Source of the DNA: Peptococcaceae bacterium
Lineage (GTDB): Bacteria > Bacillota > Desulfitobacteriia > Desulfitobacteriales > Syntrophobotulaceae
Assembly: GCA_012839895.1 (NCBI GenBank)
Contig: DUML01000058.1
Coordinates: 1 to 54,046, forward strand
DNA: 54,046 nucleotides
Direction of reading: 5' to 3'
Each line of letters opens with the position of its first letter. The stretch's first letter is position 1. Positions 1 to 54,046 of the stretch are shown piece after piece. Under the pieces are notes generated by a model that saw only the letters and a list, made by a program, of their open reading frames with translations, had not been told where the DNA came from and did no database searches. A program made the translations under genes and the position numbers.

Positions 1-119
1 ATTTTTTATTTGATTAATAGAGGATAATCAAGAATATCTACGCTTTTTCGCAAATTTCTTTCATTTTCTTATCCTAATGGTTATTGACAATTTGAAAAAT
101 AATTTATGCAAGGTTAATG
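1..119. repeat. Left copy of a 119-bp perfect inverted repeat at the window ends
   Basis: Base i of this segment is complementary to base 54040-i over 119 bases without a mismatch; identity stops at 120/53920. The right copy continues outward by seven more bases. No ORF fits inside. It holds TTGACA near 84-89, reading into the window. It may be the end of an insertion sequence or another dispersed repeat at which an assembly stopped, or a real terminal inverted repeat; the sequence alone cannot decide. Confidence 0.95.
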
Positions 120-187
120 CAATTTTATATTTTCAGACGATAACAAATAAAATTCATCATATAGAGGAATAGAAATACATCTAAATA

Positions 188-229
188 AAAGAATATACGT
201 CCATCTTTTTGGAAGGATATTTATTCTTT
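188..229 (-). terminator. Candidate terminator of the padR-family gene
   Basis: The arms 188-202 and 215-229 are complementary at about 12 of 15 positions. On the minus strand the hairpin overlaps the stop codon of the PadR gene and is followed by an AT-rich stretch with only a weak T-run. This fits an intrinsic terminator overlapping the gene's end, but it is imperfect. Confidence 0.4.
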
Positions 230-598
230 TTCTGGCTGTTCGGAAGCATTGGCTCTGGCAGCTTTTTGCTTTTTCAGTTCAGCTAAAAAAAACAAATGGT
301 TATCTATCCTTTTGCGGATATCTTCTTCCGCCTCCAGGAGCATTTGCCAGCCTTTTTCAGTTAACTGATAATACCTGACAGGTCTGCCCTTTTCCGGTAT
401 TTCCCAGTTAGACTCCACAGCTCCTTCCGATTCCAAATCCTGCAGCATCCTGTAAATCATGGAGCTGTCTCCTAAAAAACATGGAATTTCCTCTTCCATC
501 ATTTTAAGAATCGCGCCTCCGTAATTACGGCCGCGAGCCAGGAAAAGGAGAACAAAAGCGGGAGAGTGCCGGGGTGAGTATTTTTTCATCCTTTTCAA
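221..598 (-). CDS. PadR-family transcriptional regulator
   Basis: A 125-residue winged-helix protein of the PadR type, a family of small dimeric repressors that often answer to phenolics, drugs or envelope stress. The N-terminal half (about residues 8-75) carries the helix-turn-helix; the wing contains KGRPVRYYQLTEKG, the usual PadR wing signature. A short charged helical tail follows instead of a long C-terminal domain. The TTG at 598 is taken as start because GGAGGT (608-613) sits 9 nt upstream; the ATG at 589 would be 18 nt from it. It is monocistronic and divergent from the GntR-ABC operon. Its target is not evident; the divergent transporter is one possibility. Confidence 0.85.
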   Translation of the reverse strand: MKRMKKYSPRHSPAFVLLFLARGRNYGGAILKMMEEEIPCFLGDSSMIYRMLQDLESEGAVESNWEIPEKGRPVRYYQLTEKGWQMLLEAEEDIRKRIDNHLFFLAELKKQKAARANASEQPEKE

Positions 599-926
599 AT
601 CTTTAATACCTCCGAAAACAATTAAGATTTCTTATCTCATTATTTCCGAATCATTACTCCAGCTATGTAAGCGGTTTATTAATATAGTAATGCAAAAAGC
701 ATAATACTGCAATATACAGTATGATGCTTTTTAAGATTTTCCCCACTACCTTATTTTCCCTATTATATTTGTTCATTCCTGATTTATTCTTGTTATATTT
801 GATTATTTTTCTTGGCAGATTCATCTCTTTATGCTTGACAGGCAACCCAGTCCTATTCTATAGTAATCATACATAGTACATTACACCACTAATGCACTAA
901 TCTAGCCCCTTCTAGGAGGTGTAAAT
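599..926. other. Divergent intergenic region between padR-like and gntR-like genes
   Basis: This AT-rich stretch holds the ribosome binding sites of the two divergent regulators and the candidate operator at 875-898. A 60-codon minus-strand reading frame (663-845, TTG start, one possible membrane segment near its C-terminus) is very rich in Lys, Asn and Ile and lacks a convincing ribosome binding site. It is probably not a gene. Confidence 0.5.
875..898. promoter_or_regulatory. Candidate GntR (YtrA-type) operator
   Basis: The inverted repeat AGTACATTA-N6-TAATGCACT has 8 of 9 arm positions complementary and lies 28 bp before the TTG start of the GntR gene. YtrA-type regulators usually repress their own ABC-transporter operon through such a site. 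The link is inferred from position and symmetry. Confidence 0.55.
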
Positions 927-1310
927 TTGCTGCTTAATCCCGAAAGCGCGAAACCAATTTATGTGCAAATTGCTGAATGGCTGGAAGGGGAAATCCTGTC
1001 AGGCAACATCCGGGAAGATGAACGGATTTATTCTCAATACCAGCTGGCTGAGATGTTTAATGTTAACCCTGCAACTGCCGCCAAAGGTTTAAATCTCCTG
1101 GCAGATAATAACATTGTTTATAAAAAGCGGGGCTTGGGGATGTTTGTCTCTCCCCAGGCCCGGGAAATAGTGCGTAAAAAACGACAGAATACCGTCCTTA
1201 AACAACTGGTCTTTGACCTCGTGTGCGAAGCCGAACGGCTGGGAGTTAGCGCAGACAGTTTGGCAGAGATGATTCAAGAGGCCAGAGACCAATTAAAGGG
1301 GGAAAATTAA
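927..1310 (+). CDS. GntR-family regulator, YtrA subfamily
   Basis: A 127-residue regulator with an N-terminal GntR winged helix (about residues 8-75, with the motif YSQYQLAEMFNVNPATAAKG) and only a short helical C-terminal part. That short form is typical of the YtrA subfamily, which controls ABC transporter operons and is often induced by cell-wall-active compounds. The TTG start is preceded by AGGAGGT at 914-920 with 6 nt spacing. The stop overlaps the ATG of the ABC ATPase (TAATG), so the two are translationally coupled. The palindrome at 875-898 is a plausible autoregulatory site. Confidence 0.88.
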   Translation: MLLNPESAKPIYVQIAEWLEGEILSGNIREDERIYSQYQLAEMFNVNPATAAKGLNLLADNNIVYKKRGLGMFVSPQAREIVRKKRQNTVLKQLVFDLVCEAERLGVSADSLAEMIQEARDQLKGEN

Positions 1311-2212
1311 TGGCAATAATAGAATGCGTGAATATTGGAAAAATTTTTCAGAGAAACCAGGCTTTGAACAACTTTTCAGCCTTTATTGAAGAAAACAAAA
1401 TAACCGGGCTAATCGGGCGCAATGGCGCAGGTAAAACCACTCTCTTAAAAATTATTGCCGGTTACTTAAAACCCACCTCCGGTGAAGTAAAAGTATTCGG
1501 GCATAATCCTTTTAACAATCTCCAAGTTTCAGCTAATTTAATTTTCATTGACGAACATATGACTTTTCCGGAATCCTGGCATTTAGAAGAAATATTTGAT
1601 TCTATTGGCCTCTTTTATCCGAATTGGAACAAAGAGCTGGCACTCAGGCTTCTGGCTTACTTCTCAATTAGCCCTAAACAAACTCACAATTCTTTATCTA
1701 AAGGAATGCGCAGCACTTTTCACGCTATTATCGGCCTGGCGGCTCGCTCACCCCTGACAATTTTCGATGAGCCCACTACCGGGATGGATGCCGCTGTCCG
1801 CAAGGATTTTTATCGCGCGTTGCTCAAAGACTATGTGGAACACCCCCGGACCATTTTGCTCTCCAGCCATCTCTTAAACGAAATTGAAAATATTTTGGAG
1901 GATATCCTGCTTATTAAAAACGGCACAAAATGCCTGCACTTGCCGGTTACCGAGCTAAAAAACTACGCTTTGGGCTTAAGAGGCAAGGCGGACGCTTTAA
2001 ATCAATTTCTTAACGGCAAGGAGGAGTTTTACCGGGAAAATTTTGCTCCGGAGCAGAGCTTTGTAGTTGTTAAGAATGATTTCTCCGAAGCCGAACTGCG
2101 GGAACTTAAAAAGGCCGGAATCAGCACTGCAGCAGTTCCTACCGAAGATGTCTGTGTATACCTTACCGCTCAAAGCAAAGGAGGAATAAGCGATGTTTTT
2201 AACAGAGACTAA
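1310..2212 (+). CDS. ABC transporter ATP-binding protein (YtrB-like)
   Basis: A 300-residue ATPase subunit. Walker A is GRNGAGKTT (about residues 37-45), the signature is a degenerate SLSKGM rather than LSGGQ, Walker B is LTIFDEPTTGMD and the H-loop is in LLSSHLL. The degenerate signature is common in ABC-2-type exporters of the YtrB/BcrA kind. The C-terminal 80 residues are a divergent accessory domain. It overlaps the regulator upstream by 1 nt and the permease downstream by 20 nt, giving a compact operon. The substrate is unknown; export of or defence against envelope-active compounds is inferred from the GntR partner only. Confidence 0.9.
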   Translation: MAIIECVNIGKIFQRNQALNNFSAFIEENKITGLIGRNGAGKTTLLKIIAGYLKPTSGEVKVFGHNPFNNLQVSANLIFIDEHMTFPESWHLEEIFDSIGLFYPNWNKELALRLLAYFSISPKQTHNSLSKGMRSTFHAIIGLAARSPLTIFDEPTTGMDAAVRKDFYRALLKDYVEHPRTILLSSHLLNEIENILEDILLIKNGTKCLHLPVTELKNYALGLRGKADALNQFLNGKEEFYRENFAPEQSFVVVKNDFSEAELRELKKAGISTAAVPTEDVCVYLTAQSKGGISDVFNRD

Positions 2213-2921
2213 CGTCTTAGCTGTAACCTGCAAGCAATATCTGGTTAAGCTGAAAGCAGTGTCATTCAGTGGACTGGTTATTTTGCAAGCCGTTATTTTA
2301 GTCTTCTGGACCGGTGGGATGGGAATGTATGGAGCCAGTAACGTCCTTATCTCTTTAAGTGTCAGGAATTATTCCAGCGATATAGTAATTATAGCTACAA
2401 TGATCTGGGCTCTGGCCTTAGCCATAATGCAAACCAAAAAACAAGCTAAAAATATGGATTTTACCCTGGTAAGCAACCGTTTAACCAGTTGCCTTTCAGA
2501 CATAGGAATTTTGGCCACAATTTCTTTCCTAGGGGCTTTAACCTCAGTCTTCTCCGGTATGCTACAGCGGCTTTTGATGTACTTCGCTCTGGAGCACAGC
2601 ACAATTATCAACAGTTCTTTTAAACCGCCTTTGGCCGAGCTTGCCCTTGATGTTGTAGCTGTTGCCCTTTATATCTTTTTAATCGCGGCAGGAGGCTATC
2701 TTTTCGGCATGTTGCTGGAAATCAGCAGATTATTTGCTTTTCTTATCCCTGCCCTAATCCTGGGCTTAGCCCGAGGACAAAATAACTACTTTACTGACTT
2801 CCTAGGCTTTTATATAACGGAGACCTCTCTTTTGCTTTTTGCCGGCAAAGTGCTCTTAACCTCCGCCCTTTGCTTTGCCTTAAGTATTTTAATTTATAAC
2901 CGAATGGAGGTCAGAAGATAA
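2193..2921 (+). CDS. ABC transporter membrane subunit
   Basis: A 242-residue hydrophobic protein with about six predicted membrane helices and no soluble domain, as expected for an ABC-2-type permease. An AAGGAGG about 10 nt before the ATG at 2193 supports the start, which lies inside the end of the ATPase gene. The stop overlaps the next start by 1 nt (TAATG). No specific permease family was recognised; the assignment rests on topology and operon position. Confidence 0.75.
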   Translation: MFLTETNVLAVTCKQYLVKLKAVSFSGLVILQAVILVFWTGGMGMYGASNVLISLSVRNYSSDIVIIATMIWALALAIMQTKKQAKNMDFTLVSNRLTSCLSDIGILATISFLGALTSVFSGMLQRLLMYFALEHSTIINSSFKPPLAELALDVVAVALYIFLIAAGGYLFGMLLEISRLFAFLIPALILGLARGQNNYFTDFLGFYITETSLLLFAGKVLLTSALCFALSILIYNRMEVRR

Positions 2922-3610
2922 TGTCTATCCTTTTGCCATTCTCAATCATAATTATCCTGGCTATTCTTGCGTTCTGGGGATATAGGGTTAAAAGTAAAGG
3001 TAAAAAACCCCTACTTCCCAGGACAGCCCAGCGTTCCCTTTTTCCTATCTACTGCCTGTTATTATTTTTGGCCTCCGTCGTAGTTTATGCCTTGCCGGAT
3101 GAAAGCTTCGTACACCCTCCGGCCGGCAATATTAAAGAAATATCAGCTGAAATTTACCAATTAGCCGGGCGGATCTGGCCGGTAAATACACCAAACCAGG
3201 CTATTTACGAAAATCTAAGCGAAAGCTACCCTTTAACCGCTAAAGAATTAAAGCTCGTAGTCGCCGGCGATTATCAAGACATGATCTGGATTGAACGGCA
3301 AGAGGCAAATCAAGGGCAAATTCAGGTAAAAAGCTATGTAACTTCCTATTTAGTTGAAGATTATGATATTACCTCGCAAATCAAACCACCTGTTCTCACT
3401 TGGGAGGACAATACTCTGCTGATTAAGTCCCCACCCAAGTACACCCTGAAATTTGTTAGTTTCAAGAATAATTTCCTTACCTCTCAATTTAAGAACCCTG
3501 CCGGCAGCAAGATAGGTCGTACTTATTTCGGCAAGGAAGCCATCCACCTGGTAGTCCCCTCAGAAACAGAGGTTTTAACCGACTACCGCAACATTGTTTA
3601 TTTAAATTAG
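2921..3610 (+). CDS. Membrane-anchored protein of unknown function in the GntR-ABC operon
   Basis: A 229-residue protein with two N-terminal hydrophobic segments (about residues 3-21 and 41-59) followed by a soluble region of about 165 residues, likely outside the cell. No known domain was recognised. It is translationally coupled to the permease (TAATG) and so probably belongs to the transporter, for example as an extracytoplasmic accessory part. The C-terminal part is rich in beta-type sequence and has no cysteines. The function is not known. Confidence 0.75.
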   Translation: MSILLPFSIIIILAILAFWGYRVKSKGKKPLLPRTAQRSLFPIYCLLLFLASVVVYALPDESFVHPPAGNIKEISAEIYQLAGRIWPVNTPNQAIYENLSESYPLTAKELKLVVAGDYQDMIWIERQEANQGQIQVKSYVTSYLVEDYDITSQIKPPVLTWEDNTLLIKSPPKYTLKFVSFKNNFLTSQFKNPAGSKIGRTYFGKEAIHLVVPSETEVLTDYRNIVYLN

Positions 3611-3611
3611 G

Positions 3612-3646
3612 ATGTCATCCTGAAGGAGGAACGACTGAAGGATCTT
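3612..3646. repeat. Dispersed 'CHSERSEES'-type repeat, copy 1
   Basis: The stretch TGTCATCCTGAAGGAGGAAC followed by GACTGAAGGATCT belongs to a short dispersed repeat family whose other copies lie near 9940, 23430 and 31013-31201. It separates the ABC operon from the next gene. Confidence 0.7.
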
Positions 3647-3669
3647 ATTGTTGAAAGAGGAGGGATATT

Positions 3670-4326
3670 TTGCGAAAGCTAATCAGTGCCGCCATGGTAA
3701 TTTTCGTCTGGCTGGGAGTGACTTATTATTTTGTAACCCTGCACACAGTTCACACCCGTGAAGCCGCAATCGGGCAAACTATAACTTTAGATGGCGTTAC
3801 TTTGGAATTTGACAGTTTGATCCTTTATAATGCCGAACGCCCCCCAAAAGATCCCTGGAGAGAAACTTCTTTAAAATATAACATATTAACTAAGATACCC
3901 TGGGAATTAGCAAAATTCTATTTGCGGCTGGATTATTTGTATTCCAAACCCTTTATAATTAATAACGAATATTGGCATACTGCTCTCGTTGGAAAATGTA
4001 TTTTCAGGGAGAAGCCGACGGAGTCCCGTGAATTCGTGGACTACTTTTATGATCATCTCCAGATCGAACTTGTAGATTCGGTAGGCACCGTTTATACCAG
4101 GAACATTAATTCCCACTGGGATGATAATGGCCGGGAAATGGACTTTGTGTCCTGGGGTGAAAATTTCCCGCTAGAAAGGCTCAAAGCCGGTTTTACCATA
4201 AAAGCCCGGGATAAACTGAGCGGCGAAGAGAGGGAATTCAGGATAGAGTACCATGATTTCGCCGCTAAGAAATATAACGATGCCTTCGGCCGGACAGATC
4301 CTGTCTGGAGTCAGTTGGACCTTTAA
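3670..4326 (+). CDS. Membrane-anchored protein of unknown function
   Basis: A 218-residue protein with a single N-terminal hydrophobic segment (about residues 4-24), best read as an uncleaved signal anchor, followed by a soluble domain likely outside the membrane. Charged and aromatic residues dominate; no catalytic motif and no known family was recognised. A TTG start at 3670 is preceded by AGAGGAGGG. It follows the ABC operon by 59 nt, the gap holding a dispersed repeat, and may still be cotranscribed. Its single-anchor layout resembles the preceding gene product, so the two could act together at the cell surface. Confidence 0.7.
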   Translation: MRKLISAAMVIFVWLGVTYYFVTLHTVHTREAAIGQTITLDGVTLEFDSLILYNAERPPKDPWRETSLKYNILTKIPWELAKFYLRLDYLYSKPFIINNEYWHTALVGKCIFREKPTESREFVDYFYDHLQIELVDSVGTVYTRNINSHWDDNGREMDFVSWGENFPLERLKAGFTIKARDKLSGEEREFRIEYHDFAAKKYNDAFGRTDPVWSQLDL

Positions 4327-4588
4327 ATCCCGGATTTTAACCCCATTTTAACCTCCTCATTGCATTAAAAATGAATAGGGATTTCAGTTTAGTTTCGGTA
4401 CTGCTTTATTTGATTTTCAGGACAAAGCAAATATTATATAATTTCCATTATGACATAAACGTATCTATGACTAAACGCATATAAGTAACTAATAACATTG
4501 GAAGAAAAATTAATGACTTACTATCATGTAATGATTAACTATCATGCAAGATTATCTGTTAAAGAAAAAACCCTAGGAGAACGAAAAC

Positions 4589-5482
4589 ATGTCAGTTTAT
4601 TACTTTGACAGAGAAAGCGGGGGAAAAAGAAAAGAACTTGTGGCCGGCGCTAAATACCTTCAGTGGCTTTACGCTACGAAAACAGGTTCTTTTCTTTTGC
4701 ATTTCCTCATAAAAAGAAAATTGTTCTCTTCTTTTTACGGCAGACTACAGGATACAAGCCTTAGCCGGCATAAGATTAAACGCTTTGTTACCGAGCTTGA
4801 GATAGATATGCGGGAAGCGGAAAGAGAAGACATTAATATGTACCGGACCTTCAATGACTTCTTTACCCGGAAGTTAAAACCGGAAGCCAGGCCAATAAAT
4901 AAAGATCCCCGGGTCTTAATCTCCCCTGCGGACGGACGGCTTTTAGCCTGGGAAAACATTCAATCTGACAAGCTTCTGCAAGTAAAAGGGATGACTTATA
5001 CCCTAGCGGATTTACTGCAGGATAAAAGGCTGGCGGACAGTTACGAACAAGGGGCATGCGTTGTTATCCGCCTCAACCCAGCCGATTATCACCGCTTTCA
5101 CTTTCCAGACAGCGGAATCCCAGCCCAATCCGTAAAGATTAAAGGTAAATATTATTCCGTCAATCCTCTGGCTTTAAAACGAATCCCCCGTCTCTACTGC
5201 GAAAATAAAAGAGAGCTGACAGTTTTCAACTCAGATAACTTTGGCCAAATGCTCCTGATGGAGATAGGGGCAACTTGTGTGGGATCAATTGTTCAAACTT
5301 ATACACCCGGTAAGTATACCCTCAAAGGCTCGGAAAAAGGTTATTTTAAATTCGGCGGTTCAACAATCATCCTCTTCTTACCAAAGAACGCTGTTAAAAT
5401 AGACGCTGATCTTTTACAAAACACTGCTGCCGGCAGCGAAACCAAAATAAAGATGGGGGAACAAATCGGTCTAAAGAGCTAA
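4589..5482 (+). CDS. psd: Phosphatidylserine decarboxylase proenzyme
   Basis: A 297-residue enzyme that decarboxylates phosphatidylserine to phosphatidylethanolamine at the membrane. The family cuts itself at a Gly-Ser bond, and the Ser becomes the pyruvoyl cofactor; here the site is GGST near residues 256-259 (Ser258). The other family motifs are SPADGR (Asp115) and NPADYHRFH (His168/His171), giving the Asp-His-Ser triad. The length suits the single-gene prokaryotic enzyme. The ATG follows CTAGGAG at a good distance. It stands alone, with no pssA in the window, and is followed by a terminator at 5660-5716. Confidence 0.93.
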
Positions 5483-5836
5483 AAAGCCCAGATAAATATT
5501 TCAAATAAAATTCCCCCAAAAATTTTTCAATTAGGGCTTCGGATTAAATGCCCGGATAAAAACCTCCAATAAAAGCCTTAGACCCCAAGTCCTCAAAATT
5601 CTTAATAAAAGTTTCAAATAAAAGCTACAAATATAAATCCCAAAAATAAAAGGCAAATTAAAAGCCTCTTCTTAGCTTCCATCCAAAAGCAAGCTAAAGA
5701 CGAGGCTTTTCTTATGCCGCTCCTAGAGCTTTAAAACCCTTAAACGTTAATAAGCTAAGTACCTTAGTACCCTTTAAGGACTAGACCGCATATATTGTAT
5801 TGGCATATTTTGCCACAGGCCTGTTGCTTTTAAATT
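5483..5836. other. Gene-free A-rich spacer after psd
   Basis: No plausible gene lies here. The first 170 bases contain loosely repeated AATAAAA-type words (AAATAAAA, AATAAAAGC) without a fixed period. The second half holds the terminator at 5660-5716 and the upstream region of the YmaF-like gene. Confidence 0.6.
5660..5716 (+). terminator. Intrinsic terminator downstream of psd
   Basis: The arms at 5660-5678 (AAAAGCCTCTTCTTAGCTT) and 5691-5710 (AAGCTAAAGACGAGGCTTTT) pair almost fully with a 12-nt loop, and the right arm ends in a T-run. Confidence 0.8.
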
Positions 5837-6181
5837 ATGTTTTATCAACTATTTAGGGAAAGGGATGAAATTAAAGTGTCTAGGCCTCACGTCCATGACT
5901 TCTATAATGAGACCACCTTTGATGCCGGCCATTTGCATCGCATGTTCGGAACCACCAGTTATGAAATTCCCCTTGGTAATTCCCACTATCATACCTACCA
6001 GGGAGTTACCACAGTCGATAATGCCCACAGGCATGGTTTCTCAGGGAATACCGGCCCGGCTATCCCCCTTGCAGGCGGCGGCCATACCCATGAATACCAA
6101 GGCCCAACAACTTATGACAGCGGCCATGCCCACTTGTACCGATCATTTACCGGAAATGAGAGAAGGTCTCATCTTTTTTAG
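5837..6181 (+). CDS. YmaF-like histidine-rich protein
   Basis: A 114-residue protein made of repeated His-containing units: HVHDF, GHLHRMF, SHYHTYQ, AHRHGF, GHTHEYQ and GHAHLY, spaced by about 15-20 residues. This matches the YmaF family of small Firmicute proteins, whose function is unknown. The repeated H-x-H pairs suggest metal binding (inference). The start is uncertain: the ATG at 5837 has no clear ribosome binding site, whereas the in-frame GTG at 5876 is preceded by AGGGAAAGGG at 11 nt and would give a 101-residue protein starting MSRPHVHDF. A reading frame of similar length in another frame is a shadow. Confidence 0.75.
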   Translation: MFYQLFRERDEIKVSRPHVHDFYNETTFDAGHLHRMFGTTSYEIPLGNSHYHTYQGVTTVDNAHRHGFSGNTGPAIPLAGGGHTHEYQGPTTYDSGHAHLYRSFTGNERRSHLF

Positions 6182-6256
6182 CTCTAATACCTTATAATTT
6201 CTAAATCTAAAAATTTTATTAAATATTAATATCTCTTATCTTTGTTCTTCAATAAT

Positions 6257-6290
6257 GCAACCCAGCAGAAATTATCCTGCCGGGTTTTGC
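6257..6290. terminator. Terminator between convergent genes
   Basis: AACCCAGCAG (6259-6268) pairs with CTGCCGGGTT (6277-6286) with one bulge, followed by TTTTGCTTT. It lies between the ends of the YmaF-like gene and the convergent binding-protein gene and could serve both. Confidence 0.7.
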
Positions 6291-6301
6291 TTTGGATAGC
6301 T

Positions 6302-7264
6302 TCAATACAGTCCTTCCTTAACCAGGCTCTGATAGCTAATCTCCTGCTGCAGCAAATCTTTGGCTCTTAACCATTCGATAATATTATTAACTTCTTTTTC
6401 CCCCGGCAGCTGGGGCTTGGAATAATGCTGGACAGTGTAAGTTGCGGCAATCTCTGTAGGAATATTAACGTTTTCCACCAGTAATTGACGGTATTTCTCC
6501 GGTTCCCTGTTAATATCCTCTACCGCCTTGGCATAAGCCTTATAAAAACGCTTAATGATATCTTCTTTATCGGAAAGGGCCTTACCGGTCATGACTACCA
6601 CCGCTTGGGATAAGTTCTCTCCTTGGGTGTCTTCGGCCACGATTCTGGCTCCGTGTGCTACGGTATAGGAAATATGGGGATCAGGAACCGTAATGGCATC
6701 AATTTTATTATTTAAAAGCATTTCCAATCTGACAGGTATTTTGGCTATAGTTGTTTTATTAACTTCTGCAGGGTTAACTCCCCCCGCCTTTAAAAGACCG
6801 TCAGTTACATATTCAATAATTGAATTATTGGAAATCCCGATACTTTTGCCCTTCAAATCGGCAACAGTCTTAATATCACCTCCAGGAGCAGCCAAGATCG
6901 CAAATCGCCCTTCTTCCGGTGTTGCCCCAAGAGTTAAAGAAGTAACTTTAAGGTCTTCGCCGGCGCTTTGTAAAAGGGCGGCAATCAGCATATCAGTGAT
7001 CATCCCGTCCAACTCTCCGGCCTGAAAAGCGCTCTGGAGTTCAACGGGACTTTGTAAAACCACTAATTCCAGATTTATTTTTTCCTCGGCAAAATAGCCG
7101 TTTTCTTCCGCTACCAGAAGAGGCAAATTGTCTTCAATCGGCAAAGAGCCGATTTTTAATTTATCAGCCCCCTGATTTTCTTCCTTTGCAGAGGTGCATC
7201 CAGCGGCCATGATTACCAGAAAAATAATAGTCAATACTAGAGGAAGCAACGGTTTGAAGCGCAT
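6302..7264 (-). CDS. ABC transporter substrate-binding lipoprotein (nitrate/sulfonate/taurine type)
   Basis: A 320-residue solute-binding protein of the NMT1/SsuA-like class, the external receptor for the ABC importer at 8390-9896. The start is placed at the ATG at 7264, after GGGAGG at 7 nt; the longer frame to 7312 would put 16 extra residues in front of the signal peptide and run into the palindrome. The N-terminus has a lysine/arginine-hydrophobic signal ending in AAGC, a lipobox with the lipid-bearing Cys. The body has the family's LKIGSLPIEDNLPLLVAEE opening and the DAITVPDP hinge region. The ligand cannot be told. A menA-like gene on the other strand separates it from its permease. Confidence 0.87.
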   Translation of the reverse strand: MRFKPLLPLVLTIIFLVIMAAGCTSAKEENQGADKLKIGSLPIEDNLPLLVAEENGYFAEEKINLELVVLQSPVELQSAFQAGELDGMITDMLIAALLQSAGEDLKVTSLTLGATPEEGRFAILAAPGGDIKTVADLKGKSIGISNNSIIEYVTDGLLKAGGVNPAEVNKTTIAKIPVRLEMLLNNKIDAITVPDPHISYTVAHGARIVAEDTQGENLSQAVVVMTGKALSDKEDIIKRFYKAYAKAVEDINREPEKYRQLLVENVNIPTEIAATYTVQHYSKPQLPGEKEVNNIIEWLRAKDLLQQEISYQSLVKEGLY

Positions 7265-7286
7265 AATCTCTAAACCTCCCAGTGAT

Positions 7287-7322
7287 ATATCAAGTAATGA
7301 ACCATGGTTCATTACTTGATAT
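7287..7322. promoter_or_regulatory. 36-bp perfect palindrome, candidate TetR operator
   Basis: Bases 7287-7322 are identical to their own reverse complement, with the core ATGAACCATGGTTCAT. The palindrome ends 23 bp before the start of the binding-protein gene, where a repressor would block initiation. A degenerate copy matching at about 18 of 24 bases lies in front of the TetR gene at 10654-10677. This pairing is the main evidence for an operator rather than a terminator. Confidence 0.7.
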
Positions 7323-7494
7323 TCTACTATTCTTACCCCGTGGAAGTCAATCGTCTCCGCTGCAAGATAGACAAAATTAATTTAAGACAGGGCAGGCAGT
7401 TGCTTAGCATTTAACCATGGCGTACAATAATGGAGAACAATAACGGCGTACAAAATACCTAAAAGATAACCCCCCAAAAACCCCGAGGAGAACC

Positions 7495-8400
7495 ATGGAT
7501 AAGAAAGATTTACACCCACTTAAAATCTGGTATTTGGCAATTAGGCCGAAAACCCTGCCGGCAGCGACCGGGCCGGTCATTATAGGCATCGGCTTGGCTC
7601 TCGCTGACGGAGTTTTTAAGTTAGGCCCGGCTCTAGCGGCTCTTTTGACGGCTTTACTCCTGCAAATTGGCTCCAATTTAGCCAATGATGTCTATGACTA
7701 TAGAAAAGGAGCCGACACGCAAGAGAGAACCGGCCCTTTGCGAGTTACCCAAGCGGGCTTATTGTCTCCCCGACAGGTTATGGTCGGAATGTGCCTGGTG
7801 TTTGCCCTGGCAGCTTTAATCGGGCTCTATTTAATCATGATCGGCGGTTGGCCAATACTTATAATAGGTATCGCGGCTATTATCTCCGCTATAGCCTATA
7901 CGGCAGGCCCCTTTCCCTTGGGTTATAAAGGGGTGGCTGACCTGTTTGTCTTTGCCTTTTTTGGACCGGTAGCGGTATGCGGAACATACTATCTGCAGGC
8001 AGGGCATTTAAGCGAAATAACCTGGTGGGCTTCTCTTCAGCCGGGACTATTGGTTACGGCCATCCTGGTGGTCAATAACCTAAGAGACATAGAGACTGAC
8101 CGCAAAGCAGGGAAAAAGACTTTAGCCGTGCGTTTTGGAGTTAAGTTTACCCAAGCAGAATATATTTCATTAGTCGCTCTCGCCTATTTGCTGCCTCTTT
8201 TGATGTGGCTGAAAGGCATAGCGCCTTTTACTGTACTATTAACTTGGCTTTCCCTGCCCCTTATTATTCCTAACGTAAAAGATGTCCTGAGCAAAAAAGG
8301 CTCTCCCCTAAACGCCACTCTAGCCGGAACCGCTAAAAGCGGGCTGTTCTTCAGCATTTTATTTGCTATTGGCTATCTGCTGGGCAGGCTTATGCCTTAA
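7495..8400 (+). CDS. menA: UbiA-family prenyltransferase, probable 1,4-dihydroxy-2-naphthoate polyprenyltransferase
   Basis: A 301-residue membrane enzyme, with about eight or nine membrane helices, that transfers a polyprenyl chain to the naphthoate ring to give demethylmenaquinone. The first Asp-rich motif NDVYDYRKGAD (about residues 64-74) and the second, NNLRDIETDRKAGKKTLAVR, bind the Mg-diphosphate of the donor. The MenA-type spacing and the motif RTGPLRVTQAGLL favour MenA over other UbiA members. GAGGAG precedes the ATG. It sits on the plus strand inside the ABC importer locus and its 3' end overlaps the convergent permease gene by 11 bp. No other men gene is in the window. Confidence 0.82.
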   Translation: MDKKDLHPLKIWYLAIRPKTLPAATGPVIIGIGLALADGVFKLGPALAALLTALLLQIGSNLANDVYDYRKGADTQERTGPLRVTQAGLLSPRQVMVGMCLVFALAALIGLYLIMIGGWPILIIGIAAIISAIAYTAGPFPLGYKGVADLFVFAFFGPVAVCGTYYLQAGHLSEITWWASLQPGLLVTAILVVNNLRDIETDRKAGKKTLAVRFGVKFTQAEYISLVALAYLLPLLMWLKGIAPFTVLLTWLSLPLIIPNVKDVLSKKGSPLNATLAGTAKSGLFFSILFAIGYLLGRLMP

Positions 8401-9145
8401 CCCAAGCACAAAAGACTCTTTCACAAGCATCCAGCAAAAGATAGAGGACAAAACCCATAACGCCCATTGTGATGATGCCGGCAAACATCTTATCGTAAGC
8501 AAGTCTGCTCCAAGAATCCATAATGAAGAAACCCAATCCTTTGGTGGTGGCATAAGTCTCCACTAAAAAGAGAACAGCCAGAGCCGTACCGAGACCTAAC
8601 CTTAAAGAAGTAAGAATAGCGGGCAGACAAGCCGGAAAATAAACATGCCGGTAAAGTTCCATTTCCGTAGCCCTCAAGGAACGGACAGAAATAATATACT
8701 CTTTTTGCAGATTCCGGGCAGCATCCCTGGTAGTGACCAGAATTTGATAAAAAACAACTAAGGAAATTATTACAATCTTGGAGAGATCACCTAAGCCCAG
8801 GAGAATTAAAAAAACCGGAAGAAATACTACTTTCGGGACAGGGTAAGTCAAATAAATAAGCGGAGCCGACAATTGGCCGGCTCTTTTATTTTTACCTAAG
8901 TAAATACCCAGAGGTACTCCTAAAAGGGTAGCAATAAAGAGGCTTATTACTACCCGGTAAAGGCTTACTTGCAGGTGGATAAAGATTTCGCTGACAAAGA
9001 TAGCTTTAAGACTGCGAAAAGCAGCCAGCGGCGGCGGAAAGACAGGAGTATCCAGAATTACAGCCAGAAGCTGCCAAGCAACGAGGAGTGCCAAACTTCC
9101 GGCTAAGATATCTAACGCTTTTCTCTTTAAGCTAATCCCATGCAT
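8390..9145 (-). CDS. ABC transporter permease (SsuC/TauC type)
   Basis: A 251-residue permease with about six membrane helices. It carries the inner-membrane importer motif (EAA loop) around residues 150-175, in the stretch following TRDAARNLQKEY. It belongs to the nitrate/sulfonate/taurine importer class. Its ATG lies 1 nt after the stop of the ATPase gene (TAGTATG), so both are in one operon, and its ribosome binding site AGGGGTG lies inside the ATPase gene. Its end overlaps the convergent menA-like gene by 11 bp. Partners are the ATPase at 9147 and the binding protein at 6302. Confidence 0.88.
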   Translation of the reverse strand: MHGISLKRKALDILAGSLALLVAWQLLAVILDTPVFPPPLAAFRSLKAIFVSEIFIHLQVSLYRVVISLFIATLLGVPLGIYLGKNKRAGQLSAPLIYLTYPVPKVVFLPVFLILLGLGDLSKIVIISLVVFYQILVTTRDAARNLQKEYIISVRSLRATEMELYRHVYFPACLPAILTSLRLGLGTALAVLFLVETYATTKGLGFFIMDSWSRLAYDKMFAGIITMGVMGFVLYLLLDACERVFCAWVKA

Positions 9146-9146
9146 A

Positions 9147-9896
9147 CTATTTCACCCCTCTTAAACAGTGACGCAGAAATCCGGCAGTCTGCAAAAATTC
9201 CACCTTCCCCCGGGCCGCATAATCCCCCGCCAAGGGATTGACAAATTCCTGGCTAATCGTCCCCGGACTTCCTGACATGACCAAAATCTTCTGGCCTAAA
9301 AAAACAGCTTCTTCAATATTATGGGTGATAAAAAGAATAGTCAGTCCCGTTTCCTGCCAAAGCTTAAGAAGCCAATCCTGCATTTCTTCTCTAGTTAAAG
9401 CATCAAGGGAAGAAAATGGTTCATCCATGAGCAAAAGTTTAGGCTCTAAAACAAGAGAACGGGCAATCGCCACTCTTTGGCGCTGGCCGCCGCTTAACTG
9501 GGCAGGGAATCTTTTCTTGAGATTGAGAAGACCCAATTTGGCCAGCGTTTTTTCTATTCTCTCGGCAGCCTCAACCTTCGGCAGTCCTTTGATTTGCAGC
9601 CCCAGTCTGACATTATCCCAAACTGTTTTCCAGGGTAAAAGGCCGTAATCCTGCAGGATTAAGGCTGTTTCCTTATTATTTTCGGGCAACTGGCCATTAA
9701 GCAAAACCCGACCCTGGTAATCCCGCTTTAAGCCGGCAACAATACTAAGCAAAGTACTTTTGCCCGAGCCTGAAGGCCCGATAAGGGCTCCGATACTCCC
9801 TTGGGCCAAAGAAAGGTTCACATCCTGCAGGGCCGGTGTGAGGATATTGTTTTGGACATAAGCAGCCTGCAAAGACTCGATCTGTAAATAATTCAT
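9147..9896 (-). CDS. ABC transporter ATP-binding protein (SsuB/TauB type)
   Basis: A 249-residue ATPase subunit of the importer. Walker A is GPSGSGKSTLL, the signature is LSGGQRQR, Walker B is LLLMDEPFSSLD and the H-loop is in LFITHNIEEA. The start is placed at the ATG at 9896 (MNYLQIESLQ), after AAGGGGAT. The frame runs on upstream to 9971, but that extension begins MSCHSERSEESL, the peptide produced when a common dispersed repeat is read through, and is not protein-coding in origin. It follows the TetR gene and is coupled to the permease gene. Confidence 0.9.
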   Translation of the reverse strand: MNYLQIESLQAAYVQNNILTPALQDVNLSLAQGSIGALIGPSGSGKSTLLSIVAGLKRDYQGRVLLNGQLPENNKETALILQDYGLLPWKTVWDNVRLGLQIKGLPKVEAAERIEKTLAKLGLLNLKKRFPAQLSGGQRQRVAIARSLVLEPKLLLMDEPFSSLDALTREEMQDWLLKLWQETGLTILFITHNIEEAVFLGQKILVMSGSPGTISQEFVNPLAGDYAARGKVEFLQTAGFLRHCLRGVK

Positions 9897-9936
9897 AATA
9901 CTTAATATCCCCTTTAGTGAAGCTAAAAAATCTGCT

Positions 9937-9983
9937 AAAGACTCTTCGCTACGCTCAGAGTGACAACTCACTCAGGATGACAA
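9937..9983. repeat. Dispersed 'CHSERSEES'-type repeat, copy 2
   Basis: CTCTTCGCTACGCTCAGAGT followed by GACA is a canonical copy, with a second half-copy CTCAGGATGACA at 9971-9982. On the minus strand it translates to CHSERSEES and creates the false N-terminal extension of the ATPase gene. Confidence 0.85.
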
Positions 9984-10022
9984 CTATTTCAGGATGGCAT
10001 TTCTTATGTACCTTCACTGCGT

Positions 10023-10616
10023 TTACCAATCTTCGCTGCGTTTACCTATCCCTCGCATATTGTAAGCAATTAAAGTTTGCAATGCTTTGTCCCAGTCCTC
10101 CGGTTCCCCGTTATTTAACCAAGAAAGTATCACTTCCCGGAAGGTCCCGACAAAAGCGGTGGCGCTTACCAGGGTGTCTTGCTCGGGAATTAGCTTTAAC
10201 GCGAGAAGTTCATCCAAATCCTGCTTAGTAAACTTAATTAAATCATTTTCAATATCCGTAAATTTGGTATTCACAGCCGAAGTTATTTGCGGGAAATACT
10301 GCAAAAGGATTTTGGCCAAATGTTTTTCCTTGAGAAAAATTCTAATGCATACTTCCATGGAAGCTTGCAGCTTGTCAAAAACCGATGTATAGGCTGCCCT
10401 TTCTTTTTTGATGATATCCAATAATTCAGCATAAAGTTCTTGAACAACGGTATCGAGCAAAGCTTCCTTGTTTGTAAAATACAAGTAAAAGGTACCTGTG
10501 GCGATACCAGCCTTTTTGGCTATAGCTTTGACTGAAATTTTTCCGCCTTCACTGGCAGCCAAAACTTCTTTAGCTGCTTGAATTATTTTCGCTCTTAATT
10601 TTTTGCTGCTTTTCAA
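10023..10616 (-). CDS. TetR-family transcriptional regulator
   Basis: A 197-residue repressor-type protein. The N-terminal helix-turn-helix (about residues 8-54) contains ISVKAIAKKAG and TGTFYLYFTNKEALL, the TetR hallmark. The C-terminal helical part would bind an inducer and form the dimer; its ligand is unknown. The only in-frame start near the domain is the TTG at 10616, which lacks a clear ribosome binding site and follows a stop codon directly. A short overlapping ORF in another frame begins with ATG 42 nt upstream after GGAGAAGGAT and could couple translation. It precedes the ssuB/ssuC-like genes on the same strand, and operator-like palindromes at 10654 and 7287 suggest it controls the whole importer. 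Confidence 0.87.
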   Translation of the reverse strand: MKSSKKLRAKIIQAAKEVLAASEGGKISVKAIAKKAGIATGTFYLYFTNKEALLDTVVQELYAELLDIIKKERAAYTSVFDKLQASMEVCIRIFLKEKHLAKILLQYFPQITSAVNTKFTDIENDLIKFTKQDLDELLALKLIPEQDTLVSATAFVGTFREVILSWLNNGEPEDWDKALQTLIAYNMRGIGKRSEDW

Positions 10617-10653
10617 TTACTTTGGCAGTTCGATTATAAACCATATCCTTCTC

Positions 10654-10677
10654 CAAGCAATGAACGGTAATTCAGTA
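10654..10677. promoter_or_regulatory. Second, degenerate copy of the candidate TetR operator
   Basis: CAAGCAATGAACGGTAATTC followed by AGTA matches the left and central parts of the 7287-7322 palindrome at about 18 of 24 positions and keeps TGAAC-N5-TTCA symmetry. It lies 38 bp before the TetR start, a usual place for autoregulation. Confidence 0.55.
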
Positions 10678-10817
10678 TATGGCTAGATTTTACTCCCTCT
10701 TTTTTTAACAGTCAAGTAAGCCGCTAGGGACTGAAAAAAACACAAAAACTATTTCCATATGTACCCAGTCATGCCATATTATGCATATGATATACTGTTA
10801 AGGAGGTGATTTATTCA

Positions 10818-11069
10818 ATGGGTTGTGGCTGTGTAAGACCTATCGTTTGCCCGGCACAATATATCGTGCGCGATTTCTGCACCCCTCAGGTTGTACCCGT
10901 TATCCATCCTGTAGTCACTGTTAACCGCCAGAATATCGTGCCTGTTCCTCAGCATTTTATCCAACCTTTAACCACTAACGTCGTAGTTGCTCCTCAGCAG
11001 TTTGTCCCCGCTGCCGCAGGGTTCCTCGGTGGTCCTGGTTTCGGCTTTGCCGGTCGTCGTTTCTTATAG
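10818..11069 (+). CDS. CotD-like spore coat protein
   Basis: An 83-residue protein with the N-terminus MGCGCVRPIVCP, then a Pro/Val/His-rich middle (TPQVVPVIHPVVTV, VPQHFIQPL) and a Gly/Phe-rich end. This composition and the repeated HP.V pattern resemble the CotD family of inner spore coat proteins, which are small, Cys- and His-rich and crosslinked into the coat. The ATG at 10818 follows AAGGAGGTGAT at a normal distance; an earlier GTG lies inside that ribosome binding site and is excluded. Followed by a strong terminator. A sporulation-specific promoter was not identified. The family call is by similarity of composition, so only moderate. Confidence 0.55.
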   Translation: MGCGCVRPIVCPAQYIVRDFCTPQVVPVIHPVVTVNRQNIVPVPQHFIQPLTTNVVVAPQQFVPAAAGFLGGPGFGFAGRRFL

Positions 11070-11100
11070 GTTTGAGTCTCAATTCTTGCAATAATACAAT

Positions 11101-11153
11101 AACGGACCTCCTGGCAATGACCTAAGTCTTGCCTAGGAGGTCGTTAGTTTTTT
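11101..11153 (+). terminator. Strong intrinsic terminator after the CotD-like gene
   Basis: AACGGACCTCCTGGCAA (11101-11117) pairs with TTGCCTAGGAGGTCGTT (11129-11145) with one mismatch, followed by AGTTTTTT. Confidence 0.9.
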
Positions 11154-11220
11154 ATCCACAAACTATCCTAAATCCCCAATATCTATATTTTAATAATTCC
11201 TAATCCTAACAATAAAAGCA

Positions 11221-11604
11221 CTAACAGTAGTTTCCTTGAACGGGTGCGGGGGCTTCCAGCATGGTATAGTACCTATCAATTAACTGCTCTTTAAACTCCT
11301 CAAATTTCTGTCTCAGTTCTTCCGTTAGGCGGGCAATTTGAGTTTTAAAATTGGCTATGGCCTCCTCAAAAAGTTTTTTAAGCCTGCTGCTTTGTTCCTC
11401 CAGCCAATCCTTTACTTCCTGAAATTTTTCCAAAGCAGCTTGGTCCTTGGGGGACAAAAGTTTTTGCCGCCCCGAATCCTCAGTTTGCTTAATAGCAGTT
11501 TGCTTAAAATTCACAGGCGCAAAAGCAAATGCCGCAGTCAAAGTGCTATTGAGAAAAATAACGCTAATTACCACAAACGTAATTATGATTTTAACTATTT
11601 TCAA
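11221..11604 (-). CDS. Secreted or membrane-anchored coiled-coil protein, unknown
   Basis: A 127-residue protein with an N-terminal signal sequence (hydrophobic stretch IIITFVVISVIFL, likely cleavage after AFAF) and a highly charged helical body from about residue 45 that looks like a coiled coil (repeated KxxFEEA, LTEELRQKFEEFKEQ). The TTG at 11604 is chosen as start because AAGGAGG lies 8 nt before it; the longer frame from 11631 begins upstream of that site. One Cys is the last residue. No family was recognised. It is monocistronic. Confidence 0.65.
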   Translation of the reverse strand: MKIVKIIITFVVISVIFLNSTLTAAFAFAPVNFKQTAIKQTEDSGRQKLLSPKDQAALEKFQEVKDWLEEQSSRLKKLFEEAIANFKTQIARLTEELRQKFEEFKEQLIDRYYTMLEAPAPVQGNYC

Positions 11605-11686
11605 CCGCCATTCCTCCTTGCGCCCAAACAAAATTTTGTCAAGTCCATTAACTGTAACCTACTAGCTGTAACCCATTAATAAAGTA

Positions 11687-12568
11687 TTATCCTCCGTCCT
11701 CTTCTGCAAGCGGAAGGTGTAGGTGCTTATAAAAATCATAGAGCATATAAGCCAAAAAAATGGCTAAAAAGCCCATACTAACATACTCTAAGAAAGGAGA
11801 GGTAAAAGCAGCAATTAGATCAACCAGCAAAGAAGTTATTACAAAGAAATACAAGATAGCAAGTCTTCTGTTGATTTCCTCAACTTTATAGCGAGCTGTC
11901 ATTCTGGCGCCAAAGGGGGAGCCGATAAAAGCTCCGCCAATCAAGCAAAGGCCCAAAAGAAAATTCAACTCCAGCCGGGCACTATAACCAAGAATTCCTC
12001 CGATGGAAATAATGATAATAGCGGCCAGGCTCGTCCCGATAGCCTTGCGAGAATCAAAGCCCAGCCATTTAATAAGCAGAGGAATAGTAATAAAACCGCC
12101 GCCAATTCCAAAAAGAGCAGCCAGGAAGCCGACTATCATTCCGATGAAAAGAGCCGCGGCGTATTCATTTTTAATAACTGCAACAGTTTCGGCCGTTTTC
12201 TTTTTCTGCCTTTGGTACAAGGACCAAGCAAAATAAAGCAAGAGCAAAATAAAAAGAAAATTAAGCAGCCAATCATAGCGGCCGGAAATATATATTACAA
12301 TGCGGTTGGAGCCTTGAGTGGCAAGAGCTCCAACCGTGCCGATGACCGCAGCAATTTTCCAATTGACATTGTTCATTTTGGTATGGGTAAAAGCCCCCGA
12401 CAAGCTCGTCCCTAGAGTAAACATTAGGGAAGTGGCCACTGCCAAAGCAGGTTTAAGGCCTGCCAATAACAGGATAGGCATTACCATAATGCCGCCGCCG
12501 ATACCGAAGAACCCGGATAAAGTGCCGACCAGCATCCCAATGGGAATAAAGTACAGAACCCAAAACAT
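11687..12568 (-). CDS. TauE/SafE-family sulfite/anion exporter
   Basis: A 293-residue membrane protein with about eight helices. The two homologous halves are marked by the repeated motif GFFGIGGGIMVMP (near residue 20) and ALFGIGGGFITIP (near residue 150), the signature of the TauE/SafE/YfcA family. Members export sulfite, sulfoacetate or other organic anions; the substrate is not known here. The ATG follows GAAGAGGG at a 6-nt spacing. It is a single gene; the nitrate/sulfonate-type importer at 6.3-9.9 kb could be a functional partner, but nothing in the sequence ties them. Confidence 0.88.
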   Translation of the reverse strand: MFWVLYFIPIGMLVGTLSGFFGIGGGIMVMPILLLAGLKPALAVATSLMFTLGTSLSGAFTHTKMNNVNWKIAAVIGTVGALATQGSNRIVIYISGRYDWLLNFLFILLLLYFAWSLYQRQKKKTAETVAVIKNEYAAALFIGMIVGFLAALFGIGGGFITIPLLIKWLGFDSRKAIGTSLAAIIIISIGGILGYSARLELNFLLGLCLIGGAFIGSPFGARMTARYKVEEINRRLAILYFFVITSLLVDLIAAFTSPFLEYVSMGFLAIFLAYMLYDFYKHLHLPLAEEDGG

Positions 12569-12755
12569 AAAAAACCCTCTTCACCGGCTGAATTTGCTGC
12601 GTAAATTCCCCGTTCCGGTATAAAATATAATGTATTAGAGTATAAATATCACACACCAATATCACAAATCAAATAATAGCACATTTCCCTACTCCCTTCA
12701 ATTAATCACCTCACGAGCAGGATACCAAAAGCCTAATGACCCGGACAGCTTATAC

Positions 12756-12784
12756 TTGTCGGAAGTTTCCAAAAAGGTTATAAT
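12756..12784 (+). promoter_or_regulatory. SigA-type promoter upstream of the CorC/CNNM gene
   Basis: TTGTCG (12756-12761) and TATAAT (12779-12784) are separated by exactly 17 bp. Transcription would start near 12791, giving a leader of about 205 nt before the CorC/CNNM start. Confidence 0.7.
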
Positions 12785-12823
12785 TTAAGAAAAAGATCAT
12801 CACTTTACAAGGAGTGAAAGAGG

Positions 12824-12931
12824 ATGGATGATGTTCCTCCTGACTTACGAAGTACAAATTGTACAGTTTTCGGGCATCTTTTAAGAATATTTTGCCGCCA
12901 AGGGGCAAGTACTTACTTTAGAAGGCTTTAG
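12824..12931 (+). CDS. Possible 35-residue leader peptide
   Basis: An ATG at 12824 preceded by AAGGAGTGAAAGAGG opens a 35-codon frame beginning MDDVPPDLRS. It lies on the transcript expected from the promoter at 12756 and its stop codon falls inside the left half of a hairpin that is followed by a T-run. Acidic and Pro residues right after the start are a feature of the mgtL leader peptide of enterobacteria, where they make the ribosome unstable at low Mg2+. Whether this ORF is translated is unknown; it could be chance. Confidence 0.35.
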   Translation: MDDVPPDLRSTNCTVFGHLLRIFCRQGASTYFRRL

Positions 12932-12972
12932 TAAATCTTTGATAGATTTATGATGGCCTTTTTGTGTTTTTT
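12922..12972 (+). terminator. Possible attenuator before the CorC/CNNM gene
   Basis: AAGGC (12922-12926) can pair with GCCTT (12956-12960), and AAATC can pair with GATTT further in. TTTGTGTTTTTT follows. The stem is imperfect. Its place between a promoter and the gene it precedes suggests an attenuator rather than a plain terminator. Confidence 0.4.
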
Positions 12973-12995
12973 GACTTTTTTGGAGGAAAAGAAAA

Positions 12996-14291
12996 TTGCT
13001 TAACGGTATTTTATTTTTACTATTTTTAATTGCCCTAAATGCTTTTTTTGCCGCTTCGGAAATAGCCTTCATTTCTCTAAACGACCATAAAATAAGGCTT
13101 CAAGCCGAAGAAGGAAACCATAAAGCCCAATTAATAAAAAAACTCCTGGATGAACCAAGCAGTTTCTTAGCCACGATTCAAATCGGCATTACTCTAGCCG
13201 GTTTCTTGGCCAGTGCCTTTGCTTCCGAAACTTTTGCCGATAAATTTGTCAGCTTAATAAAATTAACCGGTGTGCCCCTCCCGGAAAACTTCTTAAAAAC
13301 AGTTTCCATGATAGTGGTGACCGTAATATTGGCCTATTTTACCCTGGTTTTGGGAGAACTTGTACCCAAAAGGCTGGCTATGCAAAAAGCAGAAGCCATC
13401 TCTCAGATAGTCGTTCGCCCGCTGCGTACTCTCTCTGTCCTCGCCTATCCTTTTGTCAAATTACTGACCCTGTCAACCAACTTTTGCGTCCGCCTCTTAG
13501 GTGTTGACCCCCATGCCGAAGATGCTCATGCTACCGAAGAAGAAATCCGCATGATGGTCGATGTAGGGGAAGAAAAGGGAACTATTGATGAAATTGAGAA
13601 GGTTATGATCAATAACATTTTTGAATTTGACAATAAAACTGTCGACGAGATCATGACCCACCGCACCAAAATCGGCGCCTTGCCGGTGGAAGCCGACTTA
13701 AATCAGGTTATTGAACTGATTAATGCCGAAAAGTATACAAGAATGCCTGTCTATGAAAAGAACATCGATAACATTATCGGTATTCTACATAGTAAAGACA
13801 TTTTTGAATACATCAGCAAAAAGCCCAGCGAAGCTTTTAACCTTAAGGACATCATCCGCCAGCCTTATTTTGTCCCCTCATCTAAAAGAACGGATGAACT
13901 CTTTAAAGAAATGCAGCGACAGAAAATTCACATGGCAATTGTTATCGACGAATACGGCGGAACTGCGGGACTGGTGACCATGGAAGACCTAGTGGAAGAA
14001 ATAGTGGGCAATATTTTTGATGAATACGACGAGGAAGAAAGTCAAATCGAAAAGTTAGACGAAAATACTTTTATGATTAATGGTTCTTTGAACCTGGATT
14101 TAGTTAGTGATTACCTGGATGTTGATTTGCCGACCGAAGATTATGAAACCTTAAGCGGTTTTATAGTCGGCCAGTTGGGGAGAATTCCCCGCAAAGATGA
14201 TCACCCCAGCCTGGAATACAACGGGTTGGTCTTTAAAGTCGAGAAAGTGGAGAACCGCAGGATAGCCAAAGTTAAAGTTTGTAAGACCTAA
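12996..14291 (+). CDS. CorC/HlyC (CNNM-like) membrane protein with CBS domains
   Basis: A 431-residue protein with an N-terminal CNNM/DUF21 membrane domain (about residues 1-190, three or four helices), a CBS pair (about residues 205-335, with EIMTHRTKI and GTAGLVTMEDLVEEIVGNI) and a C-terminal CorC_HlyC domain (about residues 350-430). The family is linked to Mg2+/Co2+ transport; the Bacillus and Staphylococcus members (MpfA-like) act in Mg2+ efflux, and the CBS pair binds nucleotide. The TTG start follows TTGGAGGAAAAG. A leader with a small ORF and hairpin lies upstream and may regulate it. Confidence 0.9.
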   Translation: MLNGILFLLFLIALNAFFAASEIAFISLNDHKIRLQAEEGNHKAQLIKKLLDEPSSFLATIQIGITLAGFLASAFASETFADKFVSLIKLTGVPLPENFLKTVSMIVVTVILAYFTLVLGELVPKRLAMQKAEAISQIVVRPLRTLSVLAYPFVKLLTLSTNFCVRLLGVDPHAEDAHATEEEIRMMVDVGEEKGTIDEIEKVMINNIFEFDNKTVDEIMTHRTKIGALPVEADLNQVIELINAEKYTRMPVYEKNIDNIIGILHSKDIFEYISKKPSEAFNLKDIIRQPYFVPSSKRTDELFKEMQRQKIHMAIVIDEYGGTAGLVTMEDLVEEIVGNIFDEYDEEESQIEKLDENTFMINGSLNLDLVSDYLDVDLPTEDYETLSGFIVGQLGRIPRKDDHPSLEYNGLVFKVEKVENRRIAKVKVCKT

Positions 14292-14297
14292 ACGTAT

Positions 14298-14558
14298 TTA
14301 TTCCAGCGCTTCCACATCTATAGCCATTTTTTCCATTCCCAGAAGAACCCGGGCTTCATTATAAATCTGATACCTTTTTCTCTGAAAAGTTCCCCATTCC
14401 ACCAAAAGCCTTAAGGCGTCCTCTTCTTTGCCCTCTAAAGCCAACCTGCTTAATAATTCCGGAAGTTCGTTGCGGATTCTATTATGTAGCCGGTGATGCT
14501 CTTCTAAAGTGGTATCTCCCCAACAATTCTTAGGCACAAAAAATCCCTCCTTGGGCAA
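14298..14558 (-). CDS. Small helical protein of unknown function, paralogue of 14705-14905
   Basis: An 86-residue, mostly helical protein with no recognised family. Residues about 30-75 (ELPELLSRLALEGKEEDALR, LLVEWGTFQRK) match the product of the divergent gene at 14705 (EIPVLLAKLILAGKRDEALN, LLIAWGTKQKD) in order and without gaps, so the two are related. The ATG follows AAGGAGGG. Its end lies 6 nt from the end of the convergent CorC/CNNM gene. Confidence 0.7.
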   Translation of the reverse strand: MPKEGFFVPKNCWGDTTLEEHHRLHNRIRNELPELLSRLALEGKEEDALRLLVEWGTFQRKRYQIYNEARVLLGMEKMAIDVEALE

Positions 14559-14704
14559 AAATTACTCTTGGAAAAAATAACTAATGAATAGCTTAAGAAG
14601 TGACTTATATACAAGTGACTTATGTATAACTTATATATTAAGTTTACCAGGTGTTGAATTATTATTACATAGGTCTTTATGAACTAAGGAAGGAGGCTTC
14701 TCCC

Positions 14705-14905
14705 ATGACCAATACTGCCAACCAGGCAGAGTTTGTCCGGGCCAAGCTAATTAAAACGGAAATACCCGTCCTGCTCGCCAAATTGATTCTAGCTGGCAAG
14801 CGAGATGAAGCACTTAATCTTTTGATAGCCTGGGGTACAAAGCAAAAAGACGAGGAAACTATTTGGCAGGATGCCAAAGCGCTCTTGCCCCAGGCAACTC
14901 CGTAG
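14705..14905 (+). CDS. Small helical protein of unknown function, paralogue of 14298-14558
   Basis: A 66-residue helical protein. The ATG at 14705 is chosen because AAGGAGG lies 8 nt before it; the frame extends upstream to 14651 but without such a site. The shared motif with the divergent neighbour is E-[IL]-P-x-LL-x-x-L-x-L-x-GK, then AL-x-LL-x-x-WGT-x-Q. Nothing in it suggests catalysis; a protein-protein contact role is a guess. It precedes the MBL-fold gene by about 50 nt and may be cotranscribed with it. Confidence 0.7.
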   Translation: MTNTANQAEFVRAKLIKTEIPVLLAKLILAGKRDEALNLLIAWGTKQKDEETIWQDAKALLPQATP

Positions 14906-14954
14906 ACTTGTCTTCTAATAAGCATATACAATTAAAAGCATAAAAACTTTAGGA

Positions 14955-15758
14955 GTGATTCCGATAACCAAGCAGAGTATTAAGATTCAATACCTTTACC
15001 ATAGCGGTTTCCGCGTTGAAACCAATAAACATATCCTAATCTTTGATTATTATCAAGGCAATGTTAATTGGAGAGATAAAACTACTTTGGTCTTCGTTTC
15101 CCATGCCCATCCCGACCATTATAACCCTGTGATTTGGAAGTGGAGAGCCACTAATCCCGCTATTAAGTACATTTTAAGCGATGATCTTCGAACCCAAATT
15201 CCTCCCGAACTCCTTGCCGGAACTTCCGGCTCAAGCTCAGGCCGAACACATGGCAAGGATAATATTAAGGAAAATTTTCAGGAAAATAATTCTGTTATTA
15301 TCCTACCTCCCTACCAAAAGGTCCGGGTAGGTGACGTGTTAATTAAAACCTACGGCTCCACTGATGTGGGTGTTTCTTTCCTGGTTGAAGCTGACGGGAT
15401 GAGAATTTTTCATGCCGGGGATTTAAACTGGTGGCATTGGTGGGGTGAGCAGGCGGAAGATATCGCCAGAGCCGAAGTAATGTTTAAAGAGGAAATGGCT
15501 AAAATTAAAGAAGACTTAGCCCAAGAGGTTGGCCAAACCATCGATTTCGCTTTCTTTCCGGTTGACCAACGGCTGGAACATAATTACTGTCTAGGTGCTG
15601 ATTACTTTATTGAAAAACTTGCTCCTAGATTTCTGATACCCATGCACTTTGGCGATCATTTGGAGACAGCGCATAAATACGCGCAAAAGATGATTAATAG
15701 CCCCACTAAAATTATTACTTTTGAAGAAAAAGGTCAAGAAATAATTCTTCAGGTCTAG
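14955..15758 (+). CDS. MBL-fold metal-dependent hydrolase
   Basis: A 267-residue metallo-beta-lactamase-fold protein. SHAHPDHYNP (about residues 50-59) is the HxHxDH metal motif, HAGDLNWWHW (about residues 151-160) supplies the next ligands and PMHFGDH near residue 235 the last His. It resembles stand-alone UlaG/YtkL-like hydrolases; the substrate is unknown. An insertion of Gly/Ser-rich and Asn-rich sequence lies near residues 90-115. The start is uncertain: the GTG at 14955 lies inside the ribosome binding site AGGAGTGAT, and no ATG, GTG or TTG occurs soon after, so an ATT or ATA start is possible. Confidence 0.82.
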   Translation: MIPITKQSIKIQYLYHSGFRVETNKHILIFDYYQGNVNWRDKTTLVFVSHAHPDHYNPVIWKWRATNPAIKYILSDDLRTQIPPELLAGTSGSSSGRTHGKDNIKENFQENNSVIILPPYQKVRVGDVLIKTYGSTDVGVSFLVEADGMRIFHAGDLNWWHWWGEQAEDIARAEVMFKEEMAKIKEDLAQEVGQTIDFAFFPVDQRLEHNYCLGADYFIEKLAPRFLIPMHFGDHLETAHKYAQKMINSPTKIITFEEKGQEIILQV

Positions 15759-15902
15759 CTCTTTTCATCCAGTCAAAATTATCTAAATACGGACAGATAT
15801 TTTTTAAGCAAACTATCTTTAACATACATATGCTTGCTAGAAAAATTTGGATAAGGTAGAATATGCTTAACTAGATTATCTCAACCATTGTTTGAGGGTA
15901 TT

Positions 15903-16283
15903 CTAAATATAGGGGTGAACATATGCCGATACCAAGTTCAGATAAAAAATACACCTATTCTGATTATCTAACTTGGCCGGAAGATACCTGGGTTTAAGTT
16001 CTTTGATCAGGCGGCATTCATCGAGCAAAGCATCCAATTCCGTATCCGTAACGAAATATGTAAAGGTTCGGATATTGCGGACCATTTCTTCCACTTTGGG
16101 TTCCCGGTTTTTGGAGCTGCGAAAATATTGAGTAATTCTGTTCTTTAGATTTTTCGCCTTCCCAACATAGATAATATTCCCCAGGGAATCATACATAAGA
16201 TAAACACCGGGTAAAGATGGCAGCTCTTTTACCAATTGGGAGATAGATGAATGATTCGTGTTTAATATTTCCATCTTGTTCAA
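15903..16283 (-). CDS. Short GIY-YIG domain protein, like the N-terminus of UvrC
   Basis: A 126-residue protein. Residues about 20-100 form a GIY-YIG nuclease domain as in UvrC: GVYLMYDSLGNIIYVGKAKN, then LKNRITQYF, and the catalytic Glu region TDTELDALLDECRLIKELKP. Full UvrC has about 600 residues; here the match ends abruptly and a 20-residue unrelated tail (ending VHPYI) follows. It is either a stand-alone nuclease or, more likely, a truncated remnant. The TTG start follows AAGGAAG. It lies 27 nt after threonine aldolase on the same strand. Confidence 0.6.
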   Translation of the reverse strand: MNKMEILNTNHSSISQLVKELPSLPGVYLMYDSLGNIIYVGKAKNLKNRITQYFRSSKNREPKVEEMVRNIRTFTYFVTDTELDALLDECRLIKELKPRYLPAKLDNQNRCIFYLNLVSAYVHPYI

Positions 16284-16310
16284 AATGCTTCCTTACACCG
16301 TTTATAAAAA

Positions 16311-17345
16311 CTATTTATTTTTATTAAAGCTATTTATTTCTTGGATAAAGTCTTCAACAGCTTGCTCTTTGGTAGCCCAGGAAGTTACCAACCTAATGGC
16401 GGAGTGCTCTTCATCAATTTTTTCCCAGACAAAAAATAAGTATTTCTTTTCCAGTCTGGCGATTAAAGAGTTAGGCAAAATAGGGAAGATCTGATTAGAC
16501 GGGGAATGGCTAAAAAAAGAATAACCGGCCTTGCTTATTCCTTCCGCAAGCATGTTTGCCATTCTATTGGCATGAGCAGCCAGTTCGAAATAAAGGTTAT
16601 CCTTAAAAAGCTCCAAAAACTGCAGGCCTAAGAGCCTTCCTTTGGCCAGAAGCGCTCCTTTTTGTTTCATATGAAAGCGGAAATCTTCTTTTAAAGAGTC
16701 GTTGCAGATAACCAAGGCTTCGCCGATCAATGCTCCGTTCTTGGTACCGCCAATATAAAAAGCATCCAGTAATTCCGGCAAATCGCTCAGTTCAAGATCA
16801 TTTTCCTCGGAACAAAGGGCTGAACCTAATCTTGCCCCATCCAGGTAGAGCAAGAGACCATGTTCCCGGCAAAAATCCCTTAAGGCTGTCAGTTCCTTTT
16901 TGGTATAGACAGTGCCTATCTCCGTGGTATTAGAAATAAACACAAGCTTGGGCTTAACCATATGTTCATCGGTATGAGCTTCAAGGGCTGCCTCCAGCCG
17001 GTCAAGTTTAACTTTGCCATCCCTGCTGGGTAAAGAAATTATTTTATGCCCGGTAGCTTCAATTGCCCCGGTCTCATGCACCAGGATATGGCCGCTTTCG
17101 GCTGCAAGCGCCGCTTCATGCGGCCTTAAAAAAGCTGAAATTGCCGTCAGATTAGTCTGAGTACCTCCGCATAAGAAATGTATGGCCAGGTCCTCCCGTC
17201 CAAGGCGTTTCTTTAAAAGTGCAACCGCCTGCTTGGAGTAGCAGTCTTCCCCGTACCCTTCTTCCTGCTCCTGGTTGGTTTGCAAAAGAGCTTCTAAGAT
17301 CCTGGGATGGGCCCCTTCGCTATAGTCATTTTTGAAACTATACAT
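16311..17345 (-). CDS. ltaE: Low-specificity L-threonine aldolase (PLP enzyme)
   Basis: A 344-residue fold-type I PLP enzyme of the beta-eliminating lyase/threonine aldolase family, which splits threonine and allo-threonine into glycine and acetaldehyde. Family marks are the N-terminal NDYSEGAHPRIL, HETGAIEATGHKI, the YLDGARLGSAL region around the PLP-binding Asp, and YIGGTKNGAL with the PLP Lys (about residue 200). The length is normal. The ATG follows GTGAGGTC. Downstream lies the GIY-YIG gene at 27 nt; upstream lies a region with a tandem repeat. Confidence 0.88.
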   Translation of the reverse strand: MYSFKNDYSEGAHPRILEALLQTNQEQEEGYGEDCYSKQAVALLKKRLGREDLAIHFLCGGTQTNLTAISAFLRPHEAALAAESGHILVHETGAIEATGHKIISLPSRDGKVKLDRLEAALEAHTDEHMVKPKLVFISNTTEIGTVYTKKELTALRDFCREHGLLLYLDGARLGSALCSEENDLELSDLPELLDAFYIGGTKNGALIGEALVICNDSLKEDFRFHMKQKGALLAKGRLLGLQFLELFKDNLYFELAAHANRMANMLAEGISKAGYSFFSHSPSNQIFPILPNSLIARLEKKYLFFVWEKIDEEHSAIRLVTSWATKEQAVEDFIQEINSFNKNK

Positions 17346-17415
17346 AATTTAAGACCTCACTTTATAAGGTTCTTATTTAGGCATCTTCATCTTTTAGATT
17401 AAGACCCCGCCTTAA

Positions 17416-17480
17416 TTCCCTCAGTATTATTTCCCCAGTATTATTCCTCAGTATTATTCCCTCAATATTATTTCCTCAGT
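17416..17480. repeat. Short tandem repeat upstream of ltaE
   Basis: About five degenerate units of CCTCAGTATTATTC, 13-15 bp long, run head to tail about 70-135 bp upstream of the ltaE start on the minus strand. Confidence 0.8.
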
Positions 17481-17639
17481 TTTTATAATCATTTGGCAAT
17501 TTTCACTCTTTTATTATATTCCTAATACCCGTGTACCGGGAGGTACTTTTACAATTTTTTACTGAATTTTTGATATCTTTTCGTACTTTTTTTATGTTCA
17601 CAATTATTTCATATTCATTGTTTAAAACCCCGGAATTGA

Positions 17640-17687
17640 AATAATAAGCTGAAAAGCACTTAAAGTAAGCGTTTTCAGCTTATTATT
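17640..17687 (-). terminator. Candidate terminator of the cit operon
   Basis: AATAATAAGCTGAAAAGC (17640-17657) pairs with GCGTTTTCAGCTTATTATT (17669-17687) over about 17 bp. It lies about 100 bp after the citF stop. The minus-strand T-run is weak, being part of the stem. Confidence 0.6.
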
Positions 17688-17784
17688 AGTATAACGGTTT
17701 ATTTCTTAACTAACTTATTTCTTACGTACATTACTCTTAGGCATTATTCTTATGGAGAATGCTAAATCAACTTAATCATAATTA

Positions 17785-19344
17785 TTATTTGGGCTGCCTG
17801 ACCACATCGATTACCGTGCCGTCTCTGTATTCAACTACAGCTACAATCTTATCCGTGAACTCGATGGGTTCCGGTTTGCCTGTCATCTTTTCAGCGGTCT
17901 CTTTCAGTTCCTCAATGGACTTGACAGGCAGGCCTGCTGCTACTAATTTTTCTTGAATATCCTGCCTTCTAGGATTAACCGCAATACCCCTTTCCGTTAC
18001 CAGGACATCAATAGTTTCTCCCGGAGTAGTCACAGTGGTAACTTTCTCCTTAACTACAGGCAATCTTCCTTTAGTGAGATTAGTTACTACCATAGCCAGT
18101 TTGGCGCCGGCCGCCGTATCATTATGGCCGCCGGAAGCTCCCATGATGGTGCCGTCGGAGCCGGTAACTACATTAACGTTAAAGTCCAAATCAATTTCAG
18201 TGGCGCCCAGAATCATAACATCAAGATTGTTAACAATGGCGCCTTTATCATGGGGGTTGCCGTACAGAGAACCGCTCATAGCCTGGTGCCTGGGGTTATC
18301 CCGGTAGGAAGCCACAGCTTTTAAATCAAAGCACTGGACATCAAAAATATTGCGGAATAAACCGTCATTCAGCATATCAACAATATAGCCGGTTACGCCG
18401 CCGGCAGCAAAACTGCCCACAACACCTTTTTCTTTCATAATCTTGCGCACTTCAGCCGCCACTGCCAGGGAAGTTCCCCCCGCTCCGGTCTGGAATGACA
18501 TTTCATTTTTAATATAACCGGCGGCATCTATAGCTTGAGCCGCAATTTTAGCGATTCTCAGACCCACGGGATCTTTAGTGACCTTGGTAGTCCCGGACAC
18601 AATCCCGTTAGGGTCACCGATAGAGTCCACAACTACTACATAATCAACAAAATCCTGGGTAATATCAATCGGACAAGCCGGATAAGGCGAAAGATTGTCA
18701 GTAACGGCCACTACCTTATCGGCATAAATGGAATCAGCAATGGCATAGGATAAGGTGCCGCAAGCTGCCGGGCCGTTGACACCGTTAATATTGCCATAGG
18801 CATCTGCTTCCGGTGCAGCAATAAAAGCTACATCAATATGTAGATCACCGCTCTCAATCGCTCTGGGCCGTCCACCATGGCTCATAAATCTGGCCGGGTT
18901 TTTCAGATAGCCTTGAGTGATTGCTTTAGCCACCGGACCGGGAGAAATATAATTGACGGAAATCCCGGTAACAATTCCTTTTTTCATATATTCTACTAAA
19001 GGCTCATGAATGGGGAAAATCCCGGTGGCTGCCACATGAATGTCTTTCAGGCCTCTTTTGGCTATAGCGGCCATAACCAAGTTCAAAACATAGTCGCCAT
19101 TGCGTAAATGGTGGTGAAATGAAACCGTCATCCCGTCTTTTAAGTTTACTTTGTCCACGACTTCATCGATGGAAGCCAACAACTTTTGCTCGCCCGGTTT
19201 TACGGAGCGGAGTCTTACTGAAGCTCTCTCTCTTACGCCATAGTTGGCAAATGCGCCCATGAAAGGCCTAACCTTGCCATATCCCTCTATATATTCAGGG
19301 ATTTCCCTGCCTACTGCATTCTTCATCGTCTTTTTCATCTCCAT
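17785..19344 (-). CDS. citF: Citrate lyase alpha subunit (citrate CoA-transferase)
   Basis: A 519-residue subunit that moves the acetyl-thiolester-bound acyl carrier group between acetate and citrate as the first half of citrate cleavage to acetate and oxaloacetate. The whole sequence reads as CitF: MKNAVGREIPEYIEGYG at the start, SFHHHLRNGDYVLN, FQTGAGGTSLAVA, and the late motif MGASGGHNDTAAGAKLAMVV. The length is as expected. Several ATG codons occur at the start (M1, M3, M7), and MKNAVGREIPEY is the family's usual beginning. It follows citE by 10 nt. No citC, citX or citG is in the window. Confidence 0.94.
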   Translation of the reverse strand: MEMKKTMKNAVGREIPEYIEGYGKVRPFMGAFANYGVRERASVRLRSVKPGEQKLLASIDEVVDKVNLKDGMTVSFHHHLRNGDYVLNLVMAAIAKRGLKDIHVAATGIFPIHEPLVEYMKKGIVTGISVNYISPGPVAKAITQGYLKNPARFMSHGGRPRAIESGDLHIDVAFIAAPEADAYGNINGVNGPAACGTLSYAIADSIYADKVVAVTDNLSPYPACPIDITQDFVDYVVVVDSIGDPNGIVSGTTKVTKDPVGLRIAKIAAQAIDAAGYIKNEMSFQTGAGGTSLAVAAEVRKIMKEKGVVGSFAAGGVTGYIVDMLNDGLFRNIFDVQCFDLKAVASYRDNPRHQAMSGSLYGNPHDKGAIVNNLDVMILGATEIDLDFNVNVVTGSDGTIMGASGGHNDTAAGAKLAMVVTNLTKGRLPVVKEKVTTVTTPGETIDVLVTERGIAVNPRRQDIQEKLVAAGLPVKSIEELKETAEKMTGKPEPIEFTDKIVAVVEYRDGTVIDVVRQPK

Positions 19345-19354
19345 TTATTGTATT

Positions 19355-20062
19355 CTAGCTAAAAAATCTGTGGATAGTGTCTATTTGCCGGCCATCAATT
19401 GCCGCTTTCCCGGTAAAACCCATATTCCTGGCTTTATAACAGTCCTTTTCCAGGCCTTCATAATCATCGCTGTCCATAAAAGGGGTGTCAATAGCGTTTA
19501 ATTTTTCAGCCCGGCAAGCTACTACTACTCTGCTGCGGGCATAAAGGATCTCTTCGCCTTCTTTTGTTCTCTGCATCCCAAAATCAGCAGTCAAACCTTC
19601 GGCATTGAGAAAAGCCCCGGTGATCCTTGGCGAAGAAGTAACGATTTGGTGCACATACTGCAAAGCGTAAGCCGTTTCAATAACAGGAATTAATTTAATG
19701 CTGCCGGCAGGAATGCCTTCTTCTTTTTCAACTTGATCAAGTTTGTTTTCAATCTGAGCAATTTGCTCAGCCGAAGCCTTAGGTACCATCAAAGCAAAAG
19801 GTCTCTCCCTAGCAATCAGCTCAATATCTTTTTCCCCAAAACCTGAAGAAAGGGAATTAATTCTAACAATTACATCCATATCGGAATAATCAAAAAAACG
19901 GAGAGCTTCTTTCACCAACAGCCGGGCGCTGTCTTTCTCTTCCGGCGCTACGGCTTCTTCCAGGTCCAAAACTATGCCATCCGAACCAAAGACCGGAGCA
20001 TCTTGAAGCATTTTAGGGCTGTTTCCGGAAACAAATAAAATACTTTTTCTATATTGCCTCAT
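19355..20062 (-). CDS. citE: Citrate lyase beta subunit, C-terminally short
   Basis: A 235-residue HpcH/HpaI-fold protein that would cleave citryl-ACP to oxaloacetate and acetyl-ACP. The N-terminal part fits CitE well (RKSILFVSGNSPKML, IVLDLEEAVAPEEKDSARLL, IPVIETAYALQYV). Two oddities stand out. The frame stops at GKAAIDGRQIDTIHRFFS, where typical CitE continues for about 50-60 more residues. The family motif AEDLTADLG reads AEGLTADFG, losing the Asp that normally binds Mg2+. Both are read directly from the sequence. The subunit may be impaired or altered. It lies between citD (31-nt gap) and citF (10-nt gap). Confidence 0.88.
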   Translation of the reverse strand: MRQYRKSILFVSGNSPKMLQDAPVFGSDGIVLDLEEAVAPEEKDSARLLVKEALRFFDYSDMDVIVRINSLSSGFGEKDIELIARERPFALMVPKASAEQIAQIENKLDQVEKEEGIPAGSIKLIPVIETAYALQYVHQIVTSSPRITGAFLNAEGLTADFGMQRTKEGEEILYARSRVVVACRAEKLNAIDTPFMDSDDYEGLEKDCYKARNMGFTGKAAIDGRQIDTIHRFFS

Positions 20063-20093
20063 TGTCCTACCTCTTTTACTAAAATTTAATCAA

Positions 20094-20363
20094 TTAGATA
20101 GCCCGCTCAATAGCGGCCTGTACCCGCGCCCGGATTGTATAATCAAGGGCGCCGTTGTCTTTAGCGATCACCATGATGTCCTTTACTCCCATCTCGGCAA
20201 TCTTTTCGCGGATTACCTTTTCAATCTGCTTACCGAACTGTTTGAGAATAACTTTTTTACTATCCAGTTCCAATTTAATTCCACCGTCAGGGTTAGGAGA
20301 AACCATGATCAAAATATCGCTGGTTTCACTACTCCCTGCCTGGGCGGCTTTACTAATTACCAT
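20094..20363 (-). CDS. citD: Citrate lyase acyl carrier protein (gamma subunit)
   Basis: An 89-residue acyl carrier protein that carries the phosphoribosyl-dephospho-CoA arm on a Ser near the N-terminus; the fitting motif AAQAGSSETSD lies at residues 6-16. The remaining sequence, including ILIMVSPNPDGGIKLEL and the closing RARVQAAIERAI, matches CitD. The ATG at 20363 is chosen because GAGGAGG lies just before it; the frame to 20423 adds 20 residues without family support. It is the first gene of citDEF. Confidence 0.92.
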   Translation of the reverse strand: MVISKAAQAGSSETSDILIMVSPNPDGGIKLELDSKKVILKQFGKQIEKVIREKIAEMGVKDIMVIAKDNGALDYTIRARVQAAIERAI

Positions 20364-20622
20364 TTCTTCTCCTCCTCTTTGTTGCTGTCTATGTTTTTTA
20401 GTCATTTTTTCCGATATTAACATATTTTAAGACAAAATACGACGAAAAGAAACAATGGTATTTTACGAGCCATAGCCGAAATCGGCTGTTCCTTTTCCTT
20501 AATGGCCTTTATTCTTAGTAATTAATAAGAATGCTAAGTATTATTTCATCTGAATAATAATTAAATCTGAATAATAATTAAATTAGGATAATAATTTAAT
20601 AGGAGCTGTATGACAAAGAGTG
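20364..20622. other. Upstream region of citDEF
   Basis: This AT-rich stretch should hold the citDEF promoter. It contains three 17-bp tandem units (20549-20599) about 190-235 bp before citD. No clear ORF and no regulator gene are present. Confidence 0.5.
20549..20599. repeat. 17-bp tandem repeat, three units
   Basis: TCTGAATAATAATTAAA occurs twice without change (20549-20565, 20566-20582), followed by a degenerate third unit, TTAGGATAATAATTTAA. Confidence 0.85.
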
Positions 20623-20659
20623 AAAAAAAGAAGCAACCCTTAGCACTAAAGGTTGCTTC
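20623..20659 (-). terminator. Terminator of the FmdB-like gene
   Basis: GAAGCAACC (20630-20638) pairs exactly with GGTTGCTTC (20651-20659); on the minus strand the stem is followed by seven T (20623-20629). Confidence 0.88.
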
Positions 20660-20710
20660 CATTAAAATTTCTATGCGGAACATCCTGCTCCGCTATATTT
20701 AACAAGACGC

Positions 20711-20914
20711 TCAACCAAAGCCAGATTTACCGGATGAACAGGAACCACAGTCTTTACTGCCACCGCTCACCCCGGTGATATTCACGGCGGTAAATCTCTG
20801 GGAGATATTGCTGCTTTGGCATTCAGGGCAGGTTTGTTTATCTTTGGCGCTAATACTGCAGAAAACAGTAAACTTATGGCCGCAGTCTTCACACTTTAGA
20901 TCGTAAGTCGGCAT
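20711..20914 (-). CDS. FmdB-like zinc ribbon protein
   Basis: A 67-residue protein with a zinc ribbon of the FmdB/CxxC_CxxC_SSSS class: CEDCGHKF near residue 8 and CPECQSSNI near residue 34 give the two CxxC knuckles, and a Gly/Ser/Cys-rich tail (GGSKDCGSCSSGKSGFG) follows. The family is very common and its function is not settled. The ATG follows GAAGTGGG. It is monocistronic, with a strong terminator. Confidence 0.87.
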   Translation of the reverse strand: MPTYDLKCEDCGHKFTVFCSISAKDKQTCPECQSSNISQRFTAVNITGVSGGSKDCGSCSSGKSGFG

Positions 20915-21191
20915 ATAAACCCACTTCTTTCCCGTATTAGTATAATCAAATTAGTTATTTTAAAGGCAATATTGGAAACAGTTCCCCGATATAAATATTC
21001 AAGTTCCAGTTTTAGTAAGATAAAAAACACCTATTACTTATATACCCTTTTATACATTTCTTATATGCTTTAACTAATTATATGATATCTTGCTGCAGCT
21101 TTACTTTCAACCCTTAAGAACTCACTCCTAATCGCCTAATCTTTTATCTTCAACCTTAATCTTTATTCTTTTATACGGCAAACTTAAGTAC

Positions 21192-22082
21192 TTACTGATT
21201 CTTACCTTTTAACCCATCCAAATACTTTACAGCCGAAAGGGCTGCTGTTGCCCCTTCCCCGGCAGCTTTTAAGAGCTGGTAAAGCTGGCCCGTGCAATCC
21301 CCGGCGGCAAATAACCCCGGAATATTGGTTTCTAAATTATGATTGACTTTTATTGCTCCTTTTTCCATCTCCAAGCCCGGCACCAGCTGTTCGGCAGGTA
21401 CATACTCTCTTAAAATAAACACGGCATCTACAGCCAAATCTTCTTGTTCTAAGACCAATTTCTCCACTTGCGTAACACCGCTTATCTCTTTAACTTTAGA
21501 CTTTTTAACAATTATTCGTTCATCCAGCCTTTTTATCTCCTGATAATAAGGAATGTAAAAGACCTGGGAACAAATCCCGGCAAGGTAGTTGGCTTCGTCT
21601 TCCGCCTCCGGCTCATAGGCGATGATAGCAACAGTTTTATTCCTGTAAAGGGGCCCGTCACAAGTCGCACAGTAGCCCACACCTTTGCCTAATAGCTCAG
21701 CTTCTCCTTTAAATAGCTTTTGCGCTGACACCCCGGTGGCAATTATAACAGCATCAGCCTGTATAAATACTTTATTGTCAGTTAGGGTAAAAGGCTCTCC
21801 CGGATAAATCGCGGTAACTTTCCAGGGTACGATCTCAATCTGCATTTGCTTTAAATGCTGGAGAAAGCGCTGCCGCAGTTCTTCACCTTTAATTTCCGGA
21901 AAGCCAAGGAAATTATCCACTTGAGCAGCCTTGGCTAATTTTGGGCTGCAAAATTCCTGCCCCAAAAGGACAAAGTCCTTATTGCGTATTTTAGCATTTA
22001 GGGCAGCCGCCATCCCTGCCGGCCCGCAGCCGACAATAGCCAGCTCATAACGTTCTTTTAAATTAAACTTTTTATCCGGCAT
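21192..22082 (-). CDS. Thioredoxin-reductase-like FAD/NAD(P)H oxidoreductase
   Basis: A 296-residue flavoprotein of the TrxB fold. The FAD-binding motif is VGCGPAGMAAALNA near the N-terminus, the redox-active disulfide is YCATCDGP (about residues 130-137) and the closing FAD motif is GLFAAGDCTGQLYQL. The NAD(P)H-binding loop reads AIIAYEPEAEDEANYL instead of the usual GxGxxA, so pyridine nucleotide binding is doubtful and another electron donor, such as ferredoxin, is possible. The ATG at 22082 is chosen for its spacing to AGAGGT; the TTG at 22091 overlaps that site. No thioredoxin gene is adjacent. Confidence 0.87.
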   Translation of the reverse strand: MPDKKFNLKERYELAIVGCGPAGMAAALNAKIRNKDFVLLGQEFCSPKLAKAAQVDNFLGFPEIKGEELRQRFLQHLKQMQIEIVPWKVTAIYPGEPFTLTDNKVFIQADAVIIATGVSAQKLFKGEAELLGKGVGYCATCDGPLYRNKTVAIIAYEPEAEDEANYLAGICSQVFYIPYYQEIKRLDERIIVKKSKVKEISGVTQVEKLVLEQEDLAVDAVFILREYVPAEQLVPGLEMEKGAIKVNHNLETNIPGLFAAGDCTGQLYQLLKAAGEGATAALSAVKYLDGLKGKNQ

Positions 22083-22252
22083 TTTAGTCAACCTCTGTCC
22101 TTTATTATTTTTACTATAACTAGCATATCACCTTATTTCTTGCTTAACTATAACCAACATACCAAATACTTGAAAAAGTTTAAATATTACAAAAGACTTA
22201 ATTTAAAGACCTAATAATTACAAAGGCTAAGAAAGCGGTTTTACTAAGATTG

Positions 22253-22735
22253 TTAATTTGTTGATTCCAGCCTATTATGTAACTTACTATCCTGACATAA
22301 GCTCAAGATTAGTTCAACTAAATCCGGAATTCTTTCCATGATTTCCGGGCTTAATTCCAAAGAATAGCTTATCTCCCGAGGTTCCACCCCTACTATTGTT
22401 ACTTGTGGACTAATATTATACATCTTCAAGAACTCCAGGGCGCTAAAAAAATCATCCTCATGCCGGAAGAACCCTGTTTCCTGTTCCAGAGCAAGATCTC
22501 CCGCTTTAAGCAGGTACACTGTGCCGGGAGGTCCTCCGCCCTGCAGAGCATCAACAACGATAATTTTTTCACTACCGGTTAGGATATCCCAATAGTCGTA
22601 AAAGCATCCCCCCACACTCACGGCGTTAATTCCCTCCGGAAGTCCATTTTGTTGGAGGACCTTAATAATATACGGGCCGATACCGTCGTCTTTTAACAAT
22701 GGGTTGCCCAGACCTAGAATGGTAATCTTATTCAT
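22253..22735 (-). CDS. [NiFe] hydrogenase maturation endopeptidase
   Basis: A 160-residue HyaD/HybD-type protease that cuts the C-terminal peptide from the hydrogenase large subunit after nickel has been inserted. The opening ILGLGNPLLKDDGIGPYIIK holds the metal-sensing Asp/Glu position, IIVVDALQGGGPPGTVYLL is the second family motif, and ALEFLKMYNISPQVTIVGVEP is the third. The ATG at 22735 overlaps the end of the cytochrome b gene by 8 bp, so translation is coupled; the longer frame from 22783 has no support. The expected cut site lies after DVCSSCSAH in the large subunit. Confidence 0.9.
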   Translation of the reverse strand: MNKITILGLGNPLLKDDGIGPYIIKVLQQNGLPEGINAVSVGGCFYDYWDILTGSEKIIVVDALQGGGPPGTVYLLKAGDLALEQETGFFRHEDDFFSALEFLKMYNISPQVTIVGVEPREISYSLELSPEIMERIPDLVELILSLCQDSKLHNRLESTN

Positions 22736-23318
22736 AGCCGGTAAAAATAGATTTGAGTTTTTTAGGTTCATGGGTAAAGACAAAATAAAGATGCCCCGAG
22801 ACTAAGGTTGAAAGTACCAAAGCCAACAAGTAATGCAGTTGACGCAAAGGATTTAAGCCACCGGCCAATTTGGTAAGCTTTTGCCAGCTGGAGGAAGCAT
22901 ATAGGCCAAGTCCTGTAATTACCTGCAACAAAGTAAAGACAGCTAAACCGCTGAACAAGATTTTTTGGCCGGGATTATATTTGGGGAATTTAGGATTTTT
23001 ATGGGTTAGGAATAATTCATATTTAAGGAATTTGGGCAGATTCTTCCATGTTTTCCTGTTGGGAAGAATCTCCCGGTAATTTTTGTTTTGCAAGCCGTAA
23101 ATTACCCTGGCCAGAAAGGAAAACAGAAGCACAAACTGAGAAATAAAGTGAGTTTTACGGGCTGAGTTCATACTCCGAAAGCCCAAAAAACGACGAGGCT
23201 TATTAATGTATAGTCCGCTAAAAAGGGAAGCGAACATGGCAGGAGTATAAGACCAGTGTAAGAGCCTGATTACTCCCGAATGACGGGGCTTTTTTAATTT
23301 GCGAAAGGAAGTAAGCAA
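22728..23318 (-). CDS. [NiFe] hydrogenase b-type cytochrome subunit
   Basis: A 196-residue membrane protein of the cytochrome b561/HyaC type with four likely helices, which would pass electrons from the hydrogenase to menaquinone. Candidate haem ligands are His residues in GVIRLLHWSY, ARKTHFISQF, PLRQLHYLLALVLS and SGHLYFVF. It lies 168 bp downstream of the large-subunit gene; that gap contains a dispersed repeat, which may weaken cotranscription. It is coupled to the protease gene by an 8-bp overlap. Confidence 0.87.
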   Translation of the reverse strand: MLTSFRKLKKPRHSGVIRLLHWSYTPAMFASLFSGLYINKPRRFLGFRSMNSARKTHFISQFVLLFSFLARVIYGLQNKNYREILPNRKTWKNLPKFLKYELFLTHKNPKFPKYNPGQKILFSGLAVFTLLQVITGLGLYASSSWQKLTKLAGGLNPLRQLHYLLALVLSTLVSGHLYFVFTHEPKKLKSIFTGYE

Positions 23319-23429
23319 ATCCGAAGGACCTCCAAATTTAATTTATTATTTATGGATTCCATGATTATTTAATGGTCATCATATTTACCCGCACCCCAAT
23401 AAACACAACTCTCTCCACAGCTAATCACT

Positions 23430-23475
23430 AGACCCTTCGCTTCGTTCAGGATGACAAGGGGCGCTCAGGATGACA
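23430..23475. repeat. Dispersed 'CHSERSEES'-type repeat, copy 3
   Basis: GACCCTTCGCTTCGTTCAGG followed by ATGACA, and a second half CGCTCAGGATGACA. It lies inside the hydrogenase operon between the large-subunit and cytochrome genes. Confidence 0.85.
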
Positions 23476-23486
23476 ATTGAACTTTA

Positions 23487-24896
23487 TTAAGGAAGTATTA
23501 CCATTTCCTGAACCTGTTTTCCCGCGCTAAGGACATGAGCGGAGCAGGAAGAACAAACGTCAAATGCCCTTATTACCCGGCCAATTTCGACCGGCTCTTT
23601 TTCATTGGCTACCGGGGTTCCGATTAAAGCTTCTTCTACCGGCCCCCTTCTACCATGATTATCACGGGGGGAGAAATTCCAGGCAGTAGGAGTGATTACT
23701 TGGTAATGGGTAATGCGTCCTTTTTCGATCCTTAGCCAATGCCCTAAAGGACCGCGCATCGCGCCGGTTAAGCCAACCCCTTCTGCCTCTGGGGGGACTT
23801 CAAAAGGTGTGAAAACGGGTTTTCCCGGCTCAAGCTCATTTACCCAACTTTCCATGAGGAGACCGATTTTTTCCGCTTCCAAAGCCCGGGCTATAATCCT
23901 ATCCATAGTACCTGTCCCCCGCCGGTAATCGCCCCTGATCCAGAGCCTGGCCAAGGGTCCTCCTTCCATAGCCCATTTTCCATAGCGCGGCGCTTTTATC
24001 CAGGAATAAGCGCCCTTCTTTTTTATATCAGGAATAGTTTCGGCCTGTGAAGGTTGCTGAGGTTCCTCCGCATCAGCATACCAAGATTTACTTAGGTGTT
24101 CTTTGATCAGCGCTGTTCTCACCCTTTGCAGCCTTCCGTTAATAACAGCCCCCGCAGGAAAATGCTTTCTCCTGCCCCGCTCACCGGAGGGAAAAACTCC
24201 GAAATCCAACATATTGGGCTGTCTCGAACCTATTTCGTAATAGTCGGGATAAGCCTCAGCCAAAAGGTAGACATCAGGAACCATAATATTGCGGATAAAA
24301 TCATTAATTTTTTGCAGTTTAGCTTTAAAATTCATAATAATATCAGCGGACGGGGGCACTGTACTCCCTCCGGCCAAAATTCCGTGGGAGAAGGGGGCTT
24401 TACCGCCGAGCAGGGCTACCAGTTCATGAGCCAGCCTCCCTATCTCCACGGAAGCAAAAAAATGGTTTACCAAAGCTTCGTTTTCCTTTTTAGGCAAGCG
24501 TTTATCCACGGAGTAACTTGGAACAAACGGTGCAATCTTAGGACAAGTAATAAAATCCACCAGGGAAAACAAATAGAGATGCCTGATATGGTTTTGCAGG
24601 AAGTCCGCTCCCAAGATTAAGTTGCGCAGCAAACGGCCATTGCGGGGAGGTTCTATACCGGCGGCATTCTCTAAGGCCAGGGAAGCTGCCGTGGCATGGG
24701 CTGACGAACAGATTCCACAGATCCGCTGCGCCAGATAGCTGGCATCCCTGGGGTCCTTGCCCCGGAGTATTAGCTCAAATCCCCGGAAAAAAATTCCCTT
24801 GCAGCGGGCATCAACCACTTTTTTATTTTCTACTATTACCTCTACTGCACAGGAGTTGTTAGCCCTGGTAAAAGGTCCGATGATTATTTTCTTCAA
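23487..24896 (-). CDS. [NiFe] hydrogenase large (catalytic) subunit
   Basis: A 469-residue catalytic subunit that takes up or evolves H2. The N-terminal Ni-binding motif is RICGICSSAHATA (about residues 58-70), and the C-terminal one is DVCSSCSAHVLS, where maturation should cut after His. The last 15 or so residues (to VILP) are the removable tail. The usual DPC is DVC here. It is somewhat short for a group 1 enzyme. The operon order is small, large, cytochrome b, protease. The hyp assembly genes are not in the window. Confidence 0.93.
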   Translation of the reverse strand: MKKIIIGPFTRANNSCAVEVIVENKKVVDARCKGIFFRGFELILRGKDPRDASYLAQRICGICSSAHATAASLALENAAGIEPPRNGRLLRNLILGADFLQNHIRHLYLFSLVDFITCPKIAPFVPSYSVDKRLPKKENEALVNHFFASVEIGRLAHELVALLGGKAPFSHGILAGGSTVPPSADIIMNFKAKLQKINDFIRNIMVPDVYLLAEAYPDYYEIGSRQPNMLDFGVFPSGERGRRKHFPAGAVINGRLQRVRTALIKEHLSKSWYADAEEPQQPSQAETIPDIKKKGAYSWIKAPRYGKWAMEGGPLARLWIRGDYRRGTGTMDRIIARALEAEKIGLLMESWVNELEPGKPVFTPFEVPPEAEGVGLTGAMRGPLGHWLRIEKGRITHYQVITPTAWNFSPRDNHGRRGPVEEALIGTPVANEKEPVEIGRVIRAFDVCSSCSAHVLSAGKQVQEMVILP

Positions 24897-25009
24897 AATA
24901 TATCCCTCAAGTGTCTAAAACTAAAACTAATTCTAAATCGGAAACACCAACGCTAACTCTGTAACTACCAATTAGCCAGAAAGATATTTCCAAGGAGCGC
25001 TCAAAATAC

Positions 25010-25966
25010 CTATTTTCTTTTAGGTTTTGTACCAAAACCTTTCTGCCAGGTTTTGAACAGCCTGCCGTTTACAATACTACCCGCCAAATGAGCCCCGATA
25101 CCTAAAGCTGTGGCCGCAGCAGTGAGCATCCCAAAACGATTGGCACTAAGGCGGATACCAGGAAGCTTGACATCCGGCAGGTGGCTAAAAAACGGCATAT
25201 CCCCGTCGGGAAATTCCGGGCTGGTACAGCCAATACAAGGAGTATTGGCCTTTACCGGCCAACTGAGGTGTTCTCCGTTCCACTGCCGGTAAGGGCAATC
25301 CGCATAAGTGGTCGGCCCCTTACAACCCAGCTTATACATACACCAAGGCTCACCTGGTTTTTTAGCAAAGATGCTGTCGTCAAAATATTGGCGGCGTTGG
25401 CAAAGATTATGGATTGTTTCCCCATAGAAAAGCTTCGGCCGGTTATAATCATCCAGCTCGGGTTCCCCATAACGTACCAGGTGCATCAAAGTCCCCATCA
25501 TCCACTCAGGATTTATGGGGCAACCCGGTACATTAATGACCGGCTTGTCCAATACTTTGTGCACCGGCAGGGAGCGAGTTGGATTCGGGTCCGAGGAATA
25601 AGGTCCTCCGAAAGCCGCACAGGTGCCTGCCGCTATTACATACCGGGCTTTGGCTCCCAGCTCCTTCACAGCCTGGAGAGCCGTCCAAGGCTGGCCGTTT
25701 CTATAGCCGATTATGGAACACATCCCAGCAAAGAGGGTGGGAATAGTCCCTTCCACTATCAGGATATATTGACCTGACAGCTCGGTTAGAGCAGATTCAA
25801 AGATTTGGATAGACGTATTCCCTTCGGCCGCTCCAATAAGATAGTTATAACGAAAATCAACCAGTTCATTAATAAAGAACTGATAACCCGGATCATAAGC
25901 ATTAAGAAAAGATAGCGAATCACCGGCACAAGTATTGGTTCCCAGCCAAATAACCGGAGGCTTCAT
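25010..25966 (-). CDS. [NiFe] hydrogenase small (electron-transfer) subunit
   Basis: A 318-residue Fe-S subunit. Proximal-cluster ligands are expected in WLGTNTCAGDS, AAGTCAAFGG and INVPGCPINP; the first has Cys13 and then Asp16 where most have a second Cys. The medial and distal motifs are CQRRQYFDDSIFA, LGCKGPTTYADCPYRQWN and NTPCIGCTSPEFPDG. There is no Tat signal: the ATG at 25966, after GGAGGTGGG, leads straight into the flavodoxin-like domain. A hydrophobic stretch near the C-terminus (about residues 283-303) may be an anchor. The Asp resembles the 3Cys:1Asp cluster of actinobacterial-type (group 1h) enzymes. Confidence 0.92.
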   Translation of the reverse strand: MKPPVIWLGTNTCAGDSLSFLNAYDPGYQFFINELVDFRYNYLIGAAEGNTSIQIFESALTELSGQYILIVEGTIPTLFAGMCSIIGYRNGQPWTALQAVKELGAKARYVIAAGTCAAFGGPYSSDPNPTRSLPVHKVLDKPVINVPGCPINPEWMMGTLMHLVRYGEPELDDYNRPKLFYGETIHNLCQRRQYFDDSIFAKKPGEPWCMYKLGCKGPTTYADCPYRQWNGEHLSWPVKANTPCIGCTSPEFPDGDMPFFSHLPDVKLPGIRLSANRFGMLTAAATALGIGAHLAGSIVNGRLFKTWQKGFGTKPKRK

Positions 25967-26039
25967 CTTTCCCACCTCCATCCAATATTGTATCCTTTTC
26001 CTGGGATACTATGCAGGGAATGGGAAGAAGAAGAAATTT

Positions 26040-28073
26040 TTACCGTCCGGCTGATTGGCTCGCCTTTCTCCTTCGTTTCAAGCGAGCATTAATCTTCACT
26101 GTGCCAAAAATCAGTAAAGCTATAAGCCCGCTTCCGGCCCCATAGACACCTAAAGCAATTTTGTTCGGGTTTTGCAGCAGGGCAGAAAGACTGGTATCAT
26201 TGTCCACAACTTTGCGCCCCTGGGTCCGGCTATAATACTCAGGGATTTGAGAAACACCATTTGTTTTAGAAAATGATTGCAGGTATTCAGCCAAAGCCTG
26301 CCATTCTTTAACTTCCTGCCGAGTGCCGCTCCTAAGATCCCTGACAATTTGAGCTTCGAAATCGGTAATGGGAGTGCCGTCCTTTGTCTTTGGGACAATA
26401 GACAGTAAGCCAAAAGATTTGTCCCCAACTATTGAAAGCATCTGAGCTGAATACAAGTTGGCTATGACCCGGTATAATTGATTATCCACAATTTCTTCCC
26501 GGGACCCGTCCGGCTTCACCAGGTAAGCATCAGTAACCTTATTAAAAATGAGCCTGTTAGGGTTAAAAGTAAAATTAAGACCGGACAGAAATAGTTGGGC
26601 ATCTTTCATCAGCGGTGAAACCGAAGCATCCACCTCGCAAACAGTCTTGAGCTCTTCCCCGGTGAGATAAACGGAAATCAAAGGATAACCCGGAATCCGA
26701 TCCGGACCTATACCCAGGGAACAAACATTGAAGGCATCGGCGGTCGTTATCTCTCCCTGATAAAAAGATTCTCTGATAGTTCCAACCGGCACAATGGCAA
26801 CAGCTACCGGCTCATAAGCGTCACCTTCGGCTTGCTGCACAGCGTAGATATAAGCATCACTTATCAGGTTACCGAGTGGGTCCTCCTCATGTTTATCTCT
26901 AATTTCTGCTTGGGTCAAAAAATTAAAAGGCGCTACAGCCAAAACCTGGTCAAACTTTAGCTGAAAATTATCAAAATATTTTTCTTGAACCAGCTCTTGG
27001 TAGGCGGAAATTAATGAGTCTATTTGAGGGTCGCTCTCCAACCGCCCGTCAATTGTTTCTAAGCGGTAGCTGTCCAGTTGCCAACCTCCGTTACTACCGG
27101 CTGCAGGGTTTCCGCCATCTTGACCCTGAGCAGAAGGCTTGGCCCGGGAAATGTTTATAACCCCTAAGTAGCGGCAGCTGTCTTGAGTTGAACCGATAAT
27201 AGTCCTGCCGATGAGGATTGGCTCAGCTAACTTGGTATGGGTATGACCGCTAATAATTACATTAATTTCCGGCACTTCCCTGGCCAGAAGCTCATCCTCG
27301 GAATCTGCGGGATTATCCGCCGTACCGGAATGGGAAAGGCAAATAATTAAATCTACTTTTTCTTCCTCCCGGAGAATCTTAACAATGCGTTTAGCGCTTT
27401 CAACCGGCTCCGCAAACTCCACTTCCGCCATGGGGGCTTTAGCCGCGGCATCTTTCCCCATCAGCCCAAAGATTCCGATCCGTACTCCGCTGCGCTCAAT
27501 TATAGTATATTCTTTAACACCATACTCCGCATAAGCGTTTTGCAGTTCTTGCAGGCTGGGAGTCAAATTCCCCTCTTGGTCCACAGGGAAAATAACATTG
27601 GCCTGCACTATATCAGGCAGTCTGTCGCCGCTTTCCTTGGCCGCCTTAAGGCTGGCGGCCAAACCTAAAGGCCTGTAGTCATATTCGTGGTTGCCAAAAG
27701 TGATGGCATCATAACCCATTGCTCCCATAATTCTCAGCTGGGGCGCATCACTGGCAAAAACGGTCTGAAATGGTGTCCCCATAGAAAAATCCCCGGCATC
27801 CACTAACACTACATTAGGGTTCTTTGCTTTTTCCCGGAGAATGGCAGTTTGCAGCCTGGCATACCCTCCGGAATTAAATATTTCCCCATTACGTTTATCT
27901 TTGACGGGCAGCAAATGGTCATGCAAATCATGGGTGAAAAGAATGGTTATTTTTTCTTCATCCTCCGCTGCCAATAACCCAGGGCTACTAAAGTTGATGC
28001 TTAGGGGAAGCAAGATAATCAGGACAAGCAAGCACAGTTTAAGCCGCTTTAAAATTGCTTTTTTTCCCGGCAT
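26040..28073 (-). CDS. Secreted 5'-nucleotidase / 2',3'-cyclic phosphodiesterase family protein
   Basis: A 677-residue surface enzyme likely to release phosphate or nucleosides from external nucleotides. A signal sequence (about residues 1-35) is followed by a calcineurin-like metallophosphoesterase domain with FTHDLHDHLLP, DAGDFSMGTP, FGNHEYDYRP, CLSHSG and ISGHTHTKL as metal ligands, then the 5'-nucleotidase C-terminal domain (about residues 375-575, with VPVGTIRESFYQGEITTADA for substrate binding). A C-terminal membrane helix and an Arg/Lys-rich end (RLKRRRK) would hold it in the membrane. The ATG follows AGAGAGGT. It is monocistronic. Confidence 0.9.
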   Translation of the reverse strand: MPGKKAILKRLKLCLLVLIILLPLSINFSSPGLLAAEDEEKITILFTHDLHDHLLPVKDKRNGEIFNSGGYARLQTAILREKAKNPNVVLVDAGDFSMGTPFQTVFASDAPQLRIMGAMGYDAITFGNHEYDYRPLGLAASLKAAKESGDRLPDIVQANVIFPVDQEGNLTPSLQELQNAYAEYGVKEYTIIERSGVRIGIFGLMGKDAAAKAPMAEVEFAEPVESAKRIVKILREEEKVDLIICLSHSGTADNPADSEDELLAREVPEINVIISGHTHTKLAEPILIGRTIIGSTQDSCRYLGVINISRAKPSAQGQDGGNPAAGSNGGWQLDSYRLETIDGRLESDPQIDSLISAYQELVQEKYFDNFQLKFDQVLAVAPFNFLTQAEIRDKHEEDPLGNLISDAYIYAVQQAEGDAYEPVAVAIVPVGTIRESFYQGEITTADAFNVCSLGIGPDRIPGYPLISVYLTGEELKTVCEVDASVSPLMKDAQLFLSGLNFTFNPNRLIFNKVTDAYLVKPDGSREEIVDNQLYRVIANLYSAQMLSIVGDKSFGLLSIVPKTKDGTPITDFEAQIVRDLRSGTRQEVKEWQALAEYLQSFSKTNGVSQIPEYYSRTQGRKVVDNDTSLSALLQNPNKIALGVYGAGSGLIALLIFGTVKINARLKRRRKASQSAGR

Positions 28074-28113
28074 ACCAACAACCTCTCTTTAAATATTCAA
28101 AGGAGTATTCTCA

Positions 28114-28137
28114 GGAGGAAGTATCTCCTCCCTTTTT
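28114..28137 (+). terminator. Small hairpin with T-run in the divergent promoter region
   Basis: GGAGGA (28114-28119) pairs with TCCTCC (28126-28131), followed by CTTTTT. With no plus-strand gene upstream its role is unclear; it may be chance. Confidence 0.3.
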
Positions 28138-28310
28138 ACATTTTTATTATAAAGTCCTTGCAAAGCTTTTTGAACTAATTACCATACTAAAAATGCCAAT
28201 CCTGGCTAATTCTTGCGCCCTCCGGAACACAACCCGCTAAAAGAAAGAATGATGTTATTGTTGAGCAGAAAAGTATTAAAATTTTAAAATAAATCTTAAA
28301 AATTATTTTT

Positions 28311-28340
28311 AATTCCTGCCAGATAAAGGCAGGAATTTTT
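28311..28340 (+). terminator. Terminator-like hairpin just before the PH-like/zinc-ribbon cassette
   Basis: AATTCCTGCC (28311-28320) pairs exactly with GGCAGGAATT (28328-28337), followed by TTT. It lies 48 bp before the start of the next gene, and the gene upstream reads away from it. It therefore looks like an attenuator in the leader of the cassette. Confidence 0.65.
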
Positions 28341-28387
28341 CTTTGATTCTTGAAATATACATGCAACGAAGGTTAGGAGGTGAGTTT

Positions 28388-29767
28388 TTGGATAACCGGC
28401 AACAAGTTATGGAAATACCCCTGGTTTTCTCCTTAAACCCGGCCGCCGAACAGACTGTACTAGGGACAGCCCGGCTCACCACCGAAGATTTGTCCCTTAG
28501 TGGTCAAGGCCTTTCCTTAAACTTTAAACTTAGGGATATTTTGAAGGTTGAGGCTGCAGACTACCAAATTCAACTTTCCTTAATTAGCGGAGAGGAGCTT
28601 AAATTGGCACAACTTGGCTTCAAATACGAGGATTTCGTGGACAGCCTCTATTATTGGAGGCAAGAAGTACTCCTTCAAGACATGCTGATGCAGGAAAAAT
28701 TCCTCAAACCGGATATTAATGCTTGCTATGAACTTTCAGGCCCTTTAGCTGCTGAGGACTTCCCAAAGAGCAGAAAAGGCCGGATTCGCCTTTTTGAGAC
28801 GGCGTTGGTTCTCCTTCCCGAGCAGGCCGACCCTCTTCGATTTCCTTATTCTTTAATTAGTGTACAGGAAGAAGATTATTCCATAATCCTGGAAACTGAT
28901 TACCAAGAAGTTCTGAAGCTATCTATGCTGGGAGCAAAGCGGGACTTCCTGCTGCGGGAATTAGAAGCTGCCAGGGAGAGATTGACGGCTGAAACCTTTT
29001 TTCTCCTGGAAGAAGTAATCCCCGGTACCGACAGCGCCCTTTTAGCCCAAGCAGCCAAATTGTTTAAAGAAGGCCAGGCTGTCAGCAAACAAAAACTTGA
29101 CGCTCTTCACCCTTCCCTGTGGGCACAGTTGGAAAACAAAATTCTTAACTCACCCCTTAAAGAAGAGTTCTTATTCTTAAAGAGCATTTCCCAGGAAAAC
29201 CATATCTCCATTGGAGTTAAAAAAGGCTTAATGGGAGACCTGACCGGAGTTTATTTATGGGCTCTTTTCCCAATCTTCAGCACCGATCCTCAAAAACCGG
29301 GCAACGGGGTTATCATGGAGACCCTTGCTACCACCGGGGAGAAAAAGATGGCCACTTATGTTTTCCGCCTTTTAAGCAGGAACGAGTATCCAAAATGTTC
29401 AGCCGAGGTCCTGGCCAAAGCCGCAAGTGATTTCACAACAAAATTCAACCGCTGTATGACAGCAATCAATTTCCGAAGGGAGCCCATATATCTGACGGAT
29501 GCCCAGCTTAAAACGACTGCCTACAGCAAATACCTCTATTCCTTGGCAAAACTCCCCCTGTTAAGGGAACTGCGTAGTATTTACCTGGGAAGGATTATTC
29601 ATTCCACCTTTGACTCTTGGCAAAACAGTGTTCAGGATATCCTGACATTTAACGTCAGCACCTTGGACGATACGCAGAGATGGTCAAAAGAAAAAGAAGC
29701 CGATTTGGAAGAAGCCGGAGCGGAAGAAACCTGGTTGGAAGAAACCGCTCTGGAAGAAGAAGGATAA
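28388..29767 (+). CDS. Unknown protein with two PH-like repeats, first gene of a zinc-ribbon cassette
   Basis: A 459-residue soluble protein of no recognised family. The first 190 residues seem to hold two related beta-rich units of about 70 residues, comparable to PH or GRAM domains. Their matching ends read YQIQLSLISGEELKLAQLGF and YSIILETDYQEVLKLSMLG. A mixed helical part follows and the last 30 residues are very rich in Glu. The TTG at 28388 follows TTAGGAGGTGAG; the earlier ATG at 28343 lies before that site. It is followed at 28 nt by a zinc-ribbon gene and then a second one, all on one strand and ending at one terminator. Confidence 0.75.
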   Translation: MDNRQQVMEIPLVFSLNPAAEQTVLGTARLTTEDLSLSGQGLSLNFKLRDILKVEAADYQIQLSLISGEELKLAQLGFKYEDFVDSLYYWRQEVLLQDMLMQEKFLKPDINACYELSGPLAAEDFPKSRKGRIRLFETALVLLPEQADPLRFPYSLISVQEEDYSIILETDYQEVLKLSMLGAKRDFLLRELEAARERLTAETFFLLEEVIPGTDSALLAQAAKLFKEGQAVSKQKLDALHPSLWAQLENKILNSPLKEEFLFLKSISQENHISIGVKKGLMGDLTGVYLWALFPIFSTDPQKPGNGVIMETLATTGEKKMATYVFRLLSRNEYPKCSAEVLAKAASDFTTKFNRCMTAINFRREPIYLTDAQLKTTAYSKYLYSLAKLPLLRELRSIYLGRIIHSTFDSWQNSVQDILTFNVSTLDDTQRWSKEKEADLEEAGAEETWLEETALEEEG

Positions 29768-29795
29768 GAAAAAGGATAAGAAAGGAGGAAAAGAT

Positions 29796-30125
29796 TTGCC
29801 CGGATATAAGCATCCTTGCCGCTATTGCGACCAATTCATACCTCCGGACTCCAAGACCTGCCCTTACTGCGGGCGCGCCAACCCCTTAGGACCGTTGCGC
29901 TGCCCCAAATGCCAGAACCCAATTATCTTAGGGGCCAAAAATTGCAGCAACTGCGGGTTATCCCTTCAGGTAAAATGTCCTAAATGCCAAAAAATCACTT
30001 TCTTTGGAGATTACTGTGAGCATTGTGATTTCCGGCTGGTAGTAGTCTGCCCCAACAAAAAATGCTCGCTGGAACAACCGCCCCTTAGCGAGTATTGTGT
30101 AAAATGTAAAACGAAATTATTTTAA
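29796..30125 (+). CDS. Multi-zinc-ribbon protein
   Basis: A 109-residue protein built almost wholly from CxxC knuckles: CRYCDQFI, CPYCGRAN, CPKCQNPI, CSNCGLSL, CPKCQKIT, CEHCDFRL, a CPNKKC variant and CVKCKTKL. These make about four zinc ribbons of the double-zinc-ribbon (DZANK-like) class, often used for protein or nucleic acid contacts. The TTG start follows AAAGGAGG. It is the second gene of the cassette, and it likely works with its neighbours, but no activity can be assigned. Confidence 0.8.
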   Translation: MPGYKHPCRYCDQFIPPDSKTCPYCGRANPLGPLRCPKCQNPIILGAKNCSNCGLSLQVKCPKCQKITFFGDYCEHCDFRLVVVCPNKKCSLEQPPLSEYCVKCKTKLF

Positions 30126-30186
30126 CTGGTAATTGATCTTGAAAATATTATTTTGCATTTTGTTGTTGGAAAGGTAGGTTTTAAAA

Positions 30187-30846
30187 ATGGCTTTACAACC
30201 CTTTACCGATAATTATGAAGATAACAGCACCGAAGCCGGTTTTCAGTTTACTTTCTATTGCGACATTTGCCGAGAGGGTTATAAGACCAAATTCATCGAA
30301 TCATCTACATACAAGAAAGGCCGTTTTTTACGGGGAATCAGCGGGGCATTTGGTGCCGCTTCCTCCATGCTGGGAGGCTTAGGCCGGGGTCTGGAGAGAG
30401 GCGCCGATATCTTAAGCGAAAGATTCCATGGCATGTCTCCCGATTGGCAAAGAGAACATGACCAGGCTTTTGAGCTGGCTCAAAATGAAGCCAAAGGCCA
30501 CTTCCACCGCTGCCCCCGTTGCCGGAAGTGGGTCTGTGAAAACGACTGGAATGAGCAAGACGGCTTATGTGTAGAGTGTGCCCCAAGGCAGAACGTGGAG
30601 ATCGCCGCAGCCCGAGCCAAAAGAATAACAGAGGAAATCGAAGAAGCAGCTTCTCAATCCAAACTTTTCACCGGCAAAATTGAAAGCAAGCAGACTATCT
30701 GCCCCCGCTGCGGCAAACCTTCAGGCGAAGGCAAATTCTGCAACAACTGCGGAGCCTCTTTGAAGCTAAATGTCTGCCCCCGCTGTGGTGCGGAAAACTC
30801 AGCCCAATCCCGTTTCTGCGGAGAATGCGGCAACCGGCTTCAGTAA
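30187..30846 (+). CDS. Zinc-ribbon protein with glycine-rich amphipathic middle
   Basis: A 219-residue protein. CDICREGY near residue 20 and CPRCRKWVCENDW with CVEC near residues 103-128 form an N-terminal metal site. Between them lies a Gly-rich stretch (GISGAFGAASSMLGGLGRGL) that could touch a membrane. The C-terminus is a double zinc ribbon (CPRCGKPSGEGKFCNNCG and CPRCGAENSAQSRFCGECG). The ATG follows AAAGGTAGG. Third gene of the cassette, 61 nt after the second, followed by a terminator. The protein is similar in build to zinc-ribbon proteins found beside shell- or membrane-associated domains, but no function is known. Confidence 0.78.
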   Translation: MALQPFTDNYEDNSTEAGFQFTFYCDICREGYKTKFIESSTYKKGRFLRGISGAFGAASSMLGGLGRGLERGADILSERFHGMSPDWQREHDQAFELAQNEAKGHFHRCPRCRKWVCENDWNEQDGLCVECAPRQNVEIAAARAKRITEEIEEAASQSKLFTGKIESKQTICPRCGKPSGEGKFCNNCGASLKLNVCPRCGAENSAQSRFCGECGNRLQ

Positions 30847-30874
30847 CGCCACCTGCTGCTTAGCAGACGACAAA

Positions 30875-30908
30875 GCCCCGTCCTTATAGCTTATATAAAG
30901 GGCGGGGC
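30875..30908 (+). terminator. Terminator of the PH-like/zinc-ribbon cassette
   Basis: GCCCCGTCC (30875-30883) pairs with GGGCGGGGC (30900-30908) with one mismatch; the following T-run is short. A small stem, CTGCT/AGCAG, precedes it. Confidence 0.65.
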
Positions 30909-31012
30909 ATTTACATTTAGCTGACTTGTTTAACTATTACATGTTTATTTATTAACTGTATGTAATTATCTTTTACAACATCGATTTAACAAGTTTGTCA
31001 ACTGGGTTTTAG

Positions 31013-31201
31013 ATCCTTCGGGCTGCGCCCTCAGGATGACAATTCAACCTGTCACCCTGAGTGTAAGCGAAGGGTCTTAAGTAAGAAAATCCTTCGGGCT
31101 GCGCCCTCAGGATGACAATTCAACCTGTCACCCTGAGTGTAAGCGAAGGGTCTTAAGTAAGAAAATCCTTCGGGCTGCGCCCTCGGGATGACAGGATGAG
31201 A
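31013..31201. repeat. 76-bp tandem array of the 'CHSERSEES'-type repeat
   Basis: Units begin at 31013, 31089 and 31165, exactly 76 bp apart. The first two are identical over their length and the third is cut short after CCCTCGGGATGACAG. Each full unit holds two inverted halves (ATCCTTCGGGCTGCGCCCTC and a CCTGAGTGTAAGCGAAGGGT counterpart), so each can fold into a hairpin. The array lies between the zinc-ribbon cassette and the convergent chemoreceptor gene; apart from it the stretch 30909-31280 holds no gene. Confidence 0.92.
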
Positions 31202-31280
31202 AAGGCTTAATCCCAACAGGGCGACAATGACCTGCTCCATCAGGTGATAGGATGACAAAGCCTTAAAAAGAAACAATGGC

Positions 31281-32351
31281 TTATACCATTGTCGTAATCT
31301 TTTCTCCAAGAGTGCGCAGGCTTTCCAGCTTCTCCGCCAGCACTTGCGTCGCCTTGGCCTGTTCTTGGCAAATAATGTTGCTTTGGTCAACGTTTTTCTG
31401 GACTTGGAGGACTGAATCCTCAAACTTTTTCAGCATTTCACCAATATTTTTAGCGGATTTATTTGTCTCATCGGCTAACTTGCGCACTTCCTCAGCTACA
31501 ACTGAAAAACCGCGGCCATGTTCTCCTGCCCGAGCAGCTTCAATGGCGGCGTTTAATCCCAACAAATTAGTCTGTTGGGCTACCTGGCGGATAACATCCA
31601 ATATCTCGGAAATCCCTTTCACCTCTTGCGAAGTTTTATCAGCAATATTGGATGACTCTTGGCTGAAAGCAGCGAGTTCTTCGGAGGAAGCTGCCAATTC
31701 CTCTACGGAAGAAGCGGATTGCTCCAGTTCTGAATAGAGCTCGGCTAAAACCTGTTCCAAGCGGCGTGTTTTTTCTCTCTCCTGCATCCGTTCCCTCTCC
31801 TGAGCCTGGACAATTTTCAGGGCCTCGTTAATGGCTCGCTTCATGGATAATATTCCAGAATCTAAAACTTCTACTTTATAACCAAGTTCTTTAGCCTCAC
31901 TGACGCCTGCTTTGTCGCCTACCACGCCTTCTACACCCAGTTGCTCTAATTGTTTAATTATTCCCGGCACTTCTGTAATCTTACTCCAAGGGCGAACAAA
32001 AACAGTTAAATCGCCTAGCTTAAAGTCTTTATCCCTCATTCCCATAAAACCTTCATTTGCCACTACCCCAATTTTTTTTGCACCGGTTACTGCCATATTT
32101 CCAATTTCTTCCAATAACTCTTCGCTAGTCATGGTTACGGCTACAACCGGTTTATCCGTGTGCTGCTTGAGAGAATTAACCATTAAGCCCCTACTAATCA
32201 TAACTTCTACCTGGGGATTAGCTTGAACCAACTCAGCAGCGCGTTCTGAACCAGCCACTACAATGGGAAATGATAAATTAAGCTCGCGCATAGCCTGTTC
32301 GGCTACCTTAGCCATATCTTCTGTTAACGCTGCAAAAAGAATCTTCTCCAT
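31281..32351 (-). CDS. Cytosolic methyl-accepting chemotaxis-type receptor with a PrpR_N-like sensor
   Basis: A 356-residue protein without membrane helices. Residues 1 to about 190 resemble the sensor of PrpR-type regulators ([20 protein letters not shown], then [19 protein letters not shown]), a periplasmic-binding-protein-like fold that senses small organic acids. A charged coiled-coil linker follows, then a chemoreceptor signalling tip ([35 protein letters not shown]). HAMP and classical methylation helices are short or absent. The ATG follows TTAGGAGGT. It is monocistronic, and no che genes are nearby. The PrpR_N call is by pattern recognition. Confidence 0.82.
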
Positions 32352-32519
32352 TTTTTAGTACCTCCTAAAATGTAAAATCCTTTGTTCGTTATAACCCAAT
32401 TATTTCTAGCGCAAATTATTATTCTCCTATGTTTCTTCAATTTTCGTTTTTTTCCTTCAATTCCCTCAAAAAATGGGACTTTTGTACTACTCCCCTTTCT
32501 CCCCGAAACTTCGAAAGGC

Positions 32520-32675
32520 TTGAGCAAAAAAAATATAGCAGTAAAAGCTACTGCTTACGAAGTATATATTAATTTATGGAAGAGATTTCTCCCTAAAAAT
32601 ATTGAAAAGGGGGAGGAAGCAGCAGAGGTTTTCCCACTGCTCCCAGAGGAGGATACCCCAATGGATGAGTTATAA
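32520..32675 (+). CDS. Doubtful small ORF
   Basis: A 51-codon frame with a TTG start encodes a protein with a basic first half (YINLWKRFLPKNIEKG) and an acidic end (LLPEEDTPMDEL). It lies upstream of a good plus-strand terminator at 32780, which needs a transcript to end, but its ribosome binding site is poor. No family was recognised. Confidence 0.25.
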   Translation: MSKKNIAVKATAYEVYINLWKRFLPKNIEKGEEAAEVFPLLPEEDTPMDEL

Positions 32676-32779
32676 GCCTGTTAAAATAAAAGCAACTACT
32701 TACGATATGTTGATAATGCTTTTATAATTTTTTGGTTTTTTTATTATGCTACTATTTGGCTTGCAAAGAAATCGGTAAG

Positions 32780-32806
32780 AACCCTGATGGCCCTCAGGGT
32801 TTTTCC
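32780..32806 (+). terminator. Plus-strand intrinsic terminator
   Basis: AACCCTGA (32780-32787) pairs exactly with TCAGGGTT (32794-32801), followed by TTTCCC. It suggests a plus-strand transcript from 32.4-32.7 kb. Confidence 0.7.
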
Positions 32807-32852
32807 CTTGAGTAAGGAAAACATATCTTTGTTAACTTTAGAGCATTAAATA

Positions 32853-32878
32853 GAAAAACCGGCTAATTTAGCCGGTTT
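32853..32878 (-). terminator. Terminator of the DUF896/His-tail gene
   Basis: AAACCGGC (32856-32863) pairs exactly with GCCGGTTT (32871-32878). On the minus strand the stem is followed by a T-rich run. Confidence 0.7.
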
Positions 32879-32913
32879 CGGCTAATTTTACCGGTGAAAT
32901 TCCTGAAAATATT

Positions 32914-32933
32914 AATAGGGGAATTCCCCTATT
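32914..32933. repeat. 20-bp perfect palindrome
   Basis: AATAGGGGAATTCCCCTATT is its own reverse complement, and a third arm, GGGAATACCCCTATT, follows at 32938-32952. It lies between the DUF896 stop and its terminator; a transcript would form alternative stems. Confidence 0.8.
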
Positions 32934-33001
32934 TTATGGGAATACCCCTATTGTTTAAGTAAATAAATTTCTTAAATTTCACCCAATGACTTTTAAGAAA
33001 C

Positions 33002-33259
33002 TTAGCAATTATCATCATGATGGTGACCGCCACAGTCACACTTATGATGAGAATGGCCACAACTACAACCATGGTGATGGTCATGATGATGATCGGAAAA
33101 TCTTATTGCTTCTAATTGTTGTCTAAAGTTTTGTCTGAATATGGCTAGATATTCCTGGCGGAGCTTATGCTGTTCCGCCGCTTCTTCCGGGGTTAACCCT
33201 TCTGAGCGGGATTTTCTGGCCAATTCATTAATTCGGGCAATCCTTTGTTGGTGATCCAC
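33002..33259 (-). CDS. DUF896-family protein with a His/Cys-rich tail
   Basis: An 85-residue protein. Residues 1-55 are a clear DUF896 (YnzC/UPF0291) domain: RIARINELARKSRSEGLTPE and AEQHKLRQEYLAIFRQNFRQ, a two-helix bundle of unknown function. The last 30 residues are unlike the family: HHHDHHHGCSCGHSHHKCDC and then GGHHHDDNC, with about 11 His and 5 Cys, which should bind metals such as Ni, Zn or Co. The tail is in frame and the sequence is intact. The ATG is preceded by AGGAGGCC. Monocistronic. Confidence 0.87.
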   Translation of the reverse strand: MDHQQRIARINELARKSRSEGLTPEEAAEQHKLRQEYLAIFRQNFRQQLEAIRFSDHHHDHHHGCSCGHSHHKCDCGGHHHDDNC

Positions 33260-33371
33260 ATCCAGGCCTCCTAATTCAATTTATTACTCCAATTTACGGG
33301 CAGCATCTATTTAGGAAAGCATAATTTCAACCTAATTGTAACCGCTTCTAACCAGAAGCACAGGAAAGACC

Positions 33372-34016
33372 TCAAGACTGAAGGGTAAGCACCCGGAAAG
33401 ACTCCTGAATAAGTTTTATCTCCCGGATCAGTTTTTCTTTCTCACTGCCTTCGCCGTGATAGCCGGTTATTATGGCATAACGAACTTCGTCAATATCGAG
33501 CAGCATACTAATAATAGGACTATCGTAGGTATAGGATACCCTTAGAGCTTGGTGGCCGTCAATAACTAATTCTTCCTCAACTTTACTTTTATTCTCTAAA
33601 TCATTATCCAGGTAATAATCCTGGATAACTTTTTCAAAGGATTTGCCCTCTTTGGCAACAATAGATACCGCTACCTTAGCCGAATTCGGATCCTGCCCGC
33701 CATGAGGCCCCAGGTTGGCATCGGGATCAGCCTTGTAAAAAGCTAAAATCTCATATCCTAAGCGCTGGCCACCCCCCTCCAAGGCCCAGTCTTCCGGATA
33801 TTTAATGGTGTAAACACCGGGCTCGGTATATTCCTTAAAATTGGAATAATCCACCTGGCCGGTTTCGTCCGGTGCCTGTTCATCCACAGGCTTTGCTGGA
33901 TCAGCCGAAGGTTCAGCTTGGGGAGCTGTCCTGGGTGCACAGCCTGTAAACATTAACATGAAAGCTAACAATAGGATGAGTACAGTTAAAGGCAAAATCT
34001 TCTTTTTACTAAACAC
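33372..34016 (-). CDS. Lipoprotein with a PsbP-like domain, unknown
   Basis: A 214-residue lipoprotein. The signal sequence ends in MFTGCAP, giving a lipobox Cys near residue 26. A Pro/Asp/Glu-rich linker follows to about residue 58, then a domain beginning YTIKYPEDWAL, an opening typical of PsbP/DUF1795-like folds in surface lipoproteins. No catalytic motif is visible. An SD-like GGAAGGG precedes the ATG at a workable distance. It lies downstream of another lipoprotein gene but with 405 bp and a terminator between, so it has its own promoter. Confidence 0.75.
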   Translation of the reverse strand: MFSKKKILPLTVLILLLAFMLMFTGCAPRTAPQAEPSADPAKPVDEQAPDETGQVDYSNFKEYTEPGVYTIKYPEDWALEGGGQRLGYEILAFYKADPDANLGPHGGQDPNSAKVAVSIVAKEGKSFEKVIQDYYLDNDLENKSKVEEELVIDGHQALRVSYTYDSPIISMLLDIDEVRYAIITGYHGEGSEKEKLIREIKLIQESFRVLTLQS

Positions 34017-34421
34017 TTTTAATACCCTTCCTTCTTTCTTTTATTTTTTATTTCTTATATTTTCACTTTTACCCTTTCTGTGCTTTACCTTTATTTTACA
34101 TGTACTTTGCCATTTCTTAACTTTTATTTCTTCTTAACTATCATTCTTCAGAAAGTAAGACCTTTGCCATTGATTCAAATTAGATTTTTCTTCATAGATT
34201 ACGAACTCTCATTTGGAAATATTTACTATAAATTATTATATCACGAAACTTGACCTTGCCATATTAGTTTTTACAGATTTTAATTCTATTGCACAAAAAT
34301 GATGCCACCCAATAGTTTTAAAAACCCAGGGTGGCAAGTATCACTTAATCACATATCACTTGATAATTAATGATGTATTTACCGAAAATAGGCAAGTTTT
34401 TTTGCTTAAGCGCGGCATTTA
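34017..34421. other. Gene-free AT-rich spacer between two lipoprotein genes
   Basis: The first half is very pyrimidine-rich on the plus strand (purine-rich on the coding strand upstream of the 33372 gene). The second half holds the terminator of the 34422 gene. No ORF or further structure was seen. Confidence 0.6.
34303..34336 (-). terminator. Terminator of the lipoprotein gene at 34422
   Basis: TGCCACCC (34303-34310) pairs exactly with GGGTGGCA (34329-34336); on the minus strand TCATTTTTG follows. Further pairing of AAAA/TTTT is possible in the loop. Confidence 0.75.
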
Positions 34422-35132
34422 TTACGGCATCTCTTCTAGGGTAAAATCTGCAGGTATTGTGAAAATATCCGAAGGATAGTCCGCCTTCATTTCTAAAATC
34501 TCCATTGTTTGGGATATTCCTTCTTCAATGACTTCCATGCCAACTAATTTATTACCGTCAAAATAAAATTTTAGTGTTCCGGTGTCGGTAGTGTATTCTT
34601 CATACAAAAGATTCTTGCCAAGAAATTCACCGTGCCCGGCCCCTTTGTAGGTAAGCCCATCTGTCTCTATTTCTGCTTCATCCATGTCTTCCCTCGTGCC
34701 GGAGCCCATGACCAAGACTGATTTTGACTCATAGTCAATTAGATAAGTCTTATCATCTTTAAAAATCATATGGCTTTTTCCCCCGTCTATGGAACTAATG
34801 ATAGCGCTATCGTCTCCGTCAACCGCTGCCTCTATTACAGCCGTTGCTTTTTGCCCTTCGACATCAACAGTGACGCGATACTTCATATAATACTTGCCGC
34901 TTTGCATCATATCGGTATAGACTTTGGAAAGGCGCTTCCCTAACTCATCACCTTCGCCTGCAGGCTCTCCGGTCGGTTCTTTCTCCGGGCTATCGCCGGG
35001 ATTCTCAGCGGCCGGCTCAGATTGGGCCGGAGCAGAAGGAGTATCGGCTGGTTTGCCGCCACCACACCCGCTAAGGGAGATAAAAACTAAAAAGATTAAA
35101 GAGATAAACAATACAAGCTTTTTATTTTTCAC
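34422..35132 (-). CDS. Lipoprotein of unknown function, LolA/LppX-like fold possible
   Basis: A 236-residue lipoprotein: signal sequence to ISLSGCGGG (lipobox Cys near residue 23), a low-complexity linker of Pro, Ala, Glu and Gly (about residues 27-65), then a beta-rich domain with YYMKYRVTVDVEGQKATAVI near its start and a final IPADFTLEEMP. The layout recalls LolA/LppX-like carriers and similar clostridial lipoproteins, but no motif proves it. The start follows AGGAGGAC on the coding strand. It ends at the hairpin 34303-34336. Confidence 0.7.
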   Translation of the reverse strand: MKNKKLVLFISLIFLVFISLSGCGGGKPADTPSAPAQSEPAAENPGDSPEKEPTGEPAGEGDELGKRLSKVYTDMMQSGKYYMKYRVTVDVEGQKATAVIEAAVDGDDSAIISSIDGGKSHMIFKDDKTYLIDYESKSVLVMGSGTREDMDEAEIETDGLTYKGAGHGEFLGKNLLYEEYTTDTGTLKFYFDGNKLVGMEVIEEGISQTMEILEMKADYPSDIFTIPADFTLEEMP

Positions 35133-35325
35133 TTTACTGTCCTCCTAAAAAATTCTCCTAAAGATTTTAATAATTATTAAATTTATTGCCGCTAAAAAAG
35201 CCCTTCCCCCTTCCCGGTTATCTACATTTACCATTTTGACAAAGCACCTACAATTATGTTTATTGGAACAGACTAACTTTTATTACAGAGCCTGCTAACG
35301 TTAATATCTCATATCACATTTCATA

Positions 35326-35363
35326 TACTTGCCATATTCAGTTTTAAAACTACACCCTCAATC
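35326..35363. repeat. 38-bp direct repeat, copy 1 (3' flank of the giant gene)
   Basis: TACTTGCCATATTCAGTTTT followed by AAAACTACACCCTCAATC. It matches 43472-43509 at 36 of 38 positions and overlaps the left arm of the giant gene's terminator. Confidence 0.92.
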
Positions 35364-35383
35364 TTTTTTGATTGAAGGTGTAG
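35350..35383 (-). terminator. Terminator of the giant surface-protein gene
   Basis: CTACACCCTCAATC (35350-35363) pairs with GATTGAAGGTGTAG (35370-35383) with one mismatch across a T6 loop. On the minus strand TTTTAAAA follows. Confidence 0.8.
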
Positions 35384-35395
35384 TAAAGCTTATCT

Positions 35396-38300
35396 CTATC
35401 TAGTTTTACTGTTGATTTCTGTCAGCACTTGCTCCGTGATTACCGCCCGCCCCCCAAAAACATATAGTTTTTCCGGGTTTAACTCTTGAAGGTAAGCCTT
35501 GATTTCCGGGCTGACTTTTTCTTTGCCAGCCAAAAGTACCGGCATCTTCAGCTTGGCAGCTAAAGCACCTCCCGCCAAAGCGTCCGGGTAATTATCCCCG
35601 GTAGCTAGGCCAGCATATAGGTAGGCCGCGCTGTCGCCGGCACTGCCGCCTGCAGCGGAGTAAGACGCAAAGTGCTTGGCGATTTCCAGCCCCGTAAGAT
35701 AACGGTCAGCTCCGCTTAGGCGTGTGACATTGAGCTTCATTTCATTCCTGAGAATATTTTCAACATGGGCTGTAATTACGCTACTGCCGCCGACTAAAAT
35801 TACATTTTGCACTTGCCATTGTTTTAAAGCCTGTTCGGTAGAAGCGCTTAACTCTTCTTTCGCTGTAAAAAGGATAGGTAAACCGTATTGTCCGGAAAAG
35901 GGGCCAATGCTTAAGGCATCCGGATAATCGGAGCCTGTAGTGACAATCACTGTATCAAATACTGAAACGTTGGAGCCTGCTGCAGTTGTCTCGCTTGTTT
36001 TGTTCTGCCCGATTGTGGCAACCTGTTCCCCGATTTGAACCGCCGTTTCATACCGATTGCTGCCGGCCAGGCGGATTACTGTATACTCCTCGGCCAGAGT
36101 TTTTTCCACTTGCGGGGATATGACATCGGGCCCACCCAGCAGATAAACGGTTTGGGCTTTAAGGCGTTTGATCTCCGCCAGCGTCTCACTGCTTACAGCT
36201 TCTTTGGCTGTCAGTAAGACCGGTGCGGATTTCACAGCGGCCAAAACGGTTCCGGCCAAAGCGTCAGGATAGTTTTCACCGCTGGCCAGGATCACATAGT
36301 CCGAAGTCTGCCAGCCCTGAGCGCTGATGGCAACAGCCGTGGCGTAACGGTTCGCTCCGGCCAGGCGGTGGGTGGGAATCCCCTTCTCGCCCATGATATA
36401 AAACTCACAAAGATGGGCGGTGCTGATGCTTAAGGTATACTTTTCCCAGTCAAAGACAGGGGTGTACTCGGTGATGCTGCCGTCTTCCGCCCGTTTAAAC
36501 ACAACCAGGGTACTGGGGTCAATTCCGGCCAGTTCTTCCGGGGTCAATTGGAAGGTCAGGGTGATATCCCCATTGAAACGGGTAATCGTCTCGGCGCGGC
36601 CGTCAGTGTTTTGCCGGGTCATGGTAATCTTAAAGGCTTTCATGATTCCCCGCTTGCCCGGATACCGGACAAAGAAGCTGTTTAAGCTATTTTGGTCGGT
36701 GATAACCGCGGTTTGAATCTCGATCCGCTCACCGTCTGCAGCAAGACTGGGCAAATCCTGCGGATCAATGACAATTTGCAGGCCATCAAAACGAAGGTTG
36801 AAAGGCTGCTTGCTGTTTAAGCTGTCCCTTAACTGCTGGGCCGTGATTACCGTGCTGCCCGATGTCGGTGTCGCGTTGCCACCGCTTCCGCCGCCACCGC
36901 TTGGAGGTGCGGCCTCCGTAACTTTGACTTGAATCATCTGCCGGATATTTTTGTCTACGGTTTTAGCCGTAATGACGGCAATTCCTTTGGATATGGCCCG
37001 GATCCTACCGTTTGCGTCCACGGAAGCGACTGCCGGATTGTCGGAATGATAGATCATTCTTTTATCGGCGGCATCGGCAGGTGAAATAACGGGATTTAGG
37101 TCATAGCTGCCTCCCTGAGGAAGATTCAGCTTTGTCAAGGCCAAGCCGTCGCTTCCCAGGATAACCATGTTTGAAACCCTCACCGGGCTGGGAGGATAAG
37201 CCACCGTGACGGTAAAGGCAGCTGTCTTCGTCGGGTCGTCGACCGACTTTGCGGTGATTTGCGCCGTTCCCTCAGCCAAAGATGTTGCCTTGCCGTCGGG
37301 CGTTATTCTGACAACATTTGGATTGGAAGAGACAAATAGCGCTCTGGTGTCCAACAGGTTTTCTTCACCGGGATTAAGGGTTGTGAAAGTCAAGGCATTG
37401 GCCAAATCCTGGGTGATGTCTTGGCCGGGTTCCACGGTGATATCCGCAGCGGAAATACCGGCGATTAAAGCTTTGGCAGCAGGAACGGTCCCGGTCTCCA
37501 CATAATCGGCCGTCAGGGAGAAGCCGGCATAATCGACTACAGCCCTGTTAACGGTAAGGGTATAGGACGCACCTACCGTAAGCGGCACAGACGGTGTAAA
37601 TCTGGCGACTTTGGTTAGAAGCAAACCACTTTTACCCGAACCGTCCACCCCGGTTTGTGCTCCCTCGGGATAACTTACAGTTCCTGTAACCGGGTTTCCG
37701 TCGGCATCCATTAGCTGGTTTCCGTCAGCATCTGTCAGACGGAAAGCGGAAGTCGCTTCCAGGCTGCGGGTATCCATGTATTTGGTGAAGTAAACATCTA
37801 CATAGCGTCCGCCATTACCCCAGATTACCTTGTCGACTGCCGGTTTGGCCAGGTTCACCATGGGAATATTGACATCAAAATGCGGTGGCGGTACCGGCAG
37901 AGCGTCGCTGTAGGCTGTCAGGTAGCCGTCTTTTACAAACTGCACCATCCACCAGCCTTCCGGCACATCCCAGGCATACCTGCCGTCAGGACCCGTTGTC
38001 TGAGGGTTTTCCTGCAGGTACCACTCAGCATCCCAGAACTGCCATTCCGTGCTGGCTTTAGCTTCCTCGGGAGTATTCGCTTTTTCCTTGGGCAGGAACA
38101 AGGCCGTAGCCGTGACGCCGCTGATCCGGTTGTCTTCTACCGCTTCATAGACAAAGCCGCTGGGGTCCATAACATAGTGCGGTTTGATTTTCAGTATGCG
38201 CGGTATGCTGTAGAGGCCGGTCTCCGGATCATACACCGGCCAGCTGCTTTGATCGACTCTGTCGTACCAATTCTGGCCCCCCGGTAAGTTGTGCAATTCT

Positions 38301-41300
38301 GTCATCAGCATGTTGTAATCGCTTTCAAACTCATTGTCAAACATATCTCCCAGAAGCTTGTCGGAGATAAGGCCGGCGATCCCGCAAACAACCTGTCCCG
38401 CCAGGGGTACCAGGTTTGTGGCGGTGCCTACGCCATCCTGGACAAAGCCCAGGGTTTTGTCCATCAGAATTTCCTTGCCCATTCTAGAGATGCGGTTGTC
38501 GTAATATTCCTGCAAATGCGGTTCCAGGTTGGGACGAATATTTTCATAATCATTCAGCAGTTGAGCCATTTTGGCAGATTTGGACAAATCGCCGAATGCA
38601 TCGGTCAGGTCGTCTATATCGCTTGCCACCTCGATGGTGTTTTTGACAAATCCAAGCGCGCCGGCAGCCGCAACAGCCATGGTCCGCATTCCGTTCTGCT
38701 TACCGGCAGCCACAAAATCCTGTTGCGGGAAAAGCCCTCTGTCCAGATAGCCTGTAATCACGTATTTGCCGTTCACGAGCTCAGCGGAGAAATCATAGCC
38801 GTACATCCCGTTCCCCAAGTGGATGCGGTTTTGGGCATTGGCCGGGTCGAAGGGCACCGTTTCCGCTTTCATGCTGACCGTGCCATAACCCTCCTTATCA
38901 CCGTCCCGTACAGATATTTTAACTTCAGGGAGAAGAAACTCGCTGAGATAGCCGTCCGAACCAAAGGCATAGCGGATATCGTCCTTGGCATTTTCACCGC
39001 CTGTAAACTCGACGTCCGCCTTCTGCAGATAGTCCGGGGCTCTACCGAAATCATGCCTTAAGATCTCCTCAGGCTGCGTGGTTTCCTCGTCATATTCCAC
39101 CGTAATCAGGGGTTCCGTATAGGGGACGTGCGCCTGGAATGCGCCGTTTTCAAAGATGGCATCCCTTCCTGCTATCCTGACGTTATTGACCTTATCATTG
39201 TCTTCAAAGCTGATGCGTACCAAGGAATCTGCTATGACAGTGATTACGAACGGAAACTCGATAAAATTATGCTGCGGCTTGATATTTACACTCATCCAAC
39301 CCTGGCTCATCACCAAGTCCGCAATTTTCGTGCCTTTACTGCCAACCAGCACTACAGCCTCGGCAGTGTACGGCAAACCGTCAACCATGCTTATCGCCGT
39401 CAGCCGGTGATAAATCGGTGTTCCCCTGTCCGGCAAGACTACGTTCATAGTCCAGACACCGGAGGGCGCAGACTGGGTTTCCCCTATTTTCAGATTACCG
39501 TCGTAAAGCTCCACTGTTTGATTGGCGGGTGCCAGGCCGCTCAGAGTGACAGGAGCGGATTTATCAGCCTCTCTGATCATCGGCGGGGCGTTAAGGGTGA
39601 TGAATCGGCAAGGGATTTCGACAAAGCCGATATTCTCAGAAACCGGATTTCCCCCAACAGTAAAATGCAACTCGGCGCTGGCACTGGTACTGTTAAATTC
39701 AACCTTCGAATCGAGCCGGACCTGATAGGTCAAGACCCCTGCCGCCCCTTGGATGCTGTCCTTTAAATCTACTGTTATTATGTTTCCATTAATTGTCGGC
39801 TGCACCGAACCCGCATTGCCCCTTGTGCTCCGGTGAAAGACTGAGCCGTCCACCAGTTTGGCATCGCGCGGGATATAAGCCACCAGGTCCAATTTGTCCC
39901 CGTCAATGGTTTTCAGGTTATCATAATCATAACCAACCCGCAAAGTAACCACCGAGCCCGGGATAGCCGCCTGCTGACTGCAGGTAACACTGCTACCCGC
40001 GTTCCGTTTGAAATATGGGTCTAATTCCGGATAGCGGAGCCGGATCGTGCCGAGATCGTAATCTTCGCCATCCAAGACCTCAAAATATTCGGTAACATAG
40101 CAATCCGGGTAATTTTTCCAGTCCTCAAGATAACTTGATATTATTGTCCTTTGCCAGGAAAATGCCGCACTGTAGCGTCCGGGCGGTACCGAATAAGATA
40201 TTCCCGGAGCTGTTGTTATGTGCCACCAGAGCAGTCTTCCATTTTCATCGAATAGAAACATATATCTGGCTTGGCCGAGCCTTGAACTGCCGTCCAAATC
40301 AGCAAACCGGACGTTTATCTTGGGTTGTTCAGCTAATTGTGTTAAGACAACGTTTACTTCGGCATAGTTATTCTCATCCAGCTTGACTATTTTCGTAGCC
40401 TGCCCGAAACCAAATTCTTGGCCGTCAACGTTAATCTCGATCTCATCGCCCGGTACCCCTTCTATTGTACAATTGCAGTCTGATATTGAGCCCTTTTTAT
40501 TATTACTCAGATTTTTTGCAGAAATATCAAAAATTGATACGATTCGCCAATTCAGGCCTAACTGGACCGTGTTGCCGTGAATATCCTTTGTTTCCACATT
40601 TATTTTGACTCTGGCGTTTAAAGGAAGTTGCACGTTAACAGTATTGACGACTCCTTCTTCTAGAGCCAGCGGTTTTTCAATTCTATCGAAGCATTTTATA
40701 AATAATACTTTATCGGCATTTTTGGGAACTTCCAGGGTATAGTATCCGTTTTCGTCCGTTGACGTGGTTATGGATATGTCTGTTCCGTCTGCCGCAGTTA
40801 GCGGCACCTGAACAGTAACCTGCTCGATGGGCGTGCCACTGGACCCCGTTACTGTACCTTCAAGGGTTACGGCCGGGACTTTTTTCAGGCGGATTACGAT
40901 GATGTTCTCACCTACGGTCAGAGAATTGGCAGCTACTACTTCGGTCTTACTCTCGTACAGAGTGTGAGTGGCAATTAGTTCCAGCCCTTGGTCTCTCCTC
41001 AGGTTTTGGGCGAAGTAGGCGCCGGACGTGGCGGCATAGCCGTCGTTGTCGGTCAGAGCGGACAGATTGTAATCCCGCGTACCGTTAAGATAAATAAGCA
41101 GAGGGCTTCTAACCAGGGCCTTTTCTATAGGTTCTCCGGTTTCGTCATCCACGACCCTTACCTTAAGATGGGAGAAGGTGTCAATGGTGTATTGATACAC
41201 GCTCTCCAGCCCGTCATTAACGGCAACGGTTCCCGGATCTTCATAAATCAGGTATTCCTTGTAATGTTTAAGTTCATAAGATGCCGCTTGGAAATTATCG

Positions 41301-42736
41301 TCCCCGGGCACACCCTCAATCATAAATTCGTTCGGTTTTGCCGGATCTTTCGTTTCAGAAGTAAATGATAACCAACTGTTTGTTTTATGGGCAACGACAA
41401 AACTGTCCTTCAAAAGCTCATGATAGATCTTTACTTGCTCACTGTCCAAGCCGGCGGGGGGCTGTACGGTCAGTTTTATCCGGCCTGCAACCCGGTAGTT
41501 CATATAAACGTTATAAGGAGAGGGATCATCCGGCTTCAGTTTTCCGACCAAGGCCGTAACTTCGCAGATTCCTTCGTTTAAGGTGAAATCGGCAGTATAT
41601 TTTTTACTGCCTGGGGAGGTTTCCGTTAGAGATAGCGATAAGGTTTTATCTACCCTAGCTGTAAGATCCCATTCATTTGTATCTTTGCGAGCCCATTCCT
41701 TATAATGCACCGTCACCTCCGGCGTAAGGCCGGATTGGTTGGAGGTCATTTCGATCTTAACCGTATCCCCCATAAAGAGATAGCCTTCCAGGGTATAACG
41801 CGGCGCTTTCAGCCCAAGGCTTACTATCTCCGGTACAATCTCCGGAAGGGTGGTGACCGTCAGGCTGGGTCCGTCGGTTGTCCACTGGTTGTTGCCGTCT
41901 CCGGCTTCCACCCGGAAAGTATACTCCGTCTCGGCTGCAAGACCGGTGATTTCACAGCCGGTAACATTGCCGGCAACCGTCTGAACCAGTACATCGTTCT
42001 GATATATCTTGTAAGCTGTCACACCAAGATCGTCTGTTGCCGGAGTCCAGCTTAGTTGAACAGAGTTGCTGGTTATGTTACTTGCAGTTAAGGTGCTGCC
42101 TGCAGGCCAGGTAGGTGGACTGTTAGTCTGCGGAAGGGTCGTAACTCTCACTGACGGACCGCCGGTTGTCCACTGGTTGTTGCTGTCTCCGGCTTCCACC
42201 CGGAAAGTATACTCCGTCTCGGCAGCAAGACCGGTAATTACACAGCCGGTAACATCGCCGGCAACCGTCTGAACCAGTACATCGTTCTGATATATCTTGT
42301 AAGCTGTCACACCAATATCGTCTGTTGCCGGAGTCCAGCTAAGTTGAACAGAGTTACTGGTTACGTTGCTTGCAGTTAAGGTGCTGCTCGCCGGCCAGGT
42401 GGGTGGAGCATCTTCGGTATATATGATGTTTACCTTTAACTCCGCACTTACGTACCTGCTGAATTTAAGGGTAAATATTTCTTGATCTTTATCTATAAAA
42501 TTAAAGAGTTCTTTTCTTAAGGTTAAATAATATTTGCCGTCGCTATCATCCTTGCCAAAATCGTAATGCTCACCATCGACATAATAGGCGCCATTGTCAT
42601 AATATATTTTGATAAGCTCCAGAACATTTCCCAACCATTTAACTTCAATTCTTATGTCCTTTTGGTTGACTGGATTTTTATCAAAATATGCTGTTGTGGG
42701 ATCAAGTTCAACACCCTCCTGAAAAGCCAATATCAT
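35396..42736 (-). CDS. Giant multidomain surface protein with three CWB2 repeats, 5' end rearranged
   Basis: 2,446 residues. In order: an X2 (CBM_X2)-like Ig domain (about 10-105, DPTTAYFDKNPVNQKDIRIE); two FN3 domains 96 residues apart that are nearly identical; a long adhesin-like region with carboxypeptidase-regulatory-like units (LEGTVTGSSGTPIEQVTVQV); two Big_2 domains (about 1755-1960); a Gly/Ser linker; and three cell-wall-binding type 2 repeats (about 2123-2446, HRLAGANRYATAVAIS). CWB2 repeats hold surface proteins on cell-wall polymers in clostridia. There is no signal peptide: codons 1-5 are antisense to an AraC fragment, and GAGGT lies a poor 14 nt upstream. The reading frame is otherwise intact over 7.3 kb, so the loss is recent, or the assembly is wrong. 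Confidence 0.88.
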   Translation of the reverse strand: MILAFQEGVELDPTTAYFDKNPVNQKDIRIEVKWLGNVLELIKIYYDNGAYYVDGEHYDFGKDDSDGKYYLTLRKELFNFIDKDQEIFTLKFSRYVSAELKVNIIYTEDAPPTWPASSTLTASNVTSNSVQLSWTPATDDIGVTAYKIYQNDVLVQTVAGDVTGCVITGLAAETEYTFRVEAGDSNNQWTTGGPSVRVTTLPQTNSPPTWPAGSTLTASNITSNSVQLSWTPATDDLGVTAYKIYQNDVLVQTVAGNVTGCEITGLAAETEYTFRVEAGDGNNQWTTDGPSLTVTTLPEIVPEIVSLGLKAPRYTLEGYLFMGDTVKIEMTSNQSGLTPEVTVHYKEWARKDTNEWDLTARVDKTLSLSLTETSPGSKKYTADFTLNEGICEVTALVGKLKPDDPSPYNVYMNYRVAGRIKLTVQPPAGLDSEQVKIYHELLKDSFVVAHKTNSWLSFTSETKDPAKPNEFMIEGVPGDDNFQAASYELKHYKEYLIYEDPGTVAVNDGLESVYQYTIDTFSHLKVRVVDDETGEPIEKALVRSPLLIYLNGTRDYNLSALTDNDGYAATSGAYFAQNLRRDQGLELIATHTLYESKTEVVAANSLTVGENIIVIRLKKVPAVTLEGTVTGSSGTPIEQVTVQVPLTAADGTDISITTSTDENGYYTLEVPKNADKVLFIKCFDRIEKPLALEEGVVNTVNVQLPLNARVKINVETKDIHGNTVQLGLNWRIVSIFDISAKNLSNNKKGSISDCNCTIEGVPGDEIEINVDGQEFGFGQATKIVKLDENNYAEVNVVLTQLAEQPKINVRFADLDGSSRLGQARYMFLFDENGRLLWWHITTAPGISYSVPPGRYSAAFSWQRTIISSYLEDWKNYPDCYVTEYFEVLDGEDYDLGTIRLRYPELDPYFKRNAGSSVTCSQQAAIPGSVVTLRVGYDYDNLKTIDGDKLDLVAYIPRDAKLVDGSVFHRSTRGNAGSVQPTINGNIITVDLKDSIQGAAGVLTYQVRLDSKVEFNSTSASAELHFTVGGNPVSENIGFVEIPCRFITLNAPPMIREADKSAPVTLSGLAPANQTVELYDGNLKIGETQSAPSGVWTMNVVLPDRGTPIYHRLTAISMVDGLPYTAEAVVLVGSKGTKIADLVMSQGWMSVNIKPQHNFIEFPFVITVIADSLVRISFEDNDKVNNVRIAGRDAIFENGAFQAHVPYTEPLITVEYDEETTQPEEILRHDFGRAPDYLQKADVEFTGGENAKDDIRYAFGSDGYLSEFLLPEVKISVRDGDKEGYGTVSMKAETVPFDPANAQNRIHLGNGMYGYDFSAELVNGKYVITGYLDRGLFPQQDFVAAGKQNGMRTMAVAAAGALGFVKNTIEVASDIDDLTDAFGDLSKSAKMAQLLNDYENIRPNLEPHLQEYYDNRISRMGKEILMDKTLGFVQDGVGTATNLVPLAGQVVCGIAGLISDKLLGDMFDNEFESDYNMLMTELHNLPGGQNWYDRVDQSSWPVYDPETGLYSIPRILKIKPHYVMDPSGFVYEAVEDNRISGVTATALFLPKEKANTPEEAKASTEWQFWDAEWYLQENPQTTGPDGRYAWDVPEGWWMVQFVKDGYLTAYSDALPVPPPHFDVNIPMVNLAKPAVDKVIWGNGGRYVDVYFTKYMDTRSLEATSAFRLTDADGNQLMDADGNPVTGTVSYPEGAQTGVDGSGKSGLLLTKVARFTPSVPLTVGASYTLTVNRAVVDYAGFSLTADYVETGTVPAAKALIAGISAADITVEPGQDITQDLANALTFTTLNPGEENLLDTRALFVSSNPNVVRITPDGKATSLAEGTAQITAKSVDDPTKTAAFTVTVAYPPSPVRVSNMVILGSDGLALTKLNLPQGGSYDLNPVISPADAADKRMIYHSDNPAVASVDANGRIRAISKGIAVITAKTVDKNIRQMIQVKVTEAAPPSGGGGSGGNATPTSGSTVITAQQLRDSLNSKQPFNLRFDGLQIVIDPQDLPSLAADGERIEIQTAVITDQNSLNSFFVRYPGKRGIMKAFKITMTRQNTDGRAETITRFNGDITLTFQLTPEELAGIDPSTLVVFKRAEDGSITEYTPVFDWEKYTLSISTAHLCEFYIMGEKGIPTHRLAGANRYATAVAISAQGWQTSDYVILASGENYPDALAGTVLAAVKSAPVLLTAKEAVSSETLAEIKRLKAQTVYLLGGPDVISPQVEKTLAEEYTVIRLAGSNRYETAVQIGEQVATIGQNKTSETTAAGSNVSVFDTVIVTTGSDYPDALSIGPFSGQYGLPILFTAKEELSASTEQALKQWQVQNVILVGGSSVITAHVENILRNEMKLNVTRLSGADRYLTGLEIAKHFASYSAAGGSAGDSAAYLYAGLATGDNYPDALAGGALAAKLKMPVLLAGKEKVSPEIKAYLQELNPEKLYVFGGRAVITEQVLTEINSKTR
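41832..42407. repeat. Two tandem 288-bp FN3-coding units
   Basis: The units 41832-42119 and 42120-42407 code for the two FN3 domains of the giant protein. They are nearly identical in DNA, with long exact runs such as TCTGAACCAGTACATCGTTC, and are exactly in frame, showing a recent duplication. Confidence 0.88.
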
Positions 42737-43430
42737 TAAGGCCGTTGAATACCTCGAACAGAACTGGAATGAAGCTTATAACTTAAATTTAGTGGCCAAA
42801 ATTGCTAAGCTAAGTCCGTCTCATTTTTCCCGTGTGTTTAAAAGCGAAATGGGGATTACACCGTACCAATATTACCAGAAACTTAAAATAGAGCATCTTA
42901 TGGAAAAGCTAAACGATACCACCATCAGCATAAAAGAAGCATTTAAGTCCTGTGGGCTAAAATACTCCGGGCAATCTTTTGCCGCCTTTAAAAAGCATGT
43001 AGGGGTTACGCCTTCACAATACATCCTGGTACATGCTGCTGATATCAAGCTTTTCGATTTTGTAATGCTTCTTAATGGATTTGACAGGCACCCTAACATT
43101 CGGCACAGCAATGCTTTGCCCTTGGAAGACTTTTCTGACCAAATCCATCAACCCGCTCTTCTGGACCTCCAAATCCCGGAATATATTATATTTGCCGATT
43201 ACTAAATCTTTGTCTTGAATTCCAAATTGAGCCAACATGGCCCTATTGACCATAACCGTAGTCCCATCCCGTGCAAAAACCTCAAGGGGATACGGAAGAT
43301 GCTCAATAATCTTAAAAAAAGCTCTTTCCTTCCCCGGACAGCCTGGAAGGAGGTCTGGACTATATTAAGTTCTTCATTAAATTCTTCCTGATTGAAGTCA
43401 GTCTTTTCCTGCAAGGATGATAAACCTCCT
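42727..43430. pseudogene. Broken PAS-AraC regulator with an inverted C-terminal half
   Basis: The minus strand from about 43430 carries a start (TTG with AGAGGAGG) and half a PAS domain (HLPYPLEVFARDGTTVMVNR, then AMLAQFGIQ), matching the intact regulator at 44657 (SFPFPVQIFDSDGTAIMINQ). The reading frame shifts at a run of seven A (plus strand, about 43314-43320). At about 43030-43060 the match ends. The plus strand 42727-43030 carries the AraC helix-turn-helix part (KLSPSHFSRVFKSEMGITPY, GVTPSQYI), so the C-terminal half lies inverted. The left edge of that piece supplies the ATG of the giant ORF. Confidence 0.85.
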
Positions 43431-43471
43431 CTTTGGAAATTTTTTCTATAACCATTATACCACAGAGTATG

Positions 43472-43509
43472 TACTTGCCATATTCAATTTTAAAACTACA
43501 CCTTCAATC
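43472..43509. repeat. 38-bp direct repeat, copy 2
   Basis: TACTTGCCATATTCAATTTT followed by AAAACTACACCTTCAATC, 36 of 38 identical to 35326-35363 and in the same place relative to the end of the paralogous gene remnant. The spacing between copies is 8,146 bp. Confidence 0.92.
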
Positions 43510-43514
43510 ATATC

Positions 43515-44277
43515 TCAATAAAGCCGAAAGGCGTAGAAGTTACTCCCCAACTTAAGATCAGCCCCGGCGCTGATCTTTTCCCGCAGAAGCGGTGAATCCA
43601 CCCTGACCTGATAGGTCAATACTCCTGCCGCTCCTGCAATGTGATCTTTCAAATCAAGCGTAATACTGTCAGCACTAATCACCGATTGAACAGGATCGGC
43701 ACTTCCCTTTGTACTCCATTGCTGAACCGAGCCTTCCACCAGGGTGGTACCGTCCGGGATCTGAGCGATCAAGTCCAGCATGCTGCCGTCCAGGTCTCTA
43801 AGATTATCATAGTCATACCCCACCCGCAAATGCTATTCCTGGTCTTGTTATACACGAAGATACACAAATCATGGTGGAGGATCAGATTAAAGTCCGTCTC
43901 CGTGACATTGCCGTAATGATCTACTAACACCGGATACACTCTGACTCTGCCGTCAAAGGGAGGAAATGTAAAGTCAAAAGTATTGGTGCCGTCCTGCAAC
44001 ACCAGAGATTTGCTGTGTTCCTGGTCTGCTACGCTGAAAGTTACTGTCCCCGCCACTTTGGGAACTTGCATGGTATAAAAACCATTCTCGTCCGTTAGCG
44101 CAGTCAGGGATTTATCGGTCCCAACAGAAGCAGTTAAGGGCTCGTGATGCCAGTTATGATTCTTACGTCGATGCCACCCCCGCCGCTTCCGTCACCCTGG
44201 GCGTAAACCGCTCCCCCGGCCGGAAGGATGGTCAGGATCAGAAGAAAGGCCAAAAATACCGAGAAAACTTTCTTCAT
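43515..44277 (-). pseudogene. Remnant of a tandem paralogue of the giant surface-protein gene
   Basis: From 44277 (ATG after GGAGGAAGTGAA) the frame gives a signal peptide, MKKVFSVFLAFLLILTILPA and GGAVYA, then stops at 44134 after a deletion. The next piece (about 43850-44130) matches the carboxypeptidase-regulatory-like part of the giant protein (TDENGFYTMQVPK against TDENGYYTLEVPK). The last piece (43515-43829) matches its MRVGYDYDNL and GAAGVLTYQVRVDS region. At least two internal deletions have removed over 6 kb. The remnant ends in a degenerate copy of the giant gene's terminator. Confidence 0.87.
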
Positions 44278-44656
44278 TTCACTTCCTCCATCACGATCAC
44301 AATATTTGCTTGTCAGAATCCTTTGGCTGCGCCGGCATCTGCCTTATCTGTAAAGTTTTCGGGTATTTGAGAAAAGACCGAAGCCTTGGGCATAACCTCC
44401 TTTCTTGCGCCGCATCAGGGCTTCCATGCCATATAGCAGGATAACGGCAATGGACGTCCCTTCCGTTTGCCTGGTATCTTCTGCAAGAAACTCTCTTCCG
44501 CTATAAAATACTGAATTCCGGCTTTTCCGTATATACAATCCCGTGCTATGATATATCGAATAATGCTGTTTTGCTTGCAAAAATTTAGGAAGGTCCTTTT
44601 AGAGAATTACAATATTTGGTATAATTTTGTTATTGAACAAACACAAGGAGGTTCCT

Positions 44657-45457
44657 ATGGAAGGCCAAGGATCAGTCCGGCAACTCTCCAAGATGACACA
44701 ATTGGCAAGGGCCGATAATCTTGAAGCATTAGCGGCGAAAATATTGGACTCCTTTCCGTTCCCCGTTCAGATCTTTGACTCCGACGGCACTGCAATCATG
44801 ATCAACCAAGCCGGGTTAGAGATGTTTGGCATCCGTGAGGAAGAGCATATCGGCATTTATAATGCTTTTCAAGATCCACTGGTCAGAGACAACGGTGTTA
44901 TGGATCAATTGAAGCAAGTGCTGAAGGGAAAAACCGTTTACCTGCACAATTTTCTTGGTTCCTATCAGGATATGATCAAGTATTTTAACTCTAAAGACCG
45001 GGACATCAAAACCATACAAGCGGACATAACTTGCTTTCCTCTGCTGAAACCGGACGGCACAGTAGACTGCTTTATTGCTATATTTTTTATAAAGAAAATA
45101 TACTGGTTCAGGGATGAGATCCGAAAGGGCAAAGAATATCTTAATAAGCACTGGCAAGGGAAGTATAACGTCAGAAAGGTTGCCGAAGCGGCCAATTTAA
45201 GCGTTTATCACTTCATAAGGCTGTTTAAAAAACACCTGGGGATAACCCCTCATGATTACTATCTCAATGTTAAAATACGCAAAATTCAAGAGCAACTGCA
45301 AGACCCCAACCTGACAGTTGCTGAAGCCTTTGCCGCATGCGGCGTCGATTATCACAGTCATTTTGCCAAGGTGTTTAAAAAGAAAACCGGGCTCTCCCCT
45401 TCACAATACCGGAAAATGGCACTACAAGAAAAATCCGATATCCTTGATATCACCTAG
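44657..45457 (+). CDS. AraC-family regulator with an N-terminal PAS domain
   Basis: A 266-residue regulator. A PAS domain spans about residues 20-140 (SFPFPVQIFDSDGTAIMINQ, AGLEMFGI), and the C-terminal third is an AraC-type double helix-turn-helix (NVRKVAEAANLSVYHFIRLF, KKTGLSPSQYR). Proteins of this build activate surface or catabolic genes in response to a ligand or redox signal sensed by PAS; the signal is not known. The ATG at 44657 follows AAGGAGG; the frame from 44627 adds ten unsupported residues. It is divergent from the paralogue remnant, and a broken sister regulator lies between that remnant and the giant gene, so each giant gene probably once had its own regulator. Confidence 0.88.
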   Translation: MEGQGSVRQLSKMTQLARADNLEALAAKILDSFPFPVQIFDSDGTAIMINQAGLEMFGIREEEHIGIYNAFQDPLVRDNGVMDQLKQVLKGKTVYLHNFLGSYQDMIKYFNSKDRDIKTIQADITCFPLLKPDGTVDCFIAIFFIKKIYWFRDEIRKGKEYLNKHWQGKYNVRKVAEAANLSVYHFIRLFKKHLGITPHDYYLNVKIRKIQEQLQDPNLTVAEAFAACGVDYHSHFAKVFKKKTGLSPSQYRKMALQEKSDILDIT

Positions 45458-45488
45458 TTAAGTTCCAGGCAAATCTGTACCAATAAAT

Positions 45489-45517
45489 AACCCGAGGACC
45501 TTACCTCGGGTTTTTCC
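45489..45517. terminator. Terminator between the AraC gene and ald
   Basis: AACCCGAGG (45489-45497) pairs exactly with CCTCGGGTT (45504-45512), followed by TTTCC on the plus strand; on the minus strand it can serve ald. Confidence 0.88.
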
Positions 45518-45557
45518 TTTGCCAAAACCTGATTAAAAAGTTTTTTATGCTTAAAAA

Positions 45558-46673
45558 TTAAAACAATTCTTCGCTGGGAGTGTATTCCAAGTCTTGCGCC
45601 TCGGCAACAGCCTTGTAAGTCAATTTCCCTTTATACACGTTCAAACCTTTACGCAAGGCCTCATCTTCTTGCATAGCTTTTTCTGCCCCGCAACTAGCAA
45701 TTTTTAAAGCATAGGGCAAGGTGGCATTGGTCAAAGCCATGGTGGAAGTCCGGGGCACAGCGCCGGGCATGTTGGCTACCGCATAGTGGATAACACCATG
45801 TTTAACATAGTAAGGATCGTCAAGAGTAGTAATCCTGTCCATGGTAGCGATTGAGCCACCCTGGTCAATAGCCACGTCCAAAATCACTGCTCCTGGTTTC
45901 ATGGTTTTAACCATTTCTTCAGTCACTAACTTAGGGGCTCTAGCCCCGGGAATCAACACTGCCCCAATGACCAAGTCGGCACTTTTCACAGCCTTTGCTA
46001 TGTTATAGCTGTTAGACATTAAAGTTATAATCCGACCTTTAAAAATGTCATCCAGATAGGCTAAACGAGCGCTGCTGATATCCACTACTGTAACTTGCGC
46101 CCCCAGGCCAACAGCCACTTTCACAGCGTTAATACCGACTATACCTCCGCCGATAACCACCACTTTGGCCGGTTCCACGCCGGAGACACCGCCTAAGAGC
46201 ACCCCGCGCCCGCCATTGGTTTTCTCCAAGAGATGTGCGCCGACCTGAATGGCCATCCTTCCGGCTACTTCGCTCATTGGCGAAAGCAAGGGAAGTGAAT
46301 GGTTTGGCAATTGTACGGTTTCATAGGCTATGCCAATGACCTTGGCTTTAAGCAACGCTTCCGTCAGGGCCGGGTTCGGCGCCAAATGCAAATAAGTGAA
46401 TAAGATCTGATTTTCCCTCAAAAGAGCGTATTCTGATTCCAAGGGTTCTTTAACTTTGATAATCATATCCGCAACAGCGTAAACCTCTTCAGCCGTATCC
46501 AATATCTTAGCGCCGGCTTTAACATATTCCTCATCGGTAAAAAAACTGCCTAGCCCGGCAGACTTCTCGACATAGCAAGTGTGGCCGGCTTTAACCAGCG
46601 CGTCAATACCGGCCGGAGTCATTCCAACCCGGTTTTCCTGTGGTTTAATCTCTTTTGTTACTCCAATTATCAA
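45558..46673 (-). CDS. ald: Alanine dehydrogenase
   Basis: A 371-residue NAD-dependent enzyme that converts L-alanine to pyruvate and ammonia. The family's start is [20 protein letters not shown], the catalytic Lys and His lie in [11 protein letters not shown] and [10 protein letters not shown], the NAD fold is [20 protein letters not shown] and the catalytic Asp lies in [12 protein letters not shown]. Length and motifs are complete. The ATG follows GAGAGGGAAAAG on the coding strand. It is monocistronic and shares a terminator region with the convergent AraC gene. It can support alanine use, sporulation or nitrogen balance. Confidence 0.95.
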
Positions 46674-46794
46674 CTTCTTTTCCCTCTCCCTATTTTTTAT
46701 TATCTTAAGGCCGATTACATGGATCGGTTCCTGTCTCTCACTTTTCTTTTTACTTTATTAACTTTACACTTAAATTGGCTATCTGACAAGATGG

Positions 46795-47090
46795 CTATAC
46801 CATTCCTTTTTCTACAAAAAGGTATTGCATATAGGCATCTCTCACCTGCCCGGAGAGCAGCCTCGATATGGGGACTTTTTGCCTGGCGTAAGTAAGCAGC
46901 TCCTTGGAGCCCAATTCCTGGATATAACTCATATTTACTATGTAAGAACGATGCACTTTTATAAACTCGTCCCGGCAGAGCAGCTTGGTTTCAAAATCAG
47001 AATGGGAGCCGTATATCTTTGACACTACCGTCTACAAAATGAAAAAAGAGTTTTTTGCTAAGAACCTCCAAAAATGATCCGCATGTTTCC
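46795..47090 (-). pseudogene. Fragment of a LytTR-type DNA-binding protein, frameshifted
   Basis: On the minus strand, FLEVLSKKLFFHFVDGSVKD (about 47085-47020) continues, after what looks like a 2-nt deletion near 47018, as YGSHSDFETKLLCRDEFIKV and HRSYIVNMSYIQELG to the stop at 46795. These join into a single LytTR domain. The N-terminal receiver or sensor part is absent. It is therefore a remnant of a response regulator. Confidence 0.78.
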
Positions 47091-47177
47091 TGTATCCCTA
47101 ATTGCGGGGATGCTGGGTTTCCGACAAAGAGAATACCTGGAGGAACAGGAAGCCAAAGCGGATATGCCCAAGATGGC

Positions 47178-47747
47178 ATGAGCGTGAGGCGAACTATGGA
47201 AATTGAAAAAAACCTTCGGAAGTCTGTAAAGAACCTGCTGTCCTTGTTTAAGGTTTTCTTTCTCGTAGGTTTTATTTTTGCAGGTATTTTCCCTGGGTCG
47301 GTCCAAGCCCAAAACAAAATTAACAGTATTGATATTGATGCGGTTATTTATGAAGACGGGTCCATGTACGTCACTCAGGTCTGGGACGTAGATTTTGAGG
47401 AAGGTACAGAAGCCTATATTCCTATGCAGGCACCCTCATATCTGACTATCAGTGATTTAAGGGTAGCCGACGGAAACGGTGAATATCAGGTTCTGGAAAA
47501 GTGGAACCTTGACGCCGGTTTTAAGGAAAAAGCCCGTAAATGCGGTATCAACTACACTTCTGACGGTTATGAAATCTGCTTCGGCATAAGCGAATACGGC
47601 CATAACCGCTATGCCATTGAATACCGCCTGGCGAATGTATTTTTATTTTTGCAATGATTCTGTTTCTGATCTTGTTCGTTAACAAGCTGAGTAAGAAAAA
47701 GGCCCGTCCCCATCCTCTTAAACGGCGAGGAATACAACTTAAGCGTG
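47178..47747 (+). pseudogene. Truncated DUF2207-family membrane protein
   Basis: The frame from the ATG at 47178 (or 47196) gives a signal segment and an N-terminal DUF2207 domain: INSIDIDAVIYEDGSMYVTQ, VWDVDFEEGTEAYIPM, then CFGISEYGHNRYAIEYRLAN. It ends at 47657 where the full protein would continue for several hundred residues. A hydrophobic segment in another frame (IFAMILFLILFVNKL, about 47650-47695) may be the remains of its membrane part. Confidence 0.75.
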
Positions 47748-48086
47748 GTCTATGACTTCAACACTGAAGAATACTATATCGAAGGCGCCAGAAAAGCGCT
47801 GGACGAAAGCGGCGCGGCTGACAAAAACCTACGCTACCTGGTGGAAGGGGATGAAATCCAGACCATCCACTACGCCAATATTTTAAGCGAGGATAGTGAC
47901 GAACTGACCCCTGTGCCCGTGGACACCATCAAGGTCACCCCGGAAACCTCCTTTGCGGAAATTGAGCTGGGGGACGGGATGTTTATCATGATCTTCGAAA
48001 TGAAGGATGCCCAAGGCAATGTAGCCTACTCCGTCCCGATCACCTTTGAAACCATCGACGGAGAGATCTTCACCAGTGTAGAGTAA
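47701..48086 (+). pseudogene. C-terminal fragment of an unidentified secreted protein
   Basis: A frame without its own convincing start reads PVPILLNGEEYNLSVVYDFN and goes on as a beta-rich domain ending FETIDGEIFTSVE. It resembles the C-terminal domain of clostripain-like (C11) proteins, though this is uncertain. It lies in a cluster of fragments and is followed by an excellent terminator. Confidence 0.55.
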
Positions 48087-48140
48087 AGATAAATATCCAC
48101 TTTAATTTTAAGTAACTAAACAGCCTTTGCTTCATAAAGG

Positions 48141-48190
48141 AATGCCGCCGGGTGCCAACAAATAGGCACCGGCGGCATTTTCCCTTTTAT
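48141..48190 (+). terminator. Strong terminator after the fragment cluster
   Basis: AATGCCGCCGGGTGCC (48141-48156) pairs with GGCACCGGCGGCATT (48165-48179) with one bulge, followed by TTCCCTTTTAT. Confidence 0.88.
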
Positions 48191-48252
48191 AAAAGCCAAC
48201 AAACTATCCGGTTGGTTCCAAATATACTTTGAATAAATAAACGGCAAGAAGA

Positions 48253-49611
48253 TTAGTATACCCTGACATTTTGCTTTTGCAAAGCTTCTTGTACCTTCGA
48301 AATATCCACTTTACTTGTAGATGTCCCATCCTTGACAGATATGGCGGCAGCAACTCCGGCTCCCTGGCCGGTCAGAATACAGCAGCTCATATTGCGGAAA
48401 GCGCTGTGGGCGGTAATATCTCCGGAAATACACCTTCCTGCTACAAGAAGATTATCTATCTTTTTCGGCAGAATAGACCTATAAGGAATTTGGAAATAGC
48501 GACCGGTAGTAGGTATCCATAACCTGCCGTTCCCATCAATAAATTCCGGATAAATCCCGATGGAGTCTTCAAACCTTGCCTGATTCATGACATCTTCACC
48601 GGTTAACCTGTAATGGCCTTCGATTTGCCGGGACTCCCTGGTGCCTAAAGCCATCCCGAAGTTCCTGAGGCGGGCATTTTCAAAACCTGGCAGATAGCGT
48701 CTAAGGGCTTCGATACCTTTGATAACGGCTTCTCTGCCATCGATCTCTGCCCGGGTCAAATCTTCCACGTTGGTACAATCTATCCCCGTGATATGAACGG
48801 CATTAATCTGGGTTACTTCTCCTTCCGGAGTGACCGAACTGTATGTCCCGCCGTAACCTATATGATCCGGCTTCTGCAAAAACCCGTCGTTAAGAGCATC
48901 CTGAAAAGGCTTCATTAGATATGGGCTGAACATATCATCTTCTTTGCCATTGGTTTGAACCTTCCAGACTCCTTTCCAGTCAGCATAGGTGGGTTTAAGT
49001 TCTTCGTGGATATAGCGAAGGAACTTCTCCGTATTTACTCCCCGGCAATGGAATAACTGGGTTGTAAACTGAAGTCTCTCCCTCTTGGTAAAGGGCGCCC
49101 CGGCTAAGGCAGCGATATCCCCGTCTCCTGTGCAGTCGATTACCCGCTTGGCCAAGATTGCCAGTCGGCCCGATTTGCTTTCGGTAATGATGCCTTTAAT
49201 CACGCCGTCTTCCACTATGGCTTCTACGGCATAACAGTGCAGCAAAGGTCTGACCCCTGCTTCTATAACCAGCTTATCCGCAACATATTTAAACATTTCG
49301 GCATCAATTGCTTCGCTGTTGGATTGACACTCTTTAGTACTCGCTCCCAGAGCCCTTGCTCTGTCTTCAAACTCAAAAAGCAATCCTCCCGCTTCTACAG
49401 TCCCTTCATGTCTATACCAGGCTACTCCTTCAACTCCGACTTGAGTTATAACGCCGCCGAAACAGCCATAACGCTCCACCAACATGGTGCTTACACCTTC
49501 CCGGGCGGCAGCTATGGCTGCGGCTAATCCCGCCGGCCCTCCCCCGGCCACTAAAACATCGGTCTCAGCCAACACCGGTATTTTTTTCGGGGGTTCATTA
49601 ATGAATTTCAT
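48253..49611 (-). CDS. FAD-dependent oxidoreductase (FAD_oxidored family)
   Basis: A 452-residue flavoprotein. The FAD-binding motif DVLVAGGGPAGLAAAIAAAR lies at about residues 18-37, GCFGGVITQVG is typical of the PF12831-type FAD_oxidored family, and RVIDCTGDGDIAALAGAPF with the C-terminal NLLVAGRCISGDITAHSAFR complete the FAD fold. The substrate is unknown; relatives act as dehydrogenases or fumarate-reductase-like enzymes. It lies downstream of glpC with a 164-bp gap; cotranscription is possible but not shown. Confidence 0.85.
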   Translation of the reverse strand: MKFINEPPKKIPVLAETDVLVAGGGPAGLAAAIAAAREGVSTMLVERYGCFGGVITQVGVEGVAWYRHEGTVEAGGLLFEFEDRARALGASTKECQSNSEAIDAEMFKYVADKLVIEAGVRPLLHCYAVEAIVEDGVIKGIITESKSGRLAILAKRVIDCTGDGDIAALAGAPFTKRERLQFTTQLFHCRGVNTEKFLRYIHEELKPTYADWKGVWKVQTNGKEDDMFSPYLMKPFQDALNDGFLQKPDHIGYGGTYSSVTPEGEVTQINAVHITGIDCTNVEDLTRAEIDGREAVIKGIEALRRYLPGFENARLRNFGMALGTRESRQIEGHYRLTGEDVMNQARFEDSIGIYPEFIDGNGRLWIPTTGRYFQIPYRSILPKKIDNLLVAGRCISGDITAHSAFRNMSCCILTGQGAGVAAAISVKDGTSTSKVDISKVQEALQKQNVRVY

Positions 49612-49775
49612 TATAATCCTCCTATTTTTTATATATTTTATTTTAACTATTTGAATCTTTAATCAATTTTCTTTAATATTTTTTCTTCTTAAAATTAATG
49701 CTTTTACTTTATCATTTTACTTTGTTATTTGGTTTTACTCTATCACAATTTTTATTTCTACATCTATTATTGTTT

Positions 49776-50984
49776 TTACTCTTTAAGCATCATCGCCAAT
49801 AATTCCAAGGGATGAGAAGTGGGGAGCTTAGTAAGATGTTTTATCTGAACGGAACACATCCCGCATTCAGTAACCACTTCCCTATAATTTGAGGCTGCAA
49901 TAGCTTTTTTAAGGTTCATCCCTATTTCCTCAGCAATACCGTGCTTTTCGGTTTTTAAGCCATAGCTGCCTGACAGGCCGCAGCACCCCGCTTCCAGAGG
50001 AGTAATGTCTAAGCCGAACTGTTTAAGCAAGCTCAAACCTGGGGTTCCCAACCCGGAAGCCCGGAGGTGGCATGGTTCGTGGTAAGCAAGTTTTAGTATA
50101 TTCTTCCCGCTGGCGGAGATAAGTCCTGCAAGCTGCTTCTCATGCTTGAGCAGGAACTCTCCCGCATCCAGCATGGCTGAACTAAACTCAGTGTACTCCT
50201 CCATTCCCAAGATATTTTTATATTCTTCTTTAAAGGTCAGCAAACAGCTGGGGCAGCTGAATAAGAGCGCCATACCCGGTTTAAGATACTGCTTTAAAAT
50301 CCTTAGATTAGCCTCTGCAAATCTTCTGGTGTCCTTTAAACGGGCATTGGATATTGAAGGTTGTCCACAGCACTTAAATTCAGGGATTATGACTTTATAG
50401 TTAAGTTTAGCAAGAATCTTGACTAAAGCCATCCCCACTTCCGGCTTATTGTATTGGGTAAAGCATCCTGGAAAATAGAGCACTTCCTTAGGAGTTTGGG
50501 TAAAGACAGGCTGATAACCTTTTAAAGATTTGCGCAGGGTTGTTTTGCTATAGGCAGGCATAGGCGCTTGAGCTGCTATCCCCACTGTTTTTTCCATGAT
50601 TTTGCGGACCGGCGGCAATGCTGTTATTAAGTTCCCCGCTTGGGGCCAGATATGCATAAGTTTACCTAATATTGAATTGTTGGAAAAGATTATTTCTCTT
50701 AAACCTAACCCTTTTCGGGGAAGGTCTCCCTTGGTGAGCTGGTTCAGCGTTCCGACAAGCACTCCGGAAGGACATACAGTCTCACAGGTCTTGCAGTTAG
50801 AACAATAGTTAACCGCCGGGTTAGGCTGTTCGCCGGTCTCTTGGGCTATCCTCAGCCGGTCAACTCCCAACTGCTTGGGACCGGGGAATCTAGGATCCAC
50901 TCTTGTCACCGGGCAGCTGTCTACACATATGGAACACTTAAGGCAATTATTCAAGGCATCCATTTGTTGTTTAGTTATGTTCAT
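49776..50984 (-). CDS. glpC: Anaerobic glycerol-3-phosphate dehydrogenase subunit C
   Basis: A 402-residue Fe-S protein that anchors GlpAB and passes electrons to menaquinone. Two 4Fe-4S motifs lie at the N-terminus: CLKCSICVDSCPV and CSNCKTCETVCPSG. Two Cys-rich CCG domains follow with CCGQPS and CCGLSGSYG. The length is as expected. It lies 34 nt after glpB and is the last gene of glpABC. Confidence 0.92.
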   Translation of the reverse strand: MNITKQQMDALNNCLKCSICVDSCPVTRVDPRFPGPKQLGVDRLRIAQETGEQPNPAVNYCSNCKTCETVCPSGVLVGTLNQLTKGDLPRKGLGLREIIFSNNSILGKLMHIWPQAGNLITALPPVRKIMEKTVGIAAQAPMPAYSKTTLRKSLKGYQPVFTQTPKEVLYFPGCFTQYNKPEVGMALVKILAKLNYKVIIPEFKCCGQPSISNARLKDTRRFAEANLRILKQYLKPGMALLFSCPSCLLTFKEEYKNILGMEEYTEFSSAMLDAGEFLLKHEKQLAGLISASGKNILKLAYHEPCHLRASGLGTPGLSLLKQFGLDITPLEAGCCGLSGSYGLKTEKHGIAEEIGMNLKKAIAASNYREVVTECGMCSVQIKHLTKLPTSHPLELLAMMLKE

Positions 50985-51018
50985 ATTCTATTACCTCACT
51001 TAGACGATTAGAGGGCGG

Positions 51019-52272
51019 TTAGGCTAAACTAGCCGCCTTATAACCGGTGCTCAAAGCGACTCCCAAGCCACTCTTCTCAGCAGCATAATTACTATGGGCC
51101 AAAATGCTTCCAACCGCATAAAGATTGTTGACGCCTTTTAATGGGCGTAACTCCCCATCAACTTCCAAGCCGGCATTTAAAAAAGGCATTCCTTCAATTG
51201 TTAAGAAACAAGCTTCGTGGTCCTGCTGTTTGTATTCCACCACAGGCAGCTTGAAAACCGGTTCGCAAAGAGAGTCTTTTTTGGCCAGAAGGCCTCCTCC
51301 CATAAAGGACCCGGTGGCAAGGATAAAACTTTCTGCTTCAATCTGACGGGTATTATTTGAAGAGTCTTTAACCGCAACGGAGCTGATTCTACCGTTTTCA
51401 ATTGTGTAGCCTGTTACTTCAGAGTTGTGGTAAAACTCTGCCCCTTTCTTTCTTAAATAGGATATTAAGGCTTTATTTAAACGTTGTCCCGGAATGGAGG
51501 GCGGTAAGCCTGGGACTTCGATTACCTGAACAGCCAGGGTTTTGGTTATTTTATTGTAGATGTCAAAATCCCTTCCCAGAACGGCAGGGAAGACCACAAG
51601 TACACTCTCGTCGTAATTTCCGGTTTTTAGACCGCTTGCCGTAAGCGTCCCATTAATTTCGTCCGCTACTCTGTCCAAGACCTCTTTTCGTTCCAACAAG
51701 TAACTGAGATGATTTGAGCGCAGGGCTTCCGGGATTCCCAAATCGATTGTTAGCGGGACCTTTACTCCTTTCGGCAATGAGGTGTTTTTCAAGTTATCCA
51801 GAAACATCTCCGGGAAAAAATCAAGGTAATTCTTGAATCCTACAGCGATTATTGTCCTAATCTTCTCAGGTTCTTTGACCACCATGCTGGGAGGAATTAG
51901 AGCAGTAATCCGTTCTGTACCAAGGGCGGTAAGGACTTTGCGGTTTTCGTAAATATTTCCGATCAGAAAATAGCCTGAAGCCTGTAAAATCTTTTTCAAG
52001 AAGTCTACGCTTTCGGGCAGGACGTCTAAGACCTTAGCATAAGGATGCTTAGGGTTACGGAGCACTAATTTCCTGATCTCTTCAAAGGGATTTGCCGCAA
52101 AAACTTTGGGGTTATCAAGCTGATACCCCCAGAGATCGATACACCCTGAAGTAAGGGGTAGCATTCCTTGGCCTTTGGTGATAATAAGGGTGTTTCTCTT
52201 CCTGGAAACGGCTTTGGCTGCCGCTACTAAGCCGCTCATGCCGGAGCCGATAACTACTACATCATATTTCAT
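51019..52272 (-). CDS. glpB: Anaerobic glycerol-3-phosphate dehydrogenase subunit B
   Basis: A 417-residue flavoprotein subunit. The N-terminal FAD motif is VVIGSGMSGLVAAAKAV and the C-terminal part has VNNLYAVGSILAHSNYAAEK. The ATG at 52272 overlaps the end of glpA by 11 bp, so the two are translationally coupled, and glpC follows at 34 nt. With GlpA and GlpC it oxidises glycerol-3-phosphate under anaerobic conditions. Confidence 0.9.
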   Translation of the reverse strand: MKYDVVVIGSGMSGLVAAAKAVSRKRNTLIITKGQGMLPLTSGCIDLWGYQLDNPKVFAANPFEEIRKLVLRNPKHPYAKVLDVLPESVDFLKKILQASGYFLIGNIYENRKVLTALGTERITALIPPSMVVKEPEKIRTIIAVGFKNYLDFFPEMFLDNLKNTSLPKGVKVPLTIDLGIPEALRSNHLSYLLERKEVLDRVADEINGTLTASGLKTGNYDESVLVVFPAVLGRDFDIYNKITKTLAVQVIEVPGLPPSIPGQRLNKALISYLRKKGAEFYHNSEVTGYTIENGRISSVAVKDSSNNTRQIEAESFILATGSFMGGGLLAKKDSLCEPVFKLPVVEYKQQDHEACFLTIEGMPFLNAGLEVDGELRPLKGVNNLYAVGSILAHSNYAAEKSGLGVALSTGYKAASLA

Positions 52273-53863
52273 CGGTCACTTCCACCCTTTCCAAGTTAAA
52301 AATTGTACTGTAAACTCCCAATGTTAATTCACTTTCTTTTATCTGAGATTCCCAAAGAAGAGTCCTCTGCCCTTTAAACCTTCTTTCTAAAAAGTTTCCT
52401 AGCTGATGCAAAGGATGCTCAGGTTTCTTTTTCAGACTCTCCCAGGCTGTACCTAAGCTGCGGAAGGAACAATACAACCCTTGGCAAGTCCCCATGCCTA
52501 TCCTGGTTTTGCGCCGTAGATCATCGAGATTATTGGTGCTCTCCCAACTTGCAACTTCTTCAACTTCAGCAAAACTGACATCTTCGCATTCACAGAGGAT
52601 TATGTTTTTCTCAGGATGTTTTTCTAAATACTGCTCAATTTTCGTCCCTTCTTCTCCGTACCTAAAAATCCAGGGATTTATTTTGCCCTTTTTCTCTTCA
52701 GTTAAAGCCGGGTCTACAAGGGGAACCTGGGCGGTGGTACAGAGCCGCTTAATACCCATCTCTTTACAGAGATAATCTACTGTCTTTTCGGCTATTAAGC
52801 GATAGGTAGTGAGCTTGCCCCCTACAAGGCTGATGAAACCCTTCAAACCTTCTAATTTGTGATCCAGGATTACAAAATCCCTGGAAATATTGCGACCGTC
52901 TTCCCCTGAATCACTATTACCGGCATAAAGAGGTCTTACTCCCGCGTAGGCTCTTAATAACCTGTACTGATCAATATTGGGCAACAATTCTTTTCCGGCT
53001 TTGAGGAGTATTTCCACCTCCTCAGAAGTCGGCTTAGCCGAATCCGGTTGGTCAACATTAATAGAGGTGGTTCCAAGGATAGTTACAGTATGATGTGGTA
53101 CAATGATATCTCCGTCATCGGGGGGTCTTAAGCGGTTAAGGACTTTAGGGGTTAGGCGTAAGTTAAATACTAAAAGCGACCCTTTGTTTTTGGTTATCTT
53201 CAGTTCCATCCCACCCAGTTTAGCCACTTCATCAGCCCAGGTCCCGGCTGCGTTGATAATATAATCACATTCCCAATAGGATTTTTCTCGGGTAAGAGTA
53301 TTAATTACTTCAGCTCCCACTACTTTGCCGTTTTCAATTTTAAGACCGGTTAATTTGGTATAAGTGAGGACTTTGGCGCCATATTTTATAGCCTGATGGA
53401 CATTAGCCCAAACTAGGCGCGGCCCGTCAATAATGGCGTCGGGGACCAGGTAACCTTTTTTCAGATCTTTGGTAAGATAAGGGTTTCCCCGGCGAATCTC
53501 TTGGATTGACAGCTCCTTAAACGGGATTCCGGCTTGCTGACAGGCAGTCAGCCATTCTTCAACATATTTGTCTTCATCATTCTTATGCTGCAGGAACAAA
53601 CCGCCGCTTTCTTTAACGCAGGTTGGGGCTATTTTCTTAAGAATTAGGTTCTCTGTTATGCACTCTTTGGCTGCAGAGGGATCTTTCACAGCATAACGGG
53701 CCCCGCTGTGCAGTAGACCATGGAACCTAAAGCTCGCACCATGAGCAAGATCCTGTTGTTCTACCAAAACAGCGTCAATTCCCCGCAAGGCCAGGTCCCT
53801 GATAATCCCTACACCGGTTGCCCCACCTCCGACAACCATAATTCTCGTCTTATTTACCACCAT
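52262..53863 (-). CDS. glpA: Anaerobic glycerol-3-phosphate dehydrogenase subunit A
   Basis: A 533-residue catalytic subunit that oxidises sn-glycerol-3-phosphate to dihydroxyacetone phosphate. The FAD motif is VVGGGATGVGIIRDLALRG, GLLHSGARYAVKDP lies near the active site, and a C-terminal BFD-like domain (about residues 415-470) holds the Cys motifs CECEDVSFAEV and GMGTCQGLYC for a [2Fe-2S] cluster. The ATG at 53863 is chosen because AAAGGAG lies 9 nt upstream; the frame extends to 53887 without support. The region 53867-53898 contains two tandem copies of ACATTAAAGGNG (on the coding strand), which double the ribosome binding site. The promoter may lie in the terminal repeat. Confidence 0.92.
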   Translation of the reverse strand: MVVNKTRIMVVGGGATGVGIIRDLALRGIDAVLVEQQDLAHGASFRFHGLLHSGARYAVKDPSAAKECITENLILKKIAPTCVKESGGLFLQHKNDEDKYVEEWLTACQQAGIPFKELSIQEIRRGNPYLTKDLKKGYLVPDAIIDGPRLVWANVHQAIKYGAKVLTYTKLTGLKIENGKVVGAEVINTLTREKSYWECDYIINAAGTWADEVAKLGGMELKITKNKGSLLVFNLRLTPKVLNRLRPPDDGDIIVPHHTVTILGTTSINVDQPDSAKPTSEEVEILLKAGKELLPNIDQYRLLRAYAGVRPLYAGNSDSGEDGRNISRDFVILDHKLEGLKGFISLVGGKLTTYRLIAEKTVDYLCKEMGIKRLCTTAQVPLVDPALTEEKKGKINPWIFRYGEEGTKIEQYLEKHPEKNIILCECEDVSFAEVEEVASWESTNNLDDLRRKTRIGMGTCQGLYCSFRSLGTAWESLKKKPEHPLHQLGNFLERRFKGQRTLLWESQIKESELTLGVYSTIFNLERVEVTDEI

Positions 53864-53920
53864 TGAAAATGTCTCCTTTAATGTCACCTTTAATGTTTAC
53901 TTAAATATCCCCATAATGCC

Positions 53921-54039
53921 CATTAACCTTGCATAAATTATTTTTCAAATTGTCAATAACCATTAGGATAAGAAAATGAAAGAAATTTGCGAAAAAGCGT
54001 AGATATTCTTGATTATCCTCTATTAATCAAATAAAAAAT
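53921..54039. repeat. Right copy of the 119-bp terminal inverted repeat
   Basis: Exact reverse complement of 1-119. Seven further bases (CCTTATA) follow to the window end. On the minus strand it contains TTGACA and AT-rich sequence reading towards glpA, so it may contribute a promoter for glpABC. Confidence 0.95.
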
Positions 54040-54046
54040 CCTTATA

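Follow-up and report, generated by a model that had tools for sequence, protein, structure and literature searches.

Gene content of the locus

The window, by which we mean the whole stretch of 54,046 nucleotides that was analyzed, carries on its minus strand the gene of a giant surface protein without its head (gene A). Beyond its start lie the two halves of a PAS-AraC regulator in opposite orientations, then a decayed copy of the giant gene (remnant B) and an intact divergent regulator (Table 1).

Gene A contained no internal stop across 2,446 codons. The stop-to-stop frame comprised 2,459 codons, the nearest in-frame stop upstream being located just past 13 codons before the ATG. The order of domains was X2, two fn3, CarboxypepD_reg, Big_2 and three CWB2, the last found as three stretches (PF04122, E 1e-55) which mark the product as a surface protein. 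The X2 match, starting at residue 12, reached 24.2 bits and thus stayed under the Pfam cut-off, compared with 39.8 bits in the paralogue described below. Another CWB2 region was present on a different contig of the same genome (G000:C79:58047-58958), inside a 7,608-aa open frame.

A home-made hydropathy test found no signal-peptide-like start in codons 1–400 of gene A, while the same test was positive on the paralogue and on the orphan signal-peptide frame of remnant B. Inspection of the sequence found no Shine-Dalgarno motif at a usable spacing before the ATG at 42736. The first codons of the gene overlap, in antisense orientation, an AraC helix-turn-helix (HTH) domain encoded on the plus strand at 42723–43022 (PF12833, 1.2e-17). 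The first-pass annotation had described a 7.3-kb frame open from X2 to three CWB2 repeats, lacking a signal peptide and starting antisense to the AraC HTH, with a junction somewhere within 42706–42730. All of these descriptions held, and the homology ends reported below narrowed the junction to 42721–42726.

Table 1. Positions of the features at the locus within the window.
Feature	Position	Strand	Remarks
Giant surface-protein gene A, head missing	35396..42736	minus	2,446-aa open frame, no signal peptide, no usable RBS
Junction J1, end of gene A/C11 homology and start of flipped HTH	42721..42726		3–4 nt common (GAA/GAAA)
Flipped HTH half of PAS-AraC regulator	42721..43022	plus	corresponds to G035 regulator residues 207–308
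Junction J2, flipped HTH/PAS half	43021..43022		2-nt overlap (AC)
PAS half of the same regulator, original orientation	43021..43420	minus	1-nt frameshift at A-run near 43312
Promoter-like site ATGGCA-16-TATAAT, extended -10	43454..43481	minus	consensus match only, before regulator remnant
Remnant B, third giant-gene copy, heavily deleted and frameshifted	43469..44277	minus	signal peptide, gene pieces, terminator copy
Orphan signal-peptide frame	44134..44277	minus	47 codons then stop; head of remnant B
Intact divergent PAS-AraC regulator, past remnant B	44627..45457	plus	276 aa

Full-length paralogue and the missing head of gene A

Besides remnant B, the genome contained a single other copy of the gene A type, on contig C11. 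This paralogue encodes 2,545 aa and is 70% identical to gene A along 2,400 residues. Its N-terminus, MKKVFTVFLVLLLILTMLPTGGALYAEG, is a signal peptide, preceded by a GAGGAGG ribosome-binding site, and about 110 more residues separate the signal peptide from the X2 domain. The DNA homology between the two genes stops at about 42724–42726, right at the junction, which indicates that gene A is short of about 137 codons. The head sequence occurs once in the assembly, in C11, and remnant B repeats no more of it than the signal peptide; gene A's own missing 5' DNA was not found in any orientation.

A scan of genome contigs and viral contigs yielded no orthologues of gene A. Searched at the level of the order, it gave only partial matches outside its own genome, mostly to the fn3 repeats, and at the level of the phylum only distant homologues. 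Five of these giant homologues were inspected by eye, and all had N-termini resembling signal peptides.

The broken regulator and its junctions

An intact PAS-AraC regulator of 314 aa was present in G035, a relative of the same order, where it follows a surface gene at its CWB2 end. Its HTH half matched window positions 42721–43022 (80%) in one orientation and its PAS half matched 43021–43375 (76%) in the opposite one. At the protein level, residues 207–308 of the G035 regulator were flipped in the window and residues 73–182 were in place, while residues 183–206 and the last few were absent, so that about 72–80 bp of the regulator is gone between the PAS half and the flipped HTH half. The roughly 100 codons of the flipped HTH remain an open frame. 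The two halves do not share one open frame, as they lie on opposite strands and one frameshift is added. At the other end of the flipped piece, homology to the G035 regulator starts at 42721, and that between gene A and C11 reaches 42724–42726.

Promoter-like sites in the region were as numerous as expected from shuffled sequence. Judged from its motif, the site before the regulator remnant could still permit transcription toward gene A.

Remnant B and the orphan signal peptide

After the signal peptide and its stop, remnant B consists of pieces corresponding to gene A residues 644–730 and 931–1024, in other frames, after which the 3' terminator region of gene A occurs a second time (43469–43509 matching 35323–35363, 93%). 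The pieces showed 75–85% DNA identity to C11 but 69–71% to gene A. The orphan signal peptide was considered as gene A's own head and rejected for this role, because the pieces of remnant B match C11 better than gene A and because remnant B carries separate duplicates of internal gene segments, which are colinear with those of C11, as well as a separate terminator copy. The signal peptide of 47 codons noticed in the first-pass annotation is thus real, but tying it to gene A was mistaken, as it heads a third copy. By these sequence comparisons, remnant B is a copy that decayed on its own, separately from gene A.

Regulators and exported genes in other genomes

PAS-AraC regulators were located directly upstream, on the same strand, of giant genes with a signal peptide on C11 and in G036, G007 and G014. 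On C11 a gap of 295 bp separates the regulator from the 2,545-aa gene, and additional regulators as well as one PAS-only gene lie behind it; the surface genes preceded by a regulator in the other three encode 2,376 aa (G036), 2,090 aa (G007) and at least 730 aa (G014). From these arrangements it follows that the window most likely once had, along the minus strand, a regulator, a gap, a signal peptide and gene A.

In a scan of GTDB species genomes, an exported gene was found downstream of a regulator of this family at 41 of 59 loci, when up to three same-strand genes were considered at distances of up to 2.5 kb. The expectation was 31%, derived from a per-gene background of 11.6%, with signal peptides called by the home-made test. 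The upstream control gave 19 of 44, and the enrichment is therefore moderate. No relevant paper on the pairing of PAS-AraC regulators with surface genes was found in the literature, and its recurrence with exported genes in anaerobic Clostridia may merit a separate study.

Family regulators recur in Clostridia upstream of exported and sometimes giant genes (L004:8994-12116, L118:3994-12271, L123:5991-15424, L126-L205). Tandem arrangements are frequent there, and a PAS-only gene of 160–190 aa often comes next. Single ORFs of 544–570 aa that consist of two PAS-AraC units fused head to tail were also seen (L120:1344-3053, L123:5991-7622). Recurrent flipping of the HTH within the family was looked for at about 90 loci and dropped, as the window was the only case and the other listed pairs were same-strand tandem neighbours.

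Divergence and age

Between gene A and C11, dS was 0.74 and dN 0.19. The resulting ratio of 0.255 indicates that gene A was under purifying selection through most of its separate history. By calculation, a frame of 7.3 kb that evolves neutrally has a 95% probability of being broken by one or more stops or frameshifts once divergence reaches 0.3–0.7%; since the frame is intact, the loss would be young, provided that gene A is now unconstrained. The divergence between the two genes was patchy, with dS of about 0.3–0.5 at codons 5–205 and 1419–2018 and about 1 elsewhere, a pattern expected if the copies had undergone gene conversion with each other.

Origin of the arrangement

Both junctions, the missing segments, their intact counterparts and the lack of flanking repeats can be read in the assembled sequence of the locus and in its intact homologues. 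They are most probably explained by a single recent inversion of microhomology scale, accompanied by deletions, which broke the regulator and gene A together and left gene A as a young pseudogene. The intact homologues reveal what each gene has lost, C11 for gene A and the G035 regulator for the other, as is characteristic of pseudogenes made by rearrangement. The ancestral locus, as deduced, would have had on the minus strand the PAS-AraC regulator, a gap of about 300 bp, and gene A with its ribosome-binding site, a signal peptide, about 110 residues and X2, an order that C11 has kept. One non-homologous event using overlaps of 2–4 nt would then have inverted the 302-bp HTH part in place. An in-place flip of this length, with loss on both sides and such short overlaps, would fit template switching or end joining after breaks. 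The loss would amount to about 72–80 bp on the regulator side and to an estimated 0.7 kb, a length deduced from C11, between HTH and X2 on the other, comprising the tail of the regulator, the intergenic region and the first approximately 137 codons of gene A. That all this happened in one event is argued from parsimony, and a deletion and an inversion occurring independently would leave the same picture. Both genes would have been knocked out at once, the regulator by being parted from its DNA-binding half and gene A by losing its ribosome-binding site and export signal, and the product of gene A would be silent or, at most, made at a low level within the cell.

An artefact of the assembly or the library, in which a chimeric molecule or contig fused gene A to the flipped regulator piece while both are intact in the true genome, seems unlikely. 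In amplified libraries chimeric molecules often fuse inverted neighbouring sequence at short overlaps, and the genome is an assembly of 132 contigs with 2.9% contamination, both of which speak for such an artefact. However, two close junctions would both have to be false, and the missing head of gene A is on no other contig, although an intact locus should leave a trace in the data. When the junction region was compared with the rest of the window and with the C11 sequence analyzed, the longest exact match was 18 nt and none longer than 11 nt crossed a junction, which makes repeat-driven misassembly unlikely. The same applies to the misassembly between tandem copies that was one of the three options of the first-pass annotation.

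Another of these options was a reversible inversion that turns the protein off. In such a switch, a recombinase would flip the HTH-bearing segment, and in the other orientation gene A would have its signal peptide and be made. The intact frame would suit this reading, and so would the layout, which is similar to that of cwpV in Clostridioides difficile. There, imperfect 21-bp inverted repeats surround 195 bp, the recombinase RecV acts at them, and its gene lies far from cwpV (PMC2784873). In both cases a short inverted segment is located directly before a CWB2 gene (195 bp compared with 302 bp in the window), but the cwpV system has repeats, a recombinase and whole coding sequence, while the segment in the window is part of a broken regulator, coding DNA has been lost at both breakpoints and repeats are absent. 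No inverted repeats beyond chance were found at the ends of the segment, the longest inverted match near J1 and J2 being 8 nt, which is typical of random pairs, and the scanned ORFs of the window included no recombinase. Among the approximately 130 neighbours examined there was no other PAS/HTH pair on opposite strands. Furthermore, flipping the segment back would return neither the 72–80 bp of the regulator nor the approximately 137 codons, and as the head is absent from the assembly, restoring the orientation could not repair gene A. A switch is accordingly the least probable of the readings weighed here.

It is highly improbable that the headless protein is nevertheless made and useful, either within the cell or after signal-peptide-independent export. 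Its 2,446 stop-free codons and, weakly, the possibility of transcription from the old regulator promoter would be consistent with this. Nevertheless, the ATG has no Shine-Dalgarno motif, CWB2 domains act at the cell wall, C11 and the five distant homologues start with signal-peptide-like sequences, and recency explains the intact frame equally well. Even less credence is given to the form in which the 2,446-aa protein has a role inside the cell or a signal-peptide-free exit and the intact frame reflects present selection.

Gene A is thus most likely an ordinary young pseudogene and not an on/off switch. Among the three options raised earlier, the very recent rearrangement is the one that agrees with the data, as both junctions are readable with the help of the paralogue and the intact regulator and as a neutral frame of this length tolerates only about 0.3–0.7% divergence; the reversible switch does not, and the misassembly between tandem copies is unlikely.

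Comparison with known systems

The finding is of an ordinary kind, with modest interest arising from the joint loss of a regulator and its probable target. The locus illustrates that a regulator and the neighbouring surface-protein gene can vanish in one small rearrangement, and it is also a caution for automatic annotation, as an intact 7-kb frame may be a dead gene. Compared with giant CWB2 surface proteins of the C11 type, gene A has similar domain content and the same three C-terminal CWB2 repeats, but it lacks the ribosome-binding site, the signal peptide and the approximately 110 further residues. The in-place flip, the loss at its ends, the overlaps of 2–4 nt, the absence of long repeats and the broken frames are as in bacterial pseudogenes made by short inversions with flanking deletions. 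The difference from these is that here one event seems to have struck both a regulator and the adjacent surface gene, leaving a 7.3-kb frame open.
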